From Planctomycetota bacterium (GTDB lineage Bacteria; Planctomycetota; B15-G4; JADJEK01): a stretch of DNA of 45,830 nt. Positions within the stretch are counted from its first letter, which is position 1. Every line of letters starts with the position of its first letter. The stretch spans positions 46,855 through 92,684 of the forward strand of contig JACQZJ010000123.1 in NCBI GenBank assembly GCA_016213895.1. The letters are read 5' to 3'. Position numbers and translations under genes: made by a program. A model generated the notes under the pieces. That model ran no database searches. It was not told the DNA's origin and saw only the letters and a list, made by a program, of their open reading frames with translations. Below, in pieces: positions 1 through 45,830 of the stretch.

Positions 1-627
1 CTCGCCAGCGGCATCCTGCTGCACTCCGGATCGGTGGCTCGCATCGAGGCCCAGCGGACCCCGGAGGGCGCCACGCTCGTGCCGAGCGCGCTGAACGTCC
101 GCCACACGGTCTTTCAAGGCTCCCGCAACTTGAGCCTGCCCTGGAGCAATCAGCCTCCGCCGCCCTGGATCGGCACGGTCAAGAGCTTCCGCTTCACCGG
201 GAAGTTCAGCGTCATGCAGCAGGGCCTTCCCTCGAGTCCGCAGCTCTTCGACGTTGCGCTGAAGGTCAGCGCGCGCGGTCCGGACTGGCTGCAGTTCCAG
301 GTCGGCGGGAGCGCGCCGCAGCCCGGCGAGGAAGACCGCGTGGCCGGCAGCCGGCAGCTCGGCGGACTCTGGATCCCGCCCGCGGCAATCGCCGGGCTCA
401 AGGCCGGCCAGATTCTCGATCAAGATCCATTCACCAGAGTGACGACCACGGTGAGCAGCGTGGACGCACAATCGCTCGTGCTCACCCTGGCCGGCGCCCG
501 CCAGCAGAAAGACCTCTTCTACGACCTGAAGAGCGGAATTCTCAATCGTGCCGTGGTGACCGAGCGCATCCTGGGCGTGCCCGGCATGGCCAACCGCCTG
601 GAACTCCTGCTCGACGGCACGGAATGA
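1..627 (+). CDS. Secreted/surface hypothetical protein, C-terminal part (5' end outside window)
   Basis: The reading frame is open from the first base of the window, so the gene begins upstream; a GTG at 34 is only the first start-like codon. About 208 residues are visible. They alternate hydrophobic and polar residues as beta-rich proteins do, and contain a YDLKSG-like strand near the C-terminus. No conserved domain is recognised. The stop codon TGA at 625-627 overlaps an ATG at 624 of the next frame (ATGA), so the two genes are probably co-transcribed. The neighbour is a secreted Sel1/transglutaminase-like protein, which makes an envelope or periplasmic role plausible, but no function can be assigned. 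Confidence 0.65.
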   Translation, partial: LASGILLHSGSVARIEAQRTPEGATLVPSALNVRHTVFQGSRNLSLPWSNQPPPPWIGTVKSFRFTGKFSVMQQGLPSSPQLFDVALKVSARGPDWLQFQVGGSAPQPGEEDRVAGSRQLGGLWIPPAAIAGLKAGQILDQDPFTRVTTTVSSVDAQSLVLTLAGARQQKDLFYDLKSGILNRAVVTERILGVPGMANRLELLLDGTE

Positions 628-665
628 CCGCGCCGTTTGGACCTTCACTCTCACGGAGCACGATC

Positions 666-3458
666 ATGTTCAGAGCCGCCCGCGTCCTCTGCGCCTGCGC
701 CGCCGCTCTCGCCCTCCTCTTGACCGGGTCGCCCGCACGCGCCCGCCCCGCTCCCTTGCCCCAGCAGAGCCAGACCGCGACGGTCCGTCAGGCCGTCGAT
801 GCGCTCAAGAGCCAGGATTACCGCACGGCGCTCAACATCCTCGGCCCGCTCGCGGAGCAGGGCCAGGCCGAGGCCCAGTGCTACTTCGCGATGATGCACC
901 AGAAGGGTCTCGGCGTGCAGCAGAACCCCCAGGAGGCGCTGCGCTGGTACACGCTCTCGGCCCTGCAGGGATGGCGCGACGCGATGTTCATGGCCGCGCA
1001 GATGTACTACAACGGCGACGGCATCCCCGAGGATCTGAAGAGCGGCGCCGATCTGTTCCTGCGCGGCGCCTTCCTCGGCGACAACGACGCACAATGGGCC
1101 TTCGGCATCTGTCTATGCTCCGGACAAGGCCGGGCGCAGGACAAGATCGAAGGCGCCGCGTGGTTCATCGTCGCGGCCGAGCAGGGCCACCAGGATGCGA
1201 AGAGCGAGCTGGCCAAGCTGCGGCCGAGCATGAGCCAGGAGGACTTCACCAGCGCGCAGTCGGTGGCGGGCAACCTCGCGGACATGATCGCCAAGTCGAC
1301 CTGGGACCCGAACAAGCTGCCGCCCGTGCCGGTTCCCGCGTGGATGAGCGCGCAGGCTCCTCAGACCGCGCCGACCCAGCCGCAGCCGGCGCCCACGGAA
1401 TCGGCGCCCACGCAGCCGGCGACCGAGCCGGCCGAGGCGAAGACCATCCAGCTCACGGCCACGGCCGAGATCCTCGCGAACGGCGACGTGGTCGGACAGG
1501 CCCGCCTGGAGTTCCCGGCGGAGTTCTACCGGCAGATGAAGGAGCTCGTGCCGGAGCCGCGCTACTTCCTGCGCGACCTCAGCACCAGCCGCTCCAATCA
1601 GGAGCTCGCCCCGGACGCGCGCGCGGCCTATGACGACGCCGGCTGCGCCGTGGTCCTCGACATCCACATGCTGGGCGCCGCCAGCAACCGGGGCGCGGGC
1701 CGCTGGGCGTGGAAGCCCGACCACGATGCCTTCCTCGGCCAGGAGGAGACGGCAGAAGGCCGCCAGCGGGTCAGCTTCAGCGTCAAGCAGGACGCCGAAG
1801 AGGAGGGTTTTTCGATTACCGGGAGCGCCGTCTACCTCCTCCCGGCCGGAGCGAGCGAGGTCTCCTGGAACGAGACCGATTCCCAGCTCGAGTACCAGAT
1901 TCCCCACCAGCCGGGAACGGGCGAGGGCCGGCTGCATGCGCGCTTCCTGGCCAGGGATCGGATCATGAGCTGCCTGCACAAGGTCTACGGCATGGACGCG
2001 GACTTCCCGGCCCATTGGGTCGGCAAGGCCATCCTCACCAACACCGGAGATGGCCCGATCACGGATCTCAAGGTGCGCTTCCAGTTCGGCCAGTACAGCT
2101 CGCTGGACCTCTGGCAGAAGTACCCCGAGGTTCTTCCCGGACAGACCGTGGTTTCGGCCTATCACCCCGTCCTGGACAAGTCGATCGCCGAGCTCACCAG
2201 CACCACGCCGGCCAATCTCCTGGCGGAGTGGAAGTACGTGGACTCGAAAGGCCGCGAGCAGGAGGACAGCGACGGCGGCCGCGTCATGATCCTCGGGCGC
2301 CACGAGTTCATCTTCTCCAGCCTGACCAAGGAGGAGAACCTCGGCACCTACTTCGACTTCCTGGACAACGCCGACTTCGTGGCCGCCTGGGTGAGCCGGG
2401 ACGACCCGGTGGTGAAGCAGTTCGCCGCGGCGGCGAACAAGGCGGCGGGCGGGGCCGGGGCGCCCTACAGCAATGAGGCGGCCTTGAAGGCGCTCAAGGC
2501 CTGCTATGAGATCATGCAGGCAAACAACTTCACGTATCAGGGCCCGGTGTCGGTCACCGACGCCAACATGAGCTTCGACTTCAAGCTCGTCCAGAGCATG
2601 AAGTTCCCGCGCGACGTCATTCGCGACCGCTCCGGAACGTGCATCGAGCTGACCAGCCTCTACTGCTCCATGGCCCACGCGGTCGGCCTGAACCCGTACA
2701 TGGTGCTGATCCCGGGCCATGCCTTCCCGGCCGTGGATCTGCCCGACGGCGGGTTCGTGGCGGTCGAGACAACCGGCGTCGGCGGCGGCCAGCGCTTCGG
2801 GTCGACTCCCTGGGACCAGGTGGTCCAGTCCGCCATGGGGAACTACCAGAAGGCGATGGAGAAGGGAGAGATCGTGATCGTGAACATCGAGGACGCCTGG
2901 GTCCGCGGGGTCTCGAACCCCGAGCTGGAGAGCGTGCCGCCCGACATCCTGCAGCGCTGGGGCATCGTGCTCGACTTCACTCTCAGCGCGGACGGCGGCC
3001 AATCTCCGACCACCTCCGGCCCGGTTCAGCCGACGCAGCCGAACCAGCCCGTGCAACCAGAGGTGCAGCCGGCGAACACCAACGCCAGCGCCTTCGTCGG
3101 CCGCTGGTCCGGCAGGGCCCAGCAGCGCTACCCCACCGGCCAGGTCGCCGAGTGGCCCATCACCATCGAGATCGGTCAGAGCCAGCAGGGGATCACGGCC
3201 CAGGTCTACGGCGACACCCAGGTCATGAACCAGTGGGGCGGCTGGTCCAGGATCCAGGTGAGCGAGTCCTTCCGCGGCCGCCTCGATGCCACCGGGCTCT
3301 TCCTGGAGGGCATCAACAAGACCGTCACGATCGACGGCATGCCGCAGTACGCGACCACTGACAACATCACGCTGCAGGTGCAGAACGGCCTCTTGACCTG
3401 CAACTCGCCGCTCTCCGACGGCAGCACGCTCCAGTTCCAGGTGCAGAAGCAGCCGTAG
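666..3458 (+). CDS. Secreted Sel1-repeat protein with transglutaminase-like domain
   Basis: About 930 residues. I place the start at ATG 666, which is preceded by CGGAGC and begins a good Sec signal peptide (MFRAARVL, hydrophobic core ALALLL, ARA cleavage region). An in-frame ATG at 624 overlaps the previous stop and would add 14 residues. Residues about 40-200 are Sel1/TPR-like repeats (A..G...A...LA.MY..G.G). A Pro/Thr/Gln-rich linker and a beta-rich middle follow. Residues about 640-715 look like a transglutaminase core: C659 in SGTCIELTS, H685 in IPGHAFP and E701 in VAVET fit a Cys-His-acid triad, with Glu where Asp is usual. A second Pro/Gln linker leads to a beta-rich C-terminal domain. 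Likely a periplasmic or surface protein that hydrolyses or cross-links peptides; the substrate is unknown. Confidence 0.85.
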   Translation: MFRAARVLCACAAALALLLTGSPARARPAPLPQQSQTATVRQAVDALKSQDYRTALNILGPLAEQGQAEAQCYFAMMHQKGLGVQQNPQEALRWYTLSALQGWRDAMFMAAQMYYNGDGIPEDLKSGADLFLRGAFLGDNDAQWAFGICLCSGQGRAQDKIEGAAWFIVAAEQGHQDAKSELAKLRPSMSQEDFTSAQSVAGNLADMIAKSTWDPNKLPPVPVPAWMSAQAPQTAPTQPQPAPTESAPTQPATEPAEAKTIQLTATAEILANGDVVGQARLEFPAEFYRQMKELVPEPRYFLRDLSTSRSNQELAPDARAAYDDAGCAVVLDIHMLGAASNRGAGRWAWKPDHDAFLGQEETAEGRQRVSFSVKQDAEEEGFSITGSAVYLLPAGASEVSWNETDSQLEYQIPHQPGTGEGRLHARFLARDRIMSCLHKVYGMDADFPAHWVGKAILTNTGDGPITDLKVRFQFGQYSSLDLWQKYPEVLPGQTVVSAYHPVLDKSIAELTSTTPANLLAEWKYVDSKGREQEDSDGGRVMILGRHEFIFSSLTKEENLGTYFDFLDNADFVAAWVSRDDPVVKQFAAAANKAAGGAGAPYSNEAALKALKACYEIMQANNFTYQGPVSVTDANMSFDFKLVQSMKFPRDVIRDRSGTCIELTSLYCSMAHAVGLNPYMVLIPGHAFPAVDLPDGGFVAVETTGVGGGQRFGSTPWDQVVQSAMGNYQKAMEKGEIVIVNIEDAWVRGVSNPELESVPPDILQRWGIVLDFTLSADGGQSPTTSGPVQPTQPNQPVQPEVQPANTNASAFVGRWSGRAQQRYPTGQVAEWPITIEIGQSQQGITAQVYGDTQVMNQWGGWSRIQVSESFRGRLDATGLFLEGINKTVTIDGMPQYATTDNITLQVQNGLLTCNSPLSDGSTLQFQVQKQP

Positions 3459-3711
3459 GCCCGGCAACGCCAAGAGCGAGGTCGGCCCGTCGCGGGCGTG
3501 GCGCGAGCGTGGTCCTCGCGCGTGTCTTGCACGTGCGGGCCGGCCGGCGCCACGCTCGCTCGCGGCCGGCGACCGGCCCCCACGACGGCGGCGGTTTCGA
3601 AGATGAGCTCGGAAACCATCCGACCGACCGCAGCGGCGGTGGAGGGAAGTGTCTGCGCTTCAGTACGTTCGAGTTCTCGGCGCCCGCAACCGCGCCCTAC
3701 GGAATGTGACC

Positions 3712-3740
3712 TTGGACTCGCCGGCAATTTCCTGTAAAGT
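3712..3740 (+). promoter_or_regulatory. Sigma-70-like promoter of the DUF4143 ATPase gene
   Basis: A TTGGAC box at 3712-3717 and a TAAAGT box at 3735-3740 are separated by 17 bases, with the ATG at 3752 just downstream. This implies a very short leader. No Shine-Dalgarno sequence is obvious. Confidence 0.55.
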
Positions 3741-3771
3741 TCACATCGACGATGGCGATTTCACAGGAAAT
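3727..3771. repeat. 9-bp perfect inverted repeat across promoter and start codon (operator-like)
   Basis: ATTTCCTGT at 3727-3735 is the exact reverse complement of ACAGGAAAT at 3763-3771. The 27-base spacer holds most of the -10 box and the start codon of the ATPase gene. One arm lies in the promoter and would not be transcribed, so a DNA operator (dimer-binding site) is more likely than an RNA hairpin. The rest of the 3459-3711 interval shows GC-rich partial palindromes but no gene that I can support. Confidence 0.5.
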
Positions 3772-5020
3772 CTGGGTTAGTCGGCTGCTCGCCTCTCGGA
3801 TCCCGCCGGCGACCGATCGAACCCTGGTCGTGGTCACCGGTCCGCGGCAAGCTGGCAAGACCTCCCTGATCCGGCGGCTCTTCCCTGATCTTCGGTACTT
3901 CACGCTCGACGTCGCCGAGGACCGAGAGTTCCTCGCGGGGCTCCGTACACGTTCCTTCGCTGCCGCAGTCGGCACGGCGATCCTGGACGAGGCGCAGAAG
4001 GAGCCCACGCTGTTCGAGAAGGTGAAGTTCGCCTTCGACGAACGGCAGATCAACTTCGCCGTGCTGCTCGGTTCGGCGCACATTCTGCTGCTGAGGAAGG
4101 TCTCGGAGACGCTGGCCGGCCGCGCCCTCCGCTACGAGCTGTGGCCGCTCACCGCGGGGGAGCTCGCCGGTCGCTCCGGCGATTCCCCCATCTCGCCGCT
4201 CTTGTCCGCTCTCACGACTCCCGGCGCCCGGGTCGACGAGGTGCTCGCCGCAGAACCGGCGGGCCTGTCGTCCCAGGAGGAGGAACCTCTGGCCACGGCG
4301 CTGGAACATCTCGCGGAGTTCGGCGGAATGCCCGGCCTCCTCTCCATGCCGGCCGAGCGGCGTGGCGACTGGATCGCCAGCTACGTCCATTCCTATCTCG
4401 AGCGCGACCTTGTCGATCTCGTCCGCCTGTCGGATCTGCAGCCCTTCCGTACCTTCCAGCGCCTCGCAGCACAGCGCGTGGCGCGGCTGATCTCCTTCTC
4501 CGATCTCGCGCGCGACGCCGGGATCAGCCCAACGACGGCGAAGAACTACGTGGAGTACCTGCGTATCTCCTTCCAGGCGTTTCTCCTCGAGCCGTGGCAC
4601 GAGAATCTCACCAGCCGCCTGGTGAAGACACCCAAGCTGTACTTCTCCGACCTCGGCATCCTGCGCCATCTCGCCGGCCACCGGGGCCCGTTGAACGGCC
4701 CGCTGTTCGAGAACCTCGTGGTCGCCGAGGTCGTGAAGTGGCTCGGCATGTCCGGCTCGGATACGCGGCCTTTCTTCTATCGCACCCGCTCGGGCATGGA
4801 GATCGACCTGCTCCTCGAAAACGGCGACGGACTCCTGGCGCTGGAAGTGAAGAACCGGGAGGACGCCGACTGGAGCGATGCGCGCGCCCTGCGCGCTTTC
4901 GCCGACGCGGCGGGCGAGCGTTGGCGCGGCGGCATCGTGGCTACGCGCGGCCGCCGGATCGAGCGGATCGACGAAGCGAGGCGGATCTTCGCCGTGCCAG
5001 TGCGGAGGCTGTTGTGCTGA
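3752..5020 (+). CDS. AAA-family ATP-binding protein with C-terminal DUF4143
   Basis: 422 residues, the usual length of the AAA_14/DUF4143 family. Walker A is GPRQAGKTS (residues 30-38) and Walker B is AILDEAQ (76-82). A sensor-like stretch LLGSAHILLL (105-114) is followed by VSETLAGRA, the family hallmark before the DUF4143 region. The C-terminal half has the nuclease-like segment GMEIDLLLENGDGLLALEVK, resembling a PD-(D/E)xK core (E..D...E-x-K). The family is very common in accessory DNA and its cellular role is poorly defined; suggestions include DNA- or defence-related ATPase and toxin-like activity. It has its own promoter and an overlapping inverted repeat. It sits alone between convergent genes, next to the defence island. 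Confidence 0.92.
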   Translation: MAISQEIWVSRLLASRIPPATDRTLVVVTGPRQAGKTSLIRRLFPDLRYFTLDVAEDREFLAGLRTRSFAAAVGTAILDEAQKEPTLFEKVKFAFDERQINFAVLLGSAHILLLRKVSETLAGRALRYELWPLTAGELAGRSGDSPISPLLSALTTPGARVDEVLAAEPAGLSSQEEEPLATALEHLAEFGGMPGLLSMPAERRGDWIASYVHSYLERDLVDLVRLSDLQPFRTFQRLAAQRVARLISFSDLARDAGISPTTAKNYVEYLRISFQAFLLEPWHENLTSRLVKTPKLYFSDLGILRHLAGHRGPLNGPLFENLVVAEVVKWLGMSGSDTRPFFYRTRSGMEIDLLLENGDGLLALEVKNREDADWSDARALRAFADAAGERWRGGIVATRGRRIERIDEARRIFAVPVRRLLC

Positions 5021-5072
5021 AGGGGGACCGTCCGAAGGTGGCGATCGGCCCGGCGCCGGCGCTCGTCCCCCG

Positions 5073-5717
5073 CTAACGGAACAGGAAGAACACGTCGTGG
5101 AACACCTCCACGTACGCGTTGCGCCAGGGGTCCTCGCGGAGGAACTGGCTCGGCATGCCGGGCGCGCCGATGAAGGGGCGCAGGACCCACGCTGACTGGA
5201 TCGCGACGAACACGTAGAGCGTAATCCAGGCGAGCCGCCCGAGGTGATGGCGGCGATCGCGGGCCACGAGATCCTCGTAGTGGCGATTCAGCGTGACCTG
5301 TCCGGCGGCGGTGGCGAGGCCGAAGAGGACGCCGTTCATGACGGTGACGAAGCGGTAGTGCTGCGTCGATACGTACACGAGCAGGATGACCGGGGCCAGG
5401 CTGGCGAGGGCCACGCCCATCGTCGCCTGGGCCGCGACCACCGCCCGGCACGCGGCCGCGAAGTCCGCGCGCAGCCCGAGCACGGTGTTCACGACGAAGA
5501 AGTTGGGCAGGCAGATCAGAGTGGAGACCGCGAGGAGGAGGGGGACCTTCAGTGCGGAGAAGGTGGCCTGCGCTCCGCGCCAGCCGAAGCAGCCCATGGC
5601 CGCGCCGTACACGAGGCTCGAGCCCACGAGGAGCGCCAGCAGGGGCGCCCACGGCACGACGCCCTCCCGGGGGGAGAAGCGCCCCTCGCCGCGCAAGAGC
5701 CCGTCCAGCGCGCCCAT
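5073..5717 (-). CDS. Multipass membrane protein, paralogue of its upstream neighbour
   Basis: 214 residues with about five hydrophobic segments (for example WAPLLALLVGSSLVYG, VPLLLAVSTLICLPNFFVV, LASLAPVILLVYVS, ITLYVFVAIQSAWVL). The C-terminal signature SAWVLRPFIGAPGMPSQFLR closely resembles one in the gene just upstream, so the two are tandem paralogues with complementary halves. The ATG lies three bases after the neighbour's stop, without a clear ribosome-binding site, which suggests translational coupling. I know proteins with this WxLRPFxGAP signature only as uncharacterised membrane proteins. No enzyme motif is visible. Confidence 0.8.
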   Translation of the reverse strand: MGALDGLLRGEGRFSPREGVVPWAPLLALLVGSSLVYGAAMGCFGWRGAQATFSALKVPLLLAVSTLICLPNFFVVNTVLGLRADFAAACRAVVAAQATMGVALASLAPVILLVYVSTQHYRFVTVMNGVLFGLATAAGQVTLNRHYEDLVARDRRHHLGRLAWITLYVFVAIQSAWVLRPFIGAPGMPSQFLREDPWRNAYVEVFHDVFFLFR

Positions 5718-5720
5718 GGA

Positions 5721-6497
5721 TCAGGAGAAGAGGGCGCCCACGGCGCGGAAGAAGGCGAGGAAGAAGTTCGACTCGCGATCGCGGAACGCGGTGAAGGGCA
5801 GGTCCGGCGCGCCGACGAAGGGCCGCAGGATCCAGCCCATCTGGGCCCCTACGACGGCGTAGATCACGATCCACGTGCGGAGCACGATCCGGCCGCGCGG
5901 GGGGTGAACGAACAGCACGACCGGGACCGCCGGCGGGGACGGTCCATCCCCCTCGGCCGGCGGCGGAGGAGGCGGCGGGGGCGGAAGCGGCGGGACATCC
6001 TCGCGGAACACGGAAGCCAGGGCGCGGGCCAGGAAGGCGACCCCGACGATCCCGGCGATGCCGAAGAAGACGACGTTCAGCACCACCATGAACGGGTAGC
6101 TCTCCGTGCTCAGCGTGAAGAACCCCGTGACCGGCCCGAAGCTCGCCAGGATCGCAAGGTTGACGCCAATCGCGGCGAGGAGGAGGCGCAGCGTCTCCGG
6201 CGCGCGAAGGCGCGACCTCGACAAGGCGGAGAACACGTAGAGCGAGGGAAACGTGACGACCAGGGTGAGGAGGAAGAGCGCGGGGACCTTGATCGTCGTC
6301 GCCACGAGCTGGACGCCGCTCGGGATCGGCCGCAGGACCGAGTAGAGCCCCATGAACACCCCATAGACGGCGCCCAGCAGGAGCCCGGCTCCGGCCAGCG
6401 TCCCCGCCGGCACCAGGATGCGGCCCTCGCGCAGGTCATCGGGTCGGGTGAAGTTGCCCCGCAGGAGCCGATCGATCGCGCGCACGGTCCCCAGCAT
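5721..6497 (-). CDS. Multipass membrane protein with polyproline linker (paralogue of downstream gene)
   Basis: 258 residues. Start ATG 6497 is preceded by GGAGGTG at good spacing. Five to six hydrophobic segments are visible, interrupted near residues 165-185 by a run of prolines and a glycine/proline loop, probably cytoplasmic. The C-terminus carries MGWILRPFVGAPDLPFTAFR, the signature shared with the downstream paralogue. Both end in a short amphipathic aromatic tail (FFLAFFRAVGALFS here, FHDVFFLFR there). First gene of a two-gene operon. Function unknown; a transport or stress-related envelope role is only a guess. Confidence 0.8.
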   Translation of the reverse strand: MLGTVRAIDRLLRGNFTRPDDLREGRILVPAGTLAGAGLLLGAVYGVFMGLYSVLRPIPSGVQLVATTIKVPALFLLTLVVTFPSLYVFSALSRSRLRAPETLRLLLAAIGVNLAILASFGPVTGFFTLSTESYPFMVVLNVVFFGIAGIVGVAFLARALASVFREDVPPLPPPPPPPPPAEGDGPSPPAVPVVLFVHPPRGRIVLRTWIVIYAVVGAQMGWILRPFVGAPDLPFTAFRDRESNFFLAFFRAVGALFS

Positions 6498-6759
6498 GGC
6501 CGCACCTCCAGTCGCACTCGTCGAAGCCCGCCGGCGCGCTCCGGGATCCCGAGCGACGCGGCGGGGTCAGGAAAGAGAAGGGCCACGCGTCAAGGTAGGG
6601 TCCGGGACGGTCTTTCGCCATCCTCGGGGAGTCCTCCTCCGCCGTTTCGCCCCTCGTTGCCGAGCGACGATTGCACCTCCCCACCCACTGACGACAACTA
6701 GACCTCCCCATCGCCCGCCGGCAGCTCCTGGGGGGCGCGGCGGCCGCGGCAGACCTGCA

Positions 6760-6980
6760 TCGCGGCAGCGGGCGATCATGTCCAGAATGCCGGTCCCCGC
6801 CTTCTCCGCGTAGCGGGCCAGGAACAGTGGCTCGGCGATCAGCGGATTCCGCGGGATCGAGGCGTGGGGCCGGCGCAGTTCGTCCAGCGTGAGCGAGAGC
6901 GGCAGCTCGCCGGGGTTCCAGACCTCCAGCCGATCAGCGAAGAGCATCACCTGCACGCTGCTGACGAAGATGGTGGCCAT
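6760..6980 (-). pseudogene. Remnant of AlbA_2/RecG-like ATP-binding protein (C-terminal GHKL piece)
   Basis: Read on the minus strand, about 70 residues match the C-terminal ATPase-like module of AlbA_2/RecG-like proteins: VMLFADRLEVWNPGELP, then a basic stretch, IPRNPLIAEPLF and AEKAGTGILDMI. The intact paralogue at 21688-22950 has the equivalent LFADRLELYSPGALPNTL. The N-terminal AlbA_2 domain is absent and, after about 6760, the frame runs into low-complexity Gly/Arg sequence without homology. A formal ORF continues to 6567 but is not credible there. It abuts the HsdR-like remnant at 6983-7211, so this looks like a collapsed defence locus. Confidence 0.65.
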
Positions 6981-6982
6981 GC

Positions 6983-7211
6983 TCACGATCCACCGGCCTC
7001 GAATCGGAAGATCCTATCCGCCCCCACGTTCAGGAAGACCGTGAGGTCGTACTCCTTGGGGCGGCGCTCGCGGCAGCCGCCGGGCGGCGCCTCGCGTGTG
7101 GCTCGCACGCCGCACCCGCGGGCGTCCGGGCCGAAGCGCAGCAGCCCGCACTCGATCGCCTCCTCGAAGGAGCGCCCGGAGATCTCGGGGTCATGGCGCT
7201 TCCGTCCCTGT
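6983..7211 (-). pseudogene. Remnant of a type I restriction HsdR N-terminus
   Basis: An ATG-less frame on the minus strand, between two stops, reads about 75 residues including GRSFEEAIECGLL, RRPKEYDLTVFL and FRFEAGGS. This resembles the N-terminal region of HsdR proteins; the intact hsdR in this window has RGLERLICTAL and PADYDREYCVDLVQLTVFL in the same order. The frame stops at 6983, right before the AlbA_2 remnant. It is too short to be functional and was probably left by deletion of a second type I system. Similarity is judged by eye. Confidence 0.45.
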
Positions 7212-7263
7212 CACAGCCGGACGTCGCAGACTGTCACAGCTCGGTGTCACAGCTTGTCACAGC
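7209..7263. repeat. Four direct copies of TGTCACAGC at the fic 3' end
   Basis: TGTCACAGC occurs at 7209-7217, 7232-7240, 7245-7253 and 7255-7263. The last copy overlaps the fic stop codon; on the minus strand each copy reads GCTGTGACA and so carries a TGA. Spacings are 23, 13 and 10 bases. Confidence 0.85.
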
Positions 7264-8333
7264 GCTTTCCAGGGCCTCGTGAACGACTCGGCCATGCGGT
7301 AGTGGCGGGTTGGATCGGTCGGGCCGCTCCCCATCTCGACGAGCAAACCTTTTGCTACCAAGGCGTTGAGGTCCCTCTGCAGCGTGCGCCGGTTCGCGCC
7401 GGGGCAGAGGCCCTCGAACTCCTTGATCGTCAGCCGCCCCACTTCCATCGCCTGGCCGAGGGCGAGCGCCTGGCGATCGGAGAGCCGGTGCTCGCGCGCC
7501 AGGAGGTCCGCGCGGATCGTGCGCTCGCCCCGCGCCTTCACCTCGTCGAGCTGGTTCGCGACTCCTTCCGTGAAGTACTCGAGCCAGCCGGTCAGGTCCA
7601 TGTCCCGCTCCCGCACGCTCTCTATCGCACGGTAGAAGGCCGGGCGGTCCCGGTCGAAGTACTCGCTGATCGTGAGGAGCCGCTTGAAGTCGTAGCCGGT
7701 CCGGTAGAGGCAGCGCGTCGCGAGCAGGCGCGAGGTGCTGCCGTTGCCGTCGAGGAAGGGATGGACGTGGACGAGCAGGAATTGCGCCGCGCCGCTCGCC
7801 AGCACGGCATGCATACGGTCGGAGCCGTTGTTGAGCCAGGCGACCAGATCCAACATGAGGAGCCACACGTCTTCAGCCGGCGGAGGCGTGTAGACCACCG
7901 CTCCCGTGCCCGAGTCGACCACGTAGACCTGCACGCTCCGGTACACGCACGGGGCAGCCGCGCCGCCGCGCACGCCTTCGACCAGCCGCTTGTAGATCTC
8001 GTAGATGGACCCCTCGGAGATCGCCTTCCAGACCCCCGTGAAGCCGGCGACCAGCTCGAACGCGCGCCGGTAGTTGAGGAGTTCCCGCACGTCGTCCGGG
8101 TCGGCGTCCGGAACGGTCTCGCCGGCGAGCAACCGCTCGGATTGTTCGAGCGTGAGCTGCGAGCCCTCGATGTGCGTCGAGTGGTGCGCCTCGAGCACCA
8201 GGGCCCGCTCCCTCATGCGCCTTATCCAGTCCTCCGACAGCGGCGCCGCATTCAGGAACCTGCGCGCTCGCTCGATCCGCGTGAGCGTCGCGGTGATCGG
8301 ATTCGTGACCGTGAAACGCGGCGCGAAGCTCAT
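7257..8333 (-). CDS. fic: Fic-domain protein (class II-like) with C-terminal winged helix
   Basis: 358 residues. The N-terminal helix carries STHIEG (52-57), fitting the inhibitory motif (S/T)xxxE(G/N) that blocks the active site in cis in class II Fic enzymes. The Fic motif is H191[11 protein letters not shown]202; the usual first Arg after GNG is Ser199, while His191, Asp195 and Arg202 are kept. The C-terminal about 70 residues ([36 protein letters not shown]) form a winged-helix DNA-binding domain. Fic enzymes usually transfer AMP from ATP to hydroxyls of target proteins and many act as toxins. The ATG overlaps the TGA of a 50-codon ORF (ATGA), itself coupled to abiEii, so fic is the last gene of an abiE-type operon. 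Confidence 0.93.
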
Positions 8334-8482
8334 GCGACCTCCTCACGCGCGTCGCCTGCGCCGAGCGCGGCCGCGAGGCCGTCGTCATACACCTCGCCGA
8401 ACCGCGCCCGCGCGGCGCACCTCACCCAGTCGACGTCTGAGTCCTTGTGCACCGAGTACAACCTAACCCGCCGCGCGCTCAT
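8330..8482 (-). CDS. 50-residue protein coupled between abiEii and fic
   Basis: An ORF of 50 codons starts [20 protein letters not shown] and ends GDAREEVA. Its ATG overlaps the abiEii stop (ATGA, 8479-8482) and its own TGA overlaps the fic ATG (8330-8333), so the three frames are linked without spacers. The peptide is mixed charged/hydrophobic with a likely helical C-terminal half ([14 protein letters not shown]). It lacks the (S/T)xxxE(G/N) inhibitory motif of VbhA-like Fic antitoxins, which is already inside the Fic protein. It could be a small adaptor or regulator, or the end of a lost gene. It is too short for standard gene calling. Confidence 0.55.
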
Positions 8483-9396
8483 CGCCACGGTCCTCCCGGG
8501 TCCCAGTGGCGATCGAAGGCGAGTGCTCCGCAGGCCGCGTCCAGAGCTGGCTCGGCGAAGCGGCGGATGGCCGCGACCACATCAGAGAAACCGGTCTCGG
8601 CCACTCGAAGTACCCCCTTCCTCAGGAACGCCTGCCAGCGCGTCACGTGCAGCGGCGCGCGCGCGAAGCGGTCGCTCAGTCCCTCGGGCGGTTCGGTCGG
8701 AAGGACCGTCGCGCGCCGCGCGAAGGTGCGCCGGATCGACTCGGCGAGCAGCGATCCGTCGAACGGGAGCGAGCGCGGGAGCTGCAGGAGGTCGTAGTAG
8801 TCCTTCGCCCGGCTGTTCGCATCGCCCAGCACGACGATAGCCTCGAGCTTCTCGGCAACCGAGGTATAGGGCGTGTACGCGCGCACGCTGGCCATCGGCA
8901 TGCCGAGAAGCCCGCCGGGCACGACCTCCACCGCCGGCGGATAGACCGCGTCCCCCAGGCCGACGTCCACCTGGTAGCGCAGCCGGGTCTTTCCGAGGCA
9001 CGCATCGAACTTCGCGCGCAGGCCGAGAACTGCCGAGCCAACGCGAATCGCCTGAATCGCGATCGAACCGTCGTCGAAGGCGATCGCGTCGTCTTCGACA
9101 TCGGCGCGCAGTATGTCCGCGATGGCCTCGCGCAGCGCGTCCGCGTCCATCTCGGCGGGACCCAGCAGGTCGACGTCGCGGGTGGGCCGCGCGTCCACGC
9201 CCAGCCACCCGCGCAGCAGCAGCGCTCCCTTGAGCACGAAGCGCTCGCGATGTCGCGAACGCCCCAGCCGATGCAGCAGGCGTTCGACGGCGTACAGCTC
9301 CAGCATCTCGGCGAAGGGTCGTCGGGACTTCTGCGCCGCGTTCTTCAGGCGCGCCTGGATCGAGTGGGCCAGACCGGTCGGCCAGGGCGGGGTCAC
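8479..9396 (-). CDS. abiEii: AbiEii-family nucleotidyltransferase toxin
   Basis: 305 residues from a GTG start at 9396 that overlaps the abiEi stop (GTGA); a longer upstream frame exists but is the shadow of abiEi. It belongs to the DUF1814/AbiEii nucleotidyltransferases: FVLKGALLL (53-61) with K56-G57, the metal-binding pair D74/D76 in TRDVDLL, and the downstream block K183-LEAIVV with SRAKDYYDL (195-203). In the AbiE system AbiEii is a bacteriostatic toxin using a nucleotide, and AbiEi is the antitoxin and repressor; together they cause abortive infection against phages. Gene order and the 4-base overlap are those of known abiE pairs. Confidence 0.93.
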   Translation of the reverse strand: MTPPWPTGLAHSIQARLKNAAQKSRRPFAEMLELYAVERLLHRLGRSRHRERFVLKGALLLRGWLGVDARPTRDVDLLGPAEMDADALREAIADILRADVEDDAIAFDDGSIAIQAIRVGSAVLGLRAKFDACLGKTRLRYQVDVGLGDAVYPPAVEVVPGGLLGMPMASVRAYTPYTSVAEKLEAIVVLGDANSRAKDYYDLLQLPRSLPFDGSLLAESIRRTFARRATVLPTEPPEGLSDRFARAPLHVTRWQAFLRKGVLRVAETGFSDVVAAIRRFAEPALDAACGALAFDRHWDPGGPWR

Positions 9397-10001
9397 AGCA
9401 GCGCTTCCAGATACGGACGCACCACCCGGGCGACGCGGCACGTGCCGGCCACGCTCAGGAACTGGGCGGGCGTGAACCGCCGCTCCTCGAGCCCCGTGCG
9501 CAGGGCCTCCACCGCGACTTCGATGCCAAGCCGGTTCCTGAGGCGGAAGCAGTCGGCCACGGTCTTGGCCGCGCCGTAGACCTTGAGCCTCACACCGTCG
9601 CGCTCGTGCGTCTCGATCCCTTCGGCGTACATCGCGCCGGAGAACCAGTGCACGCGCAGCGGCGGCCACTCCAGCCTGGGCCGGCTGGTTCCCTTGGGCA
9701 GCGCGATGCTCACCGCATGCGGGACCTCCGTGGTGAGGCCGTGGAAGTGGAGCGCCGAGACGACGGCGACCACGGCCTTCGGGATCCGCGCGGCTACGGT
9801 GGCGAGGTCCGGCTCGGCGAGCGGTGGGAGATCGGCCAGGCGGTAGACGCCGCGGCTCACGGCATCGAGGATCCCGCCGTCCCGCAGGGCGTAGAGGTCA
9901 CGCGGGTGGATTCCGGCGCCCAGGACCTGGCCGGTTCGGAGCACACCTCCGGCCCGGCGGAACATCTCCAGCACCTTCGCCTCTCGTTTCATCCGGGTCA
10001 T
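9393..10001 (-). CDS. abiEi: AbiEi-family antitoxin/transcriptional repressor
   Basis: 202 residues from ATG 10001 (MTRMKREAK); an upstream in-frame ATG at 10049 would lie beyond the promoter boxes and is not chosen. The N-terminal about 60 residues form a winged helix (VLEMFRRAGGVLRTGQVLG, HPRDLYALRDGGIL, SRGVYRL) typical of AbiEi. The body has AVVAVVSALHFHGLT and TVADCFRLRNRLG, hallmarks of the family. AbiEi neutralises AbiEii and represses the operon by binding inverted repeats in the promoter. Here the -10 box lies so close to the ATG that the transcript may be leaderless. Confidence 0.93.
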   Translation of the reverse strand: MTRMKREAKVLEMFRRAGGVLRTGQVLGAGIHPRDLYALRDGGILDAVSRGVYRLADLPPLAEPDLATVAARIPKAVVAVVSALHFHGLTTEVPHAVSIALPKGTSRPRLEWPPLRVHWFSGAMYAEGIETHERDGVRLKVYGAAKTVADCFRLRNRLGIEVAVEALRTGLEERRFTPAQFLSVAGTCRVARVVRPYLEALL

Positions 10002-10007
10002 GGATAA

Positions 10008-10036
10008 TAAGTACGTTACCTGCGAAGCTCGGTCAA
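10008..10036 (-). promoter_or_regulatory. Promoter of the abiE-fic operon, probably leaderless
   Basis: On the minus strand TTGACC (10031-10036) and TACTTA (10008-10013) are 17 bases apart. The start codon at 10001-9999 begins six bases after the -10 box, so transcription should start at or next to the A of ATG. No Shine-Dalgarno fits between them. Confidence 0.65.
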
Positions 10037-10572
10037 GGTTTCTGTCCAAATGTGACCTTCACGACCCAGAAGGCCGGCGCCGCGGGAAGAGGTGCCGGCC
10101 GACGATCTGGAGGAAGACGACGCCGCCTCCCTCGCGCCCGGGCCCCGCCAAACCGAACTCCCGGCGCGGCGCACGTTCGTGGTTCATTCCCGGTTCATTC
10201 TTCCCTTCCTCTTTCCAGGAGCGCGGGTTATGGCGCATCAATCCCCGGTTCATTCCCTCCGCTCCTGGCTGAGGCCCGGCCCGGTAGGTTCCGAACGATG
10301 TAAAGCCCTCTGCTTACGGACGAGCGGCGCCGCAAGCGCGGGGAACCCGTCGTGGCGACCGAGCGGGAGCCAAAGAAGAACGTGGCAGCCGCGCCCCGCT
10401 CGAAGCGGCCGCTGCTGGGGAAGGACGAGATTGGCAAGCGAGCCAGCGGAGTGGTGAGCCGTGGCACGCTCCTGAAGAACGAGTTGCGGACGCCGGGAGC
10501 GAAGAAGGCCTTCGAGCTCACGACCGTGCCGGCCGCATCCAAGAAGAGGCCCTTGGCCGAAGCGGAGATGCC
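10037..10572. other. Intergenic segment with direct GGTTCATTC repeats
   Basis: This stretch between abiEi and hsdR holds no convincing conserved gene. GGTTCATTC occurs at 10181-10189, 10192-10200 (11-base period) and 10247-10255; on the minus strand each copy reads GAATGAACC and carries a TGA. AATGTGACCTT at 10049-10059 also occurs at 3704-3714 upstream of the DUF4143 ATPase. A possible small plus-strand ORF is listed separately. Confidence 0.5.
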
Positions 10573-10576
10573 CTAG
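10352..10576 (+). CDS. Possible small basic protein, convergent with hsdR
   Basis: A 74-codon frame from GTG 10352 (open back to a TAA at 10301) encodes a Lys/Arg-rich peptide including KRPLLGKDEIGKRASGVVSR and ends in AEAEMP. The composition is more protein-like than the other frames here. Its stop overlaps the end of hsdR on the other strand by four bases. No family is recognised and no good ribosome-binding site is present, so it may be a chance ORF or a remnant. Confidence 0.25.
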   Translation: MATEREPKKNVAAAPRSKRPLLGKDEIGKRASGVVSRGTLLKNELRTPGAKKAFELTTVPAASKKRPLAEAEMP

Positions 10577-13500
10577 TTCGTCAGGCCTCCCGCGCCCGAA
10601 GTCTCGTAGGTGAGTCCGAAGACCGTATCCGTCAGCCAGCGGCGGAACGACTCGTTGTCCATGAACTGCTTGAACAGCTCGGTGTCGTCCTTCAGGACTG
10701 CCGTCATCACGCGGGCGAGCGCCTTGTCGTGCTCGATGCGGGCGTTCTGCTTGTCGGAGTTCCTCTTGGCATTCTGGTAGGCGGTGTCGGCCGCGACGCG
10801 GCTCGGAATCTCCTCGGTGATCAGCTTGTGCACGCGATCGGCGTCGGTCCAAGGGATGTTGCCGAACTGGTCGTTGAAGGTCTTGAGGATGTTCGAGAGG
10901 CGATCGAGCTCGGGCTCGGGTCGATGGCCGCCGCCTGCTGTCGGCACCGCCTCGATCTCTGCATCCGCGTCCGGGAGCTGGATCTTCACCGCCGCCTGCT
11001 TCTCGACGCGGTAGCTGTCCATGTCGATCGCTTCGAGGATGCCCTTGGAAAGGTCCTCTTCGACGGGCGCCGGCAGCTTGGGCACGAGGAACGCCAGGAA
11101 GATCGAGAGCTTCTCCCAGGCCGCGTTGGTGTACGGCAGGATCGAGGACAGGAAGCCGTAGGCCCGCAGGAAGGCCTTCGCCTTGCCCTTGAAGTCGACC
11201 TGGCCATCCTCGTCGAGCTGCTCGCGATAGGCGGCGACGGAAACATCGAGGATCGGGTCGAGTCGGTCGCGATCCGCGCCGCCGAGGTAGAGCGAAACCA
11301 GCTCTTCGATCTGGGCGCCCGCGTAGACCTGACAGCCGTCAAGGGCGGCCTTGAGATCGTGCAGCCTGTCCGGGTCGGTCTCTTCGGCGAGGATGGTGGT
11401 GCGGTAGTAGTCGCTGAACGCCTGCTGGATCGTGTCGGCGTCGTTCATGAAGTCGAGCACGAACACGTCGTGCTTCTGCGGGTGCGCGCGGTTCAGGCGC
11501 GAGAGCGTCTGCACCGCCTTGATGCCGGACAGGATCTTGTCCACGTACATGGTGTGCAGCAGCGGCTCGTCGTAGCCGGTCTGGAACTTGTCGGCGCAGA
11601 TGAGGAAGCGGTACGGGTCTTCCTGCACCTTGTCGGCGATCTGGCTCGACGGGAAGCCGTTGAGGGAGGCCTCGGTCACCTTGACCCCGCCGTACTCGTG
11701 TTCGCCCGAGAAGGCGACGATGGCGCGGTGGGGGCTCTTGCGCTCCACCAGGTAGTCCCGGATCGCATGGTGGTACTGGATGGCGCGCTCGATGCCGCTC
11801 GTCACCACCATCGCGCGCGCCTGCCCGCCGACCTTGCGCAGCGCCAGCACCTGCTCGTGGAAGTGGTCGACCATGATCTCGGCCTTGAGGCGGATGGCGT
11901 GCTCGTGGCTCTCGACGTAGCGCCGCAGCTTCTTGCTCGCCCGCTTGGTATCGAACTCCGGGTCGCCCTCCACCGTCTTGACCAGCTTGTAGTAGCTCTC
12001 GACCGGCGTGTAGTGCCTGAGCACGTCCAGGATGAATCCCTCCTGGATCGCCTGCTTCATCGTGTAGCTGTGGAAGGGATGGTGCTTGACCGTGCCGTCC
12101 GCCTGCGGCTCCGGCGCGCCGAAGATCTCGAGGGTCTTGTTCTTGGGCGTCGCGGTGAAGGCGAAGTAGCTCGCGTTGGGCAAGAGCTTCTTGGCCTCCA
12201 TCAGCCGGTTGATCTTGTCCTCGACGGTCTCGTCGTCTTCCTCGGCCCCGGCCGCCGAGAGCGCCATCGACAGCGCTGCGGAGGTGCGCCCGCCCTGGCT
12301 CGAGTGCGCCTCGTCGATGATGATGGCGAAGCGCCGCCCCCTGTGCTCGCTCCCGATCTCGTCGAGGATGAACGGGAACTTCTGCACCGTGGAGATGATG
12401 ATCTTCTTGCCCTCGGCGATGAACTCGCGCAGGTCGCCGGAGCGATCGGCATGCCCCACGGTCGCGCTCACTTGAGCGAACTGCTTGATCGTGCGCCGGA
12501 TCTGCTGGTCGAGGATGCGCCGGTCGGTGACGACGATGATCGAGTCGAAGACGACCGCACCGCTCTTCACCAGCCCGATCAGTTGATGGGCCAGCCAGGC
12601 GATCGAGTTCGACTTGCCGCTGCCCGCCGAGTGCTGGATCAGGTAGCGCCGCCCGGCGCCATGTCGAGCGGCATCGGTCAGGAGCTTGCGCACCACGTCG
12701 AGCTGGTGGAAGCGCGGCCAGATCTGCGCCGCCTTCTTCCTCCCTGTCTTCTCGTCCCGGGCTTCGACGACTTGCGCGTAGTTCTCGAGGATGTCGGTCA
12801 GGCCCTCGCGGGTGAGGATGCGCTTCCAGAGGTAGTCGGTCTTGAGACCGTTCGGGTTGGGCGGGTTGCCCGCGCCGTCGTTCCAGCCCAGGTTGAAGGG
12901 CAGGAACCACGACCCCTTCGCCTTGAGGTGCGTGCAGAACCGCACCTCGTGGTCATCCAAGGCGAGGTGGACCACGCAGCGGCCGAACTCGAAGAGCCTC
13001 TCGCGTGGGTCGCGGTCGCGCCGGTACTGCTGGACGGCGTCGTCCACGGTCTGCTTGGTGAGGCTGTTCTTGAGTTCGAAGGTGGCCACGGGCAAGCCGT
13101 TGATGAAGAGGGCCAAATCGAGCGCGAGCTGCGTCTCGTCGCGGCTGTAGCGGAGCTGGCGCGTCACGCTGAAGCGGTTGGCGGCATGGCGTTCCTCGGC
13201 CTTCGGGTTCCCCGAGGACGGCGTGCCGTAGAAGAGGTCGAGATGGTGCGGTCCGTGCTTGATCCCGTGGCGCAGGACGTCGATGGTTCCGCGCTTGGAG
13301 ATCTCGCCCTGCAGGCGCGCGAGGAACTTGCGCCGGGCCGGGCCGTCGTGTCCCAGGTCGAGCGCTTCGCACGCCTCGGGTTGGGTTTCTCGCAGGAAGA
13401 CCGTGAGCTGAACGAGGTCGACGCAGTACTCGCGGTCGTAGTCCGCCGGCGCGCCGCAGGTCCACCCTGCGCCGTAGACCGCCGGCCGCTCGGTGACCTC

Positions 13501-13602
13501 CCCCGCCGCGCCAGCGCCCGAGCCACCCGGATCGCAGGGCGAGCCGGTCAGCGCCGTGCAGATCAGGCGCTCGAGGCCGCGTTCGCTGGTGTCGGTAGTC
13601 AT
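10573..13602 (-). CDS. hsdR: Type I restriction enzyme, R (translocase/nuclease) subunit
   Basis: 1009 residues, normal for HsdR. The N-terminal nuclease domain has the PD-(D/E)xK core D162 ... FELK (E176, K178). The SF2 helicase motor follows: Walker A HSAGSGKS (324-331), DEAH at 430-433, and TATPKNKT (about 488) as motif III. A C-terminal helical region would bind the HsdM/HsdS core. The enzyme uses ATP to pull DNA past the bound methyltransferase and cuts unmethylated DNA far from the site. It is the last gene of the hsdM-gmrSD-hsdS-AlbA_2-hsdR series, separated from the preceding gene by about 300 bases that carry three 11-base-period repeats. It may therefore have its own promoter. Confidence 0.97.
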   Translation of the reverse strand: MTTDTSERGLERLICTALTGSPCDPGGSGAGAAGEVTERPAVYGAGWTCGAPADYDREYCVDLVQLTVFLRETQPEACEALDLGHDGPARRKFLARLQGEISKRGTIDVLRHGIKHGPHHLDLFYGTPSSGNPKAEERHAANRFSVTRQLRYSRDETQLALDLALFINGLPVATFELKNSLTKQTVDDAVQQYRRDRDPRERLFEFGRCVVHLALDDHEVRFCTHLKAKGSWFLPFNLGWNDGAGNPPNPNGLKTDYLWKRILTREGLTDILENYAQVVEARDEKTGRKKAAQIWPRFHQLDVVRKLLTDAARHGAGRRYLIQHSAGSGKSNSIAWLAHQLIGLVKSGAVVFDSIIVVTDRRILDQQIRRTIKQFAQVSATVGHADRSGDLREFIAEGKKIIISTVQKFPFILDEIGSEHRGRRFAIIIDEAHSSQGGRTSAALSMALSAAGAEEDDETVEDKINRLMEAKKLLPNASYFAFTATPKNKTLEIFGAPEPQADGTVKHHPFHSYTMKQAIQEGFILDVLRHYTPVESYYKLVKTVEGDPEFDTKRASKKLRRYVESHEHAIRLKAEIMVDHFHEQVLALRKVGGQARAMVVTSGIERAIQYHHAIRDYLVERKSPHRAIVAFSGEHEYGGVKVTEASLNGFPSSQIADKVQEDPYRFLICADKFQTGYDEPLLHTMYVDKILSGIKAVQTLSRLNRAHPQKHDVFVLDFMNDADTIQQAFSDYYRTTILAEETDPDRLHDLKAALDGCQVYAGAQIEELVSLYLGGADRDRLDPILDVSVAAYREQLDEDGQVDFKGKAKAFLRAYGFLSSILPYTNAAWEKLSIFLAFLVPKLPAPVEEDLSKGILEAIDMDSYRVEKQAAVKIQLPDADAEIEAVPTAGGGHRPEPELDRLSNILKTFNDQFGNIPWTDADRVHKLITEEIPSRVAADTAYQNAKRNSDKQNARIEHDKALARVMTAVLKDDTELFKQFMDNESFRRWLTDTVFGLTYETSGAGGLTN

Positions 13603-13614
13603 CGCCTGCTTCCC

Positions 13615-13645
13615 ATCAACTACCCGTCAACTACACATCAACTGC
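13615..13645. repeat. Three tandem 11-bp repeats just upstream of hsdR
   Basis: ATCAACTAC (13615), GTCAACTAC (13626) and ATCAACTGC (13637) recur with an exact 11-base period, one helical turn, ending about 12 bases before the hsdR ATG. On the minus strand each unit contains GTTGA. They could bind a repressor along one DNA face, or be another case of the TGA-bearing repeats seen near fic. Confidence 0.7.
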
Positions 13646-13911
13646 AACGCCAGCTCCGAGAATGTGACGTACGCTCGCGGCGCGTCGGCCACCGAATCCG
13701 CTACCGCGAGGACACGCGTACCGGCGGCCATGCTCCGCCGCCACGACGCCGCCCGGACCTTCTGAAGCCGTCGCGATCGACTCAGACCTTGTCCAAGACG
13801 ATCGCTCGCACCGCCGAACGCAGACAACATAACTGCTTGAAGAATTAGCGGTTCTGCTCCACGGCCAAGGTCCAGGCTTGTCTCGAATGCCGGATTCCTT
13901 GTCTCAATCAT
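13627..13911 (-). CDS. Possible small ORF between the AlbA_2 gene and hsdR
   Basis: A 94-codon frame starts with ATG 13911, overlapping the last codons and stop of the AlbA_2 gene, and ends inside the 11-bp repeats. It contains LILQAVMLSAFGGASDRLGQ and an Arg-rich middle; no family is recognised. The overlap would fit the operon's pattern, but codon quality is poor and local GC is lower than in the neighbours. It may be non-coding. The rest of the 13603-13903 interval shows only the repeats. Confidence 0.25.
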   Translation of the reverse strand: MIETRNPAFETSLDLGRGAEPLILQAVMLSAFGGASDRLGQGLSRSRRLQKVRAASWRRSMAAGTRVLAVADSVADAPRAYVTFSELALQLMCS

Positions 13912-15601
13912 GGTGGCCTCCGGCGTCGCCTTCGCCGGTCTCTTCTCGGGCGGCCCAGCGCGGCTGCGACCGACTTCCCAGGTTGACGATCTTGCCGCCT
14001 CGACGAAGCTCTTGGAGGAGGTTCCGTACCTTCCGGCGCTTCTGCCCCTCCGTCAGGCGATCCGACAGCTTCGGAACGAGAGCCTGGTCGACATCCTTTC
14101 GTTCTACCGGCCCGTGCGTGCGCACCAGGGCCAGGATCAGGTCCAGGTAGTACTGCCTGTCGAAGCCCCGCTCCCGGATGTGCCGGCCGGCTTCGCCGGT
14201 CGCCCTGGCGATCGCCGCGGCCACGATCAGGTTCGGATACCGCCCCTCGACGAGACCGGCGGCCTTCAGGCGGCGGTGGTCCTCCCGAGCGATCGAGAGT
14301 CCCTTCTGCACCCGGTCGAGCAGCATGACCTGCCCGAGATCGAGATCGGTCCGTGCCATCAGGAGCTGCGTGTAGCGCTCGTCGAGGATCCGGCCCGTGA
14401 GGGTCACGGCCACGTGTCCCGGCTTGGTCAGGTCGTAGTCCGGCAGCGGGAACGAGCGCCGCCGCTGCGTCTCGAACATGCGCTTGATGCCGCCCCCCTG
14501 GGTCTCGATCAGGTTCAGCTCGACCATCGCAGCGGCCAGGAACGGGTTGCGGTAGATCGCCAGTGGAGCGTCCTGCCGGATCACGGTCTCGACGTCTCCG
14601 GGAAGGAAGTCGCCGGCGTTGGTCACCAGCACGCGGTCCGGGAACTCGACCACGACAACGCGCCCCTGCCGGCGATAGTCCTGGTGCGCGATGCTGTTGT
14701 GCAGCGCCTCGCGGATCACCCACGGGTCGTACTGCGTGATCTCCTGCGGGAAGAGCGTGCCGCGTGGCAGCACACGCACCATCAGGTTGCGCACGTGCTT
14801 CAGCAGGCGATCGCCGGCGACCAGGAACGGTGGATCGATGTGCTCGTGGTCAAGCTCCCGGTTCCCCGCGTCCTTCAGAATCCACGAAACCCGGGCCACC
14901 GCCGGCGAAAGTAGGGTCGTCGATTCGCCGCGCCCGAGCAGCAGGATCGCGGCGTTCGTGACCGCGCCCGCCTTCAAGACCCTGGCCTTGTTGAGGAAGG
15001 TGCGATCGTCCCACCCGGCGACCGCGTCTGCCTGAGTCGGATGCTTGACCGTGAACTCCTGGCGGGCCTTGGCCACGGCCTCGGGATCCAGGCTGTCCAG
15101 CGTCGCCCCTTCGCACAACTCCGCCGACCAGTCGGACCCGCGAGTCCAGAGAGCGCGCGTCTTCTCGGGGTGGTTCCGCAGCTCGGTCTTGCTGGTCCCC
15201 ACGCGCACGTAGGCCGTGCCGTAGAAGCTCACCGGCTGGTCCTTGGCCGGACCTACCTCGAACACCACGATGCGACCCTCCGGATGCTCCACCACGCGGA
15301 CGTTGAACCCCGGGTTGGGCTCAAGCCCCGCCCCGAGCCACGGCAGCAGGTCCTGGTTGCCTTTGGCCTTCACGCGGTAGGGATCGAATCGCGTGCCGGC
15401 GACGTCGTGGGTCTCGTCGTCGATCCCGAACACCAGGTAGCCCCGCGGCTGGTTCGCCAGGCAGGCCGAGTTCGCGAGGGCGGACAGGTACTCGCCGAGC
15501 AACTGCGCCTCGCAGCCGCTGCGCTTGAACTCGAACCACTCCGTCTCCGACGGCAGCGCCCGCAGCCGATCGATGAGCGCGACCTCCTCGCTGCTGCTCA
15601 C
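13904..15601 (-). CDS. AlbA_2 (Schlafen-like) ATP-binding protein embedded in the type I R-M operon
   Basis: 565 residues starting at GTG 15601, which overlaps the hsdS stop (GTGA). The N-terminal AlbA_2/Schlafen domain begins TEWFEFKRS and continues with LGEYLSALANSACL and GYLVFGIDD. The middle to C-terminal part is the RecG-like GHKL module: WVIREALHNSIAHQDY (N-box like), EFPDRVLVTNAGDFLPGDV and ETQGGGIKRMFE. A helical C-terminus follows with TGEAGRHIRERGFDRQYYLD. Such proteins are often found inside type I R-M operons (the rlo 'R-linked ORFs'); some are thought to bind nucleic acid or regulate. Position and overlap suggest the protein works with, or is co-regulated with, the restriction enzyme. 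Confidence 0.93.
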   Translation of the reverse strand: MSSSEEVALIDRLRALPSETEWFEFKRSGCEAQLLGEYLSALANSACLANQPRGYLVFGIDDETHDVAGTRFDPYRVKAKGNQDLLPWLGAGLEPNPGFNVRVVEHPEGRIVVFEVGPAKDQPVSFYGTAYVRVGTSKTELRNHPEKTRALWTRGSDWSAELCEGATLDSLDPEAVAKARQEFTVKHPTQADAVAGWDDRTFLNKARVLKAGAVTNAAILLLGRGESTTLLSPAVARVSWILKDAGNRELDHEHIDPPFLVAGDRLLKHVRNLMVRVLPRGTLFPQEITQYDPWVIREALHNSIAHQDYRRQGRVVVVEFPDRVLVTNAGDFLPGDVETVIRQDAPLAIYRNPFLAAAMVELNLIETQGGGIKRMFETQRRRSFPLPDYDLTKPGHVAVTLTGRILDERYTQLLMARTDLDLGQVMLLDRVQKGLSIAREDHRRLKAAGLVEGRYPNLIVAAAIARATGEAGRHIRERGFDRQYYLDLILALVRTHGPVERKDVDQALVPKLSDRLTEGQKRRKVRNLLQELRRGGKIVNLGSRSQPRWAAREETGEGDAGGHHD

Positions 15602-17046
15602 GCCTCCGCCTCCTCGGGGACCAGCTCCATGTCCTCCGCCGCGGCCTCCTCGCCGTCTGGCGAGGCCTCTGCCTCTTCGACCGGCTTAGGCTCCTCGGCC
15701 TCATCCGGCAGCCGCGCCGCCGCCTCGCGCACGTCGAGCTTGCCGGTGACCACGTCCGCGATCAGGCGGGTGCGGTATTCGCGAAGCAACCCGATCTCGC
15801 GACGCGCACCCTCCACTGCACACTCGACCTGTCCGGCCAGCGCCGCCGTCGACCCCACAATCCGCGCCTGCTCCTGACCATCGGGCACGCCGAGTCGGAA
15901 CGACCGGATCTGCTGCGGACTGACGTGGGGAACGCTGATCCCCGTGAAGATCGGAGCAAGGTAGTCCGAGAAGCACCTTCCCGCCAGGAGCAACATCAAG
16001 TAATCAGCCCGCAGGCCATCATGAGGCCGGATTCGCGCAACCCGCTGCAGAAGCAGCGCCGGCAGATCCGCCTCCTTCACACACGCAACCCTGATTCCGC
16101 TCCCGATAATCGGTCGATCCATGCCCAGGACGATATCGCCACGGAGCAGCTCGAAGGCCGAGTACTGCCACCGTTCGGAACTCGGCCAGCGGACGACGTC
16201 GTTCCACCGGATTGTGCCGGTGGAGACGTTGACGCCTCGCAGAAGCCGGACACCATCTTCATCTTGAACGAAACCCTCGCTCTTGAATGGAAAGCCCGTC
16301 GCCAACTGGATCAGGCCACCAAGACACGAAACCTCCCAATGCTCCGGCACGTCCCCCAGCCACTCGACGCCGGAGGCCTTGAGGCGCACGTTCGGGTCGA
16401 GGCCGCGGGTGACGGCGCGGTGGATGATGGCCTGCTTCTGCTCCTCCAGCAGCTTGATCAGCTTCTGCTTGGCGCGGATGTAGCGCTGGATCCGCCGGTC
16501 CACGTGGTCGAGGAAGCGAACGATGGCGGCTTGTTCGGGGAGGGGTGGGAGGCACGAATAGATCATCTTGAAGTGCTCGGGCCGCAGGCTCCACATGTCC
16601 GAGGTGATCCCGTAGGACCATCGCTCGGCCTCTTTGGCGAAGGCCGGGGTCCGTAGCAGGTAGTGCAGGTAGCGGGGAGCTGCAGCTTCGCGCGGACGCT
16701 GCACGACGTAGGCCGGGCTGACGATTCCCTCGTACTCGGAAACCCCGACCGCACCCTGCCATGCGCGCATCTTGTTGTAGGCGATGTCACCGCGGCGGAC
16801 GAGCTTGTAGGGCGACTTGTCCAGCTTGGAGCTGTCCTTCTTCGAGCTGTCTTCTAGCAACGCCTGTTGTCGAATCACACCCTTGGTGATCGTCACCGAA
16901 AGCATGTCCGCGTCTGGGCGATCGCGCTCCTTGACCTCATCGAAGATCGCACGATTCGGCAGGACACCCCAATGCTCCGGCACCTCCCCCAGCCACGGCA
17001 CGCCGGAGTCCTTCATCGCGGGATAGGGCTTGAGGTCTTCGATCAT
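15598..17046 (-). CDS. hsdS: Type I restriction-modification specificity subunit
   Basis: 482 residues. Two target-recognition domains are each preceded by the same conserved segment, SGVPWLGEVPEHW (about 14-26) and SGVEWLGDVPEHW (about 226-238). Each is followed by a helical spacer: FLDHVDRRIQRYIRAKQKLI with LLEEQKQAIIHRAV after the first, and IGLLREYRTRLIADVVTGKL after the second. This is the classic two-half HsdS architecture that reads a bipartite DNA site. The C-terminus carries a long Glu/Ala-rich acidic tail (about residues 445-482) that is unusual. The ATG overlaps the stop of the GmrSD-type gene (ATGA). Confidence 0.96.
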   Translation of the reverse strand: MIEDLKPYPAMKDSGVPWLGEVPEHWGVLPNRAIFDEVKERDRPDADMLSVTITKGVIRQQALLEDSSKKDSSKLDKSPYKLVRRGDIAYNKMRAWQGAVGVSEYEGIVSPAYVVQRPREAAAPRYLHYLLRTPAFAKEAERWSYGITSDMWSLRPEHFKMIYSCLPPLPEQAAIVRFLDHVDRRIQRYIRAKQKLIKLLEEQKQAIIHRAVTRGLDPNVRLKASGVEWLGDVPEHWEVSCLGGLIQLATGFPFKSEGFVQDEDGVRLLRGVNVSTGTIRWNDVVRWPSSERWQYSAFELLRGDIVLGMDRPIIGSGIRVACVKEADLPALLLQRVARIRPHDGLRADYLMLLLAGRCFSDYLAPIFTGISVPHVSPQQIRSFRLGVPDGQEQARIVGSTAALAGQVECAVEGARREIGLLREYRTRLIADVVTGKLDVREAAARLPDEAEEPKPVEEAEASPDGEEAAAEDMELVPEEAEA

Positions 17047-19148
17047 GCCTCCGCGTCCGCGTTGCCCATCTGCTTCTCGAAGGCCTGGCGCACGAGGCCC
17101 ATGACGTAGGGCAGTTCGTCGGGCTTGCTCATGGCCACCTCCACGTCGCCGTTACCCCAGCGGCCGCGATTGGTCACGTCCGTGGCCAGGCCCCTGGGAT
17201 CGTGCAGCTCCTGGAAGTGCAGGTTCAGCGTGAGACGCAGGCGGCTCTTCTGCGGCACCACGTCCACGAAGTTGGTCTCGGCCTTGTAGGCGACGTAGAG
17301 CTTGAGGATGTCTTCGGTGACGCAGGGGTCGAGCGCCAGGACCTCCTTCCGAAACAACTCGAAGAGCGGTCGCATGGGACTGCTCTCGGCCAGGTAGATG
17401 TGGTCTTCGATGGTGTAGCCGGCGGGCCGGTCGGCCTTCCGCCGGTATGCCTCGATCACCTCGGCCGGCAGCGCGGGTGGCGCCCAGACGCTTGCGGCCT
17501 GCTCGGCAAGCCGCTTCGCGCGCGTCTGGATGGCGGCCTCGTCCCAGGTGTCGAGTGCACCGAGCCCCTCGTTGAGGCGCAGCGGACTCTGCTTGAAGCC
17601 GCCCGACATGTCGCGCTTCTCGGCGAAGGGCCGGTCGCTGTACTCGGCGTTGTAGCCGGTGAGCGTCAGGTTGCCGAGGGTGTGCAGCCACCTCTCCTGC
17701 ACACGCTGCCACTCTTGACCGAGCGCCTCGCGCCACTCCCTGGAGAGACTCTCGTTCTGCGGCAGGATGTGCTCGATGGTGTACTCGTCCACCGGCACGC
17801 GCTCCTTGCGGCCGTGGTTTTCGAGGCGCCGCAGCCAGTAGCTCCGGCGCGGGAAGTTGTAGAGGTCGCGCGCGCTCAGCTCGCGCTTGAACTCCTCGTC
17901 GCTCGGGAAGCGCCGGTAGGACGGCAGGGTCAGCAGATGCGCCTGGATGCTCTCGAAGTAGCGGCTCTTGTCGAGCGCGCGACCGAATGTGGCGAAGGTC
18001 TTGTTGAGCGAGTTGGTGGGGATGGCGCACACCGCCCTGCGGAACACGTAGGCCTCAGCCAGCCGCACGGCCTTGACGAAGTCGTCCTTCAGAAGGCGGC
18101 CCTGCACGTAGTCCCGGTACAGCTCCAGAAGGAAGGGGAACGCCACGTCCACCTTCATCTCGCGCAGGTCCCGGAAAGCCGCCGCCAGATCCCTGTCGGA
18201 CTCCGTGTCGAGCGCCATCGCACAGTAGTGGCCGGCGTAGGCGTGGATGTCGGCGACCAGAGAGTCGACGCCAGCCGCCACCACCTCGGGGGAGCGCGCG
18301 TGGATCTTGAAGGCCTCGTAGACGGCACGGACGTTGGGGATCTCTCCAGTCTTGAGCGTCAAGTAGTGGCGCATGAAGCCGTCGAAGTGCGTGCCGTAGG
18401 CCTCCTGGCCGAAATCGACCTCCATCGGCCGCCAGTGCTCCTCGTAGAGCCGCGTCTGCTGGCCGGGCTCCAGGCCCATCAGGATGAAGTTCCGAATCAG
18501 GTCGGCCTGGCTCAGCTCGCGGCCGGTGGAGTTCATGCTCTCGAAGATGAGCTGTGGGTTGTCCTGGTCGCGGCTGAGCGCGATGTCCACGATGACGAGC
18601 TTCGCGAGCCCCTGGCACACCGGCCTGAGATCCTGCCCGAGAGCGCGAACGTGCTCCTGGAAGTAGGCGAAGTTCTGGTTGATGCGCAGCGACGGCTCGG
18701 ATGGTTCCGGCTTCTGCTGCACCAAGGCGAGCAGGCTCTGCTTGTCCGTCTGCGTGAGCAGCAGCTTGAAGCCGCGCTCGCCGTCCTCCAGCGGGTTCAG
18801 GAGGTAGTAGCTGCGCAGCTTCTTGGCCGAGAAGCCGTCGACGGGCTCCCCCTCCCCCACGTGCCGCGCGAGCGCCTCGAGGATGAGCATCACGGTCGTC
18901 AGGCGCTGCTGGCCGTCGATGACGAGCAGCTTCGACTGGCTGGAGACCTGGTAGAGCCCCTTCTCGATGTAGACGATGGAGCCCACGAAGTGCGCCGCGA
19001 TGGCGTCGCTCTTGCCCGTGCGCAGGATGTCTTCCCAGAGCTGGCGGCACTCGCGCTCGGTCCAACTGTAGGTGCGCTGGTAGATCGGGATGGCGAACTG
19101 CGGCGACTTCTTGAGGAACTCGAGGAACTTGGCTTCGTTGGCCTTCAT
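17043..19148 (-). CDS. GmrSD-type restriction endonuclease (DUF262 + DUF1524 + DUF5655)
   Basis: 701 residues. The N-terminal DUF262 (ParB/Srx-like) domain has IPIYQRTYSW (20-29) and VIDGQQRLTT with DGQQR at 78-82, the nucleotide-binding/NTPase signature. DUF1524, an HNH-type nuclease, lies at about 455-520: TIEHILPQ (His about 460) followed by LGNLTLTGYNAEYSDRPFAEKR. The C-terminal about 110 residues (LYVAYKAETNFVDVVPQKSR, GRWGNGDVEV) match the DUF5655-type tail. Relatives such as GmrSD and BrxU are type IV enzymes cutting modified (glucosylated hydroxymethyl) phage DNA. Here the gene lies between hsdM and hsdS with 4-base overlaps on both sides, so one transcript may carry a type I and a type IV activity. 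Confidence 0.95.
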   Translation of the reverse strand: MKANEAKFLEFLKKSPQFAIPIYQRTYSWTERECRQLWEDILRTGKSDAIAAHFVGSIVYIEKGLYQVSSQSKLLVIDGQQRLTTVMLILEALARHVGEGEPVDGFSAKKLRSYYLLNPLEDGERGFKLLLTQTDKQSLLALVQQKPEPSEPSLRINQNFAYFQEHVRALGQDLRPVCQGLAKLVIVDIALSRDQDNPQLIFESMNSTGRELSQADLIRNFILMGLEPGQQTRLYEEHWRPMEVDFGQEAYGTHFDGFMRHYLTLKTGEIPNVRAVYEAFKIHARSPEVVAAGVDSLVADIHAYAGHYCAMALDTESDRDLAAAFRDLREMKVDVAFPFLLELYRDYVQGRLLKDDFVKAVRLAEAYVFRRAVCAIPTNSLNKTFATFGRALDKSRYFESIQAHLLTLPSYRRFPSDEEFKRELSARDLYNFPRRSYWLRRLENHGRKERVPVDEYTIEHILPQNESLSREWREALGQEWQRVQERWLHTLGNLTLTGYNAEYSDRPFAEKRDMSGGFKQSPLRLNEGLGALDTWDEAAIQTRAKRLAEQAASVWAPPALPAEVIEAYRRKADRPAGYTIEDHIYLAESSPMRPLFELFRKEVLALDPCVTEDILKLYVAYKAETNFVDVVPQKSRLRLTLNLHFQELHDPRGLATDVTNRGRWGNGDVEVAMSKPDELPYVMGLVRQAFEKQMGNADAEA

Positions 19149-21127
19149 GACGCGCCCCCTCCGATGATCTCGCCGAGCAGTCCCTCGGTCTCCTTCTCCA
19201 GCGCCAGGATGTCGGCGCGGATCGCCTCCAGAGTGCGCAGCGGCTGCGGCTTGTAGAAGTAGCGGGTGAAGCTGACCTCGTAGCCGATCTTGACGCCGTC
19301 CGGGACGTACCAGGCGTCGGCGGCGTGGGGCAGCACCTCGCGGCGCAAGAAGGCCTCGATGCCGCCCTCTTCCAACAGGGGCACCTGCTCGGTGTCCCGA
19401 AGCTCGGGGTCGGGCTCGTACTCGACCACGGCCGGCTTGCCCGCGAGGGTGACCGCGAAGAGTCCGCGGAGCGGGTCAGCGGCCGTCCCTCTCTTGTGGA
19501 CCCTCGTAATCACCGGCGATGCGTCGTCCGCCCGCTCGGCCGTCTCCTTGAGCGCCTTGATCTCCTTGGCCGCGTACGCGCGATCGGGGTCGATGCCCTT
19601 CAGGCGCAGCGGCCGCTCGACGGTCACCTTCCAGTAGCCGAACGCGGCGTTCGGGAAGATCTTCGACCGCTCGGACTCCTGGAAGGCGAGGAAGGTCTCG
19701 CAGATCCGCTCGATGTCCTCGTCCGACAGTTCGCAGTTCTTCTTGCCGAGGTTTTTGCGCAGGGGCCTGTACCACTGCGTGGCGTCGATGAGCTGCACGC
19801 GGCCCGCACGGTGCTGAGGCTTTCGGTTGCCCAGCACCCAGATGTAGGTCGCGTTGCCGGTGTTGTAGAACATGTTGAGCGGCAACGCGACGATGGCCTC
19901 GAGCCAGTCATTCTCGATGATCCAGCGCCGAATGTTGCTCTCGCCTTGGCCGGCGTCCCCGGTGAAAAGCGAGCTGCCGTTGTGCACTTCGGCGATGCGG
20001 CTGCCGAGCTTCGTGCCCGACTTCATCTTCGAGAGCATGTTGGCCAGGAAGAGCATCTGCCCGTCGCTCGAGCGCGTCACCAGCGAGTACTCGGAGTCGG
20101 CCGCGTGTTCGATGACGAAGCGCGGGTCCTTGATCTCGCCCTTGCCGCCCATGCGCTCGAGGTCGCTCTTCCAGCTCTTGCCGTACGGCGGATTGCTGAG
20201 CATGAAGTCGAACTCGCGCGAGGGAAACGCGTCGTTGGCGAGCGTCGAGTGCTCCGGCCCGCCGACGATGTTGTCCGCTGCGTCGCCCTCGCCCTTCAGC
20301 AGGAGGTCCGCCTTGCAGATGGCGTAGGTCTCGGCGTTGATCTCCTGGCCGTAGAGGTGAGTCGCGACCTGCTTGCCGTGCGCCGCGGCGACTTCCCGCA
20401 GGGTCCCCTCGGCGACGGTCAGCATGCCGCCCGTCCCGCAGGCGCCGTCGTACAGGAGGTACGTGCCCGAGTCGATCTCGTCCGCCACGGGCAGGAAGAT
20501 CAGCTTCGCCATGACCTTCACGGCGTCGCGCGGCGTCCAGTGCTCGCCCGCCTCCTCGTTGTTCTCCTCGTTGAAACGCCGGACGAGCTCCTCGAACACG
20601 GTGCCCATGCCGTGGTTGTCGAGACCGGGGTGCCTCAGCGAGCCGTCGCCGTTCAAGACCGGATTCGGGCTGAGGTTGATGTCCGGCGAGAGCAGCTTGC
20701 CGATCAGCGTGCCCAGCGCGTCGGCCTTGGAGAGCCGCGGGATCTGATTGCGGAACTCGAACTTCTCCAGGATGTCCTGAACGTTGGGTGAGAACCCGTC
20801 CAGATAGGCCTCGAAGTCAGCCTTGAGCTGCTGCTGGCTGGCGCGCGCCTTGAGATCGCGCAGCGTGAACTCGGAGGTGTTGTAGAACGCCTGCACCGCC
20901 GCCCCCCGCAGGGCCTGGTCCTGATGGACGATCCCAGCCTTGTCGAGCGAGGCCTTCATTTCGAGAACGGCCCGCTTGCTCGACTCCAGCACCGCGTCCA
21001 GGCGCCGCAGCACGGTCATCGGCAGGATGACGTCCCGGTACTTGCCGCGCACGTACAGGTCCCGCAGGACATCGTCCGCGATGCCCCAGATGAAGTTCGC
21101 GACCCAGTTCAGTTGCCCCTGTTCCAT
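19145..21127 (-). CDS. hsdM: Type I restriction-modification DNA methyltransferase subunit
   Basis: 660 residues, with an N-terminal helical domain (LNWVANFIWGIADDVLRD). The adenine-N6 methyltransferase core has SAM motif I DGACGTGG (227-234) and catalytic motif IV NPPY (312-315). The C-terminal part, with LEAIRADILALEKETEGLLG, is a coiled helix that probably contacts HsdS. It protects host sites and forms the M2S core onto which HsdR docks. ATG 21127 is preceded by GCGGAG and lies 22 bases beyond the end of the attC-like site. First gene of the hsd operon proper, though it may be read through from the AlbA_2 promoter at about 23 kb. Confidence 0.97.
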   Translation of the reverse strand: MEQGQLNWVANFIWGIADDVLRDLYVRGKYRDVILPMTVLRRLDAVLESSKRAVLEMKASLDKAGIVHQDQALRGAAVQAFYNTSEFTLRDLKARASQQQLKADFEAYLDGFSPNVQDILEKFEFRNQIPRLSKADALGTLIGKLLSPDINLSPNPVLNGDGSLRHPGLDNHGMGTVFEELVRRFNEENNEEAGEHWTPRDAVKVMAKLIFLPVADEIDSGTYLLYDGACGTGGMLTVAEGTLREVAAAHGKQVATHLYGQEINAETYAICKADLLLKGEGDAADNIVGGPEHSTLANDAFPSREFDFMLSNPPYGKSWKSDLERMGGKGEIKDPRFVIEHAADSEYSLVTRSSDGQMLFLANMLSKMKSGTKLGSRIAEVHNGSSLFTGDAGQGESNIRRWIIENDWLEAIVALPLNMFYNTGNATYIWVLGNRKPQHRAGRVQLIDATQWYRPLRKNLGKKNCELSDEDIERICETFLAFQESERSKIFPNAAFGYWKVTVERPLRLKGIDPDRAYAAKEIKALKETAERADDASPVITRVHKRGTAADPLRGLFAVTLAGKPAVVEYEPDPELRDTEQVPLLEEGGIEAFLRREVLPHAADAWYVPDGVKIGYEVSFTRYFYKPQPLRTLEAIRADILALEKETEGLLGEIIGGGAS

Positions 21128-21149
21128 GTCACTCCGCGTTCATCGGGAG

Positions 21150-21213
21150 GCCTAACGCTCGGCATCAGCGCCGGCGAGCCTTGCGAGCCGCCGGCGGCAT
21201 GCTCTTGTTCGGC
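21150..21213 (-). other. Integron attC-like recombination site
   Basis: In the sense of the DUF2442 gene the 64-base element begins GCCGAAC (21213-21207) and ends GTTAGGC (21156-21150). The latter is a perfect GTTRRRY core, the former a near match to RYYYAAC. Between them lie imperfect arms, CATGCCGCCGGCG and CGCCGGCGCTGATG, around a short loop, with an extra unpaired base on one arm, as attC hairpins have. It overlaps the 3' end of the DUF2442 gene, exactly where a cassette gene should meet its attC. Confidence 0.65.
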
Positions 21214-21515
21214 GCGTCCGTGGGCCCGGTGGGCTCCCTCAATACCGTCTGCGCTCCAGACCACCGCCGCGGTGCCGGAGTGCCGTAGAGCATGCCTTCC
21301 ACGCTGATATCCTCATCCACGTCCGGCCAGTGGATTCCCTGCCCGGTTCCGATGATCCGGAACTTCGCGCGCTGCGCCGGCCTCGCCTCTGAAAGACGCC
21401 ATGACCATGCCAGCGGCACGCCTATGACCCGGCCGTCGACCAGGCGGGCGATGATCTGGTCCCGTGTGACACGCACCTCCTGAATCCGTGGGTCGCTACT
21501 TGCCGCAGTGCTCAC
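21165..21515 (-). CDS. DUF2442-domain protein (probable integron cassette gene)
   Basis: 116 residues from a GTG start. The DUF2442 core is plain: TRDQIIARLVDGRVIGVPLA, a W-x-L helix (SWRLSEA) and GIHWPDVDEDISVEGML. After about residue 90 a basic, Pro-rich tail is encoded by DNA that forms one arm of the attC-like site. DUF2442 proteins are small, often paired with DUF4160 in toxin-antitoxin-like loci and common in integron cassette arrays; the molecular function is unsettled. No DUF4160 partner is present here. Confidence 0.85.
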   Translation of the reverse strand: MSTAASSDPRIQEVRVTRDQIIARLVDGRVIGVPLAWSWRLSEARPAQRAKFRIIGTGQGIHWPDVDEDISVEGMLYGTPAPRRWSGAQTVLREPTGPTDAPNKSMPPAARKARRR

Positions 21516-21621
21516 GCCATGCCCCCTCTTTCTGCTGCATGCCTGCGACTGCGGCTTCCAGCTCGCGCAGCGTCTCCGGATGGGTGCGGCGCCGCGCCAA
21601 CTCCGCCCTGACCTCGGTCAC
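21496..21621 (-). CDS. Possible 41-residue ORF upstream of and overlapping the DUF2442 gene
   Basis: Starting at a GTG near 21621, the minus strand encodes VTEVRAELARRRTHPETLRE, LEAAVAGMQQKEG and a short AWREHCGK tail, stopping just inside the DUF2442 gene. It is a compact, charged helical peptide. Upstream, another frame reads DPLRTDAPALRVLERAG, which would join this one after a single-base shift in a G/C run. It may therefore be the tail of a frameshifted older gene of about 65 residues. No family is recognised. Confidence 0.35.
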   Translation of the reverse strand: MTEVRAELARRRTHPETLRELEAAVAGMQQKEGAWREHCGK

Positions 21622-21687
21622 ATGGTCCGCCTTCTTGGCCCCGCACGCTCCAGCACGCGCAGCGCCGGTGCATCCGTGCGCAGCGGA

Positions 21688-22950
21688 TCACGATGTCTCC
21701 TCCCGGCCCTCATGCGGCGACGGCTTCGCCCAGATGGTGAGGCGCAGTTCCTCGCCGAACGGCTCGTACACGGGCCGGCGGCCCGCGTGCGCCTCGCTCC
21801 CTTCCAGGATGCGGCGTACTCCCTCCCCGCGGGACTCGAGAAACGCCCTGCCCGTGCGCAGGCTTCTCATGCGCGAGAGGAAGCTCACCAGGAGCTGGTT
21901 CTGCGTGAACACGCGGAAGGGCATGGTCTCGATGGTGAGGGTGTTCGGCAGCGCACCCGGGCTGTAGAGCTCCAGCCGATCGGCGAACAGGCACAGCCGG
22001 ATCTTCGCGCCCGCCATCGAGTAGTCGCGGTGTGCGACCGCGTTCACGATCGCTTCGTGGACGGCATCGAGGTCGTACTGGGGGAAGTCCTCGCGGCCCG
22101 CGTACTTGCGCGTGGGCTTCAACATGAAGCGAGCGACGAACGCCGTGGCGTCGTCGATCTGGGCATCGACCCGGCCCTCGAGCTGCGCCTCGTGCACCAG
22201 GTCGTCGGACGTGAGATCGCGGCCACGATAGACCGCTGCCTCGACATACGCCGCTGGCAGGTGGACTCTCGGCGCCTTGCCGAACGCCAGCAGGCCAGCG
22301 ACCGTGGGGCGCAGCACGCCGTCGTCGTCGCCCGTCGCGACGACGCGCGTGTTCCGCAGCAGGTCGGCCCACGGTATCGCCCTCGCCCCGTCAGCGAAGA
22401 AGCTCTCGAGCCGCGCGCGGTCCAGGTCGTCCTGCGTGGCCGCAGGCACGCGTTGCTCGTCGAAGACGAACGCGCGGCCGCGCTCCTGGAAGAGCCGCGC
22501 CAGCGCCGCCCCTTTCAAGAGCTGCTTGGTCGACCCGACGCGCACGTGATGGCGCCCCGCACTGGTGCCATGCACGTACAGGCCTCGGCGAATCTCGACC
22601 AGGAGCACCACGACCTCGGGACCATCGGGTCCTGGCAGACGTACTCTTCGGAGGATCGGACGGATCGGCGGGTCGCAGTTGTTGCTTGCGACGTTGATCA
22701 CCCAGGTCTCGACGTCGGCGACGCGCGCGCCGGGAAGCCCACGGACGGCGCCCGTATCATCCACGCCAAGGAAGATCACCCCTCCCTCGGCGTTGGCGAA
22801 GGCGACCATCTCGCCGGCCATGTCTTCCGTGTTGGGAGAGCGGACGCCGCGATTCCCGAGCAGGACTTGCATGAACTCGGCCCGGCCATCCTCCCCGGCT
22901 TCGAGCTGCCTGCGGATCTCGTCAAGCGTGTCGAAGATCGTCGCCGGCAT
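21688..22950 (-). CDS. AlbA_2/RecG-like ATP-binding protein
   Basis: 420 residues from ATG 22950; the longer frame to 23001 would overlap the promoter boxes and is not used. The N-terminal AlbA_2 domain has MAGEMVAFANAEGGVIFLGV and HHVRVGSTKQLL. The C-terminal GHKL-like module has AVHEAIVNAVAHRDYSM and CLFADRLELYSPGALPNTL. These proteins are annotated as putative DNA-binding or transcriptional regulators, and many are defence-associated. It has a good promoter and is the first gene of the minus-strand defence island, with the DUF2442 gene and hsdM downstream in the same direction. A degraded copy of the same module lies at 6760-6980. Confidence 0.92.
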   Translation of the reverse strand: MPATIFDTLDEIRRQLEAGEDGRAEFMQVLLGNRGVRSPNTEDMAGEMVAFANAEGGVIFLGVDDTGAVRGLPGARVADVETWVINVASNNCDPPIRPILRRVRLPGPDGPEVVVLLVEIRRGLYVHGTSAGRHHVRVGSTKQLLKGAALARLFQERGRAFVFDEQRVPAATQDDLDRARLESFFADGARAIPWADLLRNTRVVATGDDDGVLRPTVAGLLAFGKAPRVHLPAAYVEAAVYRGRDLTSDDLVHEAQLEGRVDAQIDDATAFVARFMLKPTRKYAGREDFPQYDLDAVHEAIVNAVAHRDYSMAGAKIRLCLFADRLELYSPGALPNTLTIETMPFRVFTQNQLLVSFLSRMRSLRTGRAFLESRGEGVRRILEGSEAHAGRRPVYEPFGEELRLTIWAKPSPHEGREETS

Positions 22951-22972
22951 GGCAATCCCCAGGGTCAACGCG

Positions 22973-23001
22973 AGTTTATCGACGAGAAGCGAGACGAACA
23001 A
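22973..23001 (-). promoter_or_regulatory. Promoter at the head of the defence island
   Basis: On the minus strand TTGTTC (22996-23001) and TAAACT (22973-22978) are separated by 17 bases. Transcription would start near 22966, giving a leader of about 16 bases to the ATG at 22950. Confidence 0.5.
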
Positions 23002-23016
23002 CCGTTGCGGCCCCGC

Positions 23017-24408
23017 TCACGCCGGCGCGAAGGTCTCGAGGATGCGGTCGATGACGTGCGGCGGGAAGACGCCGCCCTCCTCGAAGACCGCGCGCTTGGC
23101 GCGGAGGGAGGAGGCGATCTCGGGCATGCTCGAGGGGACACGCGCGGCCGCGTCGCGGCGCTTGCCCGGAGAGGCGGCGAGGGTGCGCTCGAGCAGGCTG
23201 TCGAGATCCGGGAGCGAGCGGCCGAAGAGCATAGCCTGGGCCACGGCCGCGAGCAGCAGGTGGGAGTGGGCCGATCCATCCGGCAGGCGGAACTCGACGG
23301 TCGGCGGCGAGACCGGCTCGCCGTGCTCGTCGCGCGCCACCACCGGCAGGCGCACCAGCGCCTTCCTGTCGAATTCGCCCCAACACACCGAGTTCGGCGC
23401 CTCCTTGGCCTGCGAAAGCCTGAGGAACGACCCCTCGCTGCGGTTGCCGAAGGCCATGAGCGCGTCGCCGAGCGACACCAATCCGCCGATCAGCCAGCGC
23501 GCCGGCTCGTGCAGCTCGCCCGAAGGAGCGCGGCCCCCGAGGTGCTCGCCGTTTTGCATGGGCGAGAAGTGGAAGTGCATGCCGCTCCCCGCGTGCCCCT
23601 TGCGGATGATCGGGTCGAAGCTGCTGAGCATGCCCTTGCTGTGCGCCAGGTTCCGGAGGACCCACTGCGTCTGCGCGATGGCCTCGGCCGCCTCGGGCAG
23701 CGGCGACAGGCTCAGCTCGATCTCGTGCTGCTCCCAGATGCGGTCGTCGTCCTTGCTCGCCTCGATGTAGCCCACTTCGCTGTGGCCGTACTTCATGGGC
23801 ACGCCCATGCCGCCGAGGATCGCCATGGCCTCGCGCCGCAGCGCCTCGCCGAAGACGAACGGCGCCGTGGCGTGGTAGCCGCGGTCATCCGCGCCGTAGA
23901 TGTCGCTCTCCTGCTTGTGCTTGGCGAGGAAGTACTCCAGCTCCCCGAGGGCGGCGAGCTCGAGGCCGGTCTCGCGGCGCACGCGCTCGAAGGCGCGCCG
24001 CACGATCGTGTCCGGCGACTCCGGCAGCGGCTGGTTGTCGCGGCCGGCGTGCGAGCACATCACCGCCAGGCCAGGGAGCGGCGAGAAGGGATCGAGGAAG
24101 GCGCTCGCCAGGCGCGGCCGCAGGAGGATGTCGGACGCCTCGCTCTGGATGCCCATGCCGCGGAACACGCTCGAGCCGTCGGCGCGCTCCCCGCCGCGCA
24201 GGATGTCCGCGAGGTGGCGCCGGCTCCGCGGCGCGAAGTCGAGCGTCTTGAGCCAGCCGTCTCCGCCCACGTGCATGAGGCTGAGGAGCCGGATCCCGCG
24301 GTCGCTGACCACGGCGATCAGGTCGTCCACGGTCCACTCGGAGGAGGGCTTCCCGATCAAGCGCTCGAGCTGATCGGCCGGGAGGAAGGCTCTGGCGTTT
24401 TGCTGCAT
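23017..24408 (-). CDS. Glutamine synthetase-family enzyme
   Basis: 463 residues from ATG 24408 (MQQNARAFLPADQ); a frame open far upstream is not coding there. The N-terminal beta-grasp part includes LMHVGGDGWLKTLDFAPRS. The catalytic domain has a metal-site Glu in GELEYFLAKH, KYGHSEVGYIEASKDD, the QHEIE block, the GSGMHFHFSP signature (His-binding loop) and EFRLPDGSAHSHLLLA with the conserved Arg near the end. It is divergent from canonical GlnA: NGSGMH is replaced by GHAGSGMH, and the adenylylation-site region is not evident. It could make glutamine or be a gamma-glutamyl amide ligase. It is transcribed divergently from the ECF sigma factor. Confidence 0.88.
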   Translation of the reverse strand: MQQNARAFLPADQLERLIGKPSSEWTVDDLIAVVSDRGIRLLSLMHVGGDGWLKTLDFAPRSRRHLADILRGGERADGSSVFRGMGIQSEASDILLRPRLASAFLDPFSPLPGLAVMCSHAGRDNQPLPESPDTIVRRAFERVRRETGLELAALGELEYFLAKHKQESDIYGADDRGYHATAPFVFGEALRREAMAILGGMGVPMKYGHSEVGYIEASKDDDRIWEQHEIELSLSPLPEAAEAIAQTQWVLRNLAHSKGMLSSFDPIIRKGHAGSGMHFHFSPMQNGEHLGGRAPSGELHEPARWLIGGLVSLGDALMAFGNRSEGSFLRLSQAKEAPNSVCWGEFDRKALVRLPVVARDEHGEPVSPPTVEFRLPDGSAHSHLLLAAVAQAMLFGRSLPDLDSLLERTLAASPGKRRDAAARVPSSMPEIASSLRAKRAVFEEGGVFPPHVIDRILETFAPA

Positions 24409-24430
24409 GGGCCGCTCGTTGGAGGCGCGG

Positions 24431-24482
24431 AGTATAGCACGCTGCCTCCCGGGAAGGCCGGCGGCGCGCGCGGCGCTATAGT
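24431..24482. promoter_or_regulatory. Divergent promoter region between the glutamine synthetase-like and ECF sigma genes
   Basis: The 150-base gap holds a TATACT box on the minus strand (24431-24436) facing the glutamine synthetase-like gene and a TATAGT box on the plus strand (24477-24482) facing the sigma factor. The matching -35 boxes are weak in this GC-rich spacer. Confidence 0.4.
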
Positions 24483-24558
24483 GGAGCCGCGCGCGACAGC
24501 GGCGATTTTTCGCGGAGCGCGGAGGCGAGAAAGGCGCTTGAGTCGGCGGAGGACACGC

Positions 24559-25173
24559 ATGGATGGCGCCGAACCCGACCGGGAGGACGACCTCATCGCC
24601 CGCGCCAGGCTGCGCGACGATGCCGCCCTCTCCCGCCTGATGGAGGCTCACAAGGACCGCCTGCTGGAGTCGATCCGCGCGGAACTCGGCGAGCGCGTGC
24701 GCCTGCGCCTCGAGTCCCAGGACGTCATGCAGCAGGTCTACCTCGACGCCCTGGCCAGCATCGACCAGTTCGTGGAGCGCGGCGACGACGCCTTCTTCCG
24801 CTGGCTGCGCCGCATCGCCGTGAACCGCATCTGCGACGCGGGCCGCCGCGCCTTCCAGACGGAGAAGCGCGGCAAGGAGGTGCGCGCGGCGGACGTGCCG
24901 CTCGACGCGTCCATCGAGCACCTCTTCGACGAGCTGGCCGGCTCGCTCACCAGTCCGAGCGGAGCGGCCGACCGCGCCGACCGCATCCGCCTGCTGCGCG
25001 GGGCCCTCGACCAGCTCGGCGAGGATCAGCACGAGGTCATCCGCCTGCGCTACCTCTGCCAGCTCAGCGTGCCCGAGACCGCGGCCAAGATGGACCGCTC
25101 CGAGCGGGCGATCCGCAGCCTGTGCGTGCGCGCCCTGATCCGCCTGCGCGAGATCCTCGGCGACGCGCTTTAG
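24559..25173 (+). CDS. ECF-type RNA polymerase sigma factor
   Basis: 204 residues; ATG 24559 is preceded by GGAGGA at seven bases. Region 2 runs about 8-95: ARLRDDAALSRLMEAHKDRL, LESQDVMQQVYLDALASIDQ and FFRWLRRIAVNRICDAGRR. Region 4 covers about 145-204: DQLGEDQHEVIRLRYLC, then LSVPETAAKM and SERAIRSLCVRALIRLREIL, a helix-turn-helix for the -35 box. No anti-sigma factor gene is adjacent; the next gene on the plus strand is unrelated and the downstream gene is convergent eight bases away. Sequence style fits the large, RpoE-like ECF groups of planctomycetes, many of which are linked to Ser/Thr kinases. Confidence 0.95.
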   Translation: MDGAEPDREDDLIARARLRDDAALSRLMEAHKDRLLESIRAELGERVRLRLESQDVMQQVYLDALASIDQFVERGDDAFFRWLRRIAVNRICDAGRRAFQTEKRGKEVRAADVPLDASIEHLFDELAGSLTSPSGAADRADRIRLLRGALDQLGEDQHEVIRLRYLCQLSVPETAAKMDRSERAIRSLCVRALIRLREILGDAL

Positions 25174-25181
25174 CCCCGCGC

Positions 25182-26462
25182 CTACTGGAAGGTGAGCGCG
25201 AGCGGCACGGTCGTGCCGAGCGGCCGGAAGTTCGCCGCGAACAGGGCGGCCTGCACCTGCACCGTTCCGCTCCAGCCCGGGTTGACTGCGGGCAGGTTGA
25301 GGCTCCCGGCCGAGTCGAGGTAGAGCGGACCGGCCACCAGCAGCGAAGCCGGATCGAGCGCGCAGAAGAACGGCACGTCGTCCGCCCACACCGCGTACTC
25401 GGGGGAGTAGGGCAGCGCCGCGGCGAAGAGGAAGGCGACGCCGCTCGGCGGTCCTTGATCCAGGTCGAGGCTGAACGGGCCGGCGGGAATGGGACTGGCC
25501 GGCGTGCTGGAGAGCGCCAGGCGGGCGGGCCGCACCACGTTGACCTCGGTCTGGGAGACCCAGTCGCTGTACACCGCGGCGATCGCGCCGCCCTGCTCCG
25601 GCTGGAAGGCGCCGAAGACCGCGCCGCCCTGTCCCGGGTCGAGGACGGCGAGGCAGGTGACGCCGCCCGGAGAGGCGGCGCTCGCCACGCTCTCGCGCAG
25701 CTGCCCGTACGCGTCGTACGCCTGGAGCGTGCCCGCGACCGCGTCCGCGACCAGCAGGTCGCCCTGGTTGTCGATGACCAGGCCGTACACGTTCCCCAGG
25801 CCGCTCGCGCGCACCTGCGCGTCCGCCTCGGTGAGGTGCGACGGGCCGACGGCCGAAGCGAGCTGCTCCGGCGTCCAGCAGATGACCCGCCCCAGGCCGG
25901 GCGCGTCGGACGCGCCGTAGCAGAGCCGGCCCGCGGCATCGAGCGCCAGCGGGCCGGACGCGCCCGCGACCACGGCGATCAAGTCGGTCGTTTGGCCGGC
26001 CACGTCGAGCAGCACGATCTCGGTCGAGGTCCAGAAGGCGTCGGCGTGCGACACGTACGCCAGGCCGGGCGCGGCGAAGACGCAGTCGTAGTTGAAGAGG
26101 ATGCTGGCGCTGGCTTGCGGCGTGCTGCCGTCCAGCGGCACCTGCCAGACGTTCTGGTTCGAGGACTCGCCGAAAAGCAAGAAGGCGCCCGCGGGGTCCA
26201 CCTCCACGAACGAGCCGTACACGAAGCCGGGCGGCGTGAAGAGCACGCGCACCACGGCGCCCGAGGAGGGGTCCATCTCGACGACCGACGTGCCGTCGAA
26301 CAGGGCCAGGTTGCCGTTCGGCAGGGCGTCGAGGCCGCCGGCGAACGCGCCGGGGGCCAGCGGCAGCGCGTGGTTCTGGAAGCCGCGGGAGGGGGAAAGC
26401 TGGGCCGAAACGCCGGGGGAGAAGATGGCGGCGAGCGCCGCCGCGACGAGGAGGGAACGCAT
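25182..26462 (-). CDS. Secreted beta-propeller-like protein under cobalamin riboswitch control
   Basis: 426 residues. A Sec signal peptide is plain (MRSLLVAAALAAIFSPGVSA, cleavage before QLSP). The body has recurring beta-propeller strands: GGLDALPNGNLALFDGTSV, GLVIDNQGDLLVADAV, PLALDAAGRLCYG and TCLAVLDPGQGGAVFG, as in NHL/YncE/SMP-30-like propellers. The last about 120 residues form a beta-sandwich-like tail (PLYLDSAGSLNLP, VQAALFAANF) of a type common at the C-termini of planctomycete secreted proteins. The gene lies about 140 bases downstream of a cobalamin riboswitch on the same strand, with its Shine-Dalgarno GGAGC inside a hairpin. By analogy with BtuG (a secreted propeller that binds B12 in Bacteroidota), a B12-capture role is proposed; this is inference. 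Confidence 0.9.
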   Translation of the reverse strand: MRSLLVAAALAAIFSPGVSAQLSPSRGFQNHALPLAPGAFAGGLDALPNGNLALFDGTSVVEMDPSSGAVVRVLFTPPGFVYGSFVEVDPAGAFLLFGESSNQNVWQVPLDGSTPQASASILFNYDCVFAAPGLAYVSHADAFWTSTEIVLLDVAGQTTDLIAVVAGASGPLALDAAGRLCYGASDAPGLGRVICWTPEQLASAVGPSHLTEADAQVRASGLGNVYGLVIDNQGDLLVADAVAGTLQAYDAYGQLRESVASAASPGGVTCLAVLDPGQGGAVFGAFQPEQGGAIAAVYSDWVSQTEVNVVRPARLALSSTPASPIPAGPFSLDLDQGPPSGVAFLFAAALPYSPEYAVWADDVPFFCALDPASLLVAGPLYLDSAGSLNLPAVNPGWSGTVQVQAALFAANFRPLGTTVPLALTFQ

Positions 26463-26469
26463 CGGGAAA

Positions 26470-26558
26470 GCTCCGATGGAGCGGAGTCGATCCGGCGGGC
26501 GCTGCTCCGCGTGCGCCTCGACCGGGACCCGTGTTCACGACGCGAAAGGGGACTCCGC
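26470..26558 (-). promoter_or_regulatory. Possible Shine-Dalgarno sequester and competing stem in the riboswitch leader
   Basis: On the minus strand GCTCC-ATC-GGAGC (26482-26470) forms a small hairpin that hides GGAGC, the likely Shine-Dalgarno 7-8 bases before the ATG. Upstream GCGGAGTC (26558-26551) can pair with GACTCCGC (26488-26481), which overlaps the first arm, so the two stems compete. This fits translational control by the riboswitch. Confidence 0.45.
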
Positions 26559-26599
26559 AACCGGACGCCTTGCGCGAGCGTGATCGCAGGTCGGCTCCC

Positions 26600-26780
26600 G
26601 GGGCAGGTCTCCTGACTCGCGGGTCCTCGCAGGATCCGACGCCTTCCCAGGAAGCCGAGGCTTCCCAGTGGCATGATCGCGGATCCGGCTCGCCGCTCAC
26701 AGTGGCGCGACCGTGTGGGACTTTCACCCACTTCCCTCGTGGCCCCCGCGCCACGAGCGCGGAAGACCCCAGGACATGAA
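26600..26780 (-). ncRNA. Cobalamin (B12) riboswitch
   Basis: Read on the minus strand, the conserved core is unmistakable: GAGGGAAGTGGGTGAAAGTC, then CCCACACGGTCGCGCCACTG followed by TGAG. Next come GCCACTGGGAAG, TGGGAAGGCG and the 3' B12-box GAGTCAGGAGACCTGCC (26618-26602). Order and spacing match the Cobalamin riboswitch family (RF00174). A promoter lies directly upstream and the secreted propeller gene is the only gene downstream on this strand before the convergent sigma gene, so it is the regulated target. Cobalamin binding would normally lower expression. Confidence 0.93.
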
Positions 26781-26782
26781 GC

Positions 26783-26810
26783 AAGGTAACGCGGCGAGAG
26801 GGCGTGTCAA
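26783..26810 (-). promoter_or_regulatory. Promoter of the cobalamin riboswitch transcript
   Basis: On the minus strand a perfect TTGACA (26805-26810) and TACCTT (26783-26788) are 16 bases apart, placing the transcript start close to the 5' edge of the riboswitch. Confidence 0.65.
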
Positions 26811-26847
26811 GCCCGCGCCGCGCGCGGGAACGGCGTAGAGTGTCCTC

Positions 26848-27000
26848 GTGCCGCGAGCGAGGCCCAGGTCCCGCCCGGGCCGCGCGCGCGAGCTGCTGGA
26901 GAGGTGGGGCGAGCTGGAGCCGTGGCCCGAGACGCGCCAGGTGCTGCGCGCGCTCCTCCGGCGGCGCCGGGGCTCTCTCGCGCGGAGTCGCCGCGTTTAG
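26848..27000 (+). CDS. Possible 50-residue basic protein
   Basis: A GTG-started frame divergent from the riboswitch encodes an Arg-rich peptide with the helical stretch GRARELLERWGELEPWPETR and LRALLRRRRGSL, ending at TAG 27000. The composition in this frame is protein-like, but no family or ribosome-binding site is recognised, and GC-rich DNA easily gives such frames. Confidence 0.3.
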   Translation: MPRARPRSRPGRARELLERWGELEPWPETRQVLRALLRRRRGSLARSRRV

Positions 27001-27031
27001 TTGCGGCGCCGCCGCGATGTGAGCCCCGGAT

Positions 27032-27054
27032 GAGCCTCTCCTGCGGAGAGGCTC
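27032..27054 (-). terminator. Hairpin at the end of the 27053-27754 gene
   Basis: GAGCCTCTC (27032-27040) and GAGAGGCTC (27046-27054) form a perfect 9-bp stem with a five-base loop, overlapping the stop codon of the minus-strand gene. There is no T-run after it, so it may be a terminator of the U-less kind or an mRNA-protecting stem. Confidence 0.5.
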
Positions 27055-27754
27055 AAAGCGCGCCGTCGATGATCGTCAGCACCGAGGAGCCGCCCAGCAC
27101 TCCGAAGCCCGAGGCGCCGGGCACGGCGACCTGGACATGGACGTTCACCGCCTTGATTCCGGGCGGCAGCGCGGTTGCAGGAATCGGCACCGCGATGAAG
27201 ACGCTCCCGCCGGGCGGAATGGCGAGGAACGGCGTGCAGAGCAGAGGGGAGCCGGGAACAACGGTCCCGGCGAGCCCCTGGGAATACGTCACGTCCGGGG
27301 CGAGCGAGTACAGGAGGAACGTCGGCTCACCGACGCTGCCGGTGACCTGCGGGCCGGCGAACACGCCCTCGCGGACCGGCGAGTCGATGAACAGCGTGCG
27401 GATCGGCTCGGCCAGAGTCGTCAGCGAACCAGACTGGATGTCTGTTGGCGGGACCGGCGAGCCGCCTCCCGAGCACGGCGGCGGAACGGTCCCTCCCGGC
27501 CCTCCGAGCAGCACGGAGTCCCGCACCACCGCGAGCGCGTTGACCCCGCTCACGCGTAGTCCCGGTCCGCCGCCGGCCGCCGGGTGGCACGCGGCGTCGC
27601 CGGCGGCGGCCGCGGCCACCGCGTCCGCTGCCTGCAGGAAGTCGGACCCCGGCCCCCCTGCCGCGTCGACGACGAACACCTGGTTCTGGGCGGACGCGCT
27701 CGAGAGGACCGCGGTGACCATCCACGCCAGGGCAACCGAGCGCGCGCGCTTCAT
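27053..27754 (-). CDS. Small secreted Ala/Gly-rich protein
   Basis: 233 residues from ATG 27754, which starts a signal peptide (MKRARSVALAWMVTAVLSS, cleavage near ASA-QNQ); the frame extends 33 codons further up without a signal. The mature N-terminus QVFVVDAAGGPGSDFLQAAD, followed by AVAAAAAGD, resembles the opening of planctomycete right-handed beta-helix proteins. The text then jumps at once to GLRVSGVNALAVVRDSVLLG, normally a late beta-helix turn, so most of the helix may have been deleted. The C-terminal 120 residues are a beta-rich domain (PPGIKAVNVHVQVAVPG). Function unknown, extracellular or periplasmic. Confidence 0.75.
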   Translation of the reverse strand: MKRARSVALAWMVTAVLSSASAQNQVFVVDAAGGPGSDFLQAADAVAAAAAGDAACHPAAGGGPGLRVSGVNALAVVRDSVLLGGPGGTVPPPCSGGGSPVPPTDIQSGSLTTLAEPIRTLFIDSPVREGVFAGPQVTGSVGEPTFLLYSLAPDVTYSQGLAGTVVPGSPLLCTPFLAIPPGGSVFIAVPIPATALPPGIKAVNVHVQVAVPGASGFGVLGGSSVLTIIDGAL

Positions 27755-27995
27755 GGCAGTTCCTCGCATCGCCTGGGCTTGCTGGTTCCAGGATGCCGGC
27801 GGGCGGGGAGGAAGGGGTGGAGCGCCCGTCCCCGGATGCTCCAGCGGCTGCATCGCCCATCTGGCACGCGCAACGGATTTGACTCCCCGCGCGACTCACG
27901 GAATGATGAGCGAATACCGATGAACGAGGAGAAGGGGTGGCGCTCGCCACCCTCTGGACTCGCCAGGAAACGGCGGCTGGTCGAGGTGCCCCGAA
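27755..27995. other. Intergenic region between divergent genes
   Basis: No gene or convincing promoter box was seen in these 241 bases. A frame from ATG 27920 is the out-of-frame shadow of the phosphatidyltransferase gene. Confidence 0.4.
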
Positions 27996-28883
27996 GTGCC
28001 CGAAGTGGCGTCGATCCCAGAACTGCGGCGCATCTGCCAGGACCCCGTGCGGGAGCGCAACGATCTCGCCGGCGCGATCTACGGCTCGCGGATCTCCATC
28101 GTCGTCACCGCGCTCTTCCTCAGGCTCGGCCTGGGCGCGAACTCCGCCTCCAGGCTCATGCTCCTTTCCGGCTCCGGGGGATCGCTGCTGCTCCTCTTGC
28201 CGGGCTGGTGGCGGGTCGCCGGCCTGGTGCTCGTGATGGTCTCCTACATCTTCGACTGCGTGGACGGGGAGATCGCCCGCTACCACAAGATCGACTCCTA
28301 CCGCTGGGCCGCCTTCGACTACGTCCATCACATGATCGTGAAGGGGCTCGCCTTCCTCTGCCTGGGGATCGGCCTCTACCTCGAGTACGGCACGGTGTGG
28401 GCCATGGCGGCCGGCGGCCTGTGCTCGGTGCTCTGGCTCGTGCTGATGGCGATCCGCGACCTCGCCCCGGCGCTCTTCACCAAGAAGATCGTGCTCGACG
28501 ACCGGCGCGCGCTGAATCCCGCCTACCTGCGGCTCGTCGAGAACCTGCGCCGCCTGCCGGACGCGCCGGCCGCGAACGCTCAGGCGGACGCCGCCCCACC
28601 CGGCCCGGAATACGGCCTGCGGCCCTGGGTGGTGCGCACCTTCCTGGTTTCCTTCGATCTCGTGGTGCCGCTCTTCCTCGCGGCCGCGCTCTTCGACCGG
28701 CTGGCCGGCCCGTTCCACCTGGCCGGCGCCTTCCTCACGCCGGTCATCGTGCTGATCTACGCCTACGCGGTCTTCCTGCCGCTGCACGCCGTGGACCTGC
28801 TGCTTTGCGCCATGACGCGCGGCGGCCTGCGCGACGAGCTGTACGACCTGGCGCGCCGCATCGAGAGCTTCAAGAAGCGCTGA
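27996..28883 (+). CDS. CDP-alcohol phosphatidyltransferase family membrane enzyme
   Basis: 295 residues from GTG 27996 with about five to six membrane segments. The CDP-alcohol signature DxxDGxxAR is present as DCVDGEIAR (87-95). In the remainder, D108 is kept, but the Gly eight residues after the Arg is Trp104 and the last Asp is His112. The family transfers a phospho-alcohol from a CDP-linked donor to an acceptor, as in phospholipid, phospho-inositol or phosphonolipid synthesis. The His variant suggests a subfamily with a modified base or acceptor. It heads a plus-strand cluster with a polysaccharide deacetylase and a carbamoyltransferase, pointing to a decorated glycolipid or surface polymer. 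Confidence 0.88.
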   Translation: MPEVASIPELRRICQDPVRERNDLAGAIYGSRISIVVTALFLRLGLGANSASRLMLLSGSGGSLLLLLPGWWRVAGLVLVMVSYIFDCVDGEIARYHKIDSYRWAAFDYVHHMIVKGLAFLCLGIGLYLEYGTVWAMAAGGLCSVLWLVLMAIRDLAPALFTKKIVLDDRRALNPAYLRLVENLRRLPDAPAANAQADAAPPGPEYGLRPWVVRTFLVSFDLVVPLFLAAALFDRLAGPFHLAGAFLTPVIVLIYAYAVFLPLHAVDLLLCAMTRGGLRDELYDLARRIESFKKR

Positions 28884-29138
28884 GAAGGGGGTTGACCGTT
28901 GGAGGGGACGCGAGCGCGAGGACCATCCGCCAGTTGCGTTGCCACGGCGATGCAGCCGACGGAGCGCCTGCCAAGCGAGCAGTCCGCGGCTGATCGCCAA
29001 GACCTGCTTCACATTGCGGGAAGCACCCGACGTGAATCCCCCTGCGAAGCCCATCGGCCGCGAACCGCTGATTCCATCACGAAGCGCGGCCGGCGTGCCG
29101 GAAGCTCGCTTGGTGCAAGGGGTCGTTGAGGTAGAAGA
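28884..29138. other. Intergenic region without a supported gene
   Basis: A 255-base gap between the phosphatidyltransferase and the deacetylase. Short frames on both strands lack starts with ribosome-binding sites and resemble nothing known. GAGGTAGAAG just before ATG 29139 is the likely ribosome-binding site of the next gene. Confidence 0.4.
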
Positions 29139-30182
29139 ATGCCCGTGGCCCCGGAACGAACGCCCGCTTCCGCGCCCCGCGAGCAGCCGCCGCGGCTGAT
29201 CGTGCTCATCGCCGTCGAGGAGGAGTTCGACTGGCGCGCGGGCTTCCAGCGCTCGGCCACGGCCGTGACCCACCTCGCCGACCTGGAGAAGAGCCTCTCC
29301 CTCTTCGAGTCGCGCGGCGTCAAGCCCACCGGCCTGCTGACCTATCCCGTGGTCGAGGCCGCGGGTTCGTCCGGCCCGCTGCACGAGATCGCGAGAAGCG
29401 GCCGCATGGACCTCGGCGCGCACCTCCACCCCTGGGTGACGCCGCCCTTCACCGAGGAGCTGAGCCGCGGGAACTCGTTTCCCGGCAACCTGCCTGCGGC
29501 GCTCGAGGAGGCCAAGGTGGCGGCGATCCGCGCCAGGATCGAGGAATCCCTGGGGTTGCGGCCGCGCATCTACCAGGCCGGCCGCTACGGTCTTGGCCCG
29601 AACACGTACTCGATCCTGGTACGGCACGGCTTCCTGGTGAGCATGAGCGCGAGCCCGCCCTTCGACTTCCGCGCCGAGGGAGGGCCAGACTTCTCCGCGG
29701 CGCAGGCCACGCCGTCCTGGGTTGGCCCCGAGAAGACCCTGCTCGAGCTGCCGGTCACGGGCGGATTCGTGGGCCGGGCCGGCCGCGGCGCCGCCGCCCT
29801 CTACCGCCTGGCCAAGGCGCGCCGCTGGCGCTTCGCCAGGCTGCCCGCGCTCTTCGCGCGCGCCGGCCTGGTCGAGCGCATGCGCCTCTCCCCAGAGGGC
29901 CACTCGGCCGAGGACCTGCGGCGCCTGACGCTCGCTTTGCGCGCGCGGGGGGTGGACGTCTTCACCCTGTCGTTCCACTCGCCAAGCCTCAAGCCCGGGT
30001 GCACGTCCTACGTCCGCAGCGCAGCAGAGCTGGCGCGCTTCCTCGACCGCTGCCGGGCCTATCTCGACTTCTTCCTCGGTGACCTCGGGGGGCTGCCCGC
30101 CGCGCCGCTCGATCTGCGCGCGCGCCTGCTCGGGGACGGCCCGGCGCAGGGTGCGGCGCCGGAGACGCGGATCGCGCGATGA
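29139..30182 (+). CDS. WalW-like polysaccharide deacetylase family protein
   Basis: 347 residues. The fold opens with IAVEEEFDW (24-32), the VEEEFDW version of the metal-binding acidic motif 1, and continues with GAHLHPW (93-99, two His ligands), QAGRYG (146-151) and a late FHSPSLKPG block. This pattern matches WalW-like members of the NodB-type carbohydrate esterase 4 fold, often found in polysaccharide loci. The likely role is removal of acetyl groups from a glycan, probably in the cytoplasm since no signal peptide is present. The stop overlaps the next ATG (ATGA), so it is translated together with the carbamoyltransferase. Confidence 0.88.
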   Translation: MPVAPERTPASAPREQPPRLIVLIAVEEEFDWRAGFQRSATAVTHLADLEKSLSLFESRGVKPTGLLTYPVVEAAGSSGPLHEIARSGRMDLGAHLHPWVTPPFTEELSRGNSFPGNLPAALEEAKVAAIRARIEESLGLRPRIYQAGRYGLGPNTYSILVRHGFLVSMSASPPFDFRAEGGPDFSAAQATPSWVGPEKTLLELPVTGGFVGRAGRGAAALYRLAKARRWRFARLPALFARAGLVERMRLSPEGHSAEDLRRLTLALRARGVDVFTLSFHSPSLKPGCTSYVRSAAELARFLDRCRAYLDFFLGDLGGLPAAPLDLRARLLGDGPAQGAAPETRIAR

Positions 30183-32023
30183 AGGTCGTCGGCATCTCGC
30201 CTCTCGACAAGGACGCGACCGTCTCCCTGGTCGAGGACGGCCGCATCCTGTTCGCCGCGGGCGAGGAGCGCTTCAGCCGGGTGAAGCAGCACGCCGGCTT
30301 CCCGTACCGCGCCCTGCGGGCCGCGCTCGCGGCCGCCGGCGCCGCGCCCGGCGACGTCGACCTGGTCGTCTATCCCTTCCTCGACTGGGAATCCGAGACC
30401 AGGCTGATGCGCGGCGCGTTCCAGCAGGAGGCGGAGTACCACCGCGAACGCCCCACGCCCTCGCCGCGCCGCGCCCTGCGCGCCGCCCGGGCACGGAAGA
30501 CGCCGGAACGCAGCGCCGTCCACGGCTTGCGCGAGCCCGACCAGCGCATGGAAAAGGGGCCGCTGCGCGAGTTGGCCTATCGCCTGCTCGGAGTCTCGCC
30601 CTTCTCCCAGACGGCGGCGCTTCTGCTCTCACGCGCCTGGATGGAGCGCGCCTCAAGGGAGCACCGGCGCTGGCAGAACGAACTCGAGCGCGGCCTCTGG
30701 TACTCCGGCTTCCGCGCGCGGCTCCTGCGCGCCGAGCACCACCTCGCGCACGCCGCCAACGCCTACCTCGCGAGCGGCCTGGAGCGCGCGCTGGTCGTGA
30801 CGCTCGACGGCTACGGCAGCGGCCTTTCCGGCTCGGTCAGCCTCGGCGAAGGGGGCGTGCTCCGGCGCCTGCATGACCTGCGCTTCCCCTACTCGCTCGG
30901 CACCTTCTACGAGATGGTGACCTCGTCGCTCGGATTCCATCCGGACCGGCACGCCGGCAAGATCGTCGGCCTGGCGGCGTACGGCGATCCGGAGGCGCTG
31001 GCGCAGGTCCTGCTCGAGCGCTTCGACCTCAGCGCGGGCGACCTCTGCATCCACCAGAACCTCAACATCTTCTTCTCGCGCTACCTGGCCGGCCGCTTCC
31101 CCATGGTGGACGTGGCCGCCGCGTGGCAGCGCGTGCTCGAGATCGCCGCGTGCTCCGTCGTCAGGCACTGGCTGAAGGAGACCGGCGCGAGCGCGGTGGT
31201 TCTCTCGGGCGGCGTCGTCGCCAACGTCAAGATGAACCAGCGCATCCACGAGATCGAAGGAGTCGAGCAGGTCTTCATCTACCCCAACATGGGCGACGGC
31301 GGCTGCGGCACGGGCCTGGCGCTCTTCGAGTCCTGGCCGGGAGGCGTCGGCGAGCCGCTCGGCCCGGTCTACTTCGGCCCGGAGTTCGGCCGCGGCGAGA
31401 TGCGCGCGGCGCTCGAAGAAAAGGGCCTGCGCTGCTGCGAGCCGCCCCACATGCCGTCCGAGCTGGCGCGCAGGCTCGCGCAGGGCCAGGTGGTGGGACG
31501 CTTCGCTGGCCGCATGGAGTACGGGCCGCGTGCGCTCGGCAACCGCTCGATCCTCTATCACGCGCGCGAGCCGGACGTGAACCAGTGGCTCAACCGCAGG
31601 CTGGGCCGCACCGAGTTCATGCCGTTCGCGCCCGTCACCCTCTACGAGGCGCGCGAGCGCTGCTATCACGGGCTGCGCGGCGCCGAGCATGCGGCCGAGT
31701 ACATGACCATCACTTTCGACTGCACCGACTGGATGAAGGAGCACTGCCCGGCCGCGGTGCACGTCGACGGCACGGCGAGGCCGCAGCTGATCCGGCGCGA
31801 GACGAACCCCGAGTACTACGACATCATCGCCGAGTTCGAGAAGCTCACCGGCGTGCCCTGCCTGATCAACACCAGCTTCAACATGCACGAGGAGCCGATC
31901 GTGCTCACGCCGCAGGACGCCGTGCGCGCCTTCCTGCTCGGGCGCATCGACGCGCTCGCGCTCGGTCCCTATCTGGCGGAACACCCCGATGGGGAGAACG
32001 CGCGCAAGACACGTAGCCAGTGA
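30179..32023 (+). CDS. NodU/CmcH-family carbamoyltransferase
   Basis: 614 residues, the usual family length. The N-terminal ASKHA-fold domain has MKVVGISPLDKDATVSLVED, EERFSRVKQHAGFP, the metal-binding AEHHLAHAANAYL, TLDGYGSG and HAGKIVGLAAYG. Then come LSGGVVANVKMNQRI and GDGGCGTGLALF. The C-terminal Carbamoyltrans_C domain has GRMEYGPRALGNRSIL, FMPFAPVTLYE and LINTSFNMHEEPIV. Such enzymes transfer a carbamoyl group from carbamoyl phosphate via carbamoyl-AMP to a hydroxyl of a sugar or other metabolite. With the deacetylase and phosphatidyltransferase next to it, the acceptor is probably a sugar of a surface glycan or glycolipid. Confidence 0.95.
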   Translation: MKVVGISPLDKDATVSLVEDGRILFAAGEERFSRVKQHAGFPYRALRAALAAAGAAPGDVDLVVYPFLDWESETRLMRGAFQQEAEYHRERPTPSPRRALRAARARKTPERSAVHGLREPDQRMEKGPLRELAYRLLGVSPFSQTAALLLSRAWMERASREHRRWQNELERGLWYSGFRARLLRAEHHLAHAANAYLASGLERALVVTLDGYGSGLSGSVSLGEGGVLRRLHDLRFPYSLGTFYEMVTSSLGFHPDRHAGKIVGLAAYGDPEALAQVLLERFDLSAGDLCIHQNLNIFFSRYLAGRFPMVDVAAAWQRVLEIAACSVVRHWLKETGASAVVLSGGVVANVKMNQRIHEIEGVEQVFIYPNMGDGGCGTGLALFESWPGGVGEPLGPVYFGPEFGRGEMRAALEEKGLRCCEPPHMPSELARRLAQGQVVGRFAGRMEYGPRALGNRSILYHAREPDVNQWLNRRLGRTEFMPFAPVTLYEARERCYHGLRGAEHAAEYMTITFDCTDWMKEHCPAAVHVDGTARPQLIRRETNPEYYDIIAEFEKLTGVPCLINTSFNMHEEPIVLTPQDAVRAFLLGRIDALALGPYLAEHPDGENARKTRSQ

Positions 32024-32119
32024 TGGTTACAGCGCGCTGGTAGATTGCCGCCGCCGTGCCGCGCAGCCGGGACAGCGGATTCGGGCTATTCTTCAGGAGA
32101 AGCCCGCCCGGAGGTGGCG

Positions 32120-32482
32120 ATGTTCCGCCCGTACATGGCCGGATTGTTCGTGCTCGTGCTCGCCTCGTGCCAAGCGATCGGCACGTCCCCGCCCGCCTGC
32201 GAGGACGCGGCGCCCCAGGCGCAAGCCGGCGCGCCGGCCGAGCCGGCCGCGGTCCCGTGCGCCGGCGTCGATTCCAGCGCCACGGGGCAGCCCGCCCTCA
32301 CGTCCATGGACTGGCGGCTCCGCATCGGCCACCGCGGCCTCGGCCGCGACGGGGCGCGAGATGCGTGGAGGGTCCGCGGCCAGGGCGGCCCGGCGCTCGC
32401 CGCGGCCGGCACGCGCGAGAAGTGCATGCTCCACTTCGCGCGGCCTTCGGTTGAGAAGGCGCTTCCTTCCGGCGAGAAGTAG
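32120..32482 (+). CDS. Small lipoprotein
   Basis: 120 residues from ATG 32120, preceded by GAGGTGG. The N-terminus MFRPYMAGLFVLVLASC carries a lipobox LASC with the lipidated Cys17. The mature chain is Ala/Pro-rich for about 50 residues, then reads MDWRLRIGHRGLGRDGARDAW and a basic tail. No family is recognised. It follows the carbamoyltransferase by about 100 bases on the same strand and may belong to that operon. Confidence 0.6.
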   Translation: MFRPYMAGLFVLVLASCQAIGTSPPACEDAAPQAQAGAPAEPAAVPCAGVDSSATGQPALTSMDWRLRIGHRGLGRDGARDAWRVRGQGGPALAAAGTREKCMLHFARPSVEKALPSGEK

Positions 32483-32511
32483 GGCCCTGCCGGCGTCCTC
32501 GCGGGCGCCGA

Positions 32512-33099
32512 TCAGCCGCGCTTCCGGAAGCCCGCTCGGAGCAGCCGGCTCCTCGGCCGCGCCAGCGGCGGGACCTCGTCCCCGCCGATCGAGCCCTGCT
32601 GCTGCTCGCCCCCAGGTGCACCTCCAGCCGCGCACAGCGCGCTTTTCACGTCGCGGGGCGTCTTCAGGATGCGGCCGTCGTAGCGGTCGGCGAACACCCG
32701 CCCGTGGCGCCCCCAGAGCCGGTTCAGCGCCTTGGCCAGGCGGATCATGAGCCCCTGCATGCCCTTCGCCAGCACCTCGCTGTCCTTTCCCTCGCAGATC
32801 ATGTGCAGCTGGTTCGTCTGCACCGAGTAGTGCACCAGCCGGAACCCGAAGCGGTCGCACCCGGCCGCGAACGCCTCTTTCAGCACGCGCTCCGTGCCCT
32901 CGTCGCACAGCCCCGGCAGGCCCTGCTCGAGCCGCACGGTGACGTGCACGGGGAAGCGCGCCGCCAGCTTCTTCCGCGTCCTGTGCGACACCCCGGCCCG
33001 CTCCCCCTTGGGCTTGCGGCCGGCGCCGGGCCGCCTGCCGCCGCGCCCGGATGCCGCGACGTGCCTACGGGTACGCATCGGTCGCTGCTCCCTGCTCAC
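32512..33099 (-). pseudogene. REP-associated tyrosine transposase (IS200-like), internally deleted
   Basis: 195 codons remain open. The N-terminus GRRPGAGRKPKGERAGVSHR and the body FRLVHYSVQTNQLHMICEGK, GMQGLMIRLAKALNRLWGR and HGRVFADRYDGRILKTPRD are those of the RAYT/Y1_Tnp proteins. Two defects are visible. The HUH metal motif reads Q97-L-H99 instead of HxH. After VKSAL (about 155) the usual stretch carrying the catalytic Tyr (YVLNNARxH type) is missing; the frame jumps to the C-terminal block RSRLLRAGFRKRG. It should be unable to cut DNA and is probably a dead copy, or a repurposed DNA-binding protein. Confidence 0.75.
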
Positions 33100-33333
33100 G
33101 TGAATGGGCGGATATTATCACGCTCAAGTCGAGCGTCAAGCGGCCGGCCGCCTCCCAACTCCTCGCCCGGCGCGGCGCGCGCGCCCGGATTCTGCGCCGG
33201 TTCCCGGAAAGCGCCTCAAGGCGCGCGGCTCCAACACACGAAAACTACCTCAAGCCGGCGCTCAGCTTGAATCGAAGACTCCGCCCCGAGAGGATGCCGG
33301 CCGCGCTCGTCCCTAGAGGAGTGAGGATTCGAC
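33100..33333. other. Leader region of the secretin-like gene
   Basis: No gene is supported. GAGGAGTGAG at 33316-33325 is a strong ribosome-binding site for ATG 33334. CGCTC-AAGT-CGAGCG near 33120-33135 is a small palindrome beside the transposase start, perhaps a REP-like relic. Confidence 0.4.
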
Positions 33334-34806
33334 ATGATGCCGCAGGCCGCCAGACGCTCGCCCGCGCTCTTCGCCCTGACCGCCGCGTTCGCCCTGCTGA
33401 ACGCTCCCGCCCTGGCCCAGAACAACCCGCCGGCGCTCGACGGGCTCGAGTTCAACCGCTTCGCCCAGAAGAACCCCGAGACCCTGGCGCAGAAGCCCGG
33501 GGGGCCCACGGAGCGCATCGAGATCCAGTCGACCGAGGACCACATCGACTACGTGGTCAAGGCGTACGTCCTCAAGGAAGCCAACGCCGCGGAGGTGTAT
33601 CAGCTCGTCCTGCACGCGGTCACCCTCGAGGGCGGCGTGGTGGACCGCATCGCCGCGGGCAGCGAGGTGCAGTTCGAGGAGAACGGCGAGATCGCCTGCA
33701 AGTACGAGGGGCACTCCATCCTGGTGGTCACCGCGCCCATGTGGATGATCCCGTTCCTCGACCAAGCCATCGAGGTGCTGGACGACGCCGACATCGAGGC
33801 CGCGGCCTACGGCACGGGCTACACCTACATCCGGCCCAAGCACCGGCGCCCCTCGGAGCTGGCCGAGCTGGTGGCCGGCTCGGCCGCGAGCGGGACCGAG
33901 GTGCTCGTGCCCGACGACAGCCGCAACGTGCTCTACCTCGAGGACACGCCCAGCTTCGTGGGCTGCATCATCGACGCCCTCCAGGCCTACGACCGGCCGC
34001 CCGACCAGATCGAGGCGCGCGTCCGCATCTACGAGATCGACACCACGCAGGGGCACGACGTCGGGCTCGACTGGTACGCCTGGAAGAAGAGCATCGACAA
34101 CGGCGACTTGACCCTGCTGTTCGGCGAGCCCGGCCAGACGAACCTGAGCCTGGAGGAGGTGACCGGCGAGCTGTCCTTCAACCAGCTCCTCGCCACGGAG
34201 TTCCTGAACTACATGGCCAGGAAGGGGAGCGCCAAGGTCATCACCGACACGCGCGTGCGCATCGTCAACGGCGAGACGGCCACGGTCGAGTCCACGGTGC
34301 AGATCCCCTACGTGCTGCGCGGCTTCGCCGGCAACGACGTCATCGACTCGCCCTACCGCGACTCGCCGGAGGCGCTCGACGCCGACCGCCTGATCCGCGA
34401 GTTCGTCGAGGGAGTCATCGTCACCATCACGCCGACCATCGCCTGCGACTCGCTCCAGCTCGAGATCAGCGCGTCGGTGGCGAGCCACGTGGGCTACACG
34501 CCGAGCCAGAGCGTTCCCATCATCACCAGCAGCTCGGTGGAGAGCGTCCTCGACCTGTCGGCCGACACGCCGGCCGTGCTCGGCGGGCTGACGCGCACGA
34601 CCATGGTCGACGAGCGCACCGGCATCCCCTGGCTCAAGGACGTCCCCGGCGTGCGCTACCTCTTCTCGCGCGAGGTCCGGCGCGAGCACAGGAGCCACGT
34701 CGTGATCAGCATCGTGCCGCTGCGCCGCACGCACGACGAGGCGCCCGAGGAGCCGCCCGGCACCCTGCCGCCCGTGGTCTGGAGCAGGAAGAACGGCTCC
34801 CAGTAA
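33334..34806 (+). CDS. Secretin-like protein (GspD/PilQ C-terminal domain)
   Basis: 490 residues with a signal peptide (SPALFALTAAFALLNAPALA, cleavage before QNN). N-terminal region: small alpha/beta N-type domains (YVLKEANAAEVYQLVLHAVT, YTYIRPKHRRPSELAELVAG, DDSRNVLYLEDTPSFVGCII). C-terminal region: the secretin fold, with IEARVRIYEIDTTQGHDVGL, GSAKVITDTRVRIVNGETAT, LGGLTRTTMVDERTGIPWL and KDVPGVRYLFSREV, the last being the typical secretin end before HVVISIVPL. Secretins form outer-membrane rings for type II secretion or pili. No other secretion genes are nearby, and it is shorter than GspD (about 650), so this is a stand-alone or divergent secretin. Confidence 0.88.
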   Translation: MMPQAARRSPALFALTAAFALLNAPALAQNNPPALDGLEFNRFAQKNPETLAQKPGGPTERIEIQSTEDHIDYVVKAYVLKEANAAEVYQLVLHAVTLEGGVVDRIAAGSEVQFEENGEIACKYEGHSILVVTAPMWMIPFLDQAIEVLDDADIEAAAYGTGYTYIRPKHRRPSELAELVAGSAASGTEVLVPDDSRNVLYLEDTPSFVGCIIDALQAYDRPPDQIEARVRIYEIDTTQGHDVGLDWYAWKKSIDNGDLTLLFGEPGQTNLSLEEVTGELSFNQLLATEFLNYMARKGSAKVITDTRVRIVNGETATVESTVQIPYVLRGFAGNDVIDSPYRDSPEALDADRLIREFVEGVIVTITPTIACDSLQLEISASVASHVGYTPSQSVPIITSSSVESVLDLSADTPAVLGGLTRTTMVDERTGIPWLKDVPGVRYLFSREVRREHRSHVVISIVPLRRTHDEAPEEPPGTLPPVVWSRKNGSQ

Positions 34807-34807
34807 G

Positions 34808-34834
34808 CCGCGGCGCGCGGCCGCGGGCCCGCGG
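34808..34834. terminator. GC-rich palindrome between convergent genes
   Basis: CCGCGGGCCCGCGG at 34821-34834 is a perfect 14-base palindrome and is preceded by another CCGCGG-flanked repeat from 34808. It sits between the convergent secretin-like and response-regulator genes and could terminate from both sides. No T-run is present. Confidence 0.3.
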
Positions 34835-34839
34835 AGGCC

Positions 34840-35205
34840 TCAGCCCCGCGCCCCCACCAGATCGCGCGCCACGCGAGCCAGATCCGCCAGCTCGAACGGC
34901 TTGGTGAAGACGTGGTCCGCACCCAGGCTCCTGGCCACGTCGAGGTAGAGCTCGTTGCCCGGGGCGCTGATCGCGATCACCTTCACGCCCGGCGCCTTCT
35001 TCCTGAGGTGCATGATCACCTCGAGCCCGTCGCGGTTGGGCATCACGATGTCGGCCACCACCAGGTCGAACTCAGCGTGGTCGATCTGCTCGATCGCTTG
35101 GTCGCCGTCTCCGGCCTCTTCCACCTCGAACGCGCACTGCTCGAGCTTCAGGCGCAGCACGCGCCGAATCGGGGCCTCGTCGTCCACGATCAGGACCCTG
35201 GCCAT
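34840..35205 (-). CDS. Stand-alone CheY-like response regulator receiver
   Basis: 121 residues, a single receiver domain without an output domain. Acidic pocket D8/D9, phospho-acceptor D52 (VVADIVMP), switch residue S80 (VIAIS) and K102 (FTKPF) are all present. It would be phosphorylated by a histidine kinase located elsewhere. The next gene upstream on the same strand is a SixA-like phosphohistidine phosphatase, so the pair may take part in one phosphorelay. Confidence 0.95.
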   Translation of the reverse strand: MARVLIVDDEAPIRRVLRLKLEQCAFEVEEAGDGDQAIEQIDHAEFDLVVADIVMPNRDGLEVIMHLRKKAPGVKVIAISAPGNELYLDVARSLGADHVFTKPFELADLARVARDLVGARG

Positions 35206-35312
35206 CGCTCACCATTCTCGCTTCATGCGTTCGGCCAGCCAGCCTCCTCGCCTCAGGCCTGCGCCTGACCGAGGAGCCCCGCCTCCGGCGCGGCCGGCCG
35301 CCGGCTGGCGGC

Positions 35313-35813
35313 TCACTCGACCTCGAGGTCCCGCGGCCGGATGATCCCCTCGAGGACCCACTCCCCGGCCAGCGCCTCGTTCCAGTCCCGCCCCCGCCCT
35401 ACGAGCAGGGCGGCGTTGCACGTCGTCAGCTTCTCGTGGCGGCCGGTCAGCTCTTCCACCGCCTCCTCGAAACCGGGGTTGTGCCCGATGACGAGGACCG
35501 TGGCGTGGGCCGGGCTCCAGCCCGCGGCGAGACTCACGATCTCGCCGAGCCCACCCTCGTACAGCTCGGGAGTGAAGGTGACCTCGACGTCCGCGTCCTC
35601 GAGGGCCTCCTCCATGCGGCGCCACGTTTCTCGCGAGCGCCGCGCGTCGCTGCCGTACACCGCCTCAGGACGCCAGCCGAGATCGAGGAGGCGCTGCCCG
35701 ACAGCGGGTGCGTTGCGCCTCCCTCGCCCGTTCAGCGGCCGCTCGCGGTCGTCGGTTGCGACGCTGTTCCATGAACTCTTGGCATGCCTCAGAAGTATGA
35801 GCCGTCTTTGCAC
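35313..35813 (-). CDS. sixA: SixA-like phosphohistidine phosphatase (histidine phosphatase superfamily)
   Basis: 166 residues from a GTG start. The RHG-type catalytic motif is LILLRHAKSSW with R9 and H10; the second catalytic His is H111 in VIGHNPG. RPLNGRGRRNAP and VYGSDARRSRETW complete the SixA pattern. SixA removes phosphate from His-phosphorylated HPt domains or phosphotransfer proteins in E. coli. The adjacent single-domain receiver gene supports a signalling role, but metabolic targets are possible. The symbol is by similarity only. Confidence 0.9.
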   Translation of the reverse strand: MQRRLILLRHAKSSWNSVATDDRERPLNGRGRRNAPAVGQRLLDLGWRPEAVYGSDARRSRETWRRMEEALEDADVEVTFTPELYEGGLGEIVSLAAGWSPAHATVLVIGHNPGFEEAVEELTGRHEKLTTCNAALLVGRGRDWNEALAGEWVLEGIIRPRDLEVE

Positions 35814-35955
35814 GACCGGACCTCCCAGGGACCCGCGGTAGCCCAGTCCTCCAGGTTGGACGCCGCGCCGAACTCACCGGCAGAATGATACCCGCCCCCG
35901 CCCTTGTCGAGCGAGAAGGTAGGAATGCTGCTCCTGCCGCGACCCCCTCTCCCCC

Positions 35956-37366
35956 CTACTTGCCGGCGTTCTCCTCGAGCATGCGGTCGGTGAACATGAC
36001 GTGGCCCATGAGCGGGCCGAACGAGCCGTCGCTCTGGCGGTCCTTGCCCACGTAGACCGAGTAGAGGAAGCAGTCCGCGCCGCGCTTGGCGGCGACCTGG
36101 ACCGTGACGCTGCGCGTGACGCGGTAGCGCAGGGCGCTGCGCGTCGTGTCCGTGAACTCGAGAGCGCTCTCCTCCTCCCAGTCCGGGCTGATCACCAGCG
36201 CGCGCAGCACCTCGGCGTCCGCGAACTGCTCCTTGACCACCGCCTGGGCCTTCTCGCGCAGAGCCTCGGCGTCCTCGCCCGCGTACTTCTCGGGCAGCAT
36301 GACCGTGCTCTCGATCATGCGCTCGCGCCAGCGGCTCTGCGCCGCGTTCAGCTCCCCGAGCCCTCTCCGGAGCGCGACCGCGCGCTCGTCGCCGGGCAGG
36401 AGCCGCTCGATCCACGCCACTCGCTTCATGATGTTCGGGATGATGTCCTTCTGCAGCAGGTACGGCTTCGTCTGGCCGTCGGCGCAGCGCTCCTCGTTCG
36501 CCGCCAGGAACTCAACGCAGCGCTTCAGCTCGGCGCCCGTTTCCTCGACGTGGCGCGCGGCGGCGCCGTCCAGCCCGGTGCGGAATGACTCCAGGCGCCA
36601 GGCCAGCTCCTTCTCGATCTGCTGCAGCTCCTCGGTGCCGCCGCCGGCGAGGCCGGCCGCCCGGTAGGCCGCGAAGGCCGCGGACGCCTCGGCGAAGATG
36701 CGCATGCGCTTGTCCAACTCCCCGGCCTCCTCGGTGTAGCCGGAGATGAACTCCTTCTCCGGGTCGTAGGCGGCCTCGCCCGCGTGCGCGACGTAGGGGG
36801 CGAGCTTCTCGATCCACGCGGCGGCGCCAGCCGCCGCGTCCCCTGCCGCCTGCGCCTCGCGCTCCTGCTCCGCCGCGAGGCCGGCCTCGGCCGCCGCGAT
36901 GCGCTCGTGCATGGCCGCGAGACGCGCCTTGGCCGCGGCCGCGGCCGGATGCGCCACGGCGGCCGGGTACTTGGCCTCCAGGTCGCTCCAGTACGCGTCC
37001 GCGGTGTTCATCTCGTAGCGCGCCTGGCTGACCTTGCCCTCCGCGTTCCCCTCGCGCTCCAGCGCGCGCCGCGCCTTGTCCAGGGCGGCGTCCAGCTCGC
37101 GGACGCAGCGCGCCGCGCCCGCGGGCAGGGCCTCGTCCTGCGCCGCCGCGCCTGCCGCGCCCGCCGCTCCTCCCTGGCCTTCCGCCGCGCCGCCGGCGCC
37201 CGGCCGCTGCAGGGGTTTCTCGACGTCCTGGCGGCTGCGCGGCGGCCAGCTCCGTGTTGACTTCCTTCGCGATCGCGTTCGCGTCCTGGGCGCGCGCGCA
37301 CTCGGCCGGCGCGAGAAGCGACGCCATCGTCACCGAGAGAACCAGAAGCAGCGTTCCGCGGACCAT
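35956..37366 (-). CDS. Secreted Ala/Glu-rich helical protein, interrupted by a one-base frameshift
   Basis: The start is ATG 37366, preceded by GGAGGAGACGG, with a signal peptide MVRGTLLLVLSVTMASLLAP and a mature start QDANAIAKEVNTELAAAQ. After this (about 37230-37240) the frame turns to Arg/Gly nonsense. The neighbouring frame instead continues as RQDVEKPLQRPG, then Gly/Ala, RELDAALDKARRALEREGN, MNTADAYWSDLEAKYP and onwards to the stop at 35956, ending MFTDRMLEENAGK. One extra C in CAGCCGCCAGG would explain this. The main part is a long alpha-helical Ala/Glu-rich region followed by a mixed domain (WEEESALEFTDTTRSALRYR). No family recognised. The shift could be a sequencing error, a true mutation or a programmed site. 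Confidence 0.65.
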
Positions 37367-37479
37367 GGACCGTCTCCTCCATTCCAGTTGACTGCCACAC
37401 CTTGACGGCCGCCGGCGCTGCCGGGACTGCCCCGCCAAGCCCGAAGCCGGACATTCTAGCGCCGTGGCGAGACCCGCGC

Positions 37480-38931
37480 TCAGCCGCGCGTCATGCGCAC
37501 CACGTAGCGGTCCTCTTCCCCTGCCCGCGCCACGTAGTGCAGGAACAGGTCGTCGCGGCCGTCCTGGTCGAAGTCCCAGCAGCGCGCGTCCACCGAGAGG
37601 AACGGCGCGCTGTCCTCGATGTCGAGCAGCCGGGTCGCCTCGCGCGCGAAGGAGGCGTCGCCGCCGCCGCGATGCACCGCCAGCTCGGCCGGCGAGCGCT
37701 TGACCAGGAAGTCCTTGACGCCGTCGCCGTCGAAGTCGCCGTCGAAGGTGTAGATCATCTGGTTCGCCACGGAGAAGCCGCCGCCGAGCGACGCGTAGTC
37801 CAGGGGAAAGGTGATCTCGCGCACCTCGTCCGGCGTGCGCGCGTAGCGCACGCCCTCCCTGTTCCTGAAGATGGAGTAGCTCATGCGCAGCGAGCGCGCG
37901 ACGAAGATGCGCATGAGCTTCAGGTGGTCCACCTCCTCGATGGTCGGGACCAGCAGGTCGGTGCGGCCGTCGCCGTCCAGGTCGATGAGTTTCGGCGGCA
38001 GCACCCAGCCCTCGAAGCGCAGCGTGCGGCGGTTTTCGAGGGCCGCGCCGTCGAGGAAGTCGACCTCGCCGTCGAGCGCGCGCACCACCAGCAGGCAGCT
38101 CTGGCCGCGGCCGTCGAGGTCGGAGAAGCGCACGCTGCGCGAGGAGAGGATCTCCTCGCGCAGCGAGGGGGTGGCGTCGTAGAGCACCTTGCTGAAGCGC
38201 CTGGACCAGGTCCCGCCCGGCGCGCGCGGCTGCTCGTAGGCGGCCACGGCGCGCCCGTCGAAGGTCAGAACCTCGTTCCGGCCGTCGCCGTCGAGGTCGC
38301 CGGAAAAGACGCGCGGCATGGCCACGGACTGCTCGATCGCGCCGAGATCGGAGCCGCGCGGGAACTCGATCGCGCCAGCCGGCGCGATCGGGATCAGGCC
38401 GCCGTCCGTGAAGCTCGTGGCGTCGCCCGAGCGCAGGAACACGCGGCAGCCGCGCGCCGCCGGCACGAGCGCGTCCTCGCGCCCGGAGCCGTCGACGTCC
38501 AGGAAGACGTCGTTCCAGCACACGTCGGCGTCCGGCACGGGGAAGAGCAGCGCGTCCTCCACGGCGAGCCCCGGCACGGGCGCCGGGCCCGAGACCGCGC
38601 CGCCCGGGAAGCCCAGGGCGAGCACGCCGCCGGGCGTGAGCAGCAGGAGTTCGCGCGCGCGGTCGCCGTCCACGTCCCCGCCGTCCACGAAGACCACGTC
38701 TTCCGGCAGGAGGGGCGCCAGGCTCGGCCGGGACGGCAGGCGCCCGTTCTCGAGGAAGAAGACCGAGACGCGGCGCCCGTCCACGGTCACCAGGTCGAGG
38801 TCGCCGTCGCCGTCGAAGTCGTCGGCCATGATGACGTTCGGCCTGCCCTCGGGCGCGAGCACCGTGCTCACGGACCCCGCGTCCGCAGCGGGCTGGAGCA
38901 GGAGCGCGCAGAGGATGAGGCCGCCGCTCAC
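37480..38931 (-). CDS. Secreted FG-GAP/VCBS repeat protein (distal gene of tandem pair)
   Basis: 483 residues from GTG 38931, which overlaps the stop of the upstream paralogue (GTGA). A short signal sequence (GLILCALLLQPAADA) is followed by repeats with the calcium-binding DxDGDGxxD pattern: DDFDGDGDLDLVTV, SGDLDGDGRNEVLTF, KLIDLDGDGRTDLLVP, DGDFDGDGVKDFLV and WDFDQDGRDDLFLH. These form a seven-bladed integrin-alpha-like propeller in known proteins. It is probably exported and calcium-bound; no catalytic domain is visible. It shares layout and style with the gene upstream, so they arose by duplication. Confidence 0.88.
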   Translation of the reverse strand: MSGGLILCALLLQPAADAGSVSTVLAPEGRPNVIMADDFDGDGDLDLVTVDGRRVSVFFLENGRLPSRPSLAPLLPEDVVFVDGGDVDGDRARELLLLTPGGVLALGFPGGAVSGPAPVPGLAVEDALLFPVPDADVCWNDVFLDVDGSGREDALVPAARGCRVFLRSGDATSFTDGGLIPIAPAGAIEFPRGSDLGAIEQSVAMPRVFSGDLDGDGRNEVLTFDGRAVAAYEQPRAPGGTWSRRFSKVLYDATPSLREEILSSRSVRFSDLDGRGQSCLLVVRALDGEVDFLDGAALENRRTLRFEGWVLPPKLIDLDGDGRTDLLVPTIEEVDHLKLMRIFVARSLRMSYSIFRNREGVRYARTPDEVREITFPLDYASLGGGFSVANQMIYTFDGDFDGDGVKDFLVKRSPAELAVHRGGGDASFAREATRLLDIEDSAPFLSVDARCWDFDQDGRDDLFLHYVARAGEEDRYVVRMTRG

Positions 38932-40403
38932 TTCCCCACCTCCAGGATGAGCGCCTGGTCGCGGCCGAGCGAGACGATCTCGGCGCGGCCGTCGCCGTCG
39001 ATGTCCTGCCCGAAAAACGAGCCGGTCAGGACGGCCTCGGCCTCGAAGAACGCCGCCTCGTCGAACGCGATCTCGGCCGAGGAGAACCACGAGCCCTTGC
39101 GCGCCCCGCGCCGCACGCTGATCTTCCCCTCGCGCGCGCCGTACGAGGCGAAGTCCGGCCGCCCGTCGCCGTCGTAGTCCGCCTCGAAGGTCACCCAGCC
39201 GTAGGCGCCCACGTCGAGCAGCCTCTCGACCGGCAGGGAGAGCGTGCTGCTGAACACCGGCTCTTCATCGAAGCGCTCCTCCTCGCGGTCGAAGCGGTAG
39301 ATGAGAAACGTGACGTGCACCAGGTCGAGCAGCGACTCCTTGAGCTTGCTGAACAGATCGGTGCGCACCGTGGTGACGATCAGGTCGAGCGCGCCGTCCC
39401 GGTCCAGGTCGCAGAGCCTGGGCGGCGAGGTCACGCCGTCGTTGCGGATCACCTGGCGCGGCCGCGGCCCGCCGGCCTGCGCCAGGTCGGAAGAGAGAAG
39501 GAGTAGGGTGCGCGTCGCGATCCCGGCCAGGAGGCTCGGCCGCGCCACGCGATCGGTGAGCACCGCGTCGCAGCGCGAGTCGCCGTCCACGTCGAGGAAG
39601 CGGCCGCTGTTCATGGCCAGGCCCACTCCCTCCACGCGGCCGGCGCCAAGCAGCGCGCTCAGGTCGAGGAGCGGCGCGGGCGGAGCGAGCGGCGCGCCCG
39701 GCCGCAGCGCCACGCGCGCCACCTGGTCGTCGAACGCGAGGAGCAGGTCCGGCACGCCGTCTCCTTCCCAGTCGGCGAGCGCGGGCACGGCCAGGCGCGA
39801 GGTCATGCGGAAGTGCACGTTCTGGCCGTGGCTCACGCCGCGCCGCGAGCGCCTGGCGAGGAGCTGCGGCCCGTCCAGGCTCCCGTCCGGCCGTGCGCGG
39901 AAGAACAAGTGCCCCTCCCGGCCGGGCAGCAGCAGGTCGCAGCGGCCGTCTCCGTCCAGGTCGCGCGCCACGGGCGCGAAGTCGAGGCGCGTGCTGGCCG
40001 CGGCGCGGAAGAACGAAGGGGCCTCGAGCAGGCGCTCTGGCGCGGCGAAGCCGGCCGCGGCGAGACGGAAGACGCTCACGCCCGCGACGTCGACGCGCAG
40101 CACCTCCGCCTTGCCGTCGCCGTCCAGGTCCGCCACGTCGGCGAAGAGCACGTCGTCGCCCGCGGCGAAGCCGGCCGCCGCCTCGGCGCCGAAGCCCTCC
40201 GCGCCGCGCAGGAAGACGCGCACCTCGCGCACCAGGTCGCTCCCGGCCGCGCGCACCAGGGTCAAGGCGGCGTCCAGGTCGCCGTCGCCGTCGAGGTCAG
40301 CGAAGCGGATGGCCTGGACGTCGCCGTCCACCTGGAGCTTGCTGATTGCCGGGAAGGGGAGCGCCAGCACGAGGGGCAGGGCGAGGGTCGCGGCGATCAC
40401 CAT
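38928..40403 (-). CDS. Secreted FG-GAP/VCBS repeat protein (proximal gene of tandem pair)
   Basis: 491 residues from ATG 40403 (signal MVIAATLALPLVLALPFPA); the frame runs on upstream without a signal and is not used. FG-GAP repeats include RFADLDGDGDLDAALTL, FADVADLDGDGKAEVLRV, PVARDLDGDGRCDLLLP, LADWEGDGVPDLLLAF, GRFLDVDGDSRCDAVLT and GQDIDGDGRAEIVSL, each with a DxDGDGxxD-like calcium loop. Translationally coupled to its paralogue downstream. Such proteins are abundant in planctomycetes and usually face the cell surface or periplasm; ligand unknown. Confidence 0.88.
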   Translation of the reverse strand: MVIAATLALPLVLALPFPAISKLQVDGDVQAIRFADLDGDGDLDAALTLVRAAGSDLVREVRVFLRGAEGFGAEAAAGFAAGDDVLFADVADLDGDGKAEVLRVDVAGVSVFRLAAAGFAAPERLLEAPSFFRAAASTRLDFAPVARDLDGDGRCDLLLPGREGHLFFRARPDGSLDGPQLLARRSRRGVSHGQNVHFRMTSRLAVPALADWEGDGVPDLLLAFDDQVARVALRPGAPLAPPAPLLDLSALLGAGRVEGVGLAMNSGRFLDVDGDSRCDAVLTDRVARPSLLAGIATRTLLLLSSDLAQAGGPRPRQVIRNDGVTSPPRLCDLDRDGALDLIVTTVRTDLFSKLKESLLDLVHVTFLIYRFDREEERFDEEPVFSSTLSLPVERLLDVGAYGWVTFEADYDGDGRPDFASYGAREGKISVRRGARKGSWFSSAEIAFDEAAFFEAEAVLTGSFFGQDIDGDGRAEIVSLGRDQALILEVGK

Positions 40404-40473
40404 CGTGGCGATTGTAGCGGACGCGCCGCGCCCGCGGCCCGCCCCTCGGGCGCCCCCTTTCCTGGAAGGCGGA

Positions 40474-41034
40474 TCACCTGGCCTCGGAGGAGAGGCGCTC
40501 GATCGGCGATCCGCGCTCCACGCGCAGGAACTCCTCGACCGCGCGCCGCTCGCCGCGGATGCGCGCCAGATCGATCTCGGCCTGCAGGCGGATGGACTCG
40601 CCTTCCAGGTTCTCCCGCAGTCTTGTGATCTGGTCGCGCTCGCCGCACAGCTCCAGGCGCTGCTGGAGGAGCTGCTCCAGGCACGGCTTGAGCGACGCGG
40701 CGCCGGACGGCTGGCGCTCCATCTCGCGCTCGATCTTGCGGATCCGGTCATCCAGGGTGCGCACGCTGCGCTCGATGGCGCGCAGGGTGCGGTCCGACAG
40801 CTCGTCCCGCTCCTCGGTCTCCTTCAGCTCGTCGCGCAGGCGGCGCACCTCGGAGTCGTCCGCGGACAGGGCGGCGGCGCCGCGGGATTCGGAGCGCGAA
40901 GAGCGGCCGCCGCCCGTCACCTCCAGGATGCCGTCGCGCACCTCCCGCACGAAGCCGCGGATCCTGCCGCCGCGCTCGAAGGACGAGAACAGGCAGAGGA
41001 ACAGGACCAGGAAGAGCACCGTCGACGTTCGCAT
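40474..41034 (-). CDS. Membrane-anchored coiled-coil protein
   Basis: 186 residues. MRTSTVLFLVLFLCLF is an N-terminal membrane anchor or signal. From about residue 58 a long charged coiled coil runs to about 175 (EVRRLRDELKETEERDELSD, IRKIEREMERQ, QQRLELCGERDQITRLRENL). Resembles the gene just upstream in plan (short N-terminal membrane segment, then coiled coil), and the two are separated by a strong hairpin. No family recognised; an envelope-scaffold or PspA-like structural role is a guess. Confidence 0.8.
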   Translation of the reverse strand: MRTSTVLFLVLFLCLFSSFERGGRIRGFVREVRDGILEVTGGGRSSRSESRGAAALSADDSEVRRLRDELKETEERDELSDRTLRAIERSVRTLDDRIRKIEREMERQPSGAASLKPCLEQLLQQRLELCGERDQITRLRENLEGESIRLQAEIDLARIRGERRAVEEFLRVERGSPIERLSSEAR

Positions 41035-41056
41035 GGCTGAAGCCCCCCGACTCAGG

Positions 41057-41083
41057 CGGAGGACCGGGAAACCCGGTCCTCCG
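41057..41083 (-). terminator. Perfect 12-bp hairpin between the two coiled-coil genes
   Basis: CGGAGGACCGGG (41057-41068) and CCCGGTCCTCCG (41072-41083) pair exactly around an AAA loop. It lies between the stop of the upstream gene and the start of the downstream one on the minus strand. Without a T-run it may be an attenuator or an mRNA processing/stability element rather than a full stop. Confidence 0.55.
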
Positions 41084-41098
41084 GCGCCTCGTTGCCTG

Positions 41099-41974
41099 CT
41101 AATGAACGGCGGGCGCCTCGACCGTGGCCGGCAGCGCGGCCGCGCCGGCCTCCGCCCCGCCGCGCAGCGCGCTGCGGATCAGGCCGACGAGGTCTTCGTC
41201 GTTCGCCTGCAGGGCCTCGTAGTCGATGCCGCCCTGCGGCTGCTCGGGGCCGCTGCTCAGGCGCTCGTCGAGCATGCGGTCCTTGACCTCGAGGTCGCGC
41301 TCGAAGGACTTGATCATCTCGCGCGCCCGCGCCAGATCGGAATCCAGCCCGGACGTGTCCAGGATCTCGTCCACCGTGGCGGCGAAGGTCTCCTTGGCGC
41401 GGAACTTCTGCAGCTGCGCCTCGAGCAGGCCGACGCGCGACTCGAGGTCGACCCTGAGGGCGGCCGCGCGCGTCACGTTCTGCTCGGCGATGGCCTGGGC
41501 CTTCTCCTTGGTGGCGAGCGTCTCCTTGAGGCTCGCCAGGGTCTCCGCCTGGACGTTGTACAGGCCGAGCTTCTCCTGCGCGTCCGCCTCGATCTCGGCC
41601 CGGTCATAGACCATGCGGCCGATCACGTAGCGGTCCTTGTTCAGGGCGAGCAGGTCCGAGGCCTTCTCCAGGACGCTGCTGCGCTGCGCCAGGGAGCGCT
41701 CGCGCTCCTGGACCTCGGCGTGCAGGTGCTCCGACTCGATGCGGCGCTTGACCGCCTCCCCCTTGAGGTGGCGGATCTCCTGGTCGAGGCTCCCGATCTG
41801 CTTGCGGATCATTCCCAGCTTCGACTCCATGCTCTGCGCGTCGTCCAGCGCCTCGAGCACGGAGTCCTTGCCTTCGTCGAAGTACATCTTGATGCGCTGC
41901 GGCCCCACGAGAGCGAGCGTGCTGCCGCCGATGAGGGTCGCGAGCACCCCGAGGCGAAAGAGTGAACCGAACAT
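41099..41974 (-). CDS. Membrane-anchored long coiled-coil protein
   Basis: 291 residues. The N-terminal 25 residues (MFGSLFRLGVLATLIGGSTL) form one membrane helix; the rest to about 240 is coiled coil (AQSMESKLGMIRKQIGSLDQ, EIRHLKGEAVKRRIESEHLH, VQERERSLAQ), followed by an Ala/Pro-rich tail. The region GPQRIKMYFDEGKDSVLEAL next to the membrane segment is amphipathic. PspA/IM30-like architecture is possible but not shown by a specific motif. Upstream genes encode small zinc-ribbon membrane proteins on the same strand. Confidence 0.85.
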   Translation of the reverse strand: MFGSLFRLGVLATLIGGSTLALVGPQRIKMYFDEGKDSVLEALDDAQSMESKLGMIRKQIGSLDQEIRHLKGEAVKRRIESEHLHAEVQERERSLAQRSSVLEKASDLLALNKDRYVIGRMVYDRAEIEADAQEKLGLYNVQAETLASLKETLATKEKAQAIAEQNVTRAAALRVDLESRVGLLEAQLQKFRAKETFAATVDEILDTSGLDSDLARAREMIKSFERDLEVKDRMLDERLSSGPEQPQGGIDYEALQANDEDLVGLIRSALRGGAEAGAAALPATVEAPAVH

Positions 41975-42007
41975 GGCGAGACTCCTTTCCGAGAGTTGTT
42001 GGTCGAA

Positions 42008-42391
42008 TCAAGCGGGCTGTGCGCCGCTCATGTGCATTCCCGCGTTGTGCCGGCGGGCCGAGAAGAAGGCGTCGGCGATCCCGATCAGCCAGGGGATCAC
42101 GAGCGGCGACGTCACGAAGATGAGCAGGGCCTTGAGCAGGTGGCCGTTGTAGACCTGGCCGCCGCCGGGAAAGACCACCGACAGCACGGCCGCGAGCAGC
42201 GGGTCCTTGGCGAACTCGCCGGAGTTCGTGAACTCCGCGATGAAGCGCGCCGGGCGCGCCGCTTCCGCGCGCCCGCCGATGGTCCGGCGGAAGCGCTCTG
42301 CGCACGCCGGGCAGAAGCCGAGCCGCGCGCCGAAGGCCGGCAGGCGCTCGCCGCAGTGGCCGCAGAACGGCTCGTCAGGCATGCTGGACAT
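42008..42391 (-). CDS. Small zinc-ribbon membrane protein with TM2-like domain
   Basis: 127 residues. The N-terminus has a four-Cys zinc ribbon, CGHCGERLP ... CPACAERF. After a basic linker the C-terminal half is a two-helix TM2-like module: VLSVVFPGGGQVYNGHLLKA, LLIFVTSPLVIPW and GIADAFFSARR. The PGxGQxY signature recurs in the two genes upstream. The gene overlaps the end of its upstream neighbour by 17 bases. Probably a membrane protein with cytoplasmic metal-binding head; function unknown. Confidence 0.85.
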   Translation of the reverse strand: MSSMPDEPFCGHCGERLPAFGARLGFCPACAERFRRTIGGRAEAARPARFIAEFTNSGEFAKDPLLAAVLSVVFPGGGQVYNGHLLKALLIFVTSPLVIPWLIGIADAFFSARRHNAGMHMSGAQPA

Positions 42392-42947
42392 CGCTGCTCC
42401 CCTTGCGGTCGAAGACCACGAACAGGCCGTAGAGACCGAGCGCGGCCGGCCAGAGCAGGTCCGGGTTGAGCCCCGGCAGGAGCGTGGCGCGCGCCACGCA
42501 GAAGAGGGCGATCAGGGTGCCGAACAGGCCGAAGAAGCGCTTCTGGCGCAGGGCCGGAGCGTCCGGCTTCTGGCCCGCGACCTCGAAGTTGCGCCCGGTG
42601 GCCACGCTGTGCGCGTCGCACAGGTTGTACACCCAGAGGAACAGCGGGATGGGCGAGGGAACCGCGGGGTCTGTCGCCAACAGCGCCGCGGTCGTGGCCA
42701 GGAAGACGAGGCCGCGGCCGGGCGAACCGGCGTACATCTGCCCCAGGCCCGGGATCGCCGACAAGACCGACGCGAAGACCGGCGAGCGGCGGCCGGGCAG
42801 CTTTTTCCTGAGGCGCTCGGGCACGCACGGGCGGCAGTAGTTCCTGCCGCCGATCTTGACGCTGCAGGAGCCGCAAAGCGTGGCGCCACACTCGACGCAG
42901 CGCGCCCTGGCGGGCCGGTTGTCGTGGTTCGTGCACCTGAGGTCCAT
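42375..42947 (-). CDS. B-box-type zinc-finger membrane protein with TM2-like domain
   Basis: 190 residues from ATG 42947 (MDLRCTNHDNRPARARCVEC). The N-terminal B-box-like finger contains C..H ... C..C ... C..C ... C..C spaced as CTNH, CVEC, CGSC and CRPC. The membrane part starts FASVLSAIPGLGQMYAGSPG and continues with three to four hydrophobic segments (GLVFLATTAALLA, PIPLFLWVYNLCD, LFGTLIALFCVA). AIPGLGQMYAG is the same PGxGQ signature as in the flanking genes. Such proteins are known in planctomycetes and deltaproteobacteria as 'B-box zinc finger proteins' without a defined role. Confidence 0.87.
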   Translation of the reverse strand: MDLRCTNHDNRPARARCVECGATLCGSCSVKIGGRNYCRPCVPERLRKKLPGRRSPVFASVLSAIPGLGQMYAGSPGRGLVFLATTAALLATDPAVPSPIPLFLWVYNLCDAHSVATGRNFEVAGQKPDAPALRQKRFFGLFGTLIALFCVARATLLPGLNPDLLWPAALGLYGLFVVFDRKGSSDVQHA

Positions 42948-43117
42948 GACCGCTCCTGGGTTTCCAGAGTCCTCGGACGCGCCGAATGGACGCACTCCGC
43001 GTACCAGAAGCGGGCGGACCTATTCACTTCGCCGCAAGGTGGTCCGGCGCGGGCGTTTGCGCCGGACGCGCGCGCGACGCGCGTTGCGCCTCCCCTGTTC
43101 GCGTCGCGAACGGCTGT
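42948..43117 (-). promoter_or_regulatory. Gap with a perfect hairpin downstream of the kinase gene
   Basis: GTCCGGCGC (43042-43050) and GCGCCGGAC (43059-43067) form a 9-bp stem with an eight-base loop, about 50 bases after the kinase stop codon. It is a candidate terminator of the kinase transcript, though no T-run follows. No ORF is supported here. Confidence 0.45.
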
Positions 43118-45088
43118 TCAGATATCGGAGTCGTCCTCGGGCCGGAGATGTCCCTTCCGCGCGAGGCTCAGGCGCCGCGCGGCGGTGCGGTGCGCCTCCC
43201 AGATCCCCAGGACCCACACGGCGCCGATGGCGAGCGGCGCGCCCGAGGCGAGAAAGAGCGTGAGCGCGAAACCGACGAAGAACACGATCCCCTTGCTGCC
43301 CTGGCGGTTCAGGAGCTGCCCCAGGCCCGGCACGATCGCGGACGCGACCGCTGGCACGGCAGGCGCCGGAAGGTCGTCCGGCTTGAGCGAATCGGCCGCC
43401 TGCGCCGGCTTGGGCGGCGGCTTGCGGCGCACCTTCTTGCGCTTCTTGACCTGCTGCTCGCGGAACACGGCAGTCCCTGAGAAGAGGTCATGCAGCGCGG
43501 CGTGGCGCCGCGTGAAGAGGCTGGCGAGGAGGTCGACGGCGAGCAGCGCGTAGCAAGCGGTGCGCACCGTCTCGAAAGACGCCGGAGCGGCGCGCGCGGC
43601 GAGCCCGAGGCTGCTGAGCAGGCTCTGCACGCTCTCCGGGCTGACGCCCTGAGCCAAGGCCAAGGCCGCCGCGAGCGGCAGGGAGAAGAGCGCGCGCAGA
43701 ATCGCACCGGCCAGGCCGGGGCTGCTGCCGTTCGGCCGCGCCACGCGCAGGCGGAAGAAGCGCTTGCCCACCGAGCCGCCGCCGAGCCCGTCGCCGAGCG
43801 CGAAGTAGAGCACGGCGAGCGGCGGCATGACCAGGAGAGGCGCAACACCGAGCCAGCGCTCGAGCGTGCGCTCGGCGGCCTCCCACGCCAGGTAGAGCAC
43901 GCCGAAGTCGAGCGCGAGCGCGAACGCGCGCCGCGGCCGCGACGCCCGCCGCAGCACGCGCGCGCCCTCGTCGAGATCGTCCACCACCACGAAGGACGGC
44001 GCCGAGCGGCGGATGGACGTCTCCTGGGTCGGTGCCGTGACCGGCTCCCCGGCCTTGATCGCCTCGAGGTCGTCGATCAGCTCGTCGTAGTCCTGGTAGC
44101 GCCGCCGCGGGTCCTTGGCGATGCAGCGCATGACCACGCGCGCCAGCGGCTCGGGCACGCGCGCGTTCCGCTCGGTCAGCGGCTCGGGCGGCTCGTTGAC
44201 GTGCTTCATGATGATCGACACCGGGCTCTCGGCGTCGAAGGGCGGCCGGCCGCCGAGCAGGTGGTAGAAGGTCGCGCCGAGCGAGTAGATGTCGGAGCGC
44301 TGATCGACCGGCTTGCCCAGGCCCTGCTCCGGCGAGAGGTAGAAGGGCGTGCCGATGACCGCGCCGGTGACGGTGAGGCGCGACTCGGAGTCCACGGTCT
44401 TGGCCAGGCCGAAGTCCACGATGCGCAGGCGCCCCTCGCCGTCGATGAGCAGGTTCGTGGGCTTGACGTCGCGGTGGATCAGGCCGTGATCGACGGCGGC
44501 CGCGAGGCCGACCGCCGCCTCCGCCATGAAGTGCACCGCCTGCTGCGGATCGAGCGGCCCCTCGTCCTGCAGGATCTCCTCGAGGTTGCGGCCGTCGATG
44601 AACTCCATGGCGAAGAAGGGCAGCCCCTCGGCCGCGCCGTTGAAGAAGACCTTGGCGATGCGCGGATCGGACATGCGCGCGAGCACGCGCGACTCGCGGT
44701 GGAAGCGGGCGACGAAGTCCTCGCGCTGGGCCAGCTCGGGCGAGAGGACCTTGAGGGCGACGCGCGTGCCCGCGCGCTCGTCGAGCGCCTCGTAGACCGA
44801 GCCCATGCCGCCGCGGCCCACGCGCTTGACCACGCGGTACGGCCCCACCAACGTGCCCGGCGGCAGCCCGGCGGCGAAACTGCGCACGGACTGGCCCACG
44901 CTCGAGAGGACCTCGGTGGAGCGCACCGCGGTCTCAGCCGCGCCGCCCCCGCCGGCGCTGCTCTTGCCCGCGGTGCGCGGCAGCACGTTCAGCATCTGGC
45001 AGCGCGGGCAGGGATGCGGCGCGCCGTTGCCGTCGTCCTGGACCGCGAAGCGGTTGCCGCAGGTGCAGAGGATGTCCGCGCGCGCCAT
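43118..45088 (-). CDS. Ser/Thr protein kinase with zinc ribbon, RDD and TM2-like membrane domains
   Basis: 656 residues. The N-terminus is a zinc ribbon with Cys8/Cys10 and Cys27/Cys30 (CTCGNRF ... CPRC). The PknB-type kinase follows at about 84-345: Gly loop GRGGMGSVY (91-99), catalytic K113 (VALKV), HRDVKPTN (205-212), DFGLA (D225), and [10 protein letters not shown] activation segment. All key residues are present, so it should be active. An RDD membrane domain (about 385-530: [52 protein letters not shown]) is next. The C-terminus repeats the TM2-like module [20 protein letters not shown]. It is preceded by a sigma-54 activator gene with a three-base gap. Confidence 0.96.
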
Positions 45089-45091
45089 GCC

Positions 45092-45830
<739 letters not shown>

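Follow-up and report, generated by a model that had tools for sequence, protein, structure and literature searches.

A riboswitch-controlled secreted beta-propeller of a Planctomycetota bacterium as a candidate corrinoid-capture protein

A cobalamin riboswitch in the genome of a Planctomycetota bacterium precedes a gene for a secreted beta-propeller, which is likely to be a corrinoid-capture protein that is made when cobalamin is scarce and that feeds the BtuF/BtuCD transport system. The gene lies in a 45,830-nucleotide stretch of DNA, referred to here as the window. Its linkage to B12 riboswitches and transport genes is conserved among relatives, the genome carries BtuFCD-type genes, and a marker of corrin-ring synthesis is missing from the class genomes examined. 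In the mechanism that we propose, low intracellular cobalamin would cause the riboswitch to leave the Shine-Dalgarno site free, and the propeller would be made and exported by the Sec pathway to the periplasm or the cell surface. Corrinoids bound and concentrated there by the propeller would then be taken into the cytoplasm by BtuF and BtuCD, whose genes lie elsewhere in the genome. With plentiful cobalamin, the aptamer would be bound and the ribosome site closed. A surface position is not assured because the protein is not a lipoprotein. Propellers that capture B12 have been described as exclusive to Bacteroidetes, and the family of the window protein, termed family A, appears to extend that strategy to a second phylum. 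Its unannotated proteins can now be named and tested.

The riboswitch and its leader

The sequence-only reading of this region had described a consensus promoter, a cobalamin riboswitch, and a leader with a Shine-Dalgarno hairpin and a competing stem, all on the minus strand ahead of the propeller gene. The riboswitch is borne out by the Rfam covariance search, which gives a full-length match to RF00174 at 26786-26585 on the minus strand (model positions 1-189 of 189, 103 bits, E 8e-25; gathering score 31.5 bits). RF00174 is the single Rfam family matched within the window, and this is the only cobalamin riboswitch detected in the 5.5 Mb genome. A leader of 122 nt separates the end of the riboswitch from the start of the gene. 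The description as a consensus promoter is too strong: the -35-like hexamer TTGACA (26805-26810, minus strand) is a perfect match and is conserved in the sister genome G001, but the -10-like hexamer, read by eye from the sequence, is only a weak TACCTT (26783-26788, minus strand) at a spacer of 16 nt, with TACGTT in its place in G001, and a promoter scan reported no full promoter. Between the two genomes, the leader and the aptamer are far better conserved than the DNA 5' of the -35 hexamer.

The hairpin sequestering the Shine-Dalgarno sequence, GCTCC-ATC-GGAGC (26470-26482, minus strand), is formed in the minimum-energy fold, as had been proposed. Its GGAG (26474-26471) lies 8 nt ahead of the ATG, and in G001 the stem is kept with an altered loop. 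The competing stem is less certain. A candidate anti-sequestor arm, GCGGAGTC (26551-26558, minus strand), is the perfect 8-nt complement of GACTCCGC (26481-26488, minus strand), which overlaps the 5' arm of the hairpin, and the pairing is nearly conserved in G001, but such an 8-nt complement is present by chance in 17% of shuffled leaders. It is plausible that the upstream arm could open the Shine-Dalgarno hairpin.

Elsewhere on the minus strand, the window holds a defence island (7257-21127). It encodes the type I restriction proteins HsdR (10573-13602), HsdS (15598-17046) and HsdM (19145-21127), a DUF262/GmrSD-like Orf5 protein (17043-19148), an AbiEi/AbiEii pair (9393-10049 and 8479-9396) and a Fic protein (7257-8333).

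The secreted propeller

The gene occupies 25182-26462 on the minus strand (ATG at 26462, stop at 25182) and encodes 426 residues. A Sec signal peptide, read from the translation, is predicted at residues 1-20 (26403-26462); its sequence is MRSLLVAAALAAIFSPGVSA, with Q as the next residue (VSA-Q), and both a lipobox cysteine and a cysteine at the cleavage site are absent. Residues 38-314 (25521-26351) form a propeller region with six repeats detectable by hhalign, most of which recognise at least one other, the best pair being repeats 3 and 5 (probability 96.4, E 1e-9). The beta-rich C-terminal domain, residues 315-426 (25185-25520), matches none of the propeller repeats and is also matched alone in another open reading frame of the same genome.

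The Pfam and NCBIfam scan of the protein returned zero models above cut-off. Against the PDB, a profile of 11 relatives matched NHL and Pizza beta-propellers (E 3e-10), a profile of 46 relatives matched propellers of the WD40 type among others (E values as low as 5e-30), and the solved structures matched by family A are overwhelmingly beta-propellers. The window protein is thus predicted, with support from these profiles, to be a six-repeat beta-propeller followed by a C-terminal beta domain, in keeping with the secreted protein of propeller-like repeats described at the outset. The assignment of the fold rests on profiles because structure prediction lacked alignment depth; AlphaFold2, run from a two-sequence alignment only (the window protein and L097), gave a pLDDT of 32.

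The window protein shows weak, sub-threshold Pfam matches to the SGL (15.7 bits against a cut-off of 26.3) and LpqB propeller models as well as weak profile matches to diisopropyl-fluorophosphatase, a six-bladed enzyme of the SGL type. S169-G170 is strictly conserved, and E99, N124, D126, D153 and D175 are highly conserved. These features would suit an SGL/lactonase-type or NHL-type enzyme acting outside the cytoplasm on corrinoids or on a ligand tied to them. However, no curated cut-off is passed, no metal-site pattern was established from the conserved acidic residues listed, and the known riboswitch-linked proteins, the BtuG propeller and the BtuH jelly roll, are binders. We consider an enzyme unlikely and retain corrinoid capture as the preferred function.

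Conservation of the pair and its partners

The same pairing of riboswitch and propeller gene was sought in related genomes and found. The class set comprises 14 genomes in three families, f1 (to which the own genome, G000, belongs), f2 and f3. In G001, G002 (twice), G005, G007, G009, G011 and the distant G042, the propeller gene comes immediately after the riboswitch; in G003 it is second, behind a family C gene. In a blind test, the protein profile alone was run over 392 Planctomycetota genomes and detected family A in 50, 41 of them absent from the building of the profile. RF00174 scores above gathering just upstream and on the same strand in 34 of these 41 additional genomes. In two others, cobalamin-clan matches below threshold lie at the expected place (E 3e-5 and 0.0085), three have no riboswitch there and carry the propeller gene as the last of a BtuC-BtuD-BtuF operon, and in two the gene adjoins a BtuH-related (family C) gene at a contig edge. 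As these cases add up to 41, each new family member sits in a cobalamin context, and this conserved context strongly supports the proposed part of the protein in cobalamin handling.

Where measured, the riboswitch always lies close to the family A gene and on the same strand, with gaps of 44-351 nt to the nearest gene; across all pairs measured, the median gap is about 137 nt. Related genomes share ancestry, and the counts therefore show that the pair is conserved, not that it arose repeatedly. Most of the genomes are fragmented and apparently metagenome-assembled, and claims of absence hinge on their completeness. Paralogues of family A without a riboswitch occur at G009:C3 and as the second copy in G160. 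The neighbouring BtuB and BtuF genes that might be expected were recovered in part: the order riboswitch-propeller-BtuF is present in the relatives G005 and G007, but no BtuB is found in the own genome. A BtuH homologue follows riboswitch and propeller in G302 and G371, the G302 copy matching the BtuH domain with E 3e-20. In G382, two cobalamin riboswitches lie divergent and back to back (L183:6019-6394); two tandem propeller genes follow one of them, and a BtuH-related jelly-roll gene follows the other.

Related propellers occupy the same position beyond family A. The family B propeller of f2 is homologous to family A over its full length (probability 98.9, E 4e-17) and is the first gene behind a cobalamin riboswitch in all six f2 genomes (6/6). 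Unlike family A, it carries DxNxDGD-type insertions, and a family C gene follows in the same direction in 5/6. The YVTN/YncE propellers of other Planctomycetota (alignment A5) likewise stand first after a cobalamin riboswitch; they match family A over 354 columns at about 14% identity (probability 96.8, E 3e-10; reversed control, probability 0.5 and E 0.11) and are of the YVTN type in sequence, whereas family A is of the NHL/WD type. G014 has the order riboswitch-propeller-BtuF-BtuC-BtuD with a related YVTN propeller, and elsewhere in the phylum some cobalamin riboswitches precede canonical BtuB and BtuFCD genes.

Other kinds of protein are also found behind cobalamin riboswitches. Two further lipoprotein families (L067, L073, L085; L090, L094) come first after them and weakly resemble YVTN propellers by profile, and the two members scanned with Pfam gave no match. 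In G003 (L047:9647-11098, minus strand), the gene behind a riboswitch encodes a BtuF-type binding protein that has a further domain at its N-terminus; this domain weakly matches DUF4430 (E 0.0035, below cut-off), a transcobalamin-like domain. The proteins encoded behind the two riboswitches of G023 (L080:914-1101 and L081) resemble each other; they have about 236 residues and a PEP-CTERM-like end and are neither propellers nor known B12 proteins.

Profile comparison relates the partner family C to BtuH, a B12-binding domain of Bacteroides. Member L186 matches BtuGH (E 3e-20) and BtuH2 (E 2e-12), member L078 matches the same two (E 3e-14 and 3e-11) and has PKD domains as in BtuH2, and the profile of the whole family has BtuGH as its sole PDB match (E 0.0014). 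Assignment of family C to DUF4465 (BtuJ) was rejected, since no DUF4465 model matched and BtuH was matched instead. One family C protein (L062:12021-13010) matches the Leptospira lipoprotein family LIC_13355 of NCBIfam with E 7e-13, below cut-off, which suggests a relative in spirochaetes that may likewise handle B12. Beside the propeller gene of G235 is a gene for a large lipoprotein of at least 1218 residues (L177:4347-8000). It matches PKD-type domains, family C and both YVTN and WD40 propellers, an arrangement similar to a propeller fused to BtuH.

The BtuH-related jelly roll is co-operonic with the propeller in several lineages and could be the binder there, and the B12 uptake operons of Bacteroides do have a non-binding member, BtuL (PMC12751083). 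By that example, the propeller itself would not bind and would serve as a structural component or adaptor in a B12 uptake assembly of the outer membrane or of vesicles. In the genus of the window, however, no other gene accompanies the propeller under the riboswitch and the search for family C found none, and we regard a non-binding adaptor as distinctly unlikely. That the riboswitch is a chance or residual element whose original gene was lost, leaving a propeller unrelated to B12, might fit a single riboswitch in the genome that is not at BtuFCD, but it is contradicted by the blind test, and with the pair kept across relatives and the cobalamin context persisting in 50 carrier genomes to about 20-30% protein identity, it is hardly credible.

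Corrinoid uptake and comparison with BtuG

Corrinoid capture by the propeller agrees with the B12 physiology of the class. The CbiC step is required in both routes of corrin synthesis, and CbiC was found in 0 of the 14 class genomes; class members therefore probably depend on imported corrinoids. All 14 encode B12-binding domains, which are matched 29 times in the own genome, and a FecCD-type (BtuC-type) permease. A separate contig of the own genome (G000:C170) carries its BtuF-BtuC-BtuD-type genes, with no riboswitch detected there.

A search for the TonB plug and receptor barrel found neither in the four f1 genomes, the own included (84-95% complete). Without a TonB-dependent receptor there is no BtuB in f1, and the crossing of the outer membrane becomes a question in this family: how does a vitamin of 1.3 kDa enter B12-dependent bacteria that have no TonB receptor? 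As no other gene under riboswitch control was found in the own genome, the propeller would be the best candidate for the outer part of uptake, and in two f1 genera it is accompanied by a BtuH-related jelly roll. We tentatively propose, as a possible if doubtful arrangement, that f1 acquires B12 at the outer membrane without a TonB-dependent receptor, the secreted propeller replacing BtuB as the outer capture step and feeding BtuFCD. The plug and receptor barrel are present in f3 and in most f2 genomes. As a general replacement for BtuB the propeller was rejected, since outside the class 34 of the 36 propeller-bearing genomes have TonB receptors (the exceptions are G264 and G350). Against corrinoid capture itself we count the low-confidence structural model, the lack of a btuB partner, the riboswitch-less paralogues and the shared ancestry of the genomes.

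BtuG2 of B. thetaiotaomicron (PDB 3DSM), a propeller of seven blades, binds B12 and is a partner of BtuB (PMC10404256), and no BtuG homologues were found outside Bacteroidetes in the 2018 eLife paper on BtuG (PMC6143338). The claim that such a protein is undescribed in this lineage agrees with that paper and with our literature search, which found no paper joining BtuG and Planctomycetes and none pairing a cobalamin riboswitch with an NHL repeat; subscription papers and preprints lay mostly outside its scope, and novelty is provisional. The DUF4465 binders, which extend to the PVC group (PMC13398666), are jelly rolls of a separate family. BtuH (PMC8941943) and the H domain of BtuGH (PDB 7BIZ, 8BLW) are homologous to family C, which shares operons with family A, and this homology belongs to family C of the relatives and not to the window gene.

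The earlier description of the protein as BtuG-like holds for its secreted propeller and riboswitch class and fails on sequence, lipidation and btuB. No BtuG or DUF5074 model of Pfam passed cut-off, and the propellers recovered by the PDB profile searches were of the NHL, Pizza and WD40 kinds, with no BtuG chain among them. The YncE-type propeller of BtuG has seven blades, whereas the window protein has six detectable repeats and an extra C-terminal domain; BtuG is a surface lipoprotein paired with BtuB, in contrast to the window protein, which has no lipobox, and the own genome, which has no BtuB. The window protein is not classed as BtuG because sequence match, lipidation and btuB linkage were all tested and found lacking. 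Both are exported beta-propellers under a cobalamin riboswitch, and both are linked to Btu transport genes, family A in relatives of the window genome. The best explanation is that the window protein works like BtuG, by analogy and not by membership.
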